Assembly (NCBI GenBank): GCA_030437565.1
Contig: CP129291.1
Span: forward strand, 186,001 to 250,000
Direction of reading: 5' to 3'
Source: Terrilactibacillus sp. S3-3
GTDB taxonomy: Bacteria; Bacillota; Bacilli; Bacillales; Sporolactobacillaceae
Length of the DNA stretch: 64,000 bases
Under the pieces are notes generated by a model that made no database searches, had not been told where the DNA came from, and saw only the letters and a list, made by a program, of their open reading frames with translations. The position numbers were made by a program, and so were the translations under genes. This document shows, in pieces, positions 1 through 64,000 of the stretch; position 1 is the first letter of the stretch, and every line of letters starts with the position of its first letter.

Positions 1-313
1 ATCTGCTGTATCACCTCTAAGACAAATTATTCAAAAAGGGGCAAAGCAAAATGTAATCATAAACAATCTCATTTAATATTTAAAAAAGGCTCGGATTTCC
101 CGAACCTTGGCTCAATTTTATCATGCGGGAGAACAAAATGCGACTTAAAAGGATATTGTATGCCCGATTATTCTGATTTTTTATGAATACTCATAAAAAC
201 TTAGGTGAGCCATTAAATATATACTTGGGTGAGACCCTTGCTTCAGGACTCATTCTCGGGTAGCGTCTTTCCGATACTATGTATATGATCAGTCGCTCAA
301 AATTATAAGCTGA

Positions 314-372
314 TAAAGTGAAACTTCAATCAGTGGGGGGGTTCTTCCATTCCCCACTAATTGTTAGTTGAA
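314..372 (+). repeat. dispersed hairpin repeat, copy A
   Basis: Starts with the motif GTGAAACTTCAATC, then forms a hairpin (CAGTGGGG against CCCCACT with a loop containing TTCTTCCAT) and ends in GTTAG. The same arrangement recurs at about 34842-34962 (minus strand) and 47151-47250 (plus strand). It sits upstream of dsdA but nothing ties it to that gene. I infer a mobile-element end or a structured RNA; the family is not identified. Confidence 0.6.
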
Positions 373-386
373 CCAATCGGGCTTTT

Positions 387-457
387 ACGGGCAGTTATCT
401 CCCACCTATTGCTTCTTCGAATTCATTGAAGTCTTGAGTGGAAGTCTTACTGTCCGT
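387..457 (+). other. structured inverted-repeat stretch upstream of dsdA
   Basis: Nested complementary segments are visible: an outer pair ACGGGCAGT/ACTGTCCGT, an inner CTCCCAC/GTGGAAG and an apical CTTC/GAAG. The layout resembles right ends of IS200/IS605-superfamily (TnpB-type) elements, which carry such structures as omega-RNA or transposition ends. No transposase ORF is adjacent, so this would be a solo end. The rest of 1-633 holds no recognisable gene. Confidence 0.4.
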
Positions 458-633
458 TAATGCGGGATAAATTTTTAAAATAAAGAATAGATGGGTCCGG
501 CTGCCATGATGGTTGCTCAAACCGGCTTCTTTCCTTTATCATTAGAATAAGAATATCTTAATCCTTTCACTATTTGAGAAATGCGGCGGCGTACGAAAGA
601 CTGACGGCGGCAGATAAGAAGGAGGAAGGTTCG

Positions 634-1983
634 TTGACTGATGAATATGTTGGCGGAAGAACGCTCCGGCAGTGGCAGGAAGCATTCCCTTTGTTAACAG
701 ATATCATGGCAAAAAAAGAGGTTTTTTGGACAAATCCTCGGTACAAAGAAAAGCCAAAGGCGGAAGCGGTGACGACGAAGGATATTGATGAAGCCGAGAA
801 AAGGCTGGGGAGGTTTGCCGCATATATTGAAACGGCCTTCCCGGAAACCAGACGGACGAAAGGGATCATTGAATCGCCGGTTGTCGCGATACCCGGCATG
901 AAACAATATTTGCAGCAAACATATGGTTTCGATATTCCCGGGCGTTTATTGGTGAAGTGCGACAGTGATTTGCCGATTTCAGGATCAATTAAGGCAAGAG
1001 GCGGCATTTATGAAGTGCTGGCAACTGCCGAGAGAAAATTGCGTTTGAAAACGGGATGCTCCGGCCGGATGATGATTATGCAAAGATCGCTGATAGCGAG
1101 TTCAAACGCCTTTTTTCGCAATATTCAATAGCAGTCGGATCAACAGGCAATCTGGGATTAAGCATCGGCATTATGGCAGCCAAATTAGGCTTTAAGACAA
1201 CGGTTTATATGTCCCGGGATGCGAAACAATGGAAAAAGAACCTGCTTCGCCAGAAAGGTGCCGTTGTAAAGGAAGTCGATGATGATTACAGTAAAGCGGT
1301 GGAGGAGGGGCGCAGTCAGGCGGCGTCCGATAGCCGCTGTCATTTTATCGATGATGAAAATTCTAAAGAACTTTTTTTAGGTTACGCAGTGGCGGCCGGC
1401 CGACTGAAGGGGCAGCTTGAAGATATGCAAGTGCCTGTCGACAGCGAGCACCCCTTGATCGTTTTATCTGCCGTGCGGTGTCGGCGGCGGTCCGGGCGGC
1501 GTGACTTTCGGCTTGAAGAAGATCTTCGGTGAACATGCCCATGCCTTTTTTGTAGAGCCGACCCACTCTCCCTGCTTTTTGCTTGGTCTGGCAACTGAAC
1601 TTCACGATAAAGTCTCTGTTCAGGACTTCCATCTTGACAATCGAACCGCCGCGGACGGTCTGGCGGTCGGCAGGGCATCGGCCTTTGTTGGCCGGACTGT
1701 CGGAGGGATGGTGAGCGGATGCCTGACGATAGCGGATGAACGGCTTTACTCTTTACTGAAAGCATTTGCAGATAAGGAAGCGATTTATTTAGAGCCTTCC
1801 GCGGCGGCGGGTGCAATCGGTCCGGTAAAACTTTTTCAAGAGGCGGCGGGACAGGCCTATATGAAAGATAATCAACTGATCCGCCGTATGGGCGATTCGA
1901 CACATATTGTCTGGGCGACAGGGGGCAGTATGGTGCCGAAGGATGTTATGAATGGCTACTATGCCGAGGCGTCCGACAAATGA
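634..1983 (+). CDS. dsdA: D-serine dehydratase (frameshifted)
   Basis: PLP-dependent D-serine ammonia-lyase converting D-serine to pyruvate and ammonia, cytosolic. The PLP-lysine motif SGSIKARGG and the glycine-rich phosphate loop (STGNLG, later [13 protein letters not shown]) are visible, and the C-terminus ends in GGSMVPK as in the family. I choose the TTG at 634 because GGAGG (621-625) lies 8 nt upstream; an upstream in-frame TTG at 574 has no ribosome site. Two single-base breaks interrupt it: a missing base near 1058 (KTG | MLRPDDDY) and an extra T in the T-run near 1465. Restored length is about 449 codons, typical for DsdA. The stop TGA is 17 nt before the coaA start. Confidence 0.9.
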
Positions 1984-2000
1984 AAATGAAGGAGAGAGAC

Positions 2001-2933
2001 ATGAGCCTTCCTTACTTGCGCTTCTCAAGCCTGGAATGGGCGACATTGCGTTTTAATACACCGATGACCTTAACCAAAGATGAAATTACCGGATTGCAGG
2101 GCATCAATGAGAACGTTTCGCCCCAGGAAGTGGAAAACATTTACTTGCCGCTGACACGCCTGTTTCAGCTGCAAATGATCGCTACCCGGAAACTGTACGA
2201 AGCGTCCAATACTTTTTTTGGGAAAAAGAATGGAAGCGCACCGTTTATTATTGGGATGGCCGGCAGTGTATCGGTCGGGAAAAGCACGGCGGCGCGTCTG
2301 ATCCAGGCACTGCTGCGGAAATGGCCGAGCCGCCCAAAGGTCGAAATCATCCCAACGGACGGTTTTCTCTATCCAAAAGCTGTTCTTGAGAAACGAGGAA
2401 TTTTGAAGAGAAAAGGATTTCCTGAAAGCTATGATCAAAAACGGCTTATTGATTGTTTACGGCAGTTGAAGTCAGGCACAGCCAGGGTGGACGTTCCCAT
2501 TTATTCGCATGTATACTACGATATTGTGCCCGGTGAGTATCAGCGAATCGAACAGCCGGATATTGTTATTGTCGAAGGGCTTAATGTCTTGCAAACGCCG
2601 GCTCCGGATCATCATTTGCTGCCGAGTGCCTATGTGTCCGACTTCTTTGATATTTCTTTATATCTGGATGCCGATGAACAGGATTTGTATCACTGGTATG
2701 TGAAGCGATTCAAGAAATTGCAGCAAACGTCTTTTCAGCAGCCGGGGGCCTATTTTCGCAGATATGCCGACTTGTCGGAGCGCGAATCGGAGGAAATCGC
2801 TGCTGGGCTTTGGCGGACGATCAATCAAGTGAATCTGGAGAAAAATATTGCACCGACCAAATATCGAGCGGATGTTATTTTAAAAAAAAGAGCGGACCAT
2901 TCCGTCGACGAAATTCTGCTCAGAAAAATCTAA
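2001..2933 (+). CDS. coaA: type I pantothenate kinase
   Basis: ATP-dependent phosphorylation of pantothenate, the first and controlling step of coenzyme A synthesis in the cytosol. The P-loop GMAGSVSVGKST is at about residues 90-101, followed by IIPTDGFLYP and later YDIVPGEY and EGLNVLQ, all characteristic of the CoaA (prokaryotic type I, PRK-like) family. I choose ATG 2001, preceded by GGAGAG; an earlier in-frame ATG at 1980 overlaps the dsdA stop. About 310 residues, uninterrupted, matching the usual length (B. subtilis CoaA about 319). It follows dsdA closely and may be co-transcribed with it. Confidence 0.95.
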   Translation: MSLPYLRFSSLEWATLRFNTPMTLTKDEITGLQGINENVSPQEVENIYLPLTRLFQLQMIATRKLYEASNTFFGKKNGSAPFIIGMAGSVSVGKSTAARLIQALLRKWPSRPKVEIIPTDGFLYPKAVLEKRGILKRKGFPESYDQKRLIDCLRQLKSGTARVDVPIYSHVYYDIVPGEYQRIEQPDIVIVEGLNVLQTPAPDHHLLPSAYVSDFFDISLYLDADEQDLYHWYVKRFKKLQQTSFQQPGAYFRRYADLSERESEEIAAGLWRTINQVNLEKNIAPTKYRADVILKKRADHSVDEILLRKI

Positions 2934-3254
2934 CGGATGGATAAGATCTGGTGCAGACGGCCTGCGCAATTTATTGTGAGAAAGTCGATTCAACGTGACG
3001 TTGAAATCTGATATTTCTTCAAATCCGGTATAGTGTATTTTTCCGCCAGAATCATTCTCAAGGAAATACCGGACCGATGCTGCGGGTTTAGTCAGACATT
3101 ATACGTGGCTCTCCGGCACGGCCGGGAGCTTCTCAGGCCTGATAACCCCATATGGTTCGAACAGAAAATAATTGCTGGTTTTGTCAGACTTTTTTTCGGA
3201 TGAATATGTTACAATGAGCTCGGAATAAGAAAAAAGTAATCGAGGTGGTTGGGT
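2934..3254. other. intergenic region with putative promoter for usp
   Basis: No gene seen. A GC-rich inverted segment lies around 3110-3140. Near the 3' end an extended -10 element, TGT followed by TACAAT (3207-3215), lies about 40 nt before the usp start and is the likely promoter; a TTGTCA at 3181 is too far (23 bp) for a standard -35, which suggests extended -10 use. Confidence 0.35.
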
Positions 3255-3681
3255 ATGTTATTCTCGAAAATTTTGGTTTCCTATGATCAATCCGAACTGT
3301 CGAAAAAAGCGCTGCAAAAAGCGATCGAGATTGCCAAATTAGATGAAAAAACAGAAATTGACGTGCTGCATGTTGTGACAGTACCGACCAATCAGTTTAT
3401 TGTAGGCGAGGTTTATTTAGAAGTGCAGGAATCGACTTTTAAATATGGAAAAGAAGTCATAAGCAAGGCCGAAGCTGCTTTAAAAGACTTGCCGAATAAG
3501 TCGCATGCTTACGTTAAGGAAGGGCAACCCGCGCACGACGATCTTGGACCATATTAAAGAAAACCATTACGACCTCGTTATCCTTGGCAGCCGGGGATTA
3601 AGCGGGATCAGAGAATTTTTGGGCAGTGTCAGCCACGGTGTCGTCCAACGTTCACCTGTTCCCGTACTGATTATTAAATAA
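3255..3681 (+). CDS. universal stress protein UspA family (frameshifted)
   Basis: Small cytosolic UspA-fold protein, usually ATP-binding. N-terminus reads MLFSKILVSYDQSELS; the C-terminal ATP-loop signature VILGSRGLSG-(9)-GSVS...VVQRSPVPVLIIK is present after one base shift near 3533 (EGQPA | RTI). ATG 3255 is chosen because GAGGTGG precedes it at 3242-3248. Restored length about 142 residues, normal for a single-domain Usp. A paralogue lies on the other strand at 54786-55210 and shares most of its sequence, including TVPTN and FIVG. Confidence 0.85.
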
Positions 3682-3703
3682 GAAGTTCATCGGCTGTTAT
3701 TTT

Positions 3704-3733
3704 AGAGCCTTGCGCGGGGCAAGGCTCTTTTTT
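3704..3733 (+). terminator. Rho-independent terminator of usp
   Basis: Stem AGAGCCTTG/CAAGGCTCT with a short GC loop followed by a run of six T residues, 22 nt after the usp stop. Confidence 0.85.
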
Positions 3734-3780
3734 GTTCCGGAAAATGAAAACGCGCGACAATCATTTGAAAGGCCTTTTTT

Positions 3781-4041
3781 TTAAAGAAAGCCACGCCGTT
3801 TTAAACGATGCATGACTCCAATTGCCGCATAACCGTAAAGATAACCCATGATGAGGCCGGCGATGATATCGTGGCGGCGGTTGAAAAAGATCGAAAAGAG
3901 CAGGTCGATCTTCAGTTCAGCGGCGGGAACGAACGGTTTTGGAATCGGAAACAGGCATTTGACAACTTGAGCCACGGCTAAAACAACGGGTATGATAATG
4001 AGGGTATCCTGGAAAACTTGAATAAATTGTCGGAAATTCAA
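3781..4041 (-). CDS. small membrane protein, unknown function
   Basis: About 86 residues from a TTG start at 4041 (AAAGG lies 9 nt upstream); a longer form reaching 4119 is possible. Two hydrophobic segments are visible, around LIIIPVVLAVAQVV and IIAGLIMGYLYGYAAIGVM, and the tail is basic (HRLKRRGF). I do not recognise a family. It lies convergent to usp and divergent from the acetyltransferase at 4147. Confidence 0.45.
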   Translation of the reverse strand: MNFRQFIQVFQDTLIIIPVVLAVAQVVKCLFPIPKPFVPAAELKIDLLFSIFFNRRHDIIAGLIMGYLYGYAAIGVMHRLKRRGFL

Positions 4042-4146
4042 GCTGAGTAACCTTTTTCTGTTATACCTTAGTATTGCGGCCGGCTGAATAAATATGCGGC
4101 AGGAGAAGGTGGCAAACAACTGCCATCAAAGAAAGCTGGGAAAAAC

Positions 4147-4983
4147 ATGACCGAAAAAGACGTTATACGGCAAACGCGAACGTTGGTGACGCGGGCTTCT
4201 CTAGTCCGTGATCTGAAGAGGCTGGGGATGAAGGCGGGGATGATCGTTCTCGTCCATACGTCAATGAGCAAATTGGGCTGGGTGTGCGGCGGTCCTGTCA
4301 CCATCATCAGAGCGCTGCATGATGTACTGACTGGGGAAGGAACACTGATTATGCCGGCTCATAGCGCCGATGTATCCGATCCAGAGGATTGGGGAAATCC
4401 TGCTGTGCCGCGAGATTGGTGGACGGATATTTATGACCAGATGCCGGTGTTCGATCCGTTGTGTACGCCGACATGCGGTATTGGCCGGGTGGCGGAGTGT
4501 TTTCGGACATTTCCGGGTGTGGAAAGAAGCAGCCATCCGATTCATTCATTCATTTACGGCGTGGGGAAAAGAACGGGAGACTATTTTATCCGGGCAAAGT
4601 CTGGACGATGGTTTGGGAGAGAACTCGCCGACAGGAAAATTGTATGAAAAGGGCGGCTATGTACTGCTTCTGGGCACCGGCTATGACAGCAATACCTCGA
4701 TGCATCTGGGAGAGTATCGCTCAAAATGTCTCCCTTCGGTAAAGCGCTCCAGTCCAGTTCTTGAGCGAGGCAGACGCGTGTGGAAACAGTATCTCGATCT
4801 TGACTTTCAAGAAGAACGTTTTCCGGAAATCGGCGCCGCTTTTGAAAGGCAAGGCGGCCGGGGGAGAGACGGTATGTACGTATCGGCCGCGTCGGGGCAG
4901 CTGAGGCGCGATTAATCGCTCAACGTGCTTTGGTGGATTTTACGGCTGATTTCATAAAAAGACATCCAGGGGGCGGCAGCTGA
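4147..4983 (+). CDS. aminoglycoside N(3)-acetyltransferase family protein (frameshifted)
   Basis: Antibiotic_NAT (AAC(3)) family, CoA-dependent acetyl transfer; B. subtilis YokD is the nearest type I can name. Visible motifs are VHTSMSKLGWVCGG near residue 35-50, GTLIMPAHS, RSSHPIHSF and LLLGTGYDSNTSMHLGEY. Frame breaks near 4545 (HSF | AWGKERET) and near 4885 are needed; the restored end reads RHPGGGS and stops at 4983, giving about 278 residues, the family length. Members are often intrinsic and of unclear natural substrate, so a resistance role is only inferred. Confidence 0.8.
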
Positions 4984-5211
4984 ATAGGAATAAATGGAAG
5001 GCTTAATAGCCGTCCATTAAATTTTAGTGCCTTTTCGGCTGCAGAAAGCCCAAGTTTTAAGCCGAATAGGTTAGCAAATTTTTTAAGAACACTTAATAAT
5101 GACTCAACAATGTTTTGATAAACTGAGAATAAAGGATGAGACTGACACTCATTATCCAGTGATTGGCCTTGCATCCAGCGAAATTTTCAACTGGCGAAAG
5201 GAGGAGCGAAA

Positions 5212-5377
5212 ATGGAATCAAAAAGCCCCGAGCTGCTTATTGATGAAAAGGATGAAGCAGAGAAAATCAATGAGAAATTACATGAGTTGAATGTAAGACT
5301 GAGCCGAAAATTATTTTTCACCAATTGTTTTTCTGGCAGCATCAATTGTCTTGATTGTAAAATTATGGATAGGGTAG
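5212..5377 (+). CDS. small single-pass membrane protein (frameshifted)
   Basis: A strong AAAGGAGG (about 5199-5206) precedes ATG 5212. The first 35 residues are charged (ESKSPELLIDEKDEAEKIN...), then one surplus T in the T-run near 5311-5316 shifts the frame; with it removed the protein continues into a hydrophobic segment IVFLAASIVLIVKLWIG and stops at 5377. That gives about 54 residues, a cytosolic helix with a C-terminal anchor. Family unknown. Read literally, the frame runs to 5493 without a sensible C-terminus. Confidence 0.5.
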
Positions 5378-5456
5378 AAAGGAAAATAGGAAAACCCGAG
5401 CTAATACTGAGAACTAAGCGAACCGCCATTGCAGTTTGTCTTTTTTTACGCGCGTA

Positions 5457-5470
5457 TGAAAGCGCTTTCA
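5457..5470 (+). promoter_or_regulatory. cre site (CcpA binding)
   Basis: TGAAAGCGCTTTCA is a perfect 14-bp palindrome matching the CcpA catabolite-responsive element consensus. It lies 167 bp upstream of the VanY-type lipoprotein gene and just before a weak promoter-like TTGTTT (5480), so catabolite control of that gene is plausible. Confidence 0.7.
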
Positions 5471-5636
5471 AAAATGCTCTTGTTTTACGATAAAAACCAA
5501 AATAAAGATCATAATAAGAAAAAGCCCTTGAACGATTAAAAAATCTTTGTCATCATTTGATATTGAAGCCGGATAAAGGGTTTCATTTGTTTTGGGGAGT
5601 TTTTAATAAGCTAGGATGAAGGGGTGAACGTATTTT

Positions 5637-6434
5637 ATGAAATATCGACTGGCGCTGACGGCTTGCGTTTTATCCGCGTTTTTCTTTTTGCTTTCGGCTT
5701 GTTCAACAGGACATCAGTCCGCCGGAAACGAAAATCATTCTAAAGCAAAAGCGGAACAGGCGAGTCATTCAGGGACGAGCAAAGAACAATCAACCAAGGA
5801 ACGAGTGCAAATGATGTCGGCGCAAAATCAGCGCGGCGTCTATACTGTTGCACAGCCGGATAGCCTGACCGTTCTTGTCAACAAACATTTTGCTCTTCCC
5901 GCACATTATGAACCAAAAGATTTAGTTTATCCCCATGCCCCTTTTGTTTTCAAAGAGAAATTGCAGAAGCGGGAAATGCGCAAGCCGGCAGCTGCTGCTT
6001 TGGAGAAAATGTTTGCCGGTGCTAAAAAAGACGGTATATCCCTTGCAGGAGTGTCGGCGTATCGCTCTTATGCGACCCAGGCAGCTGTGTTTAATGCATA
6101 CGTCAAAAAAGACGGCAGACAGAAAGCCCTGACTTACAGCGCTTTGCCTGGAACAAGCGAGCACGAAACGGGTCTTGCTATCGATGTTTCGGGGACTAGC
6201 GGCAAGTACGCAGCAACGCCGGCTTTCGGAAAAACAAAGGAAGCGGCTTGGCTCGCTAAACATGCTCAAGATTATGGATTTATTATCAGATATCCTAAAG
6301 GGAAGGAAAATATTACCGGCTATGAATACGAGTCGTGGCATTTGCGCTATATTGGCATAAAGGCGGCGAAAAAGATCACCAAAAAAGGTCTCACACTGGA
6401 AGAATACCTTCATGAAACACCGGTTTCGAAATAA
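5637..6434 (+). CDS. VanY/LdcB-family D-alanyl-D-alanine carboxypeptidase lipoprotein
   Basis: Secreted, membrane-anchored peptidoglycan peptidase trimming the D-Ala end of stem peptides. A signal peptide ends in the lipobox LSAC (Cys about residue 22), followed by a Ser/Lys/Gln-rich linker and the VanY domain: SAYRSYATQ, the zinc motif SEHETGLAID and the final ESWHLRYIG. All three zinc ligands (His, Asp, His) are visible. 265 residues, uninterrupted. AAGGGG lies upstream of ATG 5637. Related to B. subtilis YodJ; D,D- or L,D-specificity cannot be told from sequence. A perfect cre lies upstream. Confidence 0.9.
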   Translation: MKYRLALTACVLSAFFFLLSACSTGHQSAGNENHSKAKAEQASHSGTSKEQSTKERVQMMSAQNQRGVYTVAQPDSLTVLVNKHFALPAHYEPKDLVYPHAPFVFKEKLQKREMRKPAAAALEKMFAGAKKDGISLAGVSAYRSYATQAAVFNAYVKKDGRQKALTYSALPGTSEHETGLAIDVSGTSGKYAATPAFGKTKEAAWLAKHAQDYGFIIRYPKGKENITGYEYESWHLRYIGIKAAKKITKKGLTLEEYLHETPVSK

Positions 6435-6554
6435 TACGGCAATTTCGGAATGGTAGTTGTGCCAAAGATTGACGCTTATCGCTTCCGGAACAATGGGGAA
6501 CGATAAAAATGTTCACATGAAGGTGGACAAATCGGTCAGTGGTGGTGATAACTG

Positions 6555-6710
6555 ATGGCAAGAAACAGAGGCTGGCTGCCGCTTTTCACTTCAATAAGTG
6601 TTGGCGCAGCTGCTTACCAAATGATGAAACCAACTAATCGGATTGGTCAGGCTATTAGAGGGCGTATGAGCAAAATGATACGCCAAAGACAGCTATTTCC
6701 ACGTGGTTAA
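6555..6710 (+). CDS. small DUF3918/YrzQ-like protein
   Basis: Fifty-one residues beginning MARNRGWLPLFTS and containing SVGAAAYQMM followed by a basic tail (MSKMIRQRQLFPRG). A short Gly/Ala membrane-like segment followed by Arg/Lys residues resembles the small DUF3918 proteins of Bacillales, a tentative match made by eye. A G-rich GGTGGTGAT precedes ATG 6555, and a terminator follows 16 nt after the stop. Function unknown. Confidence 0.5.
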   Translation: MARNRGWLPLFTSISVGAAAYQMMKPTNRIGQAIRGRMSKMIRQRQLFPRG

Positions 6711-6726
6711 TGAATGGATATGATTG

Positions 6727-6752
6727 CGGGAGCCGGTCGGGCTCCCGTTTTC
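6727..6752 (+). terminator. terminator after the small DUF3918-like gene
   Basis: Stem CGGGAGCC/GGGCTCCCG followed by TTTTC. A further inverted repeat GCCGGC/GCCGGC around 6798-6816 may terminate the convergent MFS gene. Confidence 0.7.
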
Positions 6753-6834
6753 ACATACAATGGTCAAATTAAGTGTTTATTTTTTTGTACATGAGTGCCG
6801 GCCGGTTTTGCCGGCAGCAAAATACCGCTGGCTT

Positions 6835-7967
6835 TTAAAAAAAACCGCTTGCCAGGATACACATAATGAGAGTGAAGGCTGTAACAGATATGAAGCCAGC
6901 AAATAAGCTGTAAAGCTGGCCGGCGACGAGTGCGCCCACTGTTACGCCAACGTACATAACAGAATTGGCCAAAGCAGAAATCGTCCCCCGTGATGAGGGG
7001 GACAGCGACTGAAGCAGGCTCATCATGAGCGGCGGGAAGATTGCTCCGGCAACGAAAAAGGCAAGAAAAAGCGCGATCTCGACAAATGTGAGAGAGCCGA
7101 AAAAAGGAAGCGCGAAATAAAAGGCGCCCATCGCGATTAAACCGACAAACAGCGACTTAGCGGTGCCTAATTTGCCGATGCAGCGGTTTCCGATTGAACT
7201 TCCCATTAAATTTCCCAAGCCGACTACAAGCAAAGCCAGCCCGATTTGCGACACATTTAATTGAAACGCATCGGCAAACCATGTGCCTAAAAAAGTAAAT
7301 GAAGCAAAGTTGCCCATTTGAAAAAGCAGATAAGCAAGAAAAGCGGAGGACGCTCCGTGTGTGCCGAACAGGTCTTTATAGCGGCCGGCAATGGACGGCT
7401 TGCTGCCGGCCTGTGCCGCCGGCAGAGGGGGCAGCAAGAAAACGGCGAAGGTAAGTAATAGCGCGGACAAGAGCGAGAGAATAAAAAAGGGAGCGCGCCA
7501 GGTAAACGAGGCCAGACAGCTGCCGAATGGAAGGCCTAACAATTGGGCAACGGCGAGACCTGCGGAGGCCGACCCGATGCTTTTTTTTATTATTTTATCT
7601 TGAGGGACGAGTGCGGGAATGGCCGCCCAGACTTGCGGGCTGACAAAAGCGGCGCTTATTCCTGCTATCAAGCGAAACAAACACATCATCCAGAAATTGG
7701 ACGCGAGTCCGCAAAAAAAAGTAGCCAATGCGAAAGCGGCCATCCCGCCGATCATGACTGTCTTTCTATTTGAGTAATCCGATATCGGCCCGGCAATTAA
7801 AGCGAACAGTGCATACCCCAATGCATAAGCGCTCATCATCCATCCGGATAATCCGGTCGATACGCCATAGAGATGTCTCAGTGTCGGGAGGAGCGGGGAA
7901 ATCAAAAAGGTATCGGTGCCGATCGCAAACATAATAAAAAAAAGAATAGTGCAATGACTTTTTTCAT
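6835..7967 (-). CDS. MFS transporter, DHA1-type efflux (frameshifted)
   Basis: Twelve-helix major facilitator, probable drug/H+ antiporter. The motif A region reads GPISDYSNRKTVMIGG and the motif C region AGLAVAQLLGLPFGS. The true start is likely ATG 7967, with AAGGAGG just upstream; a T/A-run indel near 7936-7943 separates the first 10 residues (MKKVIALFFF) from the long frame that begins MFAIGTDTF. About 377 residues, slightly short of 400. Substrate unknown. Confidence 0.85.
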
Positions 7968-8577
7968 GAAAAAGCCTCCTTATATTATTGTTTTAAATAT
8001 ATAGTACCATAAAACAAGCGAATATTTAAACAATTTTAATTTGGAGCTTTTTTCGGATCACGTTTAGCTCGAAGCTCGCAAGAATTGCCTGAAAAAATAA
8101 GTGACGAGACTTGCACCGCATTCTGCCGATAGGGTCCCCTAACGCAAATTTGGCCCATTTCAATGCTGGTTTTAATTTTAATGATTGAGCATATTTTAGC
8201 ATAGCATGTACAAAGGATGACTGCGGTGATATCTCCTTCAGGGCTGAGACAGTGATTTTCGCATGAAGCGGGATCTCCAAATTGAAAGTTTGAACTTCCG
8301 GGAATCGGCAACAGGATCAACGTTTTAAAGCGGCTGAATGCATACGTCTGCCTTCGGTAATATGTGCCCATTCAAGAATAAAAAATGCCGGATCGTTTTG
8401 AGGCGGCCGGACGGAATCGTTGGATCGGTCTAGAGATCCGTCTGAGTGGTATGCCCGGGAAGAATGTGTTGCCGGTCTCAGAGAGGCCTATTTAAGGGAT
8501 GCAGATTTCAAACCTTGCTTAAGTCAGCGTCAAGCTAGATTTGTTGGCCATTCAGGAATTTGGCGAGGAGTGTGGAG
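7968..8577. other. intergenic region without a convincing gene
   Basis: A minus-strand frame at 8026-8280 (KEISPQSSFVHAMLKYA...) is open for 84 codons but has no ribosome site and no family I recognise. An overlapping minus frame at 8036-8371 is equally unsupported. The 8400-8560 part is GC-rich and may hold the promoter of the channel gene. Confidence 0.3.
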
Positions 8578-8958
8578 ATGAAAAGCAATCATGAGCGGGG
8601 TATGCTTTATAATTCGCTGGCTTTGTTTATGACGTGTATCAATATTATTATCACGTTCACAGTGATATATTTATTGCTTGACTTTTTTCAACTTGGTGTT
8701 ATCATTGATCACCATGAGGCAATTTCACCGCTTCCTTATTGGATCGGTCATTTTACAAGAACACTCTATTTTAGTGCGATCACATTGTTGTCTGTAGGCT
8801 ACGGCGATATCACCCCGTTTGGATGGTCGAGAGGAGCGGCTATTGTCGAGGCATCGATCGGCTATATTTTGCCTGCGGTGATCACTGTCCAATATATGCG
8901 CTTGTTTCCCTCCACACTAAGAAACAAAGAGGATAAGCCACCGAAAAAAAGGCGTTAA
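8578..8958 (+). CDS. two-helix K+ channel subunit
   Basis: Ion_trans_2-type potassium channel of about 126 residues. Transmembrane segment 1 is around ALFMTCINIIITFTVIYLLL, then a pore helix and the selectivity filter SVGYGDITPFG, then a second helix ending VITVQYMRL. The tail is short and basic (KEDKPPKKRR), with no RCK domain, so it would form a tetramer with an unregulated or separately regulated pore. ATG 8578 is preceded by GAGGAG at 8565-8570; an in-frame TTG at 8560 is less likely. Confidence 0.85.
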   Translation: MKSNHERGMLYNSLALFMTCINIIITFTVIYLLLDFFQLGVIIDHHEAISPLPYWIGHFTRTLYFSAITLLSVGYGDITPFGWSRGAAIVEASIGYILPAVITVQYMRLFPSTLRNKEDKPPKKRR

Positions 8959-9010
8959 AAGAAGGGTAACAAGATGAAATATTTGGAATATAAAAGTTTT
9001 TATTTTTTAC

Positions 9011-9040
9011 TTTACAAGCTGTTTGATCCGAGTATATAAT
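9011..9040 (+). promoter_or_regulatory. promoter of the tRNA cluster
   Basis: TTTACA at 9011 and a perfect TATAAT at 9035 with an 18-bp spacer, 30 bp before tRNA-Glu. Confidence 0.65.
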
Positions 9041-9069
9041 TAAGAGCGTCGGTTGCCGATGATAGTTAT

Positions 9070-9141
9070 GGCCCGTTGGTCAAGCGGTTAAGACATCGCC
9101 CTTTCACGGCGGTTACGCGGGTTCGAATCCCGCACGGGTCA
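9070..9141 (+). tRNA. tRNA-Glu (TTC)
   Basis: Acceptor GGCCCGT pairs with ACGGGTC; anticodon loop CTTTCAC gives TTC; T-loop GGTTCGAATCC present. First of eight clustered tRNAs. Confidence 0.95.
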
Positions 9142-9151
9142 TCTTGAATAT

Positions 9152-9224
9152 GGAGGATTAGCTCAGCTGGGAGAGCATCTGCCTTACAAGCAGAGGGTCG
9201 TAGGTTCGAACCCTACATTCTCCA
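9152..9224 (+). tRNA. tRNA-Val (TAC)
   Basis: Acceptor GGAGGAT/ATTCTCC, anticodon TAC in GCCTTACAAGC, T-loop GGTTCGAACC. Confidence 0.95.
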
Positions 9225-9233
9225 TCATGTGAT

Positions 9234-9309
<76 letters not shown>

Positions 9310-9315
9310 CTTTTC

Positions 9316-9400
9316 GGAGGGATAGCGAAGTGGCTAAACGCGACGGACTGTAAATCCGTTCCCTACGGGTTCGAAGGTTCGAATCCTTCTCCCTCCACCA
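9316..9400 (+). tRNA. tRNA-Tyr (GTA)
   Basis: Acceptor GGAGGGA/TCCCTCC, anticodon GTA in GACTGTAAATC, long variable arm (class II), CCA encoded. Confidence 0.95.
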
Positions 9401-9421
9401 TTGCATATTTTATCAGAATAT

Positions 9422-9497
9422 GGGCCATTAGCTCAGTTGGCAGAGCATCTGACTCTTAATCAGAGGGTCGAAGGTTCGAGACCTTCATGGCCCACCA
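9422..9497 (+). tRNA. tRNA-Lys (CTT)
   Basis: Acceptor GGGCCAT/ATGGCCC, anticodon CTT in GACTCTTAATC, CCA encoded. CTT is the less common Lys anticodon in Bacillales clusters. Confidence 0.92.
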
Positions 9498-9616
9498 TTT
9501 TTACAATAATTGGTGGATAAGCACTATTGGGAAGATGAAAAAAAAAATAATCTTTCGATGTGCTGAACCAATGGTTAACTCTCATTTTTCACTATTTTTT
9601 CCGGGGCTTATATTAT

Positions 9617-9702
9617 GCGGGTGTGGCGGAATTGGCAGACGCGCTAGATTCAGGTTCTAGTGTCCTTTACCGGACGTGGAGGTTCGAGTCCTCTCATCCG
9701 CA
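9617..9702 (+). tRNA. tRNA-Leu (CAG)
   Basis: Acceptor GCGGGTG/CATCCGC, anticodon CAG in the loop TTCAGGT of stem CTAGA/TCTAG, long variable arm. Confidence 0.95.
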
Positions 9703-9735
9703 TTATATTTTTTCTTCTTTTATTTTTCCTTCTTT

Positions 9736-9807
9736 GCGGAAGTAGTTCAGTGGTAGAACATCACCTTGCCATGGTGAGGGTCGCGGGTTCGAGTCCCGTC
9801 TTCCGCT
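9736..9807 (+). tRNA. tRNA-Gly (GCC)
   Basis: Acceptor GCGGAAG/CTTCCGC with T discriminator, anticodon GCC in CCTTGCCATGG. Confidence 0.95.
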
Positions 9808-9873
9808 TCTTTTTTTGGCGAACGTTTTGCCTTGAAATATGGCGGGCTTAATCGCTGTGTCCCGCCGGGTTGC

Positions 9874-9946
9874 GGGGCCTTAGCTCAGCTGGGAGAGCGC
9901 CTGCTTTGCACGCAGGAGGTCAGGGGTTCGATCCCCCTAGGCTCCA
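9874..9946 (+). tRNA. tRNA-Ala (TGC)
   Basis: Acceptor GGGGCCT/AGGCTCC, anticodon TGC in GCTTTGCACGC. Last of the cluster. Confidence 0.95.
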
Positions 9947-9967
9947 TTTATATAGTAGTTTATAAAG

Positions 9968-10002
9968 AAAGCTCCTGAACGGTTCCGTTTGGGAGCTTTT
10001 TC
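9968..10002 (+). terminator. terminator of the tRNA cluster
   Basis: Stem AAAGCTCC/GGGAGCTTT followed by T residues, 22 nt after tRNA-Ala. Confidence 0.85.
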
Positions 10003-10085
10003 GCTCTTCAGGTATGGGCATAGGGATTTTACGGCAATTTTGAATGCTGTTGTACAGTCAAAGGGCGATCTGTCACCTCCGCGGG

Positions 10086-10211
10086 GCCGCCCCATTTTGA
10101 GCCTGAAGTCGCCCTATTTTGGGGTGAAGTCGCTCCATTTGATCTGAAGTTGCCCCATTCTGAGCCGAAGTCACCCCATTTGAGTCTGAAGTCGCTCCAT
10201 TCTGAGCCGAA
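10086..10211. repeat. degenerate ~21-bp tandem repeat, six units
   Basis: Six consecutive units of 20-22 bp with the pattern GTCGCCCCATTTTGAGCCGAA, differing at a few positions each and filling exactly 126 bp between the tRNA terminator and rocF. Each plus-strand unit with a TGA blocks that frame; the reverse strand reads a Trp/Gly/Ser-rich heptad without a start or ribosome site, so I treat it as non-coding. Confidence 0.8.
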
Positions 10212-10537
10212 GGTAAACCAGAGGTCCGGCGGGTATTTGATTTGTCTTGAATCGACGGGTAAATCGCCGGCTTAAATCCATAAGTTCTAAACTAATGCCT
10301 TAAAGTCCGCCGAACGAAAATGACTCTCCTCTTGAATAACGGATGGTCTGATACGAATGGGACTGGTGAAATAAGAATATGATAAAAGTGAGGCCGTTCA
10401 TTAAAATGAAGCTTATGAATAAAATGACCGGTGCTCCGATTTGAGGATATTTTCTTATTTGACCGTCCTTTCTTGGCCGTCCTTTCTGGAACGTGAGTCT
10501 CTGAGTCCATATTTGCTACGCCCTTGAAGGGGGGAAG

Positions 10538-11434
10538 ATGAATCGTTCTCTTTCTGTGATTGGTGTACCGACAGCTTTAGGGCAAATGAAGAAAGGCGTG
10601 GATCTGGGACCAAGCGCGATCAGGCATGCCGGGCTTATAGAGCGTCTGGCTGCTCTCGGATGCGATGTGCATGATTGCGGCGATCTTGTCATTCACCATT
10701 CCGCACCGCATGGGCCGGAGGAAAATCCCAAGAATCTGCACGCCGTAGCGGAAGCCAGCGAGCGGTTGGCGGAAACGGTTGACCGCGAGATGAAAAAAGG
10801 GCGATTTCCGCTTGTTCTCGGCGGCGATCACAGTACGGCGATCGGGACGGTGGCCGGTGCTGCGGGGAATAGGGAACCTCTCGGAGTGATTTGGGTCGAT
10901 GCCCACGGCGATCTTAACACAACGGAAACATCGCCGAGCGGCAATATTCATGGCATGCCGCTCGCGTCCGGGCTTGGATTTGGAGAGAAACAGCTGGTGG
11001 AAATTGGCGGACTGAATCCGAAAATCGAACTGAGAATGTGGCAATCATTGGAGCACGTGATCTTGATGACGGAGAGAAACGGCTGATCAACCGGCTTCAA
11101 TTAAAAGTTTATACGATGCATGACATCGAAAGAATAGGGATCGCCGAAGTGACGAGCGGCGTTATTGATGGTTTAAAGGCAAGAACGAGCGGCATTCACC
11201 TCAGTCTGGATCTGGACAGTCTGGATCCTTTTGAGGCACCCGGCGTCGGGACGCCGGTCCGCGGCGGCCTGACGTTTCGTGAGCTGAGTTTTCTTATGGC
11301 GTCGCTTTTCGAAGCGGATGTCCTTGTCTCAGCGGAATTTGTGGAAGTCAACCCCCCTGCTCGATGATCGCAACCGTACGGCAAAAACGGCGGTTAAACT
11401 GGCGGAAGTACTGTTTGGCGGACGGATTTTGTGA
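10538..11434 (+). CDS. rocF: arginase (frameshifted)
   Basis: Manganese enzyme hydrolysing arginine to ornithine and urea, first step of arginine catabolism. Manganese motifs are all present: GGDHS near residue 95, DAHGD near 122 and SLDLDSLDP near 223. A start context AAGGGGGGAAG-ATG is strong. Breaks occur near 11030 (NPKIE | PENVAIIGARDL) and in the C-run near 11352 (EVNP | LLDDRNRTAK). Restored length is about 298 residues, as in Bacillus RocF. Position between the tRNA cluster and sigW is conserved in several Bacillales. Confidence 0.93.
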
Positions 11435-11450
11435 CTTTACGGCCAAAAAA

Positions 11451-11470
11451 GAGCACACGAAGCGGTGCTC
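11451..11470 (+). terminator. probable terminator of rocF
   Basis: Stem GAGCAC/GTGCTC just after the rocF stop, with only a weak T tract. Confidence 0.45.
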
Positions 11471-11554
11471 TCTGTTACTTTGTAAATGAGCAGGGGCCGG
11501 GCGAGGTATGGACATTCCGGCTTGCCAAGTTTTTTGTTTTTGTACCCCTCTATC

Positions 11555-11707
11555 TTATTTAATCAACTGTTCATATTTGTTCAGCAAACGATCAAGCCGG
11601 CAACTGACACGAATGACTGTCGGTGAAGATAATGGATGCCTGCCTGCGGTATAAACAAGCTGATGGCGGGCTTTCTCGATTTCTCTCCTGAGTTGATCCT
11701 TGTCCAT
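11555..11707 (-). CDS. Spo0E-like aspartyl-phosphate phosphatase
   Basis: Fifty-residue protein (MDKDQLRREIEKARHQL...RVSCRLDRLLNKYEQLIK). The two-helix layout with the Ser-x-x-x-Asp signature (SCRLD) near residue 37-41 is that of the Spo0E family, which dephosphorylates Spo0A-P and delays sporulation. GGAGGCGAG lies right before ATG 11707. Convergent to rocF and divergent from sigW. Confidence 0.8.
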   Translation of the reverse strand: MDKDQLRREIEKARHQLVYTAGRHPLSSPTVIRVSCRLDRLLNKYEQLIK

Positions 11708-11904
11708 TTTCTCGCCTCCAAGTTCATACGTTTTAGTCTAAAAGTACCCCCTTATTCATTCAACTAAACGAAAAATGTTCTGTGTATGCGACAAATTGGC
11801 GAATTTATTTTCATCTTTGGTTATGCCCGCCCGCTGCCTTTAAAAGATTCGAAAAATCTTTGCCAATCGCCACAAGCGGCCGGGAAAATTTGCTAAAATG
11901 ATTT

Positions 11905-11931
11905 TGAAACTTATTCACGCCGGTTTGCGTA
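11905..11931 (+). promoter_or_regulatory. SigW-type autoregulatory promoter
   Basis: TGAAAC at 11905 and CGTA at 11928, separated by 17 bp, match the ECF SigW consensus (TGAAAC-N16/17-CGTA). It lies about 30 bp before sigW, where SigW autoregulation is known in B. subtilis. Confidence 0.85.
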
Positions 11932-11960
11932 TACATAAATGCTACAAAAGAGAGGTAACG

Positions 11961-12530
11961 ATGGAACAGAGGGAGAAGCGACTTATAAAAAAAGTGAAAA
12001 AGGGCGACCACCACGCATTTTCCGAGTTGGTGGATCTGTACAAAAACAGCGTATACAGTATTTGCCTGCGTATGGTCGGCAATCGGCAGGAAGCAGAGGA
12101 CCTGTCGCAGGAAGTTTTTATCAGAGCATATCGCCACATTGATAAATATGATATTAACCGGAAATTCTCGACATGGATATTCCGAATTGCGACCAATCTG
12201 TCCATTGACTATTTGCGAAAAAAGAAACCGAGCGTCTATCTTGATGCGGATATGCCGGGCAGTGAGGGGTTTACGCTCAGTACGCAGCTTGCTTCCGATG
12301 AACCGCTGCCGGATGAACTGGTTATTCAAGAAGAAGAAGAGAGATGGCTGCAATCGGAAATTGGACAGCTTCCTGAAAAATACCGAACAGCGATCATTTT
12401 AAAATATATTGAAGATCTTAGTCTGAAGGAAATCAGTGCCATTTTGGATATACCTGTGGCGACGGTCAAAACAAGAATTCATCGCGGGCGGGAAGCTTTA
12501 AGACAGCGCCTGTGCCATCCTGAGAGGTGA
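11961..12530 (+). CDS. sigW: ECF RNA polymerase sigma factor SigW
   Basis: ECF sigma factor of the envelope-stress response. Region 2 holds the typical ECF string QEAEDLSQEVFIRAYRHI and FSTWIFRIATNLSIDYLR; region 4 holds LSLKEISAILDIPVATVKTR ending in HRGREALR. 189 residues from ATG 11961 (AGAGGT upstream), normal for SigW. rsiW starts 6 nt after the stop, the conserved sigma/anti-sigma pair. Own promoter visible upstream. Confidence 0.95.
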   Translation: MEQREKRLIKKVKKGDHHAFSELVDLYKNSVYSICLRMVGNRQEAEDLSQEVFIRAYRHIDKYDINRKFSTWIFRIATNLSIDYLRKKKPSVYLDADMPGSEGFTLSTQLASDEPLPDELVIQEEEERWLQSEIGQLPEKYRTAIILKYIEDLSLKEISAILDIPVATVKTRIHRGREALRQRLCHPER

Positions 12531-12536
12531 ACAGCC

Positions 12537-13139
12537 ATGGCTTGTACGGAAAAACAAATGGATTTAATGCATAAAGTGTTGGATAACGAGGCAGCGGAAG
12601 AAGAAAAGCAGGCGCTGTATGATCATTTGAGGACGTGCGAAAACTGCCGCCGCCAGTTTAATGAATTGAAAAAATCGGTGCAGCTGCTTCGCCGCCTTCC
12701 CCGCCATGAATTGCCGCTGGGGTTCACACAATCGGTGATGATGATGCAGCTGCCGCCGGAAAAAACTCATTCAATCAAACGATGGATGGGACACCATCCG
12801 CTGCTTGTTGCCGCCGCCATTTTTCTTGTTATGATGTCAGGCTACCTTTTTTCGGCGTGGAGCAATCCGGCTTTTCAAGCGACAGTTGACGGCCAAGGTC
12901 ATGTGACAACCCAAGGGCATACGGTCATCGTACCAAAGCATGAAGTGATAAAGGGTGACCTAATCGTGCAGAACGGAGCGGTAAAAATCGACGGCCGTGT
13001 AAAAGGAAATGTGGTGCTGATCAACAGCCAGTCACTGCAGGCATCAGCCGGCCACGTGACAGGAGACATCGAGCAGGTCAATCAAATTGTTTCTTGGATC
13101 TGGTACGAAATCAGACATTTTTTTTGTGAATATCTTTAG
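12537..13139 (+). CDS. rsiW: anti-sigma-W factor RsiW
   Basis: Membrane-anchored anti-sigma factor that holds SigW until cut by PrsW and RasP proteases. The cytoplasmic zinc anti-sigma motif HLRTCENC (H-x3-C-x2-C) lies near residue 30-37, a transmembrane segment at about 85-103 (PLLVAAAIFLVMMSGYLF), then an extracytoplasmic domain with repeated hydrophobic GDLIVQNGAVKIDGRVKGN-like rungs. 200 residues, matching B. subtilis RsiW (208). Uninterrupted. Confidence 0.95.
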   Translation: MACTEKQMDLMHKVLDNEAAEEEKQALYDHLRTCENCRRQFNELKKSVQLLRRLPRHELPLGFTQSVMMMQLPPEKTHSIKRWMGHHPLLVAAAIFLVMMSGYLFSAWSNPAFQATVDGQGHVTTQGHTVIVPKHEVIKGDLIVQNGAVKIDGRVKGNVVLINSQSLQASAGHVTGDIEQVNQIVSWIWYEIRHFFCEYL

Positions 13140-13514
13140 ATAATCACTTTATTATAACGGTTGACGCGCTATAATAGGGTTTGCCGATACGGCGGTGCCC
13201 ATAGAGAAGGCATAAATTTAACGTTTAAATGCGGATGCGGAAGAGCGGCCGGCGAATTCATTTCAGGCATCGTTTCTTTCGAAGGTCCGCTATTTTTGTA
13301 TTTACCGACTTGAATCGTCAAGGGCATACGAATGTATAATACAATTGATTGCACAGATATTTGTTCCATATATATCCTCTGCGGAGAGCTAAACCCTTTG
13401 TGATATAATGATATATGTGTGTGTTTTAGATAGGAATAGGGCATTCTATAAAAGAAACCGAACATCGGCGCATCATCTTTAGATGAGTAAGCGGCCGATT
13501 TGGAGGATGACACC
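13140..13514. other. rsiW-cdaA spacer with putative promoter
   Basis: A TATAAT at 13170 and another inside TGTGATATAATG near 13400 could serve as -10 elements for cdaA-cdaR-glmM-glmS. A minus-strand frame open across 13169-13513 has no ribosome site and no recognisable domain, so I do not call it a gene. Confidence 0.4.
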
Positions 13515-14333
13515 GTGTTTTCATGGGCTCATTTTAATATATTATTAAATTACCTAACGGATATTATAGATATATTATTAGTCACGTATGTTGTATACAA
13601 GGTTATTATGATTATCAGAGGAACCAAGGCGGTGCAGCTGGCGAAGGGCATTTTGGTGATTGTCGCCGTCTGGTTTTTGAGCAGTTTCTTCGGACTTCGG
13701 ACACTTGAATGGATCACGAACAAGGCAATTACATATGGGCTTTTGGCTGTTATTATTATCTTTCAGCCCGAGCTGCGCCGGGCGCTCGAACAGCTTGGCC
13801 GCGGCCGCTTTTTTTCGCGCGGCGTACTTGTTGAAGAACAGCACAAAGATGCGATTGAAGCCATTGTTAAAGCTTCTTCCTATATGGCCAAACGGCGGAT
13901 TGGCGCGCTGATGTCGATTGAACGCAATACGGGTTTGAATGACTATATTGAAACGGGGATTCCGCTGAACGCTCATTTAACTTCTCAGCTGCTGATCAAT
14001 GTGTTTATCCCAAATACTCCTCTTCATGACGGGGCAGTGATCATTCGCGGAAGTGAGGTGGTTGCAGCGGCGTGTTATTTACCGCTGTCCGAAAGCCCGT
14101 TCATCTCTAAAGAACTCGGCACCCGCCACCGGGCGGCGATGGGCGTCAGCGAAGTTACAGACAGTGTCACAGTTGTCGTTTCTGAGGAAACGGGCGGTAT
14201 CTCGGTGACGAAGAACGGTGAATTATTCCGCGATATTTCTGAAGAACGGCTGCGGGAACTGTTACAGAGCGAACTCTTAACCGACGCAAACAGCTCCTCG
14301 CTTTGGAATTGGAGAGGAAAGCACAATGGATAA
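13515..14333 (+). CDS. cdaA: diadenylate cyclase CdaA
   Basis: Membrane diadenylate cyclase (YbbP/DacA) making c-di-AMP from two ATP. Three N-terminal transmembrane helices (to about residue 90) precede the DAC domain, with the DGA motif PLHDGAVII and the RHR motif GTRHRAAMG. GTG 13515 is selected because GGAGG ends 8 nt upstream; the in-frame TTG at 13500 overlaps that site. About 272 residues, typical. Overlaps cdaR by 8 bp, indicating translational coupling. Confidence 0.95.
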   Translation: MFSWAHFNILLNYLTDIIDILLVTYVVYKVIMIIRGTKAVQLAKGILVIVAVWFLSSFFGLRTLEWITNKAITYGLLAVIIIFQPELRRALEQLGRGRFFSRGVLVEEQHKDAIEAIVKASSYMAKRRIGALMSIERNTGLNDYIETGIPLNAHLTSQLLINVFIPNTPLHDGAVIIRGSEVVAAACYLPLSESPFISKELGTRHRAAMGVSEVTDSVTVVVSEETGGISVTKNGELFRDISEERLRELLQSELLTDANSSSLWNWRGKHNG

Positions 14334-15654
14334 ATTATTAAAGAACAACTGGGTTGTCAAAATTCTTTCTTTTATTATCGCGTTGATGCTTTATGCCATG
14401 GTTTCGGCTAATGGACAACCCTCTTCCGGGGCATCCGATCTGCTCGGGAATGACGAGCAGCAAACAACCATTACCGAGAATCTTCAAATAAAATATAATC
14501 AGGATGACTATGTCGTCACCGGAGCGCCTCAGTCGTGAAAGTTCAGCTGCAGGGCCCAAGCGATGTGATTTTAAAAGCAAAACTTTTAGGGACCAGAAGC
14601 GCCTATATTGATTTAACGAAGAAAAAATCCGGCACATATAACGTGAAAGTGCAAACAAGCGGCTTTCCGGCAGGCTTGAGGGTTACCCCTAATCCGGATT
14701 CGGTCACTGTGACGCTGCAGCGCAAAGTGACGAAACAACTGCCGGTCAGCATCGATATTCTAAATAAAAATAATATCAGCTCGGGTTATGTCCTGAGCGA
14801 TCCAACGATTGAACCCAAAACAGTCAGCGTCACCGGCGGCCAGGACATGGTCGACTCCATTGCTTTTATCAAAGGAGTCGTCAATGTTCAAGGGGCGGAC
14901 AGCACAATTGATAAAATGGTGGCGCTGAACGCCTATGACAACAACGGCAACCAACTTAATGTCAATATCTCCCCATCCACGGTTCATGTGAATATACCTA
15001 TATTAAAAGTGGCGAAGCAGGTCTCGCTCAGTGCGACAAGCAGCAGCGGAACCCCTGCCGATGGCTATTCGGTCGGCTCCATTTCGGTTTCACCCAAAGA
15101 AGTCATGGTTTATGGCAAGAAAAAGCAGCGAACTGAATACCATCGATGAAATCGGACCGCTTTCTGTACCTGTTGACGGTCTCTCAGCAAGTAAGACTTT
15201 TAAAGTCAAAGTGCCTGTGCCAAGCGGTGCCGACAGAGTTTCACCGAAAACAGTCAGTGTGACGGTGAAAATTGTAAAAGGAAACCAGGGGCAGAGCGGT
15301 TCGGACACTAGCGATCAGAGCAAGAGTGATCAAACGACCTCCGGCCAAGCTTCCAATCAAGAGACACAAGGATCGACATCTTTTCAAAACATCCCCATTC
15401 ATATTCAGGGGCTCTCTTCCAATAAGCGAGCCGCCATTCAGCCCGGCAGTGTCTCTGTAAAGGTAGAAGGCAGTCAATCGGATTTAAACGGACTGAGTGC
15501 GTCGGATATTCAGGCTAGTGTAAATGTCGCCGGACTTTCGAATGGCACGCATCAAGTCAAGATTCAGCTCCGGCTGCCGCGAGGATTGACCGGAGAGGCA
15601 ACGCCAAAATCGGCAAAGGTGACGATTTCCGATAAGCAAAAGACGTCCACTTAG
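14326..15654 (+). CDS. cdaR: CdaA regulatory protein CdaR (frameshifted)
   Basis: Membrane-anchored YbbR-domain protein that modulates CdaA. One N-terminal helix (VVKILSFIIALMLYAMV) and then repeated YbbR domains in the extracytoplasmic part (each with motifs such as SVTVTLQRKVTKQLPV and PKTVSVTGG). Two breaks: a missing G near 14537 (GAPQS | VKVQL) and an A-run shift near 15122 (VYGK | SSELN). About 442 codons restored; B. subtilis CdaR is 483. A Ser/Gln/Thr-rich linker lies at about 15290-15380. Confidence 0.92.
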
Positions 15655-15724
15655 GTGATTCTTAAAGAAAAAGAAGAAGCCTGATGAAATACAGAAGAAA
15701 TGTAAGATGAAGGAGAGATAAAAT

Positions 15725-17091
15725 ATGGCACGATATTTTGGAACGGATGGGGTAAGAGGGATTGCAAATCAGGGATTGACTCCGGAATTGGCCTTCAAAT
15801 TGGGTCGTGCCGGCGGTTATGTTCTGACGAATGAGACGACGGAGCATCCAAGAGTATTGGTCGGGCGCGACACCCGCATTTCAGGTTATATGCTAGAAGG
15901 AGCGCTCGTTGCCGGCCTGCTTTCAATCGGGGTTGAAGTGATGAGACTGGGGGTTATTTCAACACCGGGCGTCGCTTATCTAACAAAAAAAGCAATGGAT
16001 GCGAGCGCCGGGATCATGATCTCCGCCTCCCATAATCTGTCGCCGATAACGGCATCAAATTTTTCGGAAGTGACGGATTTAAATTAAGTGACGATGAAGA
16101 GGCAAAAATCGAGGCTTTGCTGAATAAAGAAGTCGATGATCTGCCGCGGCCGATCGGCGGGGATCTCGGAATTGTCAGCGATTACTTTGAGGGAAGTCAG
16201 AAGTATTTGCAGTTCTTAAAACATACGATCCAGGAAGATGACTTTGCCGGATTGAGATTAGCGCTTGATTGTGCCCACGGTTCGACCAGCGCGCTCGCCC
16301 CTCATCTTTTTTTGCTGATCTGGAAGCAGATATTGTTACAATCGGAACGTCCCCGAATGGAAAAAATATTAATGACGGGGTCGGTTCCACCCATCCTGAA
16401 GCGCTTGTTGAATTGGTGCTGGAAAAGGATGTGGATGCCGGTTTAGCGTTTGACGGCGATGGCGACCGGCTGATTGCGGTCGATGAAAAAGGGAATATTG
16501 TGGACGGCGACCAAATCATGTACATCTGCGCAAAATTCTGAAGTCCCAGGGGTTATTAAATAAAAATACACTGGTGACAACCGTCATGAGTAATCTCGGC
16601 CTTTATAAAGCGCTGAAAGCGGAGCAAATTGAAACGAAGCAGACGAAGGTCGGCGACCGTTATGTCATGGAAGAAATGCGCGCGGGTGATTATTCGCTCG
16701 GCGGCGAGCAGTCCGGTCACATTATTTTTCTTGACCACACGACGACAGGCGACGGCATGCTTTCCGCGCTGCAGCTGGTCGGGATCATGAAAGCGACGGG
16801 CAAGAAACTGTCCGAACTGACGGAAGGAATGACAAAATACCCGCAGGTTCTCGTCAACGTCAAAGTGACAGACAAACACCATGTCAAAGAAAATGAAGCT
16901 GTCGCCAAAGTGATTGCAGAAGTGGAAGCGGAAATGGGCGGGAACGGCCGCGTCCTCGTCCGGCCTTCCGGGACGGAGCCGCTTGTCCGGATCATGGCTG
17001 AAGCACCGACTGAAGAAGACTGCGACCGTTATGTGATAAAATTGTGGCTGTCGTGGAAGCTGAATTAGGCTTGAAAAAAACAAACAGCTAA
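15725..17091 (+). CDS. glmM: phosphoglucosamine mutase (frameshifted)
   Basis: Converts glucosamine-6-phosphate to glucosamine-1-phosphate for UDP-GlcNAc. The catalytic phosphoserine loop SASHN, the magnesium loop AFDGDGDRL, the sugar-binding GGEQSGH and the phosphate-binding RPSGTEP are all present. Four single-site indels interrupt it, near 16036 (SHN | PVADNG), 16308 (T-run, HLF | ADLEAD), 16537 (AKF | LKSQG) and 17034 (YV | DKIVAV). Restored length about 450 residues, ending LKKTNS at 17091. As an essential gene in Bacillus, its four breaks point to sequencing error. RBS GAAGGAGAG precedes ATG 15725. Confidence 0.95.
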
Positions 17092-17261
17092 GCGAAACAG
17101 CGCATACAGTATAGTACGATGCATGCACGGGAGGGGCAGATCATCCTTGCCGTGCATCCATCTATATAGATACTACAGTTGACAACGGATGGACTTTTGA
17201 ATAGAATTTAGGAGTAATTTTAGTTTAGAAGCGAAAGGCAGGGCAGCAATAATTGAATAAC

Positions 17262-17466
17262 AAAGCGCCAGAACTATCCGACGACCGGAGATGAAAAAGG
17301 ATAGTTGACGAGGAAGAGGTTCATCGAATTTTTCGGCGGATGCCTCTCGGGAGTGCCACCCCCGTTAATCCATGCTTGAAAACAGGAAGGCGACTTTCTG
17401 GACAGAAGCTGGATCGTGGGCCAATTGAATACCTAAAAACAAGTGGGGTAAGATCTGCCCCTAGGT
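17262..17466 (+). ncRNA. glmS ribozyme/riboswitch
   Basis: The conserved core reads AGCGCCAGAACT, GTTGACGAGGA, TCATCGAATTTTTCGGCGG and ATGCCTC, as in the glucosamine-6-phosphate-activated self-cleaving ribozyme. Predicted cleavage lies between A17264 and G17265. It occupies the leader between glmM and glmS, its invariant place. A further hairpin (ACCTA-GGGG/CCCC-TAGGT, about 17430-17466) sits just before the glmS ribosome site. The 3' boundary is approximate. Confidence 0.95.
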
Positions 17467-17495
17467 GGTTTCTTGCCTCGCAAGGAGGAAATCAA

Positions 17496-19300
17496 ATGTG
17501 CGGAATCGTCGGATACATCGGAACGGAAGACACAAGCAGATTTTGCTGGATGGGCTAAGCAAACTTGAATACCGGGGCTATGACTCGGCGGGGATTGCGA
17601 TTCAGAATACGGACGGTGTCCATATTTTCAAACAGAAAGGCAGAATCGCGGCTCTAAGAGAAATCGTCGACCCTAATATCCATGCGACAATGGGTATCGG
17701 TCATACCCGCTGGGCGACGCACGGCGAACCAAGTACAAGAAATGCCCACCCGCACCAAAGTGCTTCGGGTCGATTCACGCTTGTTCATAATGGCGTCATC
17801 GAAAATTATGAACAGCTGAAGAAGAATTACCTTTCCGGTGCAGTGTTCAAGAGTGAAACCGACACGGAAGTACTGGCACAGCTCATTGAACATTTTGTAG
17901 GCGGCGGTTTGGAAGTTGAAGCCGCTTTGCGGCAAACATTGCGGCTTGTTCACGGCTCCTACGCAATCGCGCTGCTGGACAGCGAAGATAACGACACCAT
18001 TTATGTCGGCAAAAACAAAAGCCCGCTGCTCATCGCGTCGTCGGTGACGGTTTTAACGTCGTTGCCAGCGACGCAACGGCCATGATTCAGCTGACCAGAG
18101 AATATGTTGAATTAATGGATGAGGAAGTTGTTGTTCTCAAAAGAGACAGCTATACGATCATGGATTTGGACGGTAATGTCAAAACCCGCAAGTCTTACAC
18201 GGTGACGTTCGATGCCAGCGATACGGAAAAGGGCGCCTACCCGCATTACATGATCAAGGAAATCGATGAGCAGCCGGCGGTGCTGCGAAAACTGCTTACG
18301 GCTTACAGTGACGGCAAGGGCGGCATCGCGCTCGATCCGGCAATCCGCACAGCTGTTCAAGCGGCCGACCGCTTATATATCGTCGCCTGCGGCACGAGTT
18401 ATCACGCGGGTCTTGTCGGCAAGCAGCTGATTGAAAAAATAGCCGGCATTCCGACAGAAGTTCACATTTCGAGCGAGTTTTCCTATAATACGCCGCTCCT
18501 GTCGAAAAAGCCGCTGTTTATCTTTATCTCACAAAGCGGGGGAAACAGCCGACAGCCGGGCTGTTCTTGTCAAAATGAAAAAGATGAGTTACCCGACATT
18601 GACACTGACCAATGTCGCTGGCTCGACGCTGTACCGGGAAGCGGATTATAAGCTGCTGCTCCATGCCGGCCCTGAAATCGCCGTCGCTTCAACGAAAGCC
18701 TATACGGCGCAAATCGCCGTGCTGGCTTTCATCGCTATCGACGCGGCAGCGGCCAAGGGCATCAAGCTGGACTTTGATCCGGTCCACGAACTGAGCATCG
18801 TGGCTCAGGCGATGGAGAGAATGGTCGATCAGAAGGAACTGATGGAAACGGTCGCCCGCAACTACTTGTCGATCACCCGCAACGCCTTTTATATCGGCCG
18901 CGGCCTGGATTACTACGTCTGCCTGGAAGCCGCTTTGAAACTGAAAGAAGTGTCCTATATCCAGGCGGAAGGCTTCGCCGGCGGTGAGCTCAAACACGGG
19001 ACGATCGCCTTGATTGAGGACGGCACGCCGGTTCTCGCGTTTGCGACGCAGGCCCATGTCAACAGCAGTATTCGCAGCAATGTCCAGGAAGTGACGACAC
19101 GCGGTGCCCGCGCCTGCATCATCAGCATGGAAGGCACGAACCGTCCGGGTGATCAAATCGTCCTCCCGAAAGTGCACGAATACTTCACGCCGCTTGTCAG
19201 CGCCATTCCGCTGCAGCTGATCGCCTACTATGCGGCGCTGCAAAACGAATGCGACGTCGACAAGCCAAGAAACCTCGCCAAATCGGTGACGGTGGAATAA
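17496..19300 (+). CDS. glmS: glutamine-fructose-6-phosphate aminotransferase (frameshifted)
   Basis: Makes glucosamine-6-phosphate from fructose-6-phosphate and glutamine. The N-terminal nucleophile Cys follows the start (MCGIVGYIG); the amidotransferase domain carries [11 protein letters not shown] and VHNGVIENY; two SIS domains follow with [21 protein letters not shown] and the terminal KSVTVE. Breaks lie near 17537, 18030 and in the G-run near 18538. About 601 codons restored, the normal length. AAGGAGG ends 7 nt before ATG 17496. Controlled by the upstream ribozyme. Confidence 0.96.
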
Positions 19301-19371
19301 AGAAGACGGCGCTGTTTGACGAAAACTTTTTAAGCTGAGAAAAGATATTTTATAATAAAACTAAACACTCG

Positions 19372-19418
19372 AAGGCATCTAAGGAAATCCAATTCACTTT
19401 CCTTAGATGCCTTTTTAT
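19372..19418 (+). terminator. terminator of glmS; repeat copy 1
   Basis: Long stem AAGGCATCTAAGGAAA/TTTCCTTAGATGCCTT followed by TTTATT. Near-identical hairpins with shared flanks recur at 24350-24393 and about 34667-34752. Confidence 0.92.
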
Positions 19419-19632
19419 TTAGAATTGAAAGCGAAAAGTAAAATCACCCAAATATAGATTTTGTTATAAGATGATTTAAGTGCTATTAATCGAATAAATA
19501 ATTTTTAATTAGCCTAGCAAATTTATAGATTATTATATTCTATTCTGGCAGATTGATATTTTTTAGAAGATTTATCTGGCTTAAAGATACTATTTCTTAC
19601 ATACAGAATACTTAGAAATAACATCAAGTATT

Positions 19633-20547
19633 CTAGAATTCGTTTTCGGAAATAAGGTATCTTTCCACAAAACGCAAAAAAACCTTAGCGCACGGTGAGA
19701 GATAGCGTCCTTCAAAATAAAATACAGAAACCCAACGGGATAGAGGCGGGTCCAAGGGTAAAATAGATATTGATGGTCCTGGAGACTCCGCCATTAAACG
19801 CGGGAGGACTGAAACGCCTAGTCCCTCTGCTACCAGTGTCCGTGGAGAGGCACACTCGTAGGCAATAAGCGGCTCGAAACCTTCTCTATTGCACGTCGCA
19901 AGTAGTTGGGAACGGATTCCTGAGCCCTCCTTAAAAGATACGAATGGTTCTTCCCTAAGTTCTTTGATAGAAATCGTTTTTCGCTCCTTCAGTGGATGTC
20001 CTTTGGCGACGGCCAGCACCAGTTCATCTTGATACAGAGGTTTTGAGTAAAACCCCTTTGGTGGAACTAGATCTATATTTGATGAGTCATTAACTTCCGT
20101 ATGAGCCAGGGCGAGATCTAATTCTCCTTTTTTAAGAGCCTCCAGCAATGGTTCAGTTGTATTCTCCCTTATAAACACTTTTATCCCAGGGTACTCCTTA
20201 CCAAATGCCACCAGCAAGCTCGGCAACCTAGTCTGTACCAAGGACTCTAACGCTCCTACCATAAGTTTGCCGTGCGGGGAGTTTATAAACCCCTTAACAG
20301 AATCTTTAGCCATTTGTGCCTCTGCAAGGGTCTTTTCAGCACCAATATAGAATTGCTCCCCAGCCCCAGTTATTGTTACCCCTCTTCCTGTTCGTTTAAA
20401 GAGCTTGATGCCGAGTTCCTGTTCCAATTTTCCTATCTGCTGAGAAAGTGCGGGTTGAGCTATTCTTAACCGTTCAGCGGCTTTTGTAAAATTTTTAAGC
20501 CTTGCCGCTTCGACAAAGTAAGCTAACTGTCTAAGCTCTCCATACAT
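19633..20547 (-). CDS. LysR-family transcriptional regulator
   Basis: Full-length 304-residue regulator. An N-terminal winged helix-turn-helix (RQLAYFVEAARLKNFTKAAE...QPALSQQIGKLEQELG) is followed by a substrate-binding domain (GKLMVGALESL; DLALAHTEV). Uninterrupted. Divergent from a thioesterase and an MFS gene, its likely targets, but an IS256 copy now separates them. Inducer unknown. Confidence 0.92.
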   Translation of the reverse strand: MYGELRQLAYFVEAARLKNFTKAAERLRIAQPALSQQIGKLEQELGIKLFKRTGRGVTITGAGEQFYIGAEKTLAEAQMAKDSVKGFINSPHGKLMVGALESLVQTRLPSLLVAFGKEYPGIKVFIRENTTEPLLEALKKGELDLALAHTEVNDSSNIDLVPPKGFYSKPLYQDELVLAVAKGHPLKERKTISIKELREEPFVSFKEGSGIRSQLLATCNREGFEPLIAYECASPRTLVAEGLGVSVLPRLMAESPGPSISILPLDPPLSRWVSVFYFEGRYLSPCAKVFLRFVERYLISENEF

Positions 20548-20570
20548 TCATGACCACCTAAATTCATGAT

Positions 20571-20585
20571 ATAAGCAATTCTTAT
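20571..20585. promoter_or_regulatory. putative LysR-type operator
   Basis: ATAAGCAATTCTTAT is a palindrome of the T-N11-A class, 24 bp upstream of the LysR gene start. The IS at 20599 lies 13 bp away. Confidence 0.55.
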
Positions 20586-20662
20586 GAGTACAATAACAAG
20601 TTGAGCCAGTATAATTGTGTAAAAAGGGTTATCTGAATATGAGAAAATGTTAGACCGGGTTT

Positions 20663-20706
20663 CTGTTTTTCTGGAGGGGGCTGGCCAGCCCCCTCCAGAA
20701 AAACAG
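20663..20706. repeat. 44-bp perfect palindrome in IS256 copy 1
   Basis: Two 22-bp perfect inverted halves meet at GGCC, between the IS left end and the transposase ribosome site. Copy 2 has it intact (25197-25240); copy 3 has lost one base at the centre (about 50518-50560). Such a stem could insulate the transposase from outside transcription. Confidence 0.9.
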
Positions 20707-20818
20707 CAGGATTTTATTTACTCGTCTCTTTTTTTTTTTTTCATAGAAAATGAGCCAGAGCCCGTCATCTTAGTTAGAATAGAGTTAACCAAACCAATTC
20801 TAAAGGAGAGATTTCGGG

Positions 20819-22056
20819 ATGACTCAATTACAGATTACTCTAGATGAGCAACTTTTGCATCAATTATTTCTTGGTAATTCTAAAGAATCGGGCATGAATA
20901 TCCTTTTGGAGACGATTTTAAATCAAGTTTTAAAAGCACAGGCCGGCGAGCAGGTGAGCGCCGAAAAGTACGAACGCAGTGAGGCACGGACGGACTACCG
21001 TAACGGCTCGTATCCCCGTCAACTCAAGACGGCGTGGGTACTCTTTCACTCAATGTTCCCCGCCTGCGTAATGGCCATTTTTCTACTGATCTCTTTAAGC
21101 GTTACCAGCGCAGTGAGCAGGCGCTGGTTCTATCCCTAATGGAGATGGTTATTAACGGCGTCTCCACACGTCGCGTAAGTCAAATTACTGAAGAGCTTTG
21201 TGGCACAGACTTTTCGAAAACGACTGTATCGGATCTTTGCGGGCAGCTGGATCCAGTGGTTAAAGGCTGGAATAACCGTCCTTTGAGGGGCAACTATCCG
21301 TTCCTATTCGTTGATGCGGTTTATACGAAGGTACGAGAAAACGGGCGTGTCCGCTCCTGTGGCGTGCTGATCAGCTACGGTATCAACGACAAAGGATACC
21401 GAACGATTCTAGGTCTGAAAATCGATGACAGCGAAAGCACCGACGCCTGGAAAAATTATTTTGACTGGCTGAAATCACGCGGTCTAAAAGGCGTTGACAT
21501 GGTGATCAGCGATGACCACGGCGGTCTCGTGAGTGCGGTTCAAAAAGCGTTTCAAGGGGCTACTTGGCAGCGGTGTCAGGCTCACTTCCTGCGCAATGTC
21601 CATGATCGGTTGCCAAAAGCTCTCAAAAGCGAAGGAACCGAACAAGTGAAGGCGATTCTCTATGCGCCGAATCTGGAAGTCGCTCGAACCTTGCTTAATG
21701 CTTTTCTAAAGGATTATCAGGACAAAGCACCAAAAGTGACGGAGCTTGTGGAGGATGCCTTTGATGACGTGACGGCGGTGCTTCCTCTACCAGAACCCTA
21801 TCGACGTCGCCTCCGGACAACTAACGGGATGGAACGGCTCAATGAGGAATTTCGCCGTCGGGAACGGGTTATCCGTATTTTCCCTAACCGCCAATCTGTG
21901 ATTCGTCTGATGGGCTCTGTTCTCATGGAGAAGGACGAAAAATGGATAGAAGGACGCCACTATCTGAAAATGGAAGACTATTTTGAATGGAGGGCCAAAC
22001 AGCCAAAATCACCTGATCGTTCGAGTAACGTAATAACAACTCTTTATCCAGGATAA
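20819..22056 (+). pseudogene. IS256-family (Mutator) transposase, copy 1
   Basis: DDE transposase of the Mutator group, about 410 residues restored. Acidic residues are visible in FLFVDAVYTKV, VDMVISDDHGG and near MERLNEEFRRR. One base is missing near 21028 (RQLKT | RVGTLSLNVPRL; the other two copies read correctly there). AAAGGAGAG precedes ATG 20819. Confidence 0.92.
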
Positions 22057-22286
22057 TCACTCTATCTTAGCTAAGGTGAATTTACACATAAAAAAAGACT
22101 TGACCCAATAACACAAATATCTTTTTCTTATCAATTATACAGTATTATAATCTTTTATATAGAAAAGGGGAGTGATGCAGGTCAATTTTTACTATCATGC
22201 ATTCTTTTATGTCTATTGCAGCTAGAGTTTCAATGGTTATCATAAAGAACACGGCAATTAACTATTTCAATTTAGGAGGTTTTTGG

Positions 22287-22780
22287 ATGGAGGAAAAAGT
22301 AATGAAAGCGATTCAAGATGATTACCCTGATGAATTTGCTTGGTGTTATGGGTGCGGTCGGTTAAATGAAAACGGTTACCATCTTCGGACAGGGTGGATT
22401 GGTGAAAAAAAAAACGATAACAATTTATACACCACGCCCCGAGCATACAGGAGGTATTCCTGGCTTCGTTTACGGTGGTTTATTAGCGTTGTTAATTGAT
22501 TGTCATGGGGCTGGGTCAGCATCTTTGTATCTGCACCGAAAGAATGGAAATGAAATCGGAGATGGGGTTAATCCACCGAGATTTGTGACAGGTTCTCTAA
22601 AAGTCGATTTCAAACATCCAACTCCTTTTGGAGAACCACTAAAAGCAATTGGAACAGTAGAAGAAATCCATCAAAAAAAAATATAGAGTCTACACAGAGG
22701 TATTTGCAGGAGACGACCTTGTTGTTACTGGGGAAGTAGTAGCTGTTTTAATGCCAAAAACCTTTAGGAAGGAAGAGTAA
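22287..22780 (+). CDS. PaaI-type hotdog thioesterase (frameshifted)
   Basis: Acyl-CoA thioesterase-like protein of about 164 residues. The hotdog core GIPGFVYGGLLALLIDCHG and the strand VDFKHPTPFGEPLKA are characteristic. TTAGGAGG precedes ATG 22287. Two A-runs (near 22408 and 22672) need correction to join the frames; the end is VLMPKTFRKEE. A second Cys pair in WCYGCGRLNENG near residue 22 resembles a small Cys motif found in some PaaI relatives. Next to an MFS transporter and a LysR regulator; substrate unknown. Confidence 0.8.
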
Positions 22781-23019
22781 CACAAATTATTCTGCAAAGT
22801 CTTTTTATTTAAATAGTTTATCCTTAATTAGGGATATTGCTTTTTAATACAAAAGATTTGATTTAAACAAGGTCACCTATTTTAGTAATAGTTAGTATGT
22901 GATTATCCCACACTATTATTTCTATAGTTCAGAATCATTTGACTTATAAAGCATTTAAGTATAGTTCTGAATCCGTTTTTACCATGAAATTAATAGTGCC
23001 ATAGAAAGAAGTACACTCA

Positions 23020-24309
23020 ATGGTTCAAAAACGACAAGGCATTTACTTTTTGGTTGGTATATTGTTATTGTAAGCATGATAATTACAATGTTAACGGTAG
23101 GGCTTCGCTTGGGGATAGGACCGTTTGTATTACCGATGATGGAAGATTTAAACGTAACACGAACATTTATATCAACGATAATTTCTGTGAGCATGATTAT
23201 GTATGGTATTGGAATGCCAATCGCAAGTTATTTATGTGGAAAATATAGTACAAAATTTATTCTTCTGCTGGGGCTTGTAATCATAGAGTTATCGGTTTTG
23301 GGAACGGTGTTAACAAACAATGTCTGATTTTTTTTTCTTAATGTATGGCGTGTTTTTGTCGTTCGGTCTTGCATTTACCAGCCCTGTTGCAGTCACTCCG
23401 ATTATTAGTCGTTGGTTTGTTCGTCAAAGGGGTAAGGCTTTTTTTTTTTTTTCTCTCAACAGGCTCAATGGCTGGTATTGCTATTTTTAATCCGTTGGCT
23501 ACTTTTTTATGATTGAGTTCAGTGGTTGGCGAAGTACCTTGTTCATTTTTTTGCGTTCATTTTTGTCATAATAATTGTTCCTGCTGCCATTCTCATTTTT
23601 AAAGAAGATGTTCCAGAAGGTGCTGATTTAAAAGAAGATTTTTCAAGCACCATGACTTCTACTCATGAATTAACACAAAAGCTCACTTTACGAGATGCTA
23701 TTCACTCTAAAGCGTATTGGCAAATAGCAGCGGGATTATTTGCTTGTGGATTCAGTATGAACTTACTAGGTTCTACTGGAGTTCCAATGTTAATAGATCA
23801 TCATTTTAAACCTGCTACTGCTTCATTTGGAGTGGGACTTATTGGACTTGTTGCAATATTTAGCACACTTGTTTTAGCTTCAATCGCTGATCGTTTTGCC
23901 AAACGTAAGCTGCTATTTTTTATTTATTTTATACGCGGTTTGGGTTTTTTAGGCTTGGTATTTTCACAGAACACGTGGCAACTTTATTTAGTTGCAGCGC
24001 GTTGGGTGGACTAGTGTGGTCAGGGAGTATAGCGATTCTTCCGCTATTATTTTAGCAGAGCTTTTTGGTGTAAGGCTGCTCGGTGTGCTTTACGGTTGGG
24101 CTTATCTTGGTCATCAAATAGGAGGGGCGATCTCTTCGTTTCTTGGTGGTTGGGGCTATGATGTCTTTGGCACACATGTTTTTTCATTCGGATTAGCGGC
24201 ATTCACATTAATAAGCGCAGCCATTATTTCATACCTAATTCCTGATAAACTCAACCTGCAAAAAATTAAACAAGATAAACTTATAAGCCGCAGCACAACA
24301 TCTTCCTAA
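23020..24309 (+). CDS. MFS transporter (heavily frameshifted)
   Basis: Twelve-helix MFS permease, CynX/OFA-like by its opening GLRLGIGPFVLPMMEDLNVT and motif ISRWFVRQRGKA. At least four or five indels are required (near 23050, 23325, 23440, 23515 and 24000), the densest damage in the window; T-runs such as the one near 23440 are involved. Restored length about 429 residues. It may be a pseudogene rather than a sequencing problem. Likely part of the LysR-controlled locus with the thioesterase. Confidence 0.75.
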
Positions 24310-24349
24310 TAATATGTAAAGCTCTTGATTTTGGATCAGTGCCATATAC

Positions 24350-24393
24350 GGCATCTAAGGAAATCCTAACTACATTCCTTAGATGCCTTTTTA
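24350..24393 (+). terminator. terminator after MFS gene; repeat copy 2
   Basis: GGCATCTAAGGAA/TTCCTTAGATGCC stem followed by TTTTTATTTAG, closely matching the glmS terminator. Confidence 0.85.
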
Positions 24394-24526
24394 TTTAGTT
24401 AACAAGCTCCCGATTTAAATCCACTCGCTTTTATAAATCCTTTAGCAAGTAAGTATAGATTTGGAATAGCTTACCCCATACTAAGAAGTCTTCCTAAAAA
24501 TAGGTACAGGCAAGGGGGATAATAAA

Positions 24527-25132
24527 ATGAAACCGTTTTTTTTTCAATATCATTCAAAACTTGAATTATTTCGTCCTTTTTCAACCGATCATCTTATCAC
24601 TATGGCCATTATACTCGTTCTCTGTATTCTCCTGTTTGTATTTAGAAAAAAGCTTAAGGAGAAGGGGAAGCGAAAGCTTTTTCGTTTCACTCTGGCATTT
24701 ATCATATTGGCTGCTAATGTTTGGTACCATCTTTGGCTTGTTAGTGAGAATGCTTGGTCAGCGAAAAAGGCTTTGCCGCTTCAGCTTAGTGACCTTGCTG
24801 CTTTTCTTGCCGTTGTGATGCTCCTGACGAAAAGTTATAGAATTTTTCAATTCATGTATTTTGCGGGGTTGGGAAGTGCCATCCAGGTCATCGTGACACC
24901 TGATCTTTACCATTTTTCATTTCCTCACTTTCTATATTTCCAGTCTTTTGTTTCACATGGAGGGGTAGTGCTGGCTTGTTTGTTTATGATAGTGGCTTTT
25001 AACTACCGGCCGACCATTCGGTCCATGTGGGTGACCATTCTTATTATCAACATTTATGCTGTTTGTGTTTTTTTTTATTAATAAACAACTAGGATCGAAT
25101 TACATGTACATCATGAAAAAGGCAGGAATGAG
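24527..25132 (+). pseudogene. YwaF-like TIGR02206 membrane protein, 5' part interrupted by IS256
   Basis: N-terminal part of a seven-helix membrane protein (MKPFFFQYHSKLELFRPFS; HLWLVSENAWSAKKALPLQL; FVSHGGVVLACLFMI). A T-run near 25071 has one base too many; corrected, the frame continues INKQLGSNYMYIMKKAGM to the IS insertion point at 25132. The remainder lies beyond the IS at 26635-26760 and rejoins in frame when the IS and one target repeat are removed. Family function unknown. GGGGGATAA precedes ATG. Confidence 0.88.
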
Positions 25133-26634
25133 AGTTGAGCCAGTATAATTGTGTAAAAAGGGTTATCTGAATATGAGAAAATGTTAGACCGGGTTTCTGT
25201 TTTTCTGGAGGGGGCTGGCCAGCCCCCTCCAGAAAAACAGCAGGATTTTATTTACTCGTCTCTTTCATTTTTTTCATAGAAAATGAGCCAGAGCCCGTCA
25301 TCTTAGTTAGAATAGAGTTAACCAAACCAATTCTAAAGGAGAGATTTCGGGATGACTCAATTACAGATTACTCTAGATGAGCAACTTTTGCATCAATTAT
25401 TTCTTGGTAATTCTAAAGAATCGGGCATGAATATCCTTTTGGAGACGATTTTAAATCAAGTTTTAAAAGCACAGGCCGGCGAGCAGGTGAGCGCCGAAAA
25501 GTACGAACGCAGTGAGGCACGGACGACTACCGTAACGGCTCGTATCCCCGTCAACTCAAGACGCGCGTGGGTACTCTTTCACTCAATGTTCCCCGCCTGC
25601 GTAATGGCCATTTTTCTACTGATCTCTTTAAGCGTTACCAGCGCAGTGAGCAGGCGCTGGTTCTATCCCTAATGGAGATGGTTATTAACGGCGTCTCCAC
25701 ACGTCGCGTAAGTCAAATTACTGAAGAGCTTTGTGGCACAGACTTTTCGAAAACGACTGTATCGGATCTTTGCGGGCAGCTGGATCCAGTGGTTAAAGGC
25801 TGGAATAACCGTCCTTTGAGGGGCAACTATCCGTTCCTATTCGTTGATGCGGTTTATACGAAGGTACGAGAAAACGGGCGTGTCCGCTCCTGTGGCGTGC
25901 TGATCAGCTACGGTATCAACGACAAAGGATACCGAACGATTCTAGGTCTGAAAATCGATGACAGCGAAAGCACCGACGCCTGGAAAAATTATTTTGACTG
26001 GCTGAAATCACGCGGTCTAAGGCGTTGTTGACATGGTGATCAGCGATGACCACGGCGGTCTCGTGAGTGCGGTTCAAAAAGCGTTTCAAGGGGCTACTTG
26101 GCAGCGGTGTCAGGCTCACTTCCTGCGCAATGTCCATGATCGGTTGCCAAAAGCTCTCAAAAGCGAAGGAACCGAACAAGTGAAGGCGATTCTCTATGCG
26201 CCGAATCTGGAAGTCGCTCGAACCTTGCTTAATGCTTTTCTAAAGGATTATCAGGACAAAGCACCAAAAGTGACGGAGCTTGTGGAGGATGCCTTTGATG
26301 ACGTGACGGCGGTGCTTCCTCTACCAGAACCCTATCGACGTCGCCTCCGGACAACTAACGGGATGGAACGGCTCAATGAGGAATTTCGCCGTCGGGAACG
26401 GGTTATCCGTATTTTCCCTAACCGCCAATCTGTGATTCGTCTGATGGGCTCTGTTCTCATGGAGAAGGACGAAAAATGGATAGAAGGACGCCACTATCTG
26501 AAAATGGAAGACTATTTTGAATGGGGCCAAACAGCCAAAATCACCTGATCGTTCGAGTAACGTAACAACTCTTTATCCAGGATAATCACTCTATCTTAGC
26601 TAAGGTGAATTTACACATAAAAAAAGACTTGACC
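25133..26634 (+). mobile_element. IS256-family insertion sequence, copy 2
   Basis: Same element as copy 1, flanked by an 8-bp duplication GGAATGAG (25125-25132 and 26635-26642). Interrupts a YwaF-like gene. The intact T-run/CA junction here (CTTTCATTTTTTTC) shows that copy 1's long T-run at 20729 is aberrant. Confidence 0.95.
25352..26585 (+). pseudogene. IS256-family transposase, copy 2
   Basis: Same transposase as copy 1 with its own breaks: a lost base near 25523 (EART | DYRNGSYP), a disturbed AAAAGG near 26019 (SRGL | KGVDMV) and two lost bases near 26525 (FEW | RAKQPK). These sites are intact in the other two copies. Confidence 0.9.
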
Positions 26635-26760
26635 GGAATGAGTACCATTTTGAAGTATTTTGGGCCCTGGCCTTGGTATCTTCTTTTAATGGAGCTGGCA
26701 ATGATTTTGAGTTTTTTATATTCTATACTGTCCATTTTGGATGGAAAAAAAGAAAAATAG
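26635..26760 (+). pseudogene. YwaF-like membrane protein, 3' part
   Basis: Continues the split gene: after the target repeat, GMSTILKYFGPWPWYLLLME and the last helix LSFLYSILSILDGKKEK to a stop at 26760. The GPWPWY motif is typical of the C-terminus of this family. Confidence 0.88.
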
Positions 26761-26952
26761 AGAAAGGATCGATAAAGAGTTAGAAAAATTGCTATGGTTG
26801 GACAGGCAATCGTCAACTTTTGGGTAAAATCAAGAGCAATAACAATAAACTTAAACGGAGTAGTCATAGTTAAGCCCCATAACTGATTTTATTTCGTTAT
26901 ACAAGAGGATCGCTGTCCTAACCTTCCTTTGGTTATTCTCGCAATTTGGCAT

Positions 26953-27850
26953 TCACTTGCCTGTCTCTTTTGTAGAGAAAGTTTCTATAAATCGTCGCGC
27001 CGGAATGGATAGAAATCGATTACAGCCAAATGACAGCAGCTGTCGTTCCCAGGGAGGGCTGGATGATTTCACGAAAATGCAGAGAGGTACTGACACAAAG
27101 ATTCATTGCTGACTTTGGAACAATCGTGATCCCAACGCCCGACTCCGCCAAAGCCAGCAGTGTCATAATGTCAGAGCTTTCACATAGGACATAGGGTTCA
27201 AAACCGATTCGTTCACAAGCTTCCAGAAACTGTTCATAAATAAACAGACCCTGTTGTCGACGTAAGAGTAACATTGGCAAACCTGCAAGATCAGAGAGCC
27301 GGATGGGGCTCTCAACGTCCCCATCACTCCATGCAGGACCCATGGCAGCCATAAAGGGTTCAGTGGGGAGCTGAAGCATATCGTATTCTTTGGAATAATC
27401 GATTGGCAGCCTGACAATCCCTACCTCAATGATTTTGCTGTCTAAAAGCTGCATGATGTGATGTGTGTCCCCTCCCCATAACTGAAAATGGACCATAGGG
27501 AAGCGATGATGAAAAGATCAATCCTTTCAGGAAGCAGCGCAACTCCTGCTGATTCCACAGTACCAATCGAAATTGTTCCGCGGACTCCTTTATGATGTTC
27601 TGCCATTTCAGATACAGTTGAGTCCATTAAGCTAACGATTTGTTCCGCCCGAAGTTGAAGGGATCGGCCGGCTTCAGTTAATCTCAGCGTACGGCCCGTC
27701 CTCTCGACTAATTGTACCCCAAGTTCCTGTTCCATCAGCTTTAACTGCTGACTGAGCGGAGGTTGGGCCATGTGGAGCCGCTTTGCCGCCCTTGTGATTT
27801 GTCCTTCTTCTGCAATCGCAAAAAAAATACCTGAGCTGCCTGATATCCAT
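26953..27850 (-). CDS. LysR-family transcriptional regulator (frameshifted)
   Basis: About 299 residues restored from ATG 27850 (AAGGAGG upstream). The HTH (ITRAAKRLHMAQPPLSQQLK) and substrate domain (GTISIGTVESAGVALLPER) are clear. Breaks: T-run near 27822 (RYFF | AIAEEG), near 27505 (ER | FPMVHFQLWGG) and near 27022, after which the end reads CNRFLSIPARRFIETF. Divergent from a 14-helix MFS exporter 171 bp away, so a direct regulator of it is likely. Confidence 0.88.
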
Positions 27851-28021
27851 AGCAGGGGGAAACCTCCTTATAAGTCCAAAACAATATTTTTTTTCGTATA
27901 GAAAGTATACATTATAGATATTTTACATATACCCTTGGCCATCGTTACAATTGGCGATGAAGTCAATAAAAGCACAACTCTAATCATATCAAATTTTTTC
28001 AATCGGAATGAGGTTTAACAG

Positions 28022-29447
28022 ATGAAGGCATCATCAGCAGCAGAAAAGAATGATCGTCGATGGTATGTACTATTAACTGTCGGGATTGGGACATTCTTGT
28101 CGTCACTAAATACCAGCATCACGAATACCGTCTTGCCGGTCATTCAACGGGCATTGCATCTAACCCTAAGTCAGTCAGAATGGATCGTACTGATTTATCT
28201 CCTTATCTTGATGTTGCTGCTGCTGCCTGTTGGAAGATTGTCTGATGTATGGGGGCACCGGCGGATTTTTCTATTTGGTTTTGCTCTTTTCACTATAGCA
28301 GCTCTTCTATGCGGGTTTTCGAAAAATTATGCGACACTTTTAGGCGGCAGGGCATTGCTCGCCCTTGCAGGATCAATGATTCTGTCTGTTGGCCCGGCAC
28401 TGATTTCAACAACATTTCCGGCTAAACAACGAGGGCGAGTTCTTGGTATTCAAGCGATAATGACCTATATCGGCCTCTCCCTTGGACCCGTACTGGGAGG
28501 CTGGCTGACTCACGTGGGGGGCTGGCCGATCATCTTTTTTATCACTGTTCCTTTTGGCCTTGCCGGAGTACTGCTAGGCATTTGGGCGGTGCCAAATATT
28601 GTGCTGGAACACCAAAAACATCTTGACCTAAAAGGATTTTTTTTTCTTGTTCATCGTCGGTATGACCGCCGTCACCTTACTGTTCAATTTAAATGCAATC
28701 ACGCAATACCGTACGCTGCTTATCACGATTCTGCTCGTTTGCTTCGTAATCTCAACTTGGGGTTTTGTACACGTTGAACGTAAAGACCTCGACCCAATGA
28801 TTGATTTACGGCTATTCCGGATTCGCAACTTTGGTTTTGGGACATTGGGGGCTGCGTTAAATTACTTGTGTTTCTTTTTGACACTGTTTTTCTTCTCCCG
28901 TTTTATTTTGATCGTGTTCTCCATTTCTCAACATCAGCGGCCGGAACGTACTTGAGCATTACTCCATTGATCATGACCGTTTGTGCGCCGATTGCTGGTG
29001 CATTATCAGACCGTATCGGGCCAAGTATTTTAACCACAATGGGAATGTTTTTTAGCACATTAGGTTTGATTTTGTTTGGAATCATGGGTAAGCTCTCATC
29101 TGTTGCCCAAGCACACTGGATACTTATTATTGGACTCGTTCTAGCCGGTCTTGGAACAGGCATATTTGCGGCCCCCCAATAATTCTGCTATTCTGGGAGC
29201 AGCACCACTGGCTAAACGAGGGGTGGCCTCCGGAACTTTGGCCACATTTCGATACCTTGGTATGATGGCAGGGATAACGGTCGGCGGATCGCTGTTTGAT
29301 CTGTTACTCAGCTGGTTCATGCATAAAGGGTCAGGTGCTGCATCGTCATTCCTCGGAGCTTTTTCACTAGTCATGTGGATTGGTGCCTTGTTTGGTGTTG
29401 CCGGGATAGCATGTACCCTTTCAATGACAAAAGTCAATCGCCAATAA
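28022..29447 (+). CDS. DHA2-type multidrug MFS exporter (frameshifted)
   Basis: EmrB/QacA-like 14-helix drug:H+ antiporter. Motif A GRLSDVWGHRR is near residue 70 and motif C GLSLGPVLGGWLT near 155. Breaks in T-runs near 28640 and 28890 and a C-run near 29175. Restored about 475 residues, normal for DHA2. Divergent from a LysR regulator. Substrate unknown. Confidence 0.88.
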
Positions 29448-29709
29448 TGACCACTAACACTAAGGTTCATAAAAATCACAAAGAAAGAATTGGGCAGATT
29501 ATATTGTTTGTATTAAAAGGACTAGAGAATGAGGAGGCTGACCTTTTGGGACAGCCTCTTCATATAATAATTGGATTAATTATATTATCGGTGTGTCAAG
29601 AAATCTTGGTGCTGCCCCGAGTATAATTTCTAACAGATAGGGATGGTGAGACACCGCTCCGATAAAACACTGGAGCGAGCTGCTCATTAAATCCGGACGT
29701 ATTCGGCAA
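29448..29709. other. intergenic, with terminator-like hairpin
   Basis: GAGGCTG/CAGCCTC hairpin at about 29533-29563 followed by a short T-containing tract, serving the exporter. Nothing else is recognised before the convergent rph stop. Confidence 0.5.
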
Positions 29710-32335
<2,626 letters not shown>

Positions 32336-32354
32336 TCTATATCTCTCCTAACCA

Positions 32355-32528
32355 TTACATTTTTGGGGTTTCTTTGATAGATTTAAACCCTTGTGACAAT
32401 GAACGAAGATACGTCAATATAGATCTGCTCGCTGAAGTGTAGATCATCCGCTTGAAAATCGATGCGCCCGAAATAAGGAGACGGGAGAAGCCGGTTTCTT
32501 GTTCAAAGTACCAATCCTTTGCATCCAT
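32355..32528 (-). CDS. short hypothetical ORF upstream of rph
   Basis: Fifty-seven residues (MDAKDWYFEQETGFSRLLIS...), with GGAAG before ATG 32528, ending 20 nt upstream of rph. No recognised family; may be a leader ORF or gene remnant. Confidence 0.3.
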   Translation of the reverse strand: MDAKDWYFEQETGFSRLLISGASIFKRMIYTSASRSILTYLRSLSQGFKSIKETPKM

Positions 32529-32674
32529 CAACCCCAACTTCCTTCACCAAAAAAACATTTGACAAGAGCTTTTCAACATGCTATAATTAAAGTGTAAAAT
32601 GAGGTATTTTTAGATATTTTGTCTTGACAGAGATGTAATCTTATTATATCGTTGTGTCTGTTTTTGTGCAATAA

Positions 32675-32706
32675 AAAGAACCTGGTAAAGCTGCCCAGGT
32701 TCTTTC
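32675..32706. terminator. hairpin terminator between rph and the TnpB element
   Basis: AAAGAACCTGG/CCAGGTTCTTT stem with T/A-rich flanks on both sides, able to work in either direction. Confidence 0.65.
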
Positions 32707-32901
32707 TTAATTTCCTGCGGGAATCCGTTGGTTCAACTAACTAAAGCAGCGTATCAGTTAAAATTTATCGTAATTCGGCAGAAGACTCCCGCTTCAAGTG
32801 TTGCTAAGCGGGAGATGAATGCCATCTGCTAGTTGCAACTCCCGTTTCTGTCATGCTATAATATTCACGAACATAAGTTCTGCGTATGGGGGGCGAACAC
32901 T

Positions 32902-34084
32902 ATGCTGGTCAACAAAGCCTATAAGTTTCGCATCTTTCCAAACAAAAAACAGGTGGGACTCATCAACAAAACCATCGGCTGTTCTCGATTTGTGTTTAAT
33001 TTCTTTCTGGGTAAGCAGAAAGAAAAAGATTCCACTGGCAGCAGATTGTCGAAGAAATGTATCAAAACGGCCAGATTCCAGCTAACTCTTGGAAAGGTGA
33101 ACGCCTCAACAAATATGAAACAGTCAAAGCCCTTCCTGAACTCAAGAGCCACTCTGCTTTTCTAAAAGAAGTGGACAGTATCGCCTTGCAAAAATCTGTT
33201 GAAAACTTGGCGGATGCCTATCGCCGATACTACAAAAAACAAACCAAATACCCGCGTTTTAAATCAAAGAAACATCCGATTCAGTCGTACACAACGAAGA
33301 TGGTCAATCAGAATATTGCGGTCATTGGAAACCATATCAAACTGCCGAAACTTGGTCTGGTTCGTTTTGCCAAAAGCCGCGATGTACAAGGCAGGATTAT
33401 GAATGCCACAATCAGGCGGCATCCCTCCGGCAAATACTTTGTATCAATAGGCACCGAGGCAGAAGTTTCCGCATGGCCGAAAACCCATTCAGCTGTTGGC
33501 ATTGATGTCGGACTCAAAAACTTTGCGATTCTCTCGGATGGGACAGTACAGTACACACCAACCTCAAGTTTTTCCGCACCTTGGAAGAAAAATTGGTCAA
33601 AGCCCAGCGGATAATGAGCAGGCGTTCTATGGGCGGGTCCAATTGGTACAAAGCCAAAATCAAAGTCGCCCGTATCCACGAAAAGATGGCCAATGCACGG
33701 AAAGATTACTTAGACAAAATCTCCACCGAAATTGTCAAAAACCACGATGTGATCGGGATGGAGAATTTGTCTGTATCCAACCTGTTACAAAATCATCATC
33801 TTGCAAAAGCGATCAGTGAAGTGTCTTGGTCACGATTCAAAACAATGATTGAATATAAAGCCAAGTGGTATGGCAAGTGCGTCGTTACGGTGGCGAAAAA
33901 CTTTCCTTCCAGCCAGCTTTGTTCTTGTTGCGGCTATCAAAATAAAGACGTCAAGCAGCTCGGATTGCGTGAATGGGACTGCCCAAAATGCCATGCCCAT
34001 CATGATCGAGATATGAACGCAAGTATCAATCTTAAAAATGAAGCGATAAGGCTTCTGACCGCAGGGACTGCGGGGATCGCCTAA
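32902..34084 (+). CDS. tnpB: IS200/IS605-family TnpB RNA-guided nuclease (frameshifted)
   Basis: TnpB (OrfB) nuclease. RuvC residues are visible: Asp in [11 protein letters not shown], Glu in [10 protein letters not shown] and Asp in [12 protein letters not shown]; the zinc finger is CSCCG...CPKC. GGGGGG precedes ATG 32902. Breaks near 33035 (KEKD | [11 protein letters not shown]) and 33560 (VQYTP | KFFRTLEEK). About 394 residues, the normal TnpB length. No TnpA is present, so the element is non-autonomous. A 5' hairpin CCCGCTT/AAGCGGG at about 32787-32811 may belong to the left end. A partial inverted copy lies at 53370-53745. Confidence 0.92.
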
Positions 34085-34166
34085 TCCATAACCGGCGGCT
34101 GCGCCGGTGTTCTTAGGAATCTCCCACTTCAAACAAGCCAAAGGTTGTTAAGTAGGGGTAGTTCAA
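34085..34166 (+). ncRNA. putative omega-RNA 3' part / right end of TnpB element
   Basis: Two hairpins follow the tnpB stop: ACCGGC/GCCGGT (34091-34108) and CTCCCACTT/AAGTAGGGG (34121-34158). The element appears to end near GTTCAA at 34166, since the next base starts continuous IscB coding. In TnpB systems the omega-RNA covers this region and takes its guide from the DNA just beyond, here the IscB-derived sequence from 34167. Confidence 0.6.
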
Positions 34167-34167
34167 T

Positions 34168-34464
34168 CGTAAGAACAATCGCCAATTACACAAAGCCACC
34201 ATTCTAAAAGGTGGTAAACGGAAATCTAACAAGGCAGAACGCTTTGTCAAAGGATTCCAGCTATTCGATAAGGTACGTTTTGAAGGACAGGAATGTTTCA
34301 TCTTTGGCAGACGGAGCAGTGGGTATTTTGACCTTCGCTTGTTGGATGGCACAAAAATCCATGCGTCTGCCAGTTGGAAAAAGCTACAACGAGTAGAATA
34401 TGCAAGCACTTTGTTAATTGAAAGGAGAAAAGGCGATTTCTCCCCGACTTACACTACCGCTTAG
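34168..34464 (+). pseudogene. iscB: IscB C-terminal fragment (5' truncated)
   Basis: One uninterrupted frame of 98 codons without a start. It contains KNNRQLHKATILKGGKRKS, FVKGFQLFDKVRFEG, FIFGRRSSGYFDLR, DGTKIHASASWKKL and LIERR, the C-terminal, target-interacting part of the Cas9-ancestor nuclease IscB. The RuvC and HNH regions are missing because the TnpB element abuts it at 34166/34167. A 9-bp perfect end hairpin follows. Confidence 0.85.
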
Positions 34465-34473
34465 AAGTCGGGG
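34442..34473 (+). repeat. right-end hairpin of the IscB element
   Basis: CCCCGACTT/AAGTCGGGG, a 9-bp perfect stem overlapping the iscB stop, typical of IS200/IS605-superfamily right ends. Confidence 0.65.
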
Positions 34474-34512
34474 TCTCTCCTCGGCCAAAAATGATGAAAT
34501 CAAAGCAGAAGA

Positions 34513-34714
34513 AATGATGGAAAATGGTAAGCCGAAAAATTGGCTGGTAGGTAGGTATATTAATAATTCTGGTTTGGAGCATAATGATTTTGTGGATGAT
34601 CATAAAGGTTTATTAGTTATTCAGCTAAAGGGGAGATTTGTACTGTACTGGTTACCTGGGAAGAGATATTTTACAATAAAGTCGTATACTCGACGGCATC
34701 TGAGGGAATCCTAA
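34513..34714 (+). other. coding-like fragment, unknown
   Basis: About 66 residues (MMENGKPKNWLVGRYINNS...GRFVLYWLPGK) in one frame that runs into a terminator repeat. It looks like a gene tail or remnant; no family recognised. Confidence 0.3.
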
Positions 34715-34752
34715 CCACATTTCTTGGATGCCTTTTTATTTAGAATTGAAAG
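34667..34752 (+). repeat. terminator-bearing repeat copy 3
   Basis: Resembles the sequence after glmS (19343-19431) not only in the hairpin GGCATCTGAGGGAA/TTTCTTGGATGCC but also in the flanks (GATATTTTACAATAAA before, TTTTTATTTAGAATTGAAAG after). Confidence 0.75.
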
Positions 34753-34841
34753 AGATGATTTAGTCATTTCTAAAAGTGCTTCTGTAAAATTATTGAACAT
34801 TCCCGGAGAAAAAGAAAATATAGGTGCTGGTTAGTGCTTGT

Positions 34842-34962
34842 GCAGGCGTCACATCCTGTGGCAACGTCTGTGTGTCCTACATCCTGTGGGCCAGAGCTAA
34901 CAATCAGTGGGGGATGGAAGAAAACCCTCACTGGTTGAAGTGATTGAAGTTTCACTTTATTT
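34842..34962 (-). repeat. dispersed hairpin repeat, copy B
   Basis: Reverse strand reads GTGAAACTTCAATC, a hairpin with CAGTGAGGG/CCCCCACTG and loop TTCTTCCAT, then GTTAGCT and two CCACAGGATGT motifs. Matches copies A (314) and C (47151). Lies directly before the Ktr gene. Confidence 0.65.
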
Positions 34963-34980
34963 TTTGACTAAGGAGAAAAA

Positions 34981-36329
34981 ATGAAGAACTTAAAAAAAAG
35001 CCTGAATCCTCCAGAAATTCTCGTTTTAGGCTTCGCTTCATTTTAATTTTAATCCTTATAGGATCTTTCTTATTGACTCTGCCCATCGCTACAGAAAATG
35101 GCAGAGGGCTCTCGTTCTTAGATGCGTTATTTACTGCTACGTCGGCAACATGTGTGACAGGGCTTGTGGTTGTAGATACTGGTGATACATTTTCAACGTT
35201 TGGTGAATTAGTGATTCTCTCACTCATTCAACTTGGCGGTTTAGGATTTATGACTTTTGCAACCTTTTTATTCACCTTATTAGGGAAAAAAATCTCTTTA
35301 AAAGAAAGATTACTATTAAAAGAAGCCTTTAATGCCATTTCTGCAGCTGGTATTGTAAAATTAGTAATAAGGATTTTAATATTTACGTTAATCATGGAGA
35401 GTATCGGTGGAATCATTTTGTCGGTTCGATTTTCATTTGATATGCCGATTGGCCAAGCCATCTATTTTGGCTTTTTCCATTCAATTTCAAATTTTAATAA
35501 TGCAGGTTTTGATTTAATGGGTGGGTTCAATAGTCTCTCCTGAATACGTTGACGATCCATTTGTAGTGTTAACTGTTATTGCTTTAATCGTATTAGGGGG
35601 ACTAGGTTTTAGTGTAATAAATGAACTTTATGAGTATCGTAAAATACGCAGACTCTCACTTCATACAAAAGTTGTATTGAGTACAACTTTTATTCTTATA
35701 GTCGGGGCAAGCATTTTAATTTTTCTATTTGAGTATGGAAATGATAAAACTTTAGGTCCCTTATCTCCTACAGGAAAGGTTCTTGGAGCATTGTTCCAAA
35801 GTGTAACGCCAAGAACAGCTGGATCCAATACGTTATCGATAGCAGATCTAACTCATGCGACATTATTCTTAACCATTCTCCTCATGTTTATCGGCGGAGG
35901 TTCAGGATCAACTGCAGGAGGTATTAAAGTATCGACTTTCTCTGTTTTAATTGCAACCGTACTAACACAACTTAGAGGGAGAGAAGATGTCGTTTTATTT
36001 AAACGACGTATTGCAGTTAAAACGATACTAAAGCACTTACAGTTGCCATGAGTGGAATAATGATTGTGGTTATTGTTACCTTTTTGCTGAGTATAACTGA
36101 AAAAGGTCATGATGATTTTATTATGTATCTTTTTGAAGCGGCATCAGCATTTGGGACTGTCGGTCTCTCAATGGGATTAACGCCGGAGCTTTCTCCAATA
36201 GGTCGAATCATTATTATTTTTACAATGTTCGTAGGAAGATTAGGTCCGCTAACACTTGGATTTGCCATTTCAAAAAGAAATAAAAAAGAAGCTTATCGTC
36301 ATCCAAAGGGAGATATTATGATTGGTTAA
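34981..36329 (+). CDS. ktrB: KtrB/KtrD-type K+ transporter membrane subunit (frameshifted)
   Basis: Trk/Ktr/HKT family. Four pore loops are visible: ATSATCVTGLVV, SISNFNNAGFDLM, QSVTPRTAGSN and ASAFGTVGLSMG, with the GGGSGSTAGGIK intramembrane loop. Breaks near 35037, 35535 (GFNSL | PEYVDDPF) and 36033 (KTILK | ALTVAMSG). About 449 residues, as in B. subtilis KtrD. AAGGAGAAAAA precedes ATG 34981. The RCK subunit follows 22 nt later. B or D assignment cannot be decided by eye; the channel-first order is unlike ktrAB of B. subtilis. Confidence 0.92.
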
Positions 36330-36351
36330 CTAATAAGGAAGTGTAACGAGA

Positions 36352-37013
36352 ATGGCTGTAAAGCAATATGCTGTAATAGGTTTAGGAAGATTCGGAACGA
36401 GTATTGCTGGAAGATTACGTGAAGCTGGGCAAGAAGTTTTGGGAATTGATATAGATGAGGAAGCTGTAGAAGATGCCGAAGTTTACGTCACGCATGCAGT
36501 CATTGCAGATTCTACCGACGAAAAGGCACTTACTTCGTTTCGTTAGGAATGACTAGCTTTGATTGTGTCATTGTTGCTATCGGTGATGATATTCAATCAA
36601 GCATATTAACGGTCATGCTTCTTAAAAATCTTGGTGTCAAAAAAATTATTGCTCAAGCGAAGAGTAAACGTCATGGGCAGGTTTTAGAGGCAATAGGAGC
36701 TTATTGGATTATTTACCCTGAAAGAGATATGGGGGAACGTGTTGCCTATCAACTGCTTTCACCAAATATGCTTAATTATATTGAACTGTCCAAAGATTAC
36801 AATATAGAGGAAATAATGATTCCTTCTAAAATGTCTGGAAGAAATCTGCGGGAACTTGATCTTCGTGCTAAGTTTAAAATCAATGTCATAGCCATTATAA
36901 GAAATGGTGAGATCATTGTTTCACCAACCCCAGTTGAGGTTATTCAAAAAGATGATATATTAGTATCGATAGGAAAACAAAGTGATTTAGTAAGATTCGC
37001 AAGTATAGAGTGA
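36352..37013 (+). CDS. ktrA: KtrA/KtrC-type RCK regulatory subunit (frameshifted)
   Basis: Cytosolic octameric ring subunit gating the K+ pore. RCK_N Rossmann motif GLGRFGTSIAGRL near residue 10-22, acidic end of strand 2 (GIDIDEE), then RCK_C from about residue 140 (MSGRNLRELDLRAKFKINV). One break near 36540. About 220 residues, normal. RCK_C domains of this family bind c-di-AMP, which would tie it to cdaA at 13.5 kb. Confidence 0.9.
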
Positions 37014-37076
37014 CGGTTCACAAATGAAAATTCAAAAAAATGTATGACTTCTGAAAAAAAAAGTTCTGATTCTTGT

Positions 37077-37193
37077 TCACTTTCTGTAAAACATGCCCCT
37101 AGCGTTTTTAATCATTTGAATTAACTCGATGGAATAATGTTGGACCATTAATCGGTCAACCTCTTTTACCGCAGCACCTGTGAAGCGGGATTG
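37077..37193 (-). pseudogene. NAD(P)HX epimerase (YjeF_N) N-terminal remnant
   Basis: A short reverse frame reads TGAAVKEVDRLMVQHYSIELI followed by a QM-x-NA motif and then stops. This resembles the first helix of NnrE/YjeF_N proteins. No remainder of the gene is found. The rest of 37014-37424 is AT-rich, with a coding-like reverse stretch (FLKDTMNEAEILHRN) near 37270-37360 that I cannot assign. Confidence 0.4.
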
Positions 37194-37424
37194 TTATAAC
37201 TAACTATTCAAACATAATAGACAAGATGATTTGAATATGAATATATAAGACGATTGTGCATAGATGATAATTGTTGGCGTTCTTATTGCGATGCAGGATT
37301 TCCGCTTCATTCATCGTGTCTTTGAGGAAGACACACATAATGGATTCGAATGCCTGATGGAATGTATTTGCTCAAGCTATTGCTTTTATTTATGTTCACC
37401 CATTTACATTCATAGGGGGATTTT

Positions 37425-37989
37425 ATGGGTTATATAAAAAAAAGAACTTTCGAGTGCTTGGGAACTGCATGATTATTATCAACATAATATTCCGAGAATA
37501 AATCAGCTCATCTTTGTGTCATTCCTTGCATCAATGGCTGCCATATTTCAATCGGCCGGGGGGCTTTTACCGGGTATCGGGTATTTGATCAGCCCCCTTT
37601 CAACAGCCCCCATCATTTTTTGCACAATATTATCTATCCGTTATGGATTAATGGGGTATATTTTGGCAATTGCCGTTCTTCTGATAATGCTGCCAAGCGA
37701 AATCATTGTGTTTCCTTTTACTACGGGATTATTAGGTCTGGGAATCGGTGGAGCATTTATGCTATTGAAAAAACGAATCTATATCATATTCACTGCTTCT
37801 TTGTTTTTATTTGCCGGGATCACAATTTTATTATATGGTATTCGTTTCCCCGTTCTAGGGCCAACTGCATCATCGTCATTTCACTTATTTACGCTCGTGT
37901 TAATATATCTTTTCTCCGTTTTATATAGCTGGTTATGGGTAGAAATCAGCAATGTCTGTATTAAAAAAATCGGAAAAATACTGAGATGA
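37425..37989 (+). CDS. integral membrane protein, unknown (frameshifted)
   Basis: About 187 residues with five to six hydrophobic helices (SAGGLLPGIGYLISPLSTAP, GYILAIAVLLIMLP, LFLFAGITILLYGI, FTLVLIYLFSVLYSWLWV). GGGGGA precedes ATG 37425; the first seven residues (MGYIKKK) are joined to the rest by correcting the A-run at 37435-37443, giving ELSSAWELHDYYQHNIPR. Overall look is of an ECF S-component-like or YpjA-like membrane protein, but I cannot name the family. Confidence 0.6.
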
Positions 37990-38107
37990 AGCACAGATGT
38001 ACTTCATTCTTTTTTGGTTATAGAGTCGTCAGACACAGTGTGGACTATCCATCGCAGAATTGTGCGAGTACCACAGAAAATGACGAAGAGCCGTTGTTTA
38101 CTAAACA

Positions 38108-38149
38108 AAAAGTTCTTTACTGAGTACAAGTCGTCAGTAAAGAACTTTT
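38108..38149. terminator. strong bidirectional hairpin
   Basis: Perfect 16-bp stem AAAAGTTCTTTACTGA/TCAGTAAAGAACTTTT between the membrane protein and thiC, with T on one side and A on the other. Confidence 0.7.
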
Positions 38150-38231
38150 GTTGTTATAAAATTTGTGTACACTTGTCTAAAGCAACTATTTTATGTGAAG
38201 TGGCGGGTCGTTGACTAGGATTACAATGATG

Positions 38232-40077
<1,846 letters not shown>

Positions 40078-40104
40078 TCAGGCGAATATCTATCCCATGT
40101 CAAC

Positions 40105-40266
40105 AAAAAAAGCCGGATCATATTTTCTAGACCCGGCTTGTACAATCTGGATAAAAAGACAGACTGAACACTTGCACTTCCCTACGCTGGTATGAACCAG
40201 ATCAGGTCTAAGGGTTCGAAGCTGCGCATCCTTCATCTCAGCCCGGGCTACCGGACACCCCTAGCG
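40105..40266 (-). promoter_or_regulatory. TPP riboswitch with terminator
   Basis: Reverse strand carries the thi-box: AGGGGTGTCC, CTGAGATGAAGG, ACCCTTAGACCTGATCTGG and ATACCAGCGTAGGGAAG (aptamer about 40171-40266), followed by a terminator stem AGCCGG/CCGGCT with a T-run (40105-40138). Transcription of thiC would stop when thiamine pyrophosphate binds. Confidence 0.95.
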
Positions 40267-40320
40267 ACAATTAAATTTTTTCTTCAGAATTGATTGTATC
40301 AAACTAACACGCTTTTGTTA

Positions 40321-40377
40321 AGTGATAGGTTAGCGATGATCGGTGATGGCATTCATGATGCACTAATCGCCAAGGGC
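40321..40377 (+). pseudogene. P-type ATPase hinge-motif remnant
   Basis: A short stretch reads SDRLAMIGDGIHDALIAKG, close to the VAMVGDGINDAPAL hinge of P-type cation ATPases, without the rest of the protein. The neighbouring downstream frame is hydrophobic (NLIILIGLSGSPLYKILTF). Likely a decayed transporter end. Confidence 0.35.
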
Positions 40378-40578
40378 TTTTTTGCGGTCTTCCCGGGTGT
40401 TTATTATGAATGCAATTTGATAATTTTAATTGGGCTTTCAGGCAGCCCCTTATATAAGATTTTAACTTTTTCTATTCTATTTGGCTGGCTAATTTGATAC
40501 TACAACTAATCAAGAAATAAAATGAGATTTTGTGGAAAAAACTTGAAGTTGATCAAAAAATTAAGGTGCCAGAACTTT

Positions 40579-41204
40579 GTTTGTGTAAAATATTTCTCGG
40601 GGGATAATCAGGAGGCCGATCGGCGCCTCTCTCTAGCAGATTACTGGACGAAAAAGAGAAGACTTAGACTTTGTATTCTAAATGTACGCTATCAGGCGAG
40701 TACATAAAGAAATGGAGTCTTCTCAATGGCCATTATAAAAGATTTATTCGATATTTGGAAGAGAAAAAAGAATCTAATCGATTTTGAGACTGGTGCGGTT
40801 CAAGTCATGTATGAGTGGATGTGTCAGGCCGCTTGGCGAATGCTTACGGATATGAACCGTGCCTTGACTCGGCTGAAACAGAAGGAGGGATGGAAGGTCG
40901 AGCGGACAGACGAACGGACGCTGCAGTTTTTATTTGGCCCCGTGACTTTTTTTCTCATACGTTGATGATCGCCCCGAACCAGCAGAGCGTCTACCCTTTG
41001 GACAAACTGATGAAATTCTGACCTCTGACCTCTGAACGACGACGAAAGGGTTTCCTTTACCTTGTCATGGAGTAGGGGCGCTTTTTGACCCTCACTCCAT
41101 GACAAGGCCAGCAAGCGAAGCGCGGTAGCCGCCAAGAAGTGTACATTTTGAGAATCTCTCAAACCTTGTCCTATATGAGACCCCGAGTAAAACTTGACAC
41201 AAAC
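40579..41204 (+). mobile_element. internally deleted ISLre2-like element
   Basis: Bounded by 24-bp inverted repeats that differ at about five positions (left GTTTGTGTAAAATATTTCTC, right-end complement GTTTGTGTCAAGTTTTACTC, both followed by GGGG). It holds the start of an ISLre2/UPF0236 transposase and, further on, a 13-bp perfect hairpin CTTGTCATGGAGT/ACTCCATGACAAG (41061-41106). No target duplication seen. The left 156 bp are duplicated at 44250. Confidence 0.7.
40726..41021 (+). pseudogene. ISLre2-family transposase N-terminal fragment
   Basis: Starts MAIIKDLFDIWKRKK, continues with EGWKVERTDERTLQFLFGPV and, after a T-run break near 40950, SHTLM...YPLDKLMKF. This is the N-terminus of ISLre2 (UPF0236) transposases; the catalytic part is absent. 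Confidence 0.75.
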
Positions 41205-41209
41205 TTGTA

Positions 41210-41494
41210 TATTAGCACCTTAATAACTCGAACATTGGATTTTGAAACTTATTTAAATGGGTTTTATTTTTATCAAATTAACGTTAACCAACAAGCCTTA
41301 TTACGGCGATGTTATGATCATAAAATATTAATATCTTGATAATATTATCATTATAAAAAAAGGAGGCTCTGAAAAAGCCTCAAAATTACCCATTCCCATT
41401 TAGGCCCTTGTAACGGCACATGAAACGGATTATTTTTGATATCTGATGCCAAAATCATAAGCACCAGCACACAAAACTCATTGATCATAAAATT
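41210..41494. other. intergenic, AT-rich
   Basis: A hairpin AGGCTCTGAAAAAGCCT lies near 41365. No gene seen. Confidence 0.4.
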
Positions 41495-42413
41495 TTATGT
41501 AAAGCAATTAAGGATTTGCATCCCGGACTTTTTCATCTGATTATCAATTTTATTAGTAGCAACTCTTCTATTAATCAGAATCATCCCTATAATGATTAGA
41601 ACCATACCAATAAAAATTATAATACTTAATTTATGTTTAAATATTAAAAAATCAAGTATAGCCGTAACCGGAGGTACACAATAGAAAACACTCGTTGTGT
41701 TCGTTAATTTTCCCGTGCCAATCATGTAATACAGTAGTAACGAAGCTGTGACTGTCACACCTAATGCCATAAACAAAAGAGCGATGATAAACATTCCTGT
41801 CCAATGTACCGTTAGAGAACCAAACAATAATGAAAAGGCAGAAAAAACAATAAAGCTGACTGTGCACTGTATTGAGACATTCATGGGCAAATTAAGGCGA
41901 ACGTGTTTTTGCATGATAGTACCAATAGTTATTGACAATAGTGATAAAAGGCTGTATAGAATCCCCATTATAGAAAGTGAACCACTATAAATTTGTCGTC
42001 CTACTACAAGGACTAAACCAATCATTCCAAAAGCCAATCCTATCCATTGGAGTTTATTTGTTCCTTCACTCACTCATCAGTATAGCTGTTAAAATAGGTT
42101 GGGCTCCAAGAATAATGGTAAAAACCCCTGGAGAAATGTTATTATCTAATGCCTCAAAACAAAAAAATTGATACCCTATTTGTTGGAATACAGCTGTTAA
42201 AATAACGATCGACCACTCTGATAATTGCTTTGGAAAACTCGGTTTCACAAAAAGACAAAAAGCCCACATCATTACTGAGCTAATCAAAAATCGTAGGGCT
42301 AAAAATGGTAATGGATCTGCATATTTTAGACCTAATTCGATAAAAATAGCTCCACCACTCCACAGCATTACAAAAAGACTAAAAGTTATCCATCTATAAT
42401 TAACATGCTGCAT
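41495..42413 (-). CDS. EamA/DMT-family transporter (frameshifted)
   Basis: Ten-helix drug/metabolite transporter in two EamA halves (WITFSLFVMLWSGGAIFIE...SPGVFTIILGAQPILTA; then GMIGLVLVVGRQI...TNTTSVFYCVPPVTAILDFLIF). One break near 42070 between the halves. About 306 residues. AGGATG precedes ATG 42413. Lies downstream of csaA and the dioxygenase after a hairpin; RhtA-like members export amino acids. Confidence 0.85.
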
Positions 42414-42440
42414 GCTATCACATCCTATACTTTGCTTTTA

Positions 42441-42481
42441 AGAAAGAGACTAAGCCCTCCAAACAGAAAGAACTTAGCCTC
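42441..42481 (-). terminator. terminator between csaA and the EamA gene
   Basis: On the reverse strand GAGGCTAAG/CTTAGTCTC with an 18-nt loop followed by TTTCTT. It may separate or attenuate transcription into the transporter. Confidence 0.55.
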
Positions 42482-42539
42482 AAGAATAAACATAAACTAA
42501 TTAATTTGGCAAAGGGCCTATCCTTAAGTAAATTTCTTT

Positions 42540-42894
42540 TTAACGCAAACGCAACCGGAGGCCCAGAGGAACCTCTCGATCTGGGCCGATCAGCACCACA
42601 TCACTGCCATCCTCGTTTGGTAACCCAAGTACCAAGTACCAACACTTCGGACATGAAGTCTGCCACTTGAAGGGGAGGAAAATTCACGACGGCAATTACC
42701 AAGCGGTTCTTTAAATCGTCAAGAGAATAAATGTCAGTGATCTGAGCGCTGGACTTTCGCACCCCTAGTTCTCCAAAATCAATCCACAATTTATAGGCTG
42801 GCTTACGAGCATGTGGAAAATTCTCAGCCCTAATCACTCGTCCCACCCTAATGTCAACGTCCATAAACTTATCTATTGTGATGGTCTTCTGCAT
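42540..42894 (-). CDS. csaA: CsaA, tRNA-binding-domain chaperone-like protein (frameshifted)
   Basis: Small dimeric tRNA_bind (OB-fold) protein with export-related chaperone activity in B. subtilis. Motifs DIRVGRVIRAENFPHARKPA, KSSAQITDIYSLDDL and AVVNFPP are those of CsaA. A break near 42628 (LVLGT | GLPNEDGSDVVLIGPD) restores the C-terminus to a stop at 42540; about 118 residues. Its ATG immediately follows the dioxygenase stop codon. Confidence 0.9.
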
Positions 42895-43799
42895 TTAGGG
42901 CCTCAAAAGTGAAGGAATCCCAACTGACATAGGACGAATTACATGCTTTTTGAAAGAGTCATATGGTGCTGAAATATGCCCTTCAACGGCCGGTTTGCGA
43001 GTGAAAAGGATAAGCGTGTCTCGCGTCGATTTCTGTTGTGGATTATTAACAGCTATTACTGGCGAAACACTGTGTTTTCGCTCATGATCTACAACGAGCA
43101 TGGTGTCAAGAAAGTGACGGTGCTGGTGCCTTCCAACGACCAGTTTGGTATTTATTTCATTCCACCGCGTTCCATTGATCTCTTGCATGTCGTGGATGGA
43201 AGTAATGGCACTATCATCAGTCATATTCTCACTACTAAGCAGGGTTGTCATCGTATGATCGACTCCATCACTATGCACGCCTTCTAGCGCTGGTTCTCCC
43301 ACCAAACTGGGTGTTGTGATAGTCCGAAGATTGAACACAGTGCATACCCACCTTTTACTGTCATAATCCAAATTTGGTCGGTGAGCAATCTTAATGTTTT
43401 CGACCATGAATGCCTTAAAAATTAAAAGAGCTTGAAAAGCTGAATTAAGTTGAAGGTCATTATCAATCTCTTCAAATTTTCGTAATTGGCCAGAATCGTG
43501 CCTTACAAAATCCTCATTTGCCGAAAGACTGAATGGTTGAACTCAAGACGATCTATCCTTCCACTTTCAAAGTCAAAAGAGAAGCGACCATTTTTAGACT
43601 TTCGGAAGGGGAGTGTAGGATCAGCAGGAAGATCATCACTGACCAGTTTGAGCTTTTCCAAATCATCCTGTGTGGCGCCTAAATTCTTCAGTAATTCGAT
43701 CATACTTTCGCCCTTTATGAAAACCGAACGGTTTCTGATATATTCTTCTTTTAATTTTTCCATTTCAGCTATGGATTCCTCAACATCGTCTTTGATCAT
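42895..43799 (-). CDS. 2OG-Fe(II) dioxygenase family protein (frameshifted)
   Basis: Resembles the PF10014 family, which includes Bacillus amino-acid hydroxylases such as L-isoleucine dioxygenase. The iron-binding H-x-D is in EGVHSDGVDHTMTTLL, and a distal His is in HERKHSVSPV with Arg in KSTRDTLILF. ATG 43799 follows AGGAG at 10 nt; a GTG at 43808 is alternative. One break near 43490 joins the N-terminal helical part (MIKDDVEESIAEMEKL). About 302 residues. Heads a dioxygenase - csaA - EamA exporter cluster, which suggests production and export of a hydroxylated amino acid. Confidence 0.78.
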
Positions 43800-44249
43800 T
43801 CTTTCCACACTCCTATAAAATAATTTTTAGATAGGTTGGATTATGTACAGTGATCTTTTTCCTTTCGCCTACATCACCATCAAAGTCTTTGTGTTGTGTC
43901 TAGCTTCATCCACGTCGTCATTCATGATGTTGCAAATTCTTTAAAGAAGAATAATTAACAGACATATTCCGGAAAATTTACATTTTCCACCTCCCTATAA
44001 TTAAATTATTTGACAATTATTTTAATTATCCTGCATAAAAAGTGTAAAATTTTTTAAAAATTTATTTGTCTATTTATAAGAAAATACGGCAAAGCCAGCT
44101 ATGATTTGGTACATCCATAGGTGACTATCCGATTGGGTGGATAATGAAAAATTTCAGAATAATTTTCTTTGGCAACAAAGACACTTAGGTCCAGAAATGT
44201 AAAATAAATAAGCGGCTGCAGCAAATACCAATCATCATTTATAATAAAT
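43800..44249. other. AT-rich intergenic region
   Basis: Holds the presumed promoter of the dioxygenase cluster on the reverse strand and a plus-strand TTGACA at about 44010. No gene recognised. Confidence 0.35.
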
Positions 44250-44474
44250 GTTTGTGTAAAATATTTCTCGGGGGATAATCAGGAGGCCGATCGGCGCCTC
44301 TCTCTAGCAGATTACTGGACGAAAAAGAGAAGACTTTGTATTCTAAATGTACGCTATCAGGCGAGTACATAAAGAAATGGAGTCTTCTCAATGGCCATTA
44401 TAAAAGTCGGCGGCGATCTATTTGGAGAAGGCTTAGTTAAGCTTTTTGGCGGAGGAGAACGCTTGAGACAATAG
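44250..44474 (+). repeat. second copy of the ISLre2-like left end with a 27-codon ORF
   Basis: 44250-44406 repeats 40579-40740 almost exactly, apart from an extra ACTTAG-like insertion in the first copy. After the shared start MAIIK the sequences diverge: here the ORF continues VGGDLFGEGLVKLFGGGE and stops at 44474. No right inverted repeat is found, so this is a solo left end or a recombinant remnant. Confidence 0.7.
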
Positions 44475-44713
44475 GAAAGGCTCTATTTATTGTATCAGCC
44501 CTTATCATTTTTCTAAAAACGGAATTTCAAAAACAAAGTAAAAAAAAAATGGCCTATATATACTACAATTGTGTATATCACGACATGGATGCATTAAAAG
44601 AAAGGAAGGATCCGGTAGTAGATGTCCTTCCGATTTTTTATGCTTTAAGAAAGTATAAAATATTAGAGGAAAAAAGTATAAGCGCAACTAAGCCTCTGTC
44701 TGTGCCTAAAGGC

Positions 44714-44740
44714 TTGCCAATCGGCAAGTTTTCTTTATTC
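44714..44740. terminator. terminator of the two-component operon
   Basis: CTTGCCAATCGGCAAG hairpin with T/A-rich flanks just past the response-regulator stop. Confidence 0.55.
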
Positions 44741-44744
44741 TTTT

Positions 44745-45422
44745 TTACCAAACCCATTTATAGCCAATCCCCCATACCGTGATCAGATGGTCGTAAATCG
44801 GAAATCCTGCGTTTTTAAGTTTATCCCTTATGTTGCGAATGTGCGAATCGATCGTCCGGTCCTCGGTCTCAACTTGATAACCCCAGATAGAGGTCAATAA
44901 CTGTTCACGCGAAAAAACCTGGTTGGGGTGCTGCAAAAACAGGCCGAGCAGGGCGAATTCTTTTGGCGTCATATTAATAGGGTTATTGAGATAATCAACT
45001 TGAACAGAAACAGGATTCCATCTGAGACCGTTTTTTTTAAAAGGCTCGGGTTCATCAAGGCCTGAACGCCTTAAAACCGCTTCGATCCTGGCAAGCAGCT
45101 CTTTTTCATCAAAAGGCTTGGATATATAATCATCCGCACCAATTTTCAATCCTTTAATAACATCAACTTTTTCTGTACGTGCGGTTAACATAATAATCGG
45201 CACTTTACTTTGTTCACGTATTTTGCGGCAGACTTCCCAGCCATCCATTTCAGGCATCATGATATCCAGAAGAACGAGGTCGTATCTCTTTTTTTTTCAA
45301 TCTGATGGATAGCCTGAGATCCTGATGCGGCCTTCTCACAGGCGTATCCCGCCGGTTCCAAATAAAGCGCAAGCAGATCAAGCATTCTTTGTTCATCATC
45401 CACGAGCAGTAGTTTCTTCAAC
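44745..45422 (-). CDS. OmpR-family response regulator (frameshifted)
   Basis: Receiver domain with phosphoacceptor in LVLLDIMMPEMDGW, switch Thr in IIMLTARTEK and Lys in ISKPFDEKEL, then a C-terminal winged helix (MTPKEFALLGLFLQHPNQVF; DRTIDSHIRNIRDKL). TTG 45422 is the likely start (GGGGAG upstream, giving MKKLLLVDDEQ). One A/T-run break near 45290. About 225 residues. Begins 26 nt inside the 3' end of the kinase gene. Confidence 0.9.
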
Positions 45423-46790
45423 GATATCTCCCCTTCGAAACAAAATTTCTATTGTTGTTCCAATACCCTCTTGGCTGTAAGCCTGAATTTCCCAGCCGTG
45501 CGCCTCAACGATCTCTTTCACAATGGCAAGGCCCAGTCCTTTCCACCAAGTGCTCTTGTTCTTGATTTATCAACGCGGTAGAATTTTTCAAAAAAATATA
45601 ATGCAGATCGTCTTTCGGGATTCCTTTTCCGTTATCTTTTATTGTCAGTTTCCAGGTTCCTTGTTCGTTTTTTAGATTAAGATAGACGTGTGTATTTGCT
45701 TCGGAATATTTATAAGCATTATCTAAAAGGTTGATGATAATTTGTTCGAAACGAATGGGATCGGCAATAAGTTGAATACCGTTTTTACAATTTATAGTTA
45801 ATGTAATATTTTTATTTTGAAAGACCGGGTTTAATTTATGTTTGATTTGCTCCAGCATCGGGAGCATGGGAAACTGTTGTTTTTGGATTTGAAACGTATT
45901 ATTGTCCATCTTAGCCAGGTCGAAAAGATTTTTGATCATACCCGACAGCTTGTCAGCTTCTTCGTAAATAATATTCAAAAATATTGTTTGTTGTCGGCAT
46001 GGCTGTTTTTCCTGGCGATATCCGCATAGCCTTTTATGTAAGTCAGCGGTGTCCGAAGTTCATGGGAGATGGAAGCTAAAAATTCACTTCGTTCCTGGCG
46101 CAAATGGTTCCATTCACGGGCAAGTGTGCGAATCGAGTCCGCCAGCTGGCCAAGCTCATCCTTACTGAAAACGGGAATTTCAACAGATAGATCTCCTTTT
46201 GTAATTTTATTAGTGGCTTCTTTCATATTAATGAGCGGACGCGCCAAAATACGGGATAATAGAATCATGACAACCAAAGTAACAGCAAACGCCAATAACC
46301 CGGCAATCAAAAAGTGATGGTCCATTTCCGAAATAAGTTGCTGTACTTGCTTTGTGCTTTTGAACATATAGAGGTATCCGTTTTGGAAAGGACTGACCGA
46401 CGCGATATATTTTTTCGTCTTCCCAGCGGCCCTCTATAATTTTCCCTTTATGCGTCAAGTGTCCGAGCGGTTTGGCGATTATTCTACGCATGCCTTGATC
46501 AAGGGGCTGCGAAGAAACGATTGTTTTTCTTTTATTATATAATACAATCACAATCGTATCCGATTTTGATTCCATTAGTGCAACGTGGTGAATCGTATCC
46601 TTGTCGTGATATTGTTCCAAAACATCTCGGTGGCTGTTTCCTCTCATCAGGAGAGAATGAAATTCATCTTTTACACGTTCCTTTACAATATTTTGGTGTG
46701 TAGAAAAAAAATCACGAATCCTTCTAAGTTGATCGTGATAATAAAGAATATGAGGCCGATTTTAAAAGAGATATGATTCATAAATTTCAT
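45397..46790 (-). CDS. sensor histidine kinase (frameshifted)
   Basis: Two-helix membrane sensor. TM1 (KIGLIFFIITINL) near residue 10-25, a ~140-residue extracytoplasmic sensor, TM2 (FLIAGLLAFAVTLVVMILLS), HAMP, HisKA with phospho-His in SISHELRTPLTYIKGYADIA, and HATPase_c with NLLDNAYKYS, DNGKGIP and GTGLGLAIVKEIV. GGAGGTG precedes ATG 46790. At least five breaks (near 46690, 46380, 45975, 45590, 45535). About 464 residues. Kinase-first order and gene overlap indicate tight coupling; the signal is unknown. Confidence 0.88.
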
Positions 46791-47150
46791 AGGTTCACCT
46801 CCGTTTTTATTGGTGTCTTTTTGAGGTTAATTCGATTTGATGATGATTTTTAGTCGTGCATATGTTTATCCTCAATCTCTGCCAGGTGACTTTACTTTTT
46901 CTCTGACATCAGGTTGTTTTTTTTTTAATATTATACAGATTGTCCTAATAAGTTTTCCATCGGCTTACCTTTTCTGCTCGCCAAGTTAACAGTATAATGA
47001 TTATTTTTACCGTTTCTGAACACTTATTTTCACTTTTTTCTTTTTGGGTTAGTCAACATTTTGCTATTGGTTCATCCGGGGCGCGGAATGAATTCTAATC
47101 TAGTTGAAACATTAAATTAAGTTTGTCTTTCCTAGGCCAAAGTGAACCCA
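46791..47150. other. intergenic, T-rich
   Basis: Contains a run of T near 46918 and several promoter-like AT-rich blocks (e.g. CAGTATAATGATT near 46991). No gene recognised. Confidence 0.35.
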
Positions 47151-47250
47151 CTATAAAGTGAAACTTCAATCGGCGGGGGTTTTTCTTCCATCCTCCACTG
47201 ATTGTTAGCTGCGGCCTACAGGATGTGGCGCCTTTAGTCTGTGTTCCTAT
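47151..47250 (+). repeat. dispersed hairpin repeat, copy C
   Basis: GTGAAACTTCAATC, hairpin AATCGGCGGGGG/CCTCCACTGATT with loop TTCTTCCAT, then GTTAGCTGCGGCC and ACAGGATGTGG. Base changes within the stem keep pairing (G-U or compensated) relative to copies A and B, which suggests selection for RNA or single-strand DNA structure. Confidence 0.65.
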
Positions 47251-47271
47251 TTAAGGTGGAGGGCGAATACA

Positions 47272-47909
47272 GTGAGTGAAAACAATGAGCGGATAAAAAA
47301 GAAATACAACCGGATTTCAAAAATCTATGATGCAATGGATCGAATGATTAAAAATAAGTGGAGGGAGGAGCTCCTTAAGTCTGTCAGGGGAACAGTATTG
47401 GAGGTAGGGGTAGGTACAGGAGCGAATCTGGAATATTATCCAAACAATATTGATTTAATCGGCATCGATTTCAGCCCCGGCATGCTGAAGTATGCGAAGA
47501 AAAAAGCAGCCGGCCTTTCTGTACGTTCTGTCCATTAAAAAAAGAAATGGATGTGCAGCAATTGGCCTTTCCCGATAATCTATTCGATTACGTCGTCTCA
47601 ACCTGTGTGTATTGTTCCGTGCCTGATCCTGTTAAAGGCATGGGGGAAATGAGGAGGGTATGCAAGCCAAACGGCAAGATTCTTTTTCTTGAGCATATGA
47701 GAAGCGAAAATGCCGTTGTTGGAAGGTTTATGGATATATTAAATCCATTGACTGTTTCTTTATGGGGGGCCAATATTAATCGCCGGACTGTAGAAAATAT
47801 TTTAAAAGCCGGGCTGAGGATAGAGGAAAAAAAATATTTAGCCGGCACTATTGTTAGAATGCTGGTTACAAATCCAAACAAGCCTGAACAAAACGTTCTA
47901 AGAAAGTGA
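47272..47909 (+). CDS. class I SAM-dependent methyltransferase (frameshifted)
   Basis: UbiE/COQ5-type small methyltransferase of about 212 residues. Motif I is VLEVGVGTGANLEYYP near residue 41-56, the acidic residue of motif II in LIGIDFSPGML and a post-I FPDNLFDYVVSTCVYCSVPDP. Break near 47520 (KAAGLS | ...EMDVQQLAFPDN). GTG start with AAGGTGGAGGG upstream. Substrate unknown. Confidence 0.8.
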
Positions 47910-48027
47910 TACACGAGTATCCGGCTTGGAGGCTATCTCATAAGTTTTTTTTCGATAATCGGGCTCTAATTGTTGGATTCATCGAAACCATTGGATTTTG
48001 GGCGGGTGGCTAATTTATTCTTGCAAT

Positions 48028-48102
48028 TTAGGTTATAATTATATAAACAAACAAGGAATCAATTCCTAATAACAGCACCCAAATCAAAATTCCAATACTC
48101 AC
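48028..48102 (-). CDS. candidate micro-protein, single membrane helix
   Basis: Twenty-four residues (MSIGILIWVLLLGIDSLFV then YIIIT) from GTG 48102, with GGGAGGA 8 nt upstream. It would span the membrane once. It lies 35 nt downstream of the MntP/YtaF-like gene on the same strand. Real only if translated; no family known to me. Confidence 0.35.
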   Translation of the reverse strand: MSIGILIWVLLLGIDSLFVYIIIT

Positions 48103-48136
48103 GGACATTTCCTCCCTATTGTCATCATCGCCCGTT

Positions 48137-48705
48137 TCAACCAATGACCTGGCGAATTCCGACTAGGATGAGTAGGAGTCCAGCGGCGAAAGACGAATAT
48201 TTACCAAGCAGCCGTGCAATCACACCAATCCCTACGATATTTCCGAGCCAAATCATAAGGTATCCCCAGACAGAAATACTCAAGGCGGTTATCCATACCG
48301 TAGATGCATTAGAGACAGTCACTCCAAATCCGACTGCCACATTCGTAAATGACAATGCGAAGCCCAGAATGATTCCTTGTTTCCAGTCTAGTTTCTGGAT
48401 ACACATTTTGTTTCTGATTACGATTAATTCGAGGATGCAGGTATTTGGAATACCAGAAGAAAAGTCCGATGCACACAAGGACAATCCCCCCCGCCCAAGA
48501 AGCTTCAGCGAACGTAATATAATGAGAGATCACATTACCATGCGCCTAGAAGGGCGGTACAAAAACCAATAGCGTTAACAATTGCATTCACCCAGTAAGG
48601 AAACTTAATTTTACCACTTCCGTAAGCGATACCTATACCACAGTTGTCCAAATTCGAACCAATCCCAATCAAATTTGCTGTAATAAACACACTTAACCAG
48701 ACCAT
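48137..48705 (-). CDS. MntP/YtaF-family (DUF204-like) membrane protein (frameshifted)
   Basis: About 189 residues, six helices in two similar halves. Acidic/Asn motif SNLDNCGIGIAYG in helix 1 and the paired ILGFALSFTNVAVGFG in helix 4 match the two-repeat layout of manganese exporters and the sporulation protein YtaF. GAAAGG precedes ATG 48705. Breaks near 48540, 48400 and others. Transport of Mn2+ is only inferred from family. Confidence 0.7.
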
Positions 48706-49110
48706 TCCTTTCAGCTCCGATAAATTTGTTTTCCGAATAGAGGGACAAAGGAACCACAGGTTAGCGGTTTAGGATTCTAAATTTTTCCGATTTAGAAATT
48801 CCTCACTTGATAGAATTTCCCTACGCCTCCGCCTTTCGGTCTCTATCATGATATGGAGGCTAGGAGTCTTGTGAGTGGACAAATAATCTAATCCATTCGC
48901 CAATTTTGTATTGTACCGGCTCAGAAGTTGCCTTTTCAGTGGCATGAGTCTCACATCGAATATTTAAGTAACGTTAAGCTCATGCTTCCCCTGGAAACCG
49001 CGAGTGAACGCTAATTCGCAATCCATACAATACATTTCAACATGTTAAAGTACATGCAAATGCCGTGTTAAAAAGTCAAAGAATTGATCCTATAGTTACT
49101 ATAGGGCTTA
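48706..49110. other. region between YtaF-like gene and IS256 copy 3
   Basis: A reverse frame at 48769-48945 (MPLKRQLLSRYNTKLANGL...) is open for 58 codons with only a weak ribosome site; I do not recognise it. The palindrome CTATAGTTACTATAG lies at about 49091-49105, near the IS target site. Confidence 0.3.
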
Positions 49111-49118
49111 TGATTTTT

Positions 49119-50625
49119 GGTCAAGTCTTTTTTTTTATGTGTAAATTCACCTTAGCTAAGATAGAGTGATTATCCTGGATAAAGAGTTGTTACGTTACTC
49201 GAACGATCAGGTGATTTTGGCTGTTTGGCCCTCCATTCAAAATAGTCTTCCATTTTCAGATAGTGGCGTCCTTCTATCCATTTTTCGTCCTTCTCCATGA
49301 GAACAGAGCCCATCAGACGAATCACAGATTGGCGGTTAGGGAAAATACGGATAACCCGTTCCCGACGGCGAAATTCCTCATTGAGCCGTTCCATCCCGTT
49401 AGTTGTCCGGAGGCGACGTCGATAGGGTTCTGGTAGAGGAAGCACCGCCGTCACGTCATCAAAGGCATCCTCCACAAGCTCCGTCACTTTTGGTGCTTTG
49501 TCCTGATAATCCTTTAGAAAAGCATTAAGCAAGGTTGAGCGACTTCCAGATTCGGCGCATAGAGAATCGCCTTCACTTGTTCGGTTCCTTCGCTTTTGAG
49601 AGCTTTTGGCAACCGATCATGGACATTGCGCAGGAAGTGAGCCTGACACCGCTGCCAAGTAGCCCCTTGAAACGCTTTTTGAACCGCACTCACGAGACCG
49701 CCGTGGTCATCGCTGATCACCATGTCAACGCCTTTTAGACCGCGTGATTTCAGCCAGTCAAAATAATTTTTCCAGGCGTCGGTGCTTTCGCTGTCATCGA
49801 TTTTCAGACCTAGAATCGTTCGGTATCCTTTGTCGTTGATACCGTAGCTGATCAGCACGCCACAGGAGCGGACACGCCCGTTTTCTCGTACCTTCGTATA
49901 AACCGCATCAACGAATAGGAACGGATAGTTGCCCCTCAAAGGACGGTTATTCCAGCCTTTAACCACTGGATCCAGCTGCCCGCAAAGATCCGATACAGTC
50001 GTTTTCGAAAAGTCTGTGCCACAAAGCTCTTCTTCAGTAATTTGACTTACGCGACGTGTGGAGACGCCGTTAATAACCATCTCCATTAGGGATAGAACCA
50101 GCGCCTGCTCACTGCGCTGGTAACGCTTAAAGAGATCAGTAGAAAAATGGCCATTACGCAGGCGGGGAACATTGAGTGAAAGAGTACCCACGCGCGTCTT
50201 GAGTTGACGGGGATACGAGCCGTTACGGTAGTCCGTCCGTGCCTCACTGCGTTCGTACTTTTCGGCGCTCACCTGCTCGCCGGCCTGTGCTTTTAAAACT
50301 TGATTTAAAATCGTCTCCAAAAGGATATTCATGCCCGATTCTTTAGAATTACCAAGAAATAATTGATGCAAAAGTTGCTCATCTAGAGTAATCTGTAATT
50401 GAGTCATCCCGAAATCTCTCCTTTAGAATTGGTTTGGTTAACTCTATTCTAACTAAGATGACGGGCTCTGGCTCATTTTCTATGAAAAAAATGAAAGAGA
50501 CGAGTAAATAAAATCCTGCTGTTTTTCTGGAGGGGGCGGCCAGCCCCCTCCAGAAAAACAGAAACCCGGTCTAACATTTTCTCATATTCAGATAACCCTT
50601 TTTACACAATTATACTGGCTCAACT
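49119..50625 (-). mobile_element. IS256-family insertion sequence, copy 3
   Basis: Inverted copy, 1507 bp, flanked by an 8-bp duplication TGATTTTT (49111-49118 and 50626-50633). Intact ends. No recognised gene is broken by it. Confidence 0.95.
49170..50407 (-). pseudogene. IS256-family transposase, copy 3
   Basis: Same protein as the other copies, with a private break near 49535 (LEVA | RTLLNAF) and three extra bases giving one additional Glu near 50033 (TEEELCGTD instead of TEELCGTD). The first 290 codons are continuous here. Confidence 0.92.
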
Positions 50626-50753
50626 TGATTTTTCCCCCTCACTTTAAATTTAACATTAATTTTAACACGAACTTAAGAAATTAACATATCAAATATTCTT
50701 GAACTAAAGGGGTGCTTTACTTCACTATAGGCTCTTCGTCATTTTCTGCGGCG

Positions 50754-51453
50754 CTAGCACAACTCTGTCGATGGATAGCCCATTCTATATTGAATGTTTT
50801 TTTTATCATTATCATAATTTGGCGATGTACGAGAGTGTGTTAATACGCGGCCTAATACTTTTTCAGTAAAAGGCATAAAGTAATGAAGTATTGGCCCCCC
50901 TAAACAAACGGTTAATAAAGTTCCCACACCAATGGGTCCATTAAAAAACATTGCCAGTATCAAGAATACGAGGTAAATGAATGTTCTCGAAACAAATATA
51001 TTTGTTCTCGTTAATTCTTGTATGATTAATGTTAATCGATCAACTGGAATCGGCGCAAAATTTGTATGTAAATATGTTGCAGTTCCTAATCCTATAACAA
51101 CTAAGCCGATTCCAAAACAAACAACTTTGCCGTACCATGGTTCAGGTGTTATCAAATTATGCAATAAAAAAAAGCCACATATCAATACCAATACCTGTTA
51201 TAAAGGCTGTTAACAACCCCAAAACTTCTGGCCTTTGTCTTTTTAAAAATGAATTACAACCTATCAATATTAAAGCGATTATGATTTCCCAACTTCCCAC
51301 AGTAAGCCCCACATTTATGGACAGTCCTACCAAAAGTGCATCAAATGGTGAAGTGCCAAGGTCTGATTGTATAGTGAAAGAAATACCAAGAGTTAACATT
51401 AAAATGCCTAATACATAAAAAACATATTTCACTTTACTCGACCTCTTTATCAT
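50754..51453 (-). CDS. YczE/YyaS/YitT-family membrane protein (frameshifted)
   Basis: About 233 residues with five helices (YVFYVLGILMLTLGISFTIQ; DLGTSPFDALLVGLSI; EVLGLLTAFITGIGIDMW; VVCFGIGLVVIGLGTATY). DLGTSPFD and NFAPIPVDRL are typical of the family. A break near 51163 joins the parts. Divergent from a MarR regulator with palindromic operators between them. Function unknown; YczE is linked to surfactin/bacillaene production in B. subtilis. Confidence 0.8.
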
Positions 51454-51460
51454 TATTTTT

Positions 51461-51476
51461 TGTTGCATTTGCAACA
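51461..51476. promoter_or_regulatory. MarR operator 1
   Basis: TGTTGCATTTGCAACA, a perfect 16-bp palindrome directly upstream of the YczE-like gene. Confidence 0.7.
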
Positions 51477-51508
51477 AAGTTAAGTTAAACTTAATATACA
51501 CATTTTTT

Positions 51509-51522
51509 ATTGCATTTGCAAC
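51509..51522. promoter_or_regulatory. MarR operator 2
   Basis: TTGCATTTGCAA core, identical to operator 1, about 48 bp away (not quite integral turns) and 25 bp before marR. Confidence 0.7.
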
Positions 51523-51546
51523 AAAAATACCTCTGTTAAGGAGTTA

Positions 51547-52002
51547 ATGATGAAGGAAATTCTTCGTGAAATTGGAATGATAGCAAGGGCATTAGATTCG
51601 ATAAGCAATATAGAATTTAGAGAATATGACCTTACAAAAGGGCAGTATTTGTATCTTGTCAGAATATTTGAAAACCCAGGAATCATTCAAGAAAAGTTAG
51701 CTGAAATGATTAAAGTAGACCGAACAACAGCAGCTCGTGCGATAAAAAAACTTGAAATGAATGGCTTTATTGAAAAGAAAGATGACGAACATAACAAGAA
51801 AAAAAAAAAAATCTTTCCAACAGAAAAAGGAAAAAATGTTTATCCTTTTATAAAAAGAGAAAATGATTATTCGAATAGTGTCGCATTAGCGGGATTTTCC
51901 GAAAGAGAAGCCGAAACCATTTTCAATCTTCTTCAAAGAGTTAGAAAAAATATAGAAATTGACTGGGAATTTGTAAAAAAGGGAAACAAGAGAAATTATT
52001 GA
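51547..52002 (+). CDS. MarR-family transcriptional regulator
   Basis: 151-residue winged-helix regulator, uninterrupted. Recognition helix and wing around EKLAEMIKVDRTTAARAIKKLEMNGFIEKKDDEHNKKKK (read in parts). AAGGAG precedes tandem ATGs 51547/51550. It probably represses itself, the divergent YczE-like gene and the downstream GNAT gene through the three TTGCA/TGCAA palindromes. Confidence 0.9.
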   Translation: MMKEILREIGMIARALDSISNIEFREYDLTKGQYLYLVRIFENPGIIQEKLAEMIKVDRTTAARAIKKLEMNGFIEKKDDEHNKKKKKIFPTEKGKNVYPFIKRENDYSNSVALAGFSEREAETIFNLLQRVRKNIEIDWEFVKKGNKRNY

Positions 52003-52043
52003 TTATATAAAGCAGTTATATAGGGATTTGTGATCCAATCAAA

Positions 52044-52065
52044 TATTGTTGCATCTACAACAATA
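52044..52065. promoter_or_regulatory. MarR operator 3
   Basis: TATTGTTGCATCTACAACAATA, shown here in full as two half-sites TTGTTGCA and TACAACAA, 77 bp upstream of the first GNAT gene; same half-sites as operators 1 and 2. Confidence 0.65.
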
Positions 52066-52141
52066 TGATTTTATACCGTTGAAATTTAATCACTTAATCA
52101 TGGCTCGGGTAAATAAATAAATCTAGAAAGGGCTGAAGATA

Positions 52142-52558
52142 ATGGAGGCAATAAGAATAACTGAAGATAATGATTTGAAAAAAGCATTTCATATTAAAAA
52201 AAAAGTGTTTGTTGAGGAACAAGGGGTACCATTAGAAGACGAATTTGATGAATTTGACAGACTTAAAGGGGAATGTGAACACATATTAGTCTATTACAAT
52301 GACCATCCAGTAGGAACTGGCAGATTAAGAGTTGTCGATAACTTTGGTAAGTTAGAGAGAATTTGTATATTAGAGCCCTATCGCAAATTGGGTATTGGAA
52401 AAATTATTATTAGAGCTTTGGAAGAAATTGCAGAAGAAAAAGGAGTATCACAAGTTAAATTGCACGGTCAAACACAGGCAGAGGGTTTTTATAAAAAACT
52501 GGGCTATCATACTTCTTCCAATATGTTTATGGAAGATGGAATTCCACATATTTTTTAA
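52142..52558 (+). CDS. GNAT acetyltransferase, YjcF-like
   Basis: About 138 residues. Characteristic parts are VFVEEQGVPLEDEFDEFD near residue 22-39, the acetyl-CoA loop RKLGIGKIIIRAL near 83-95, and QTQAEGFYKKLGYH, as in B. subtilis YjcF. A possible T/A-run break at the extreme C-terminus (near 52552) would add a short tail. GAAAGGGCTGAAG precedes ATG. Under MarR operator 3. Substrate unknown. Confidence 0.85.
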   Translation: MEAIRITEDNDLKKAFHIKKKVFVEEQGVPLEDEFDEFDRLKGECEHILVYYNDHPVGTGRLRVVDNFGKLERICILEPYRKLGIGKIIIRALEEIAEEKGVSQVKLHGQTQAEGFYKKLGYHTSSNMFMEDGIPHIF

Positions 52559-52589
52559 TGGTAAAGAAATGTGCTGCAAACAACTGAAA

Positions 52590-52756
52590 AAAAGACAAAG
52601 AATATTACAAGAAAACAAAAACCCTTTCTAAAAAAAGGGGAAAGTGTATTTCCTCTTATAAATAGAGAAAATGATTATTCGAATAATGTCGCATTAGCGG
52701 GATTTTCCGAAAGAGAAGCGGGAACTGTTTTCAATCTTCTTCAAAGAAATGTGTAA
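52590..52756 (+). pseudogene. partial duplicate of the marR 3' end
   Basis: Encodes PLINRENDYSNNVALAGFSE and REAGTVFNLLQR, nearly the same as residues 100-135 of the MarR protein at 51547. DNA identity covers about 51790-52016. It lies between the two GNAT genes as if a MarR-GNAT unit had been duplicated and then decayed. Confidence 0.75.
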
Positions 52757-52800
52757 AAAAGGAAATTTATTGATTTTATATAAAGGAGCGACATATTTAA

Positions 52801-53316
<516 letters not shown>

Positions 53317-53369
53317 CTTTTTTTGAGAGGTGGGGAATTTTAAATGACTACATGGGATTTTTCAGTTGA

Positions 53370-53745
53370 CAAATACAGGCAGCTTCTCTTCGGATTGTGA
53401 AATCTGATTGACCCTCTTCGTTGTGTACGACTGAATCGGATGTTTCTTTGATTTAAAACGCGGGGTTTTTTTTTTGTAGTATCGGCGATAGGCATCCGCC
53501 AAGTTTTCAACAGATTTTTGCAAGGCGATACTGTCCACTTCTTATAAAAAAAGCAGAGTGGCTCTTGAGTTCAGGAAGGGCTTTTACTGTTGTATATTTG
53601 TTGAGGCGTTCACCTTACCAAGAGTTAGCTGGAATCTGGCCATTTTGATACATTTCTTCGACAATCTGCTATTAGGCATCTTTTTCTTTCTGCTTACCCA
53701 GAAAGAAATTAAACACAAATCGGGAACAGCCGATGGTTTTGTTGA
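53370..53745 (-). pseudogene. tnpB: degenerate TnpB fragment
   Basis: Reverse strand matches tnpB at about 32970-33330 (for example CCGATTCAGTCGTACACAAC and TTCTGGGTAAGCAGAAAGAA), with many substitutions and indels. It covers about the first third of the protein and lacks all RuvC motifs. It sits where the paiB 5' end should be. Confidence 0.8.
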
Positions 53746-54191
53746 ACGTCCGAACGAACAATGGAAGGATGCTGAAAACCAGCAAGTTCTTGTGATTTTT
53801 CAAGGCCCTCACTGTTATATTTCACCTACTTGGTATGAAAAACAACTCAGGCAGTACCTACTTGGAATTATGTGTCTATCCATTTATATGGAAAGCTGGA
53901 GATTATTGAAGATAGAAAAGTAATATTTGACTCGTTAAATGGCTTGGTAAATAAATATGAAAGCCCTGATAGTCCATACCATTTAAATGATGTAGAACCC
54001 GGTTTAATCGAAGGAATGAGTAAAGCAATTGTAGCTTTCAGGATAAAATCATAAAATTGAAGCGAAAAGCTAAATTAAGTCAAAATCATCCTGTGAAACG
54101 ACAAGAGTTAATTGTGAAGCATTTGGAAAATACCTCAATACAAGATAACATACAAGTGGCCCCTTTTATGAAGAAAAATCTGCAAAAATAA
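53746..54191 (+). pseudogene. paiB: PaiB C-terminal part (5' truncated)
   Basis: FMN-binding split-barrel regulator. The kept part reads [20 protein letters not shown], then [23 protein letters not shown] and GLIEGMSKAIVAFRI, ending NLQK; a base shift near 53845 is needed. About 148 codons remain of about 207; the first ~60 codons are replaced by the TnpB remnant. Regulatory function is probably lost. Confidence 0.82.
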
Positions 54192-54221
54192 AAGTTATTC
54201 GACTTTGTCTTGTTCAACTAA

Positions 54222-54605
54222 CGGATGCGTTAGTTGAAGATAATTAATGTATAGAACTATTAGATAGGGCTGCTTCATGAAAGTAAGTTGGAGGTGACCT
54301 GAATGAAATGGGAAGATGTATGCCAAGGCTCCCTGACCAATGGGTATTGATTGAGGCGATCCAAGCTTATACGAATGAAGAAAGTGAACGGATATTAGAA
54401 GAAGTTGCTCCTTTGAAAAAGTTTTCTAATTCTTCAGAAGCAATGAGAGCATATCAAGAACTTCATCGCGAAAATCGTTCCCGGGAGCTATATGTTCTTC
54501 ATACCGGACGAAAAAAACCTAATATTATTGAGAAAAAGTGGGAGGTGTGAGACGGTTGTGAAGAAGTTATTAATAGAAGACGGGTTACTGCTACTAGATA
54601 TAGAG
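54222..54605 (+). repeat. ~340-bp direct repeat, left copy
   Basis: From TAATGTATAG through ATTAGATAGGGCT to the start of the protease-like ORF, this repeats 59982-60352 with scattered substitutions and one short indel. The pair brackets 5.4 kb carrying usp, pepC, arsB and a MATE gene. Confidence 0.8.
54308..54550 (+). CDS. small helical protein partner of a protease-like ORF, copy 1
   Basis: About 80 residues, PDQWVLIEAIQAYTNEESE, ILEEVAPLKKF and ELYVLHTGRKKPNI being the core. The strong GGAGGTGACC fits an ATG at 54303 (MKWEDVCQ), the usual start of this family, but that frame stops after 15 codons; the ATG at 54308 gives the long frame. The same frame relation is present in copy 2. No biochemical function known to me. 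Confidence 0.6.
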   Translation: MGRCMPRLPDQWVLIEAIQAYTNEESERILEEVAPLKKFSNSSEAMRAYQELHRENRSRELYVLHTGRKKPNIIEKKWEV

Positions 54606-54644
54606 GTAAATTATAAAAACGCCTACCTTAAAAAAATATTATAG
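54558..54644 (+). pseudogene. retropepsin-like aspartyl protease, N-terminal remnant 1
   Basis: Twenty-eight codons (MKKLLIEDGLLLLDIEVNYK...) resembling the start of small retroviral-type aspartyl proteases that commonly follow the preceding gene; the DTGA active site is missing. A GCCTACCTTAAA/TTTAAGGTAGAC terminator follows at about 54620-54665. Confidence 0.4.
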
Positions 54645-54785
54645 AAGAGAAACTTTAAGGTAGACGTCATCAACTGTATTTACAGTATTTAAAACGTCAT
54701 CGCTTATAATTGAATTGTAACCATTCACTTATCACCCACGGTAAAAGCAATTTTGAACATCATCGATTCAAAAAATCCAGGATAC

Positions 54786-55210
54786 CTACTTAATAACAAG
54801 CACAGGAACAGGTGAATGTTGGACGATACCATGACTGACGCTTCCTAAGAATTCTTTGAATCCGCTCAATCCGCGGCTGCCGATCACAACGAGATCATAA
54901 TTATTCTCTTTTATATGCTCTAAGATTGTCCGAACAGGCTGCCCTTCTTTTACATAGGCATGTGTCCTGTTTGGCAAATCTTTCAGAATGGTTTCCGCTT
55001 TACTGATCGTTTCTTTGCCGCTTTTGTATGTCGATTCAACACTTCTTTGTAAAAATCACCGACGATAAATTCATTTGTCGGCACCGTTACAACATGCAGA
55101 ACATCAAGGACCGTATTTTTATCTAATTTTGCCATTTCTACCGCTTTTTCTAACGCTTTAATCGAAAGAGCGGAGTTGTCATATAGTACTAAAATTCTCG
55201 AATATAACAT
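54786..55210 (-). CDS. universal stress protein UspA family, paralogue 2 (frameshifted)
   Basis: About 141 residues. ATP-loop signature VVIGSRGLSG-(9)-GSVSHGIVQHSPVPVLVIK; N-terminus MLYSRILVLYDNSALS. One break near 55045 (FYKEVL | STYKSGKE). GAGG lies about 14 nt upstream of ATG 55210, with an A-run between that may be miscounted. Strongly similar to the gene at 3255. Confidence 0.85.
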
Positions 55211-55376
55211 TTTTTTTTCACCGTCCTCTATTTTTATTCCTGCCCATTTTAGCACAATCTCCCCAAGTAAGCATAAAAAAAGTACAAAATATTTGGAAAT
55301 GAAAACCACATGACGTTTTTTATGATTAAAATTCGCAGATAAATCCATAATAATTTCAGGAACAGGAGGATAAGAA

Positions 55377-56721
55377 ATGGAGAATAAGATATCCGAACAA
55401 ATGATCGAAGCGTATTTAAGAAATGTTCAAGAAGAGCCTAAAAATAGGGTGATTAAAAATGCCATGATGGCTAATGGCATTAATGCAACAATTGCAAAGA
55501 ATAAAGCCATTGTCATGATGAATCCCGTGTTTTCCGAAGAAATTGATACGGAAAAAGTGGCCAACCAAAAGCAAAGCGGCCGGTGTTGGATTTTTGCAGC
55601 TTTGAACACATTCCGTCATCGTTTAAATGCCCGTTTCAACTTAAAGGATTTTGAGCTATCACAAAATTATATGATGTTTTGGGATAAACTAGAGAAATCC
55701 AATTATTTTTTGGAAAGTATTCTGCAAACAGCAAACGAGCCAGTGAACGGAAGGCTTCTTTCTTGGCTCTTGACCAATCCTCAACAAGACGGCGGGCAAT
55801 GGGATATGCTGGTTTCCCTCGTCGAAAAATATGGTGTTGTTCCGAAACAAGTGATGCCGGAAACTTACCAAAGCAGTCAATCTAAAGAGTTAAACTCTGT
55901 TTTGGATGCAAAATTAAGAGACGGTGCTTATAAGTTAAGGCAACTGCGCGAAAATGGAAAGTTGGATAAAGAATTGACGGAGGAAAAGATAAACATTCTT
56001 GGCGATATCTACACCATCCTCACATTCTCACTGGAGAACCTCCGAAAAAGTTTGATTTTGAATATAGGGATGAAAATAACGATTTCCATATAGGGGAAGA
56101 AAATCTCACACCTCAGGCCTTTTTCAAGAAATATGTTCAAGTCAATTTAGATGATTACGTCAGTATCATCAATGCGCCTACAAAAGATAAACCTTACGGA
56201 AAAACTTATACAGTTAAATATCTCGGAAATGTTATTGGCGGTAAACAGATTAAATATTTAAATGTCGACATGAAGACTTTGAAAAATCTGGCGATCAGTC
56301 AACTCAAGGATAAGGAAACTGTATGGTTTGGCTCTGATGTCGTCAGATATTCTGATCGTAAAGAAGGGATTTTGGATACCGATCTATACGATTATAAAAC
56401 AGCTTTCAGCACGGAATTTACACTCAATAAAGCTGAGCGCCTAAATTATAAAGAAAGCAGCTTGACGCATGCGATGGTTCTAACCGGAGTCAATCTGATA
56501 AATGGACAGCCTAACCGATGGAAAGTGGAAAATAGCTGGGGTGTGAAGAGTCCGGATTCAAAGGTTATTTTGTCATGAGTGACAATTGGATGGATGAGTT
56601 TACTTATCAAGTGGTTGTTAACCGGAAGTACCTGTCAAACGATCTTAGAGACGCCTATGAGCAGACGCCGATTGAATTAGAACCATGGGATCCGATGGGA
56701 TCTTTGGCCTTGATGAAATAA
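55377..56721 (+). CDS. pepC: aminopeptidase C / bleomycin hydrolase (frameshifted)
   Basis: Cytosolic papain-fold cysteine aminopeptidase (C1B). Oxyanion Gln and catalytic Cys in NQKQSGRCWIFAALN near residue 62-76, catalytic His in SSLTHAMVLTG and Asn in VENSWG, all present. Breaks near 56035 (TFSL | GEPPKKFDFEYR) and 56565 (SPDSK | GYFVMSDNWMDEF). About 447 residues, as in Bacillus/Lactococcus PepC. ACAGGAGGATAA precedes ATG. Confidence 0.93.
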
Positions 56722-56751
56722 ATTCAGAACCATTTAAGTCCAAAAGGCAAT

Positions 56752-56804
56752 GAACGACCCCGACTTTATGCTAAACAAAGTTTTAGGAAAGTCGGGGTCG
56801 TTTA
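56752..56804 (+). terminator. terminator of pepC
   Basis: Stem GAACGACCCCGACTT/AAGTCGGGGTCGTTT with T residues after it, 30 nt past the stop. Confidence 0.85.
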
Positions 56805-57135
56805 CTGAAAATAAAAAACCTGTTAGCCTCAAACTAGGTATATTATAATCGAGTGGGGGATTTTTCATAGATTACAATATACAATCACATTCAATACCAA
56901 AAAGTGAGTATCTTTCTATCTCGTCAAGAACATTCATTAATACGCAGCTAAATTATGGCTGTTAACCGATGACCTCCATTTTCACTTTGTGAAAGTTGAG
57001 TTCTTGACAAATCGCTATATCCTTGATAGATGGGCTTGAGCTTTTTGGCCTTTTAGTATGGGATCATTCCGTTAGAAAAATAGTATTCTATTTTGACTAT
57101 ATGTTTTTTGGCGGTTTTAAGAAGGAGAAACGAGG
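56805..57135. other. intergenic upstream of arsB
   Basis: AT-rich, with no ArsR-like gene or clear inverted operator. The ribosome site AAGAAGGAGAAACGAGG lies right before arsB. Confidence 0.4.
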
Positions 57136-58435
57136 ATGTCTGCAGTCTTGGCAATTGTTGTTTTTTTACTAACGCTTACGTTCGTGATTTGGCAGCCGAA
57201 AAATTTGTCCATCGGCTGGTCGGCATGCGGAGGCGCACTCATCGCACTGCTTGTTGGTGTCGTTCATTTAAACGATGTCCGGACAGTCATCGGCATTATC
57301 TGGAATGCCACCCTTGCCTTTGTGGCGATTATCATTATTTCATTAATTTTGGACCATATCGGGTTCTTTGAATGGGCAGCTGCGCACATGGCTCAGCTGG
57401 CGAATGGGCATGGCATTCGCATGTTTATCTTCATTTCGATTCTGGGCGCATTCATTTCTGCCTTTTTCGCAAATGATGGCGGGGCTCTGATTTTGACCCC
57501 GATTGTTTTAGCGATGGTCAGGGCGTAAATTTTGATAAACAACGTGTATTTCCTTTTGTGATCGCCAGCGGTTTTATTGCCGATACGACGTCTCTGCCTT
57601 TAGTTGTCAGCAACTTAGTTAATATCGTCTCAGCTGATTTTTTTTTTTTGGTGTTTCGTTTGGACAATACGCCCTGCACATGATCATCCCGACCATCTTC
57701 TCGCTCATTACAAGTATTGCGGTGCTTTATCTCTACTTTCGCAAAGATTGGCCGCAAAAATACCAACTGTCTGATTTGAAGAAACCATTATCCGCTCTCA
57801 AGGATATCAGAATGTTTCACATTTCATGGTTTGTTCTGATTGTACTGGTCATTGGCTATTTCGTAAGCAGTTTGGTCAAGATTCCGGTGTCCTTTATTAC
57901 GCTTAGCATTGCTTTTGTGTTCTTGTTCCTTGGCAGCCGGAGTGCCGCAATCCATACCAAAACGATTTTAAAAAGTGCCCCATGGAGCATCGTGTTCTTT
58001 TCATTAGGCATGTACGTTGTCGTCTATGGCTTAAGAAATGCAGGGATTATTCATGTCTTATCTCAAGTCATTGAATCCGGAGCGCATAGCGGTCTTTTGT
58101 CAGGTACAATCATGATGGGCTTTCTCTCTGCGGTTTTGTCTGCACTCATGAACAATTTGCCGACAGTGATGATCAACGCACTGTCCATTGATGCGACATC
58201 CACTGCGGGGGTCATGCATCAGGCACTTGTTTATGCGAATGTAGTGGGTGCTGATCTTGGACCAAAGATGACCCCGATCGGTTCTTTGGCAACCTTGCTA
58301 TGGCTTCACGTCCTTTCTGAAAAAGGGGTCAAGATCAGATGGGGGGAATATTTTAGTATCGGCATTGTGGTGACCATTCCGGTTCTGTTTGCCACATTGG
58401 TCGGCGTTTATTTATCCGTTCTTATTTTTGGCTAA
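57136..58435 (+). CDS. arsB: ArsB-type arsenite efflux permease (frameshifted)
   Basis: Membrane antiporter exporting arsenite/antimonite, about 432 residues and 12 helices. Family features include [15 protein letters not shown] at the N-terminus, [20 protein letters not shown] and [15 protein letters not shown]. Breaks near 57525 (AMVRA | [11 protein letters not shown]) and in the T-run near 57642 (SADFFF | GVSFGQYA). No arsR or arsC in the window, so its regulation and the rest of the detox path are elsewhere or absent. Confidence 0.88.
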
Positions 58436-58624
58436 AAGATAATGAATGAGCTTTTGGATGGCACTGGCAGAGGCGGGAAGGCAGGTATAGGCGTAATAAA
58501 CGTCTCATCTTTGAGAAGGGGAGAAACATGATGAAAAGCCCCGGATCTTAAATAAATGATCATTTAACTCAGGTCATACTACTGAGGAAAAGAGTTTTGA
58601 AAAAGAGGGAAAGAAGGCAGCGCC

Positions 58625-59951
58625 TTGGAGATTTCATTAAAAGCGAAGCAAGTCTTTAACATGGCTTTACCGGCAATCGGTGAATCCTATCTTCAAAGCT
58701 TATTGGGTGTAGTCGATGCCTTTTTCATTGCCAAATTAGGTTTACTTGCTATTAATGCCGTTGGCGTGACCAATATTTACAGTATGACTTATATCGGCGT
58801 GTTTACAGCGATTTCTGCCACCCTTTCTGTTTTTGTAGCCAGAGCTTTTGGAGCAAAGGATAATGAGAGAAGCAAATCGGTTGTTTTTCACGGTCTATTT
58901 ATTTCATTCTTAGTCGGTCTCATTTTTTCACTGGTTTCAGTTGTATTCGCACATCCTTTGCTTGAAATGGTAGGGGCTGATGCTAAGCTGCAAGATACGG
59001 CCCATATATATTTTAAAGTTGTTCTCGCTGACCCCCTTTATTGCCTTGTTTACCGCCCAATCCGCTTCGTTTCGTGCGATAGGTGATACCAAAACGCCGT
59101 TCAAAATCGGCATTGAAATGAATTTGGCTCACGTTATCCTTGATTACGTTTTAATTTTTGGGCTGGGACCTATTCATGGATTAGGTTTAACGGGGGCGGC
59201 GATTGCGATGATATTGGCAAGAATTTATGGCTTTGTCCGTTTATTCATTATTTCTCAAAGGATTCCTGCAATAGCTTTAAAAAGTCATGATTTGAAAGTG
59301 ATTTGGAATTTAGCTGGGAGCATGATAAAATTTGCGGTTCCGGCTGCGGTTGAGAGATTAAGCATGAGACTCGGGCAGGCGATCTATTTTGGGCTCATTG
59401 TACGAATGGGGACAGAAGTCTATGCAGCCCATAACATAGCCGGTACACTAACAACCTTCGCCTCCACAGTAGGAGGCGGATTTGCCGTTGCCGCAATCAC
59501 ACTCATCGGTCAAGCGATTGGAGAAATCATCCATCCGACATCAAAGAATATCGAAAATGAGAGCTATATTCAGTCGGCCTTTTCGATGACCATGATTACT
59601 GCTCTACTAGCCGCATCCAGCCCCTGGATTGGAACGCTGTTCACGCATGATAAAACGGTCCTTCATTTATTGATGATTGTTCTGTTCATTGATACGATAT
59701 CCCAGCCATTCCTTGCTTCTGTCTTAGTGGACACTTCAGTCGTTCAGGCTGGAGGCAATAGTTCTTTTCCGATGATAGTGACCATGATTGGAATATGGGG
59801 TGTACGGACATTAGGCGTTTATATTTTTGCTTGGAAACTAGGGTTTGGTTTGCCGGCCGTATGGTTGTCGATAGCAGCGGATAACGCATTAAGAGCCGGA
59901 TTATTTGTGTGGTACCGAAAAAGAAAAAATGTAATAAGGCATTTGGCGTAA
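58625..59951 (+). CDS. MATE-family efflux transporter (frameshifted)
   Basis: Twelve-helix Na+/H+-coupled multidrug exporter, about 441 residues. Two MatE halves are visible (QVFNMALPAIGESYLQSLLG; GTLTTFASTVGGGFAVAAIT), with ASFRAIGDTKTPF typical of the first half's end. TTG start at 58625, GAAGG upstream. One break near 59025 (YFKVVL | ALTPFIALFTAQS). Substrate unknown. Confidence 0.88.
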
Positions 59952-59981
59952 AAAAAAACTAACATAAAGTTTGAGGCTGTT

Positions 59982-60352
59982 TAATGTATAGCACTATTAG
60001 ATAGGGCTAACGCATGATAATATGTATATAAAGTAAGTTGGAGGTGACCTGAATGAAATGGGAAGATGTATGCCAAGGTTCCCTGACCAATGGGTATTGA
60101 TTGAGGCGATCCAAGCTTATACGAATGAAGAAAGTGAACGTATATTAGAAGAAGTTGCTCCTTTGAAAAAGTTTTCTAATTCTCCAGAGGCAATGAGAGC
60201 TTATCAAGAAATTCATCATGAAAATCCTTCCCGGGAGCTATATGTTCTTCATACCAGACGAAAAAACCCTAATATCATTGAGAAAAAGTGGGTAGGGGTG
60301 AAACGGTTGTGAAGAAGTTATTAATAGAAGATGGGTTACTACTAACAGATGT
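59982..60352 (+). repeat. ~340-bp direct repeat, right copy
   Basis: Repeats 54222-54605, with an additional ~12 bp near 60010-60030 (GATAATATGTATATAA). Confidence 0.8.
60058..60312 (+). CDS. small helical protein partner of a protease-like ORF, copy 2
   Basis: About 84 residues, differing from copy 1 at roughly ten positions and ending EKKWVGVKRL. The family-like start MKWEDVCQ at 60053 is again out of frame with the body by one base, while ATG 60058 opens it. Overlaps the protease-like remnant at its end, as in a coupled pair. Confidence 0.6.
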   Translation: MGRCMPRFPDQWVLIEAIQAYTNEESERILEEVAPLKKFSNSPEAMRAYQEIHHENPSRELYVLHTRRKNPNIIEKKWVGVKRL

Positions 60353-60428
60353 TGAAGGGGCCTTTTGCAATCGCAATCCAACAACGCCAACCTATGCCTG
60401 CAAGGAATCATCTGCAGCCACAGTTTAG
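60309..60428 (+). pseudogene. retropepsin-like aspartyl protease, N-terminal remnant 2
   Basis: MKKLLIEDGLLLTDVEG and then an unrelated tail to a stop at 60426-60428. As in copy 1 the active-site region is missing. Confidence 0.4.
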
Positions 60429-60569
60429 TCAAAAACTCTCATGGCGTCCACCTGGGTATTTTATTCTAATCCTTTGTTCTTCCTCAGAAAATGTGGAAAA
60501 AGTAGTAGAAATATATATATATAGTAATAAAAAAGGAAGATGATATTCACTTTAAAGAGAGGGAAGAAA

Positions 60570-61673
60570 ATGGGGAAAAAGTTATTCGCAATCTTTGCTG
60601 CTATTCTCGTTGTCTTTGCCGGATTGCATTTGGCTGAACCGGCTCATGCTGCGACAAGCAAAACAAAATATGTCACAGCGAGCGCCCTGAATGTCAGAAG
60701 CGGACCGGGCACGAATTACAGGGTGGTGACAACGGTTAAGAAGAATCAGTCTGTACAAGTGACGCAAACCAAAGGCTCCTGGGATAAGGTAATAATTGGA
60801 ACAAAAACCGGCTGGGCTTCGGGTAAATATCTGACAACCAAGAAACCGGCGTCCCAAACAACAACGGCTGCTAAAACCATGTATGTGACGGCAAGTGCCT
60901 TGAATGTACGCAGCGGCCCAAGTACAAAATATAAGGTCGTGACCGTTATCAAAAAGAACCAGTCCGTAAAAGTGACGCAAACAACGAATTCATGGGATAA
61001 AGTAACGGTCGGCACGAAAACGGGTTGGGCTTCCGGGAAATATCTGACAACCAAAAAAAAACCGGCAGCTCCTAAGAATTTGGCGGAAGGTTTAAAAACA
61101 GTAGGAAGCAACAAACAATTAATTCTTGTCACTTCGGGCGGTTACAATACCTCTTCCGCTGACATTCGCACATTTGAGAAGAATGCCAAAGGCAAATGGG
61201 TGCCTGTTTTATCAACAACGGGACATATCGGGAAATACGGATTCACAAAAGATATGAAAGAAGGGGGCGAAAAATCCCCGATTGGGAAGTATACAATCGG
61301 AACCACTTTTGGGCGCGAGGGAAATCCGGGAACCAAATTAGCTTTCCGAAACATCACAAGCGATGACGTTTGGGTGGATGATCCAACGTCTCCGCTTTAT
61401 AACACATGGCAATCGAAAAAGAAAACACAGGGGCAATGGAAAAGTGCCGAAAACATGAATATCCCGGCATACACCTATGGTTTTGTCATCAACTACAATA
61501 CAAAACGGGTGCCGTATAAAGGAAGCGCGATCTTTTTCCACATTGGCAGCAGCTATACACTCGGATGTACTGCGACCTCCGAAACAAATGTCGTTAAGAT
61601 ATTAAAATGGCTGGACCCTGCAAAAAAACCAGTGATCATTCAGACGCCTATTAAGGAGATAAACCAATATTAA
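60570..61673 (+). CDS. secreted protein with two SH3b domains and an L,D-transpeptidase domain
   Basis: Cell-wall enzyme, 367 residues, uninterrupted. Signal peptide to AEPAHA-A (about residue 27), two near-identical bacterial SH3 repeats (each VTASALNVRSGP...GWASGKYLTTKK; residues about 32-90 and 105-163), then a YkuD-type domain with catalytic His in IFFHIGS and Cys in TLGCTATSE. AGAGAGGG precedes ATG 60570; an upstream in-frame ATG at 60540 would spoil the signal peptide. Roles in peptidoglycan cross-linking or spore wall are possible. Confidence 0.9.
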   Translation: MGKKLFAIFAAILVVFAGLHLAEPAHAATSKTKYVTASALNVRSGPGTNYRVVTTVKKNQSVQVTQTKGSWDKVIIGTKTGWASGKYLTTKKPASQTTTAAKTMYVTASALNVRSGPSTKYKVVTVIKKNQSVKVTQTTNSWDKVTVGTKTGWASGKYLTTKKKPAAPKNLAEGLKTVGSNKQLILVTSGGYNTSSADIRTFEKNAKGKWVPVLSTTGHIGKYGFTKDMKEGGEKSPIGKYTIGTTFGREGNPGTKLAFRNITSDDVWVDDPTSPLYNTWQSKKKTQGQWKSAENMNIPAYTYGFVINYNTKRVPYKGSAIFFHIGSSYTLGCTATSETNVVKILKWLDPAKKPVIIQTPIKEINQY

Positions 61674-61826
61674 AGCAAGGAAACCTGCAAAGGAGCCTCT
61701 CACTTTTGTTTTTTTTTTGTTTCTAATCATTTTTTTGATAGTTTTTTACGATTTCTAGAGAGTGAAAAGTTCTTTATATTAAAATTCACTTCTTTAACTA
61801 CGTGTCTAAGCAAATCAATACTTTCT

Positions 61827-62258
61827 CTATTTTGACTCTGGTTTTTTAACCTTTTGTTGTCTCTCTATTTTTTCAATTTCTGAGACTGATTTAATATCCT
61901 TTCTCATCAGTTTGAACAATTTATTTGAATAATCAGAATCACCATCAAAATTATTCTCACCTGCCCCTAAAGAAATTTGTGCGGAGAAATTTAAATCTTT
62001 ATCGTTGTTTATATAACCGTCAATAAATAACCCGCCTGTTGGTGTTGTATCATTTCCGGTAAAAGTGATACTCTTAAATGATGGGACATTATACTTAAAA
62101 AATTTCACAATTCTCTTTTCTTGCTTAGTAATAAAGGTCTTCTTTTCGCTTTCCTGTTTCATTTGTTCTTCATGCTTCATCCAGCCATAACCTCCAATGG
62201 TGAGTGAAATGACAAATAGTGCACAAAGTACTATAATGATTTTAGTTTTCACTCGCAT
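61827..62258 (-). CDS. DUF1433-like membrane-anchored protein 1
   Basis: 143 residues: an N-terminal anchor (IIIVLCALFVISLTIGGYGW), then a charged stretch and a domain with QEKRIVKFFKYNVPSFKSIT, LFIDGYINNDKDLNFSA and RKDIKSVSEIEKI. The layout matches Bacillus DUF1433 proteins of unknown function. A related gene lies 450 bp away on the same strand. Confidence 0.65.
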   Translation of the reverse strand: MRVKTKIIIVLCALFVISLTIGGYGWMKHEEQMKQESEKKTFITKQEKRIVKFFKYNVPSFKSITFTGNDTTPTGGLFIDGYINNDKDLNFSAQISLGAGENNFDGDSDYSNKLFKLMRKDIKSVSEIEKIERQQKVKKPESK

Positions 62259-62299
62259 CTATGTATCCGCTTCCTTTGTAAAAAAGTAGGAAAGGTATG

Positions 62300-62712
62300 T
62301 ACTAGCCCGCTGATTAATGGAAGTTGCGGATAAGCTCGATTGCTATTATACGAAGGTATCAAAACTACCGAGACTGGGAAAAGGATCGGATCAGTGATTT
62401 AAGGCTGCGTTATATTTCCAAAACAGGTGCGGGGGGACAGTATCATCTGTTAAACCACCATAGTAATGTAACTAGGCGATCAGGGATATGGCACCTATCG
62501 TGTACGGGGAAAGGGGGGCTATGACACGGAAGCCTTTGAAGAATTTGTCCGCAGATTGGAAAATAACAAGGAAAAAACTGACGGCTTTTGCCACATGCTT
62601 CCTACTCATGCTTTATTTTGTGGGAGACGTTTTCCTTTGTTTATCCGCTTTCAATTCAGTTCAAAAGACAAAAAGCTGTGAGATGATTAGGACGCCCAAG
62701 AGCCCAATTTCA
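62300..62712 (+). pseudogene. degenerate coding remnant between two DUF1433-like genes
   Basis: Plus-strand pieces GYGTYRVRGKGGYDTEAFEE (frame near 62485) and FCHMLPTHALFCGRRFPLF (near 62587) look coding but need several frame changes and no start is seen. I do not recognise the family. Confidence 0.35.
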
Positions 62713-63134
62713 TTATTTTGATTCAGATTCATTCTCTTTCTGTTCATTTTTCAGTTTTTCAATTTCTGAGACTGATTTCACATCCTTTCGTAATAATTTA
62801 TACAATTCATCCGTGTATCCACCCTGTGCTTCAAAATTCGTTTCCCCTCTCGCAAGTGATATTGTTGATGAAAATGTTAACCTTTTATTACCGTTTATAT
62901 AGCCATGAATAATGACACTTTCGGTTGGTAATTTATTGTAATTAGTAAATGTAATCGTTTTGAATGATGGAAGATTATACTTATAAAACTCAGTTATCCG
63001 TTTTTCCTGTTTCTCGGTATATGCTCTCTCTTCATTTTTCTTCTCATGCTGCATTCACAAATAACCTCCCATAACAATTACAATGAAAAAAAGATTGCAC
63101 AAAGTATTATAATAAATTTACCTGAATTATTCAT
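62713..63134 (-). CDS. DUF1433-like membrane-anchored protein 2 (frameshifted)
   Basis: Parallels the first copy: QEKRITEFYKYNLPSFKTIT, VIIHGYINGNKRLTFSS and RKDVKSVSEIEKL. The N-terminal anchor (MNNSGKFIIILCAIFF...VMGGYLW) from ATG 63134 is joined after indels near 63070-63095. About 140 residues. The 62713-62870 DNA is clearly similar to 61827-61980. Confidence 0.62.
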
Positions 63135-63361
63135 AAAGCGTCATTCTCCAAGTTTTTGAGTGGTGATTTCTCTGAAAATCTCACTTTTTTTTTGATTCGC
63201 CGACATTCAAAATGGAGGCACTGATCGGCTCTTCGGTCATCAAGATCATTTTTTGATCCTTTCAGTGTGATCCGAACGCTTTTTTTTTTTCGTTCTATAG
63301 GCAGACTGATCCTGTTTGTCTCAAATGAGTTGTTCTATTTGAACAGATTTTTGAATGAGCG

Positions 63362-64000
63362 TTACGCCGGTGTCGGCAACCGCTTGATATTAGTGAGCGT
63401 CTGCCAAAATGCTTTCTGATAAAGGCAGTGGCTGCAGAGTCGAAAAATCAGATAACGGCCGGAGTGAACCTGTCTCCCAGCGATCTTGATCAACCGGAAA
63501 CGCACGGTATCCATTCGCCACACTTTTTTCTTCAAAAAGACTTTGGCAGACAAAGCAGACGGAAACCAGCCTGAATGTTATTGGCTAGAACCCGAATCTG
63601 CAGCTTGGCTGCGTTCGCTTCAAAACGGTGACTGCTCAACTGGTCAAAGGCAAACCCGTTTTTGCCTTCTTTGATCAGGTTTTCCATCGTGCCTCGGTTC
63701 TGATAGAATTTGACGACTCTTTTAGCCGAAAGGGTCATGTTCGTCACGATAAAGGTGGGTTGGAAAAACAGTTCGTCTTCCGGCCGCTCCAGTTTTGCGA
63801 CCACCCGCCGGGCACGATCCCAGGAAGCGGCCCGGTACGAAAATTCCGTGTAAAATACGGCCCGGGCCCCGACCGGCATGGCCTGCTTTTTCTGACGTTC
63901 TTCGACCTGCTTCTGTGCTTTTTCATCCAGCTTGCGGTTCGCCTTCAGACGGATGGCATAAAAAACGTCCTTCTCCTCGCACAGTTTGTATAAACCGGGG
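63362..64000 (-). pseudogene. IS1380-like transposase, C-terminal part, cut by window edge
   Basis: Reverse strand reads FYQNRGTMENLIKEGKNGFA, SSHRFEANAAKLQIRVLANN and RFRLIKIAGRQVHSGRY. The conserved Y-(n)-R-G-x-E-N-x-I-K-E layout with the catalytic Glu fits IS1380/IS4-group DDE transposases. A break near 63540 separates the last 60 codons; the 5' part lies beyond 64000. Confidence 0.8.

What the first reader, a model, noticed from the sequence alone, without database searches (positions are those of the whole stretch)
32902..34490. TnpB element abutting an IscB 3' fragment
At 34166/34167 the TnpB right end switches directly to an uninterrupted IscB C-terminal frame (98 codons) with its own end hairpin. 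Two RNA-guided nuclease lineages of the IS200/IS605 superfamily are thus nested or recombined. The putative TnpB guide, taken from the flank, would be IscB sequence, so TnpB would target iscB copies.
Basis: partly seen in the sequence, partly recalled or inferred. Interest (0 to 1): 0.75.

Follow-up and report, generated by a model that had tools for sequence, protein, structure and literature searches.

The report
TnpB transposon inserted inside iscB remnant
A small bacterial jumping element carrying an RNA-guided nuclease gene (tnpB) landed inside the gene of a second, distantly related RNA-guided nuclease (iscB) of which only the tail end survives; this is an ordinary case of one transposon nested in another, although the pairing of the two nuclease families is a nice curiosity.

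Summary
The junction is real. A complete, repeated, ISDra2-like TnpB element (32769-34166; seven near full-length copies in the genome) ends exactly at TTCAA/34166, and the next base begins an IscB C-terminal frame. Joining 32768 to 34167 restores one in-frame IscB tail (NPLVQLTKAAYQLKF|IRKNNRQ...; 114 residues, 76% identical to Anoxybacillus amylolyticus IscB 306-419). So this is a clean insertion, without target duplication, 3' of TTTAT in an iscB gene, not a recombinant or functional pairing. The iscB is a dead remnant: residues 1 to about 303 (RuvC, HNH) and its omega-RNA end are gone. The predicted TnpB guide (34167-34182) is iscB sequence, because the guide is simply the insertion-site flank. 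No other target was seen: the genome's second IscB has 3 mismatches and no TTTAT, and iscB relatives carry TTTGT or TTCGT there. TnpB has two frameshifts, but neighbouring housekeeping genes are equally broken (noisy assembly) and a sister copy is intact, so inactivity cannot be concluded. Verdict: nested insertion sequence, new example of a known kind; low interest.

The parts
32717..32768 (+). left piece of the interrupted iscB (codons for NPLVQLTKAAYQLKF plus the first two bases of the next codon); iscB similarity stops upstream at about 32717
   Evidence: joined-flank tblastn and blastn; best-scoring of 127,898 positions of the window against the aligned IscB residues
32764..32768 (+). TTTAT, left cleavage/insertion motif and presumed TAM
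   Evidence: directly 5' of the left end in the window copy and in L020, L021, L024; variants in L019 and L023; L022 has a different left end
32769..34166 (+). complete TnpB-only IS200/IS605-type element, 1398 bp
   Evidence: six other near full-length copies in the genome at 96-98% identity with unrelated flanks
32786..32814 (+). left-end hairpin CTCCCGCTT..AAGCGGGAG
   Evidence: sequence
32902..34084 (+). tnpB reading frame, broken by two indels in this assembly; sister copy L019 reads through 392 aa
   Evidence: Pfam and NCBIfam matches; integrity check; PDB match of the sister copy to TnpB 8bf8, E=2e-88
34050..34166 (+). presumed omega-RNA/reRNA scaffold at the right end, overlapping the 3' end of tnpB
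   Evidence: RNAalifold on 25 right ends with several compensated pairs; fold z-score -4.1 (which includes the 16-base guide)
34167..34182 (+). presumed 16-nt guide, TCGTAAGAACAATCGC = iscB codons
   Evidence: inference from the right end at 34166 and the 16-nt guide of ISDra2 reRNA (PMC8612924); only exact copy in the genome
34167..34464 (+). right piece of the interrupted iscB, C-terminal 98 codons plus stop
   Evidence: 82% identity to A. amylolyticus IscB 320-419; 39 related loci
34442..34473 (+). right-end hairpin of the IscB element (CCCCGACTT..AAGTCGGGG)
   Evidence: sequence and comparison with other copies
34474..34498 (+). rest of the IscB element's right end, terminating ..GATGAA
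   Evidence: common end of about ten IscB elements with different flanks

Best explanation
A TnpB-only IS200/IS605 element (ISDra2-like TnpB; mobilised in trans by a Y1 transposase) inserted by single-strand peel-and-paste 3' of a TTTAT pentamer in the 3' part of an iscB gene, without duplicating the target. The host iscB element also lost everything upstream of about residue 304, before or after the insertion, leaving a dead remnant. If TnpB is active, its right-end omega-RNA would carry 34167-34182 (iscB codons) as guide and would cut only the empty allele TTTAT|TCGTAAGAACAATCGC left after excision, restoring the element by homologous repair. Shown: element ends, copies, both iscB flanks, in-frame rejoining, missing N-terminal part, conserved RNA structure. 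Inferred: trans mobilisation, omega-RNA processing, guide use, order of events.
For: Seven near full-length copies define the ends 32769/34166, and relatives in other genomes share the TTCAA end. Joining 32768|34167 gives a continuous in-frame IscB alignment, 87 of 114 identical. The left-flank peptide is the best of 127,898 positions (score 44, next 35), at the exact residue and frame required. IscB identity. IscB residues 1-303 are absent here. TnpB family. Right-end RNA. Y1 transposase genes elsewhere in the genome. TTTAT is accepted as a TAM by ISDra2 and ISYmu1 TnpB (PMC12908284); the guide derives from the right flank, the TAM equals the insertion motif, and the donor joint is the proposed target (PMC8612924).
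Against: No empty iscB allele with the same TTTAT site was found in any collection searched; close homologs have GTT where this one would have ATT. The left iscB piece is short (about 52 bases). L019 and L023 do not show a perfect TTTAT, and L022 has a divergent left end. tnpB in this copy is frameshifted.
Confidence: 0.93

Rival explanations
1. Recombination or deletion fused a TnpB right end to an IscB 3' end, with no insertion into iscB.
Against: The left flank encodes the immediately preceding iscB codons in the right frame, and the TnpB element has both of its own ends.
Confidence: 0.03
2. TnpB targeted iscB selectively: the element uses an iscB-derived guide to attack or home into competing IscB elements.
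For: The guide would be iscB sequence; the genome's second IscB has the homologous codons with 13 of 16 matches.
Against: That copy has CAATT rather than TTTAT next to it; relatives have TTTGT or TTCGT and mismatches; none of the fetched IscB loci contains a TnpB match; none of the other copies of this element lies in an iscB (one search finds only one other IscB locus, at 1463.6 kb, away from all copies).
Confidence: 0.03
3. Assembly artefact: two repeat families were wrongly joined at this place.
For: The assembly is noisy: 76% complete, 9% contaminated, and glmS, thiC, the TrkH-type transporter and PEP synthase are frameshifted.
Against: A misassembly would not leave matching iscB codons on both sides of the precise element ends in frame, and the IscB tail occurs only once in the genome.
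Confidence: 0.03

Closest known systems
ISDra2-type TnpB (Deinococcus radiodurans; PDB 8bf8, 8h1j)
   Same: Full-length TnpB homology (E=2e-88 for the intact sister copy), structured right-end RNA, pentanucleotide directly 5' of the left end
   Different: TTTAT rather than TTGAT at the left end; no tnpA in the element (ISDra2 carries one); this copy frameshifted in the assembly
IscB (NCBIfam NF040563; Anoxybacillus amylolyticus WP_066327738.1; OgeuIscB 7xht)
   Same: C-terminal 114 codons at 76% identity to the Anoxybacillus protein, and the right-end hairpin of this IscB element family
   Different: Only the tail remains; all of the region covered by NF040563 (RuvC, HNH) and the upstream omega-RNA are missing, and the tail is interrupted by the TnpB element
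Nested insertion sequences (IS within IS)
   Same: One element sits precisely within another; flanks re-join in frame
   Different: Both elements are of IS200/IS605 type and carry RNA-guided nuclease genes; no description of a TnpB-in-iscB nest was found in the paper library searched, which is partial

Membership tests
IS200/IS605 TnpB element | TnpB protein with OrfB_IS605 and Cas12f1-like_TNB domains | tested here: met
   (NF038281, 551 bits in the intact sister copy, cut-off 425)
IS200/IS605 TnpB element | Precise ends, insertion 3' of a short motif without target duplication | tested here: met
   TTTAT|CGTAATT .. TTCAA|, flanks re-join in frame without duplication
IS200/IS605 TnpB element | Right-end omega-RNA with conserved structure | tested here: met
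   25 right ends, several compensated pairs (e.g. G-C/C-G at columns 107-112, G-C/A-U at 105-114, A-U/C-G at 93-123); transcription not testable, no control for relatedness run
IS200/IS605 TnpB element | Y1 transposase in the element or in trans | tested here: inconclusive
   none in the element; several PF01797 matches elsewhere in the genome, compatibility not tested
IS200/IS605 TnpB element | RNA-guided cleavage next to the TAM | not testable with these tools
   needs biochemistry
IscB | Sequence homology to IscB over the C-terminal part | tested here: met
IscB | RuvC and HNH nuclease domains | tested here: not met
   residues before about 304 absent at the locus; it is a remnant, not a working IscB
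IscB | Upstream omega-RNA at the left end | tested here: not met
   iscB similarity stops at about 32717; the sequence upstream matches the unrelated sRNA family ncr1015

The most novel reading that the evidence does not exclude
The iscB-derived guide lets this TnpB cut related iscB genes with relaxed TAM or mismatches, so one RNA-guided transposon family polices or homes into another.
Probability: 0.03. Interest if true: 0.65.

Novelty: new member of a known kind. Interest (0 to 1): 0.22.

Why it matters
It shows an RNA-guided transposon inserted in another and gives a natural case where a TnpB guide would be iscB sequence. If cross-cleavage were shown it would be a direct conflict between the two nuclease lineages; as it stands it illustrates how one element's sequence becomes another's guide by insertion alone.

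Tried and rejected
Fusion or recombination of TnpB and IscB: rejected by the left flank. Intact IscB of the same family elsewhere in the genome: none; only a diverged, frameshifted IscB at 1463618-1464818. TnpB inserted in other IscB loci: none among those fetched. Empty site with TTTATTCGTAARAAYAAYCG in viral contigs: none. Rfam omega-RNA match: none; Rfam hit only ncr1015 and a sub-threshold Bacillaceae-1 RNA nearby. Calling tnpB a pseudogene: rejected as unsafe, since housekeeping genes in the same window are split the same way. The single weak PDB hit of the IscB tail (an amylase) is taken as chance. The name of the organism was not established.

Full report
What is there. Alignment of the window copy with the six other near full-length copies in the same 3.6-Mb genome puts the TnpB element at 32769-34166: TTTAT|CGTAATT... 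on the left...GGGGTAGTTCAA| on the right, with unrelated flanks in each copy. Eighteen of 29 relatives taken from other genomes of the order end in the same TTCAA at the same aligned position; most others diverge before the end or have TTCAA slightly displaced. The protein is an ISDra2-like TnpB: Pfam OrfB_IS605 and Cas12f1-like_TNB, NCBIfam NF038281, PDB TnpB 8bf8 at E=2e-88 for the intact 392-aa sister copy. The element itself holds no Y1 transposase, but the genome has several such genes elsewhere, so mobilisation in trans is assumed.

The IscB part. The frame from 34167 to 34464 is 82% identical to residues 320-419 of the annotated IscB of Anoxybacillus amylolyticus and up to about 90% identical to IscB loci in Anoxybacillus, Geobacillus and Aneurinibacillus. 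The full homolog is a bona fide IscB (NF040563, 394 bits against a cut-off of 175; PDB IscB structures). The model's match ends at residue 303, which explains why the fragment itself hits no profile. The IscB element's right end is at about 34498, from the shared end of about ten copies with different flanks.

The left flank is iscB too. Joining 32768 to 34167 produces a single in-frame match to IscB residues 306-419, 87 of 114 identical, no gap: NPLVQLTKAAYQLKF|IRKNNRQLHK, against NPLATPSDTVFLLKFVRKNNRQLHK. Scored against eight distinct aligned homolog peptides, the 17 left-flank residues are the best of 127,898 positions on both strands of the window (44; next 35), at the one position and frame that an insertion requires. 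Among the boundary choices considered, only TTTAT|...|TCGT keeps the iscB frame. This is a clean insertion without target duplication, as expected for peel-and-paste transposition (PMC8612924).

State of the host iscB. Similarity stops at about 32717. Everything before about residue 304 is absent at the locus, and the only other IscB of the genome (1463618-1464818, diverged, frameshifted) is a different lineage. Upstream lies a match to the sRNA family ncr1015 (32592-32710). Whether the 5' part was lost before or after the TnpB insertion cannot be told.

State of tnpB. Two indels break the frame here. They cannot be read as decay with confidence: glmS, thiC, a TrkH-type potassium transporter and a PEP synthase in the same window are each split into consecutive frames, and the assembly is rated 76% complete with 9% contamination. 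One sister copy (509.9 kb) is open throughout.

Guide and target. In ISDra2 the reRNA is the right end plus about 16 nt of flank and cuts next to the same motif that is used for insertion (PMC8612924). TTTAT is given as a TAM for ISDra2 and ISYmu1 TnpB (PMC12908284). The right end has a conserved RNA fold with compensated pairs over 25 sequences (z=-4.1 for the window sequence including the guide). The counts were not controlled for relatedness. The guide would then be 34167-34182, TCGTAAGAACAATCGC. It occurs exactly once in the genome. The second IscB has TCGTAAGAAGAAACGG after CAATT; other close iscB genes have TTTGT or TTCGT at the motif and two or more mismatches. So the expected target is the empty allele of this insertion, i.e. 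ordinary self-retention, not attack on iscB elements. The TAM of this particular TnpB is inferred, not measured.

Rarity. IscB matches of this kind were seen in 8 of 397 genomes of the order, this TnpB DNA in 121 of 397. None of the fetched IscB loci carries a TnpB match, so the nest is uncommon but needs no special explanation. I found no description of a TnpB-in-iscB nest in the papers searched; that library is partial.

Verdict. Observation right, nesting right, functional inference (TnpB targets iscB copies) not supported. A new example of a known kind.

Noticed in passing
32592-32710: Match to Rfam ncr1015 (Bacillus sRNA), 84 bits against a gathering score of 60, ending just upstream of where iscB similarity begins; a weaker minus-strand match at 32670-32770.
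   Followed up: no
34833-34890: Sub-threshold match (32.8 vs 35 bits) to the Bacillaceae-1 RNA family, just upstream of the potassium transporter gene.
   Followed up: no
53403-53745 (minus): A truncated piece of the same TnpB element (93% identity to element bases near the start of tnpB) lies in the same window.
   Followed up: partly
17465-19300, 38357-40068, 31007-32347, 34968-36329: Housekeeping genes (glmS, thiC, PEP synthase, TrkH-type transporter) are split into consecutive frames, which suggests many indel errors in this assembly; other frameshift-based findings in this genome need care.
   Followed up: yes
21034-22056, 25567-26548, 49514-50407 (minus): Three near-identical long frames in the window that look like an IS256-type transposase; not tested against profiles.
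   Followed up: no
L040 (G000:C1:1463618-1464818): A second, diverged IscB in the same genome, itself frameshifted in the assembly.
   Followed up: partly
L060 near 4001-4288; L059 near 3949-4279: Other truncated iscB tails: L060 keeps only residues from about 339 on, and L059 joins IscB residues 163-179 to 322-414, an internal deletion. No TnpB is involved in either.
   Followed up: partly
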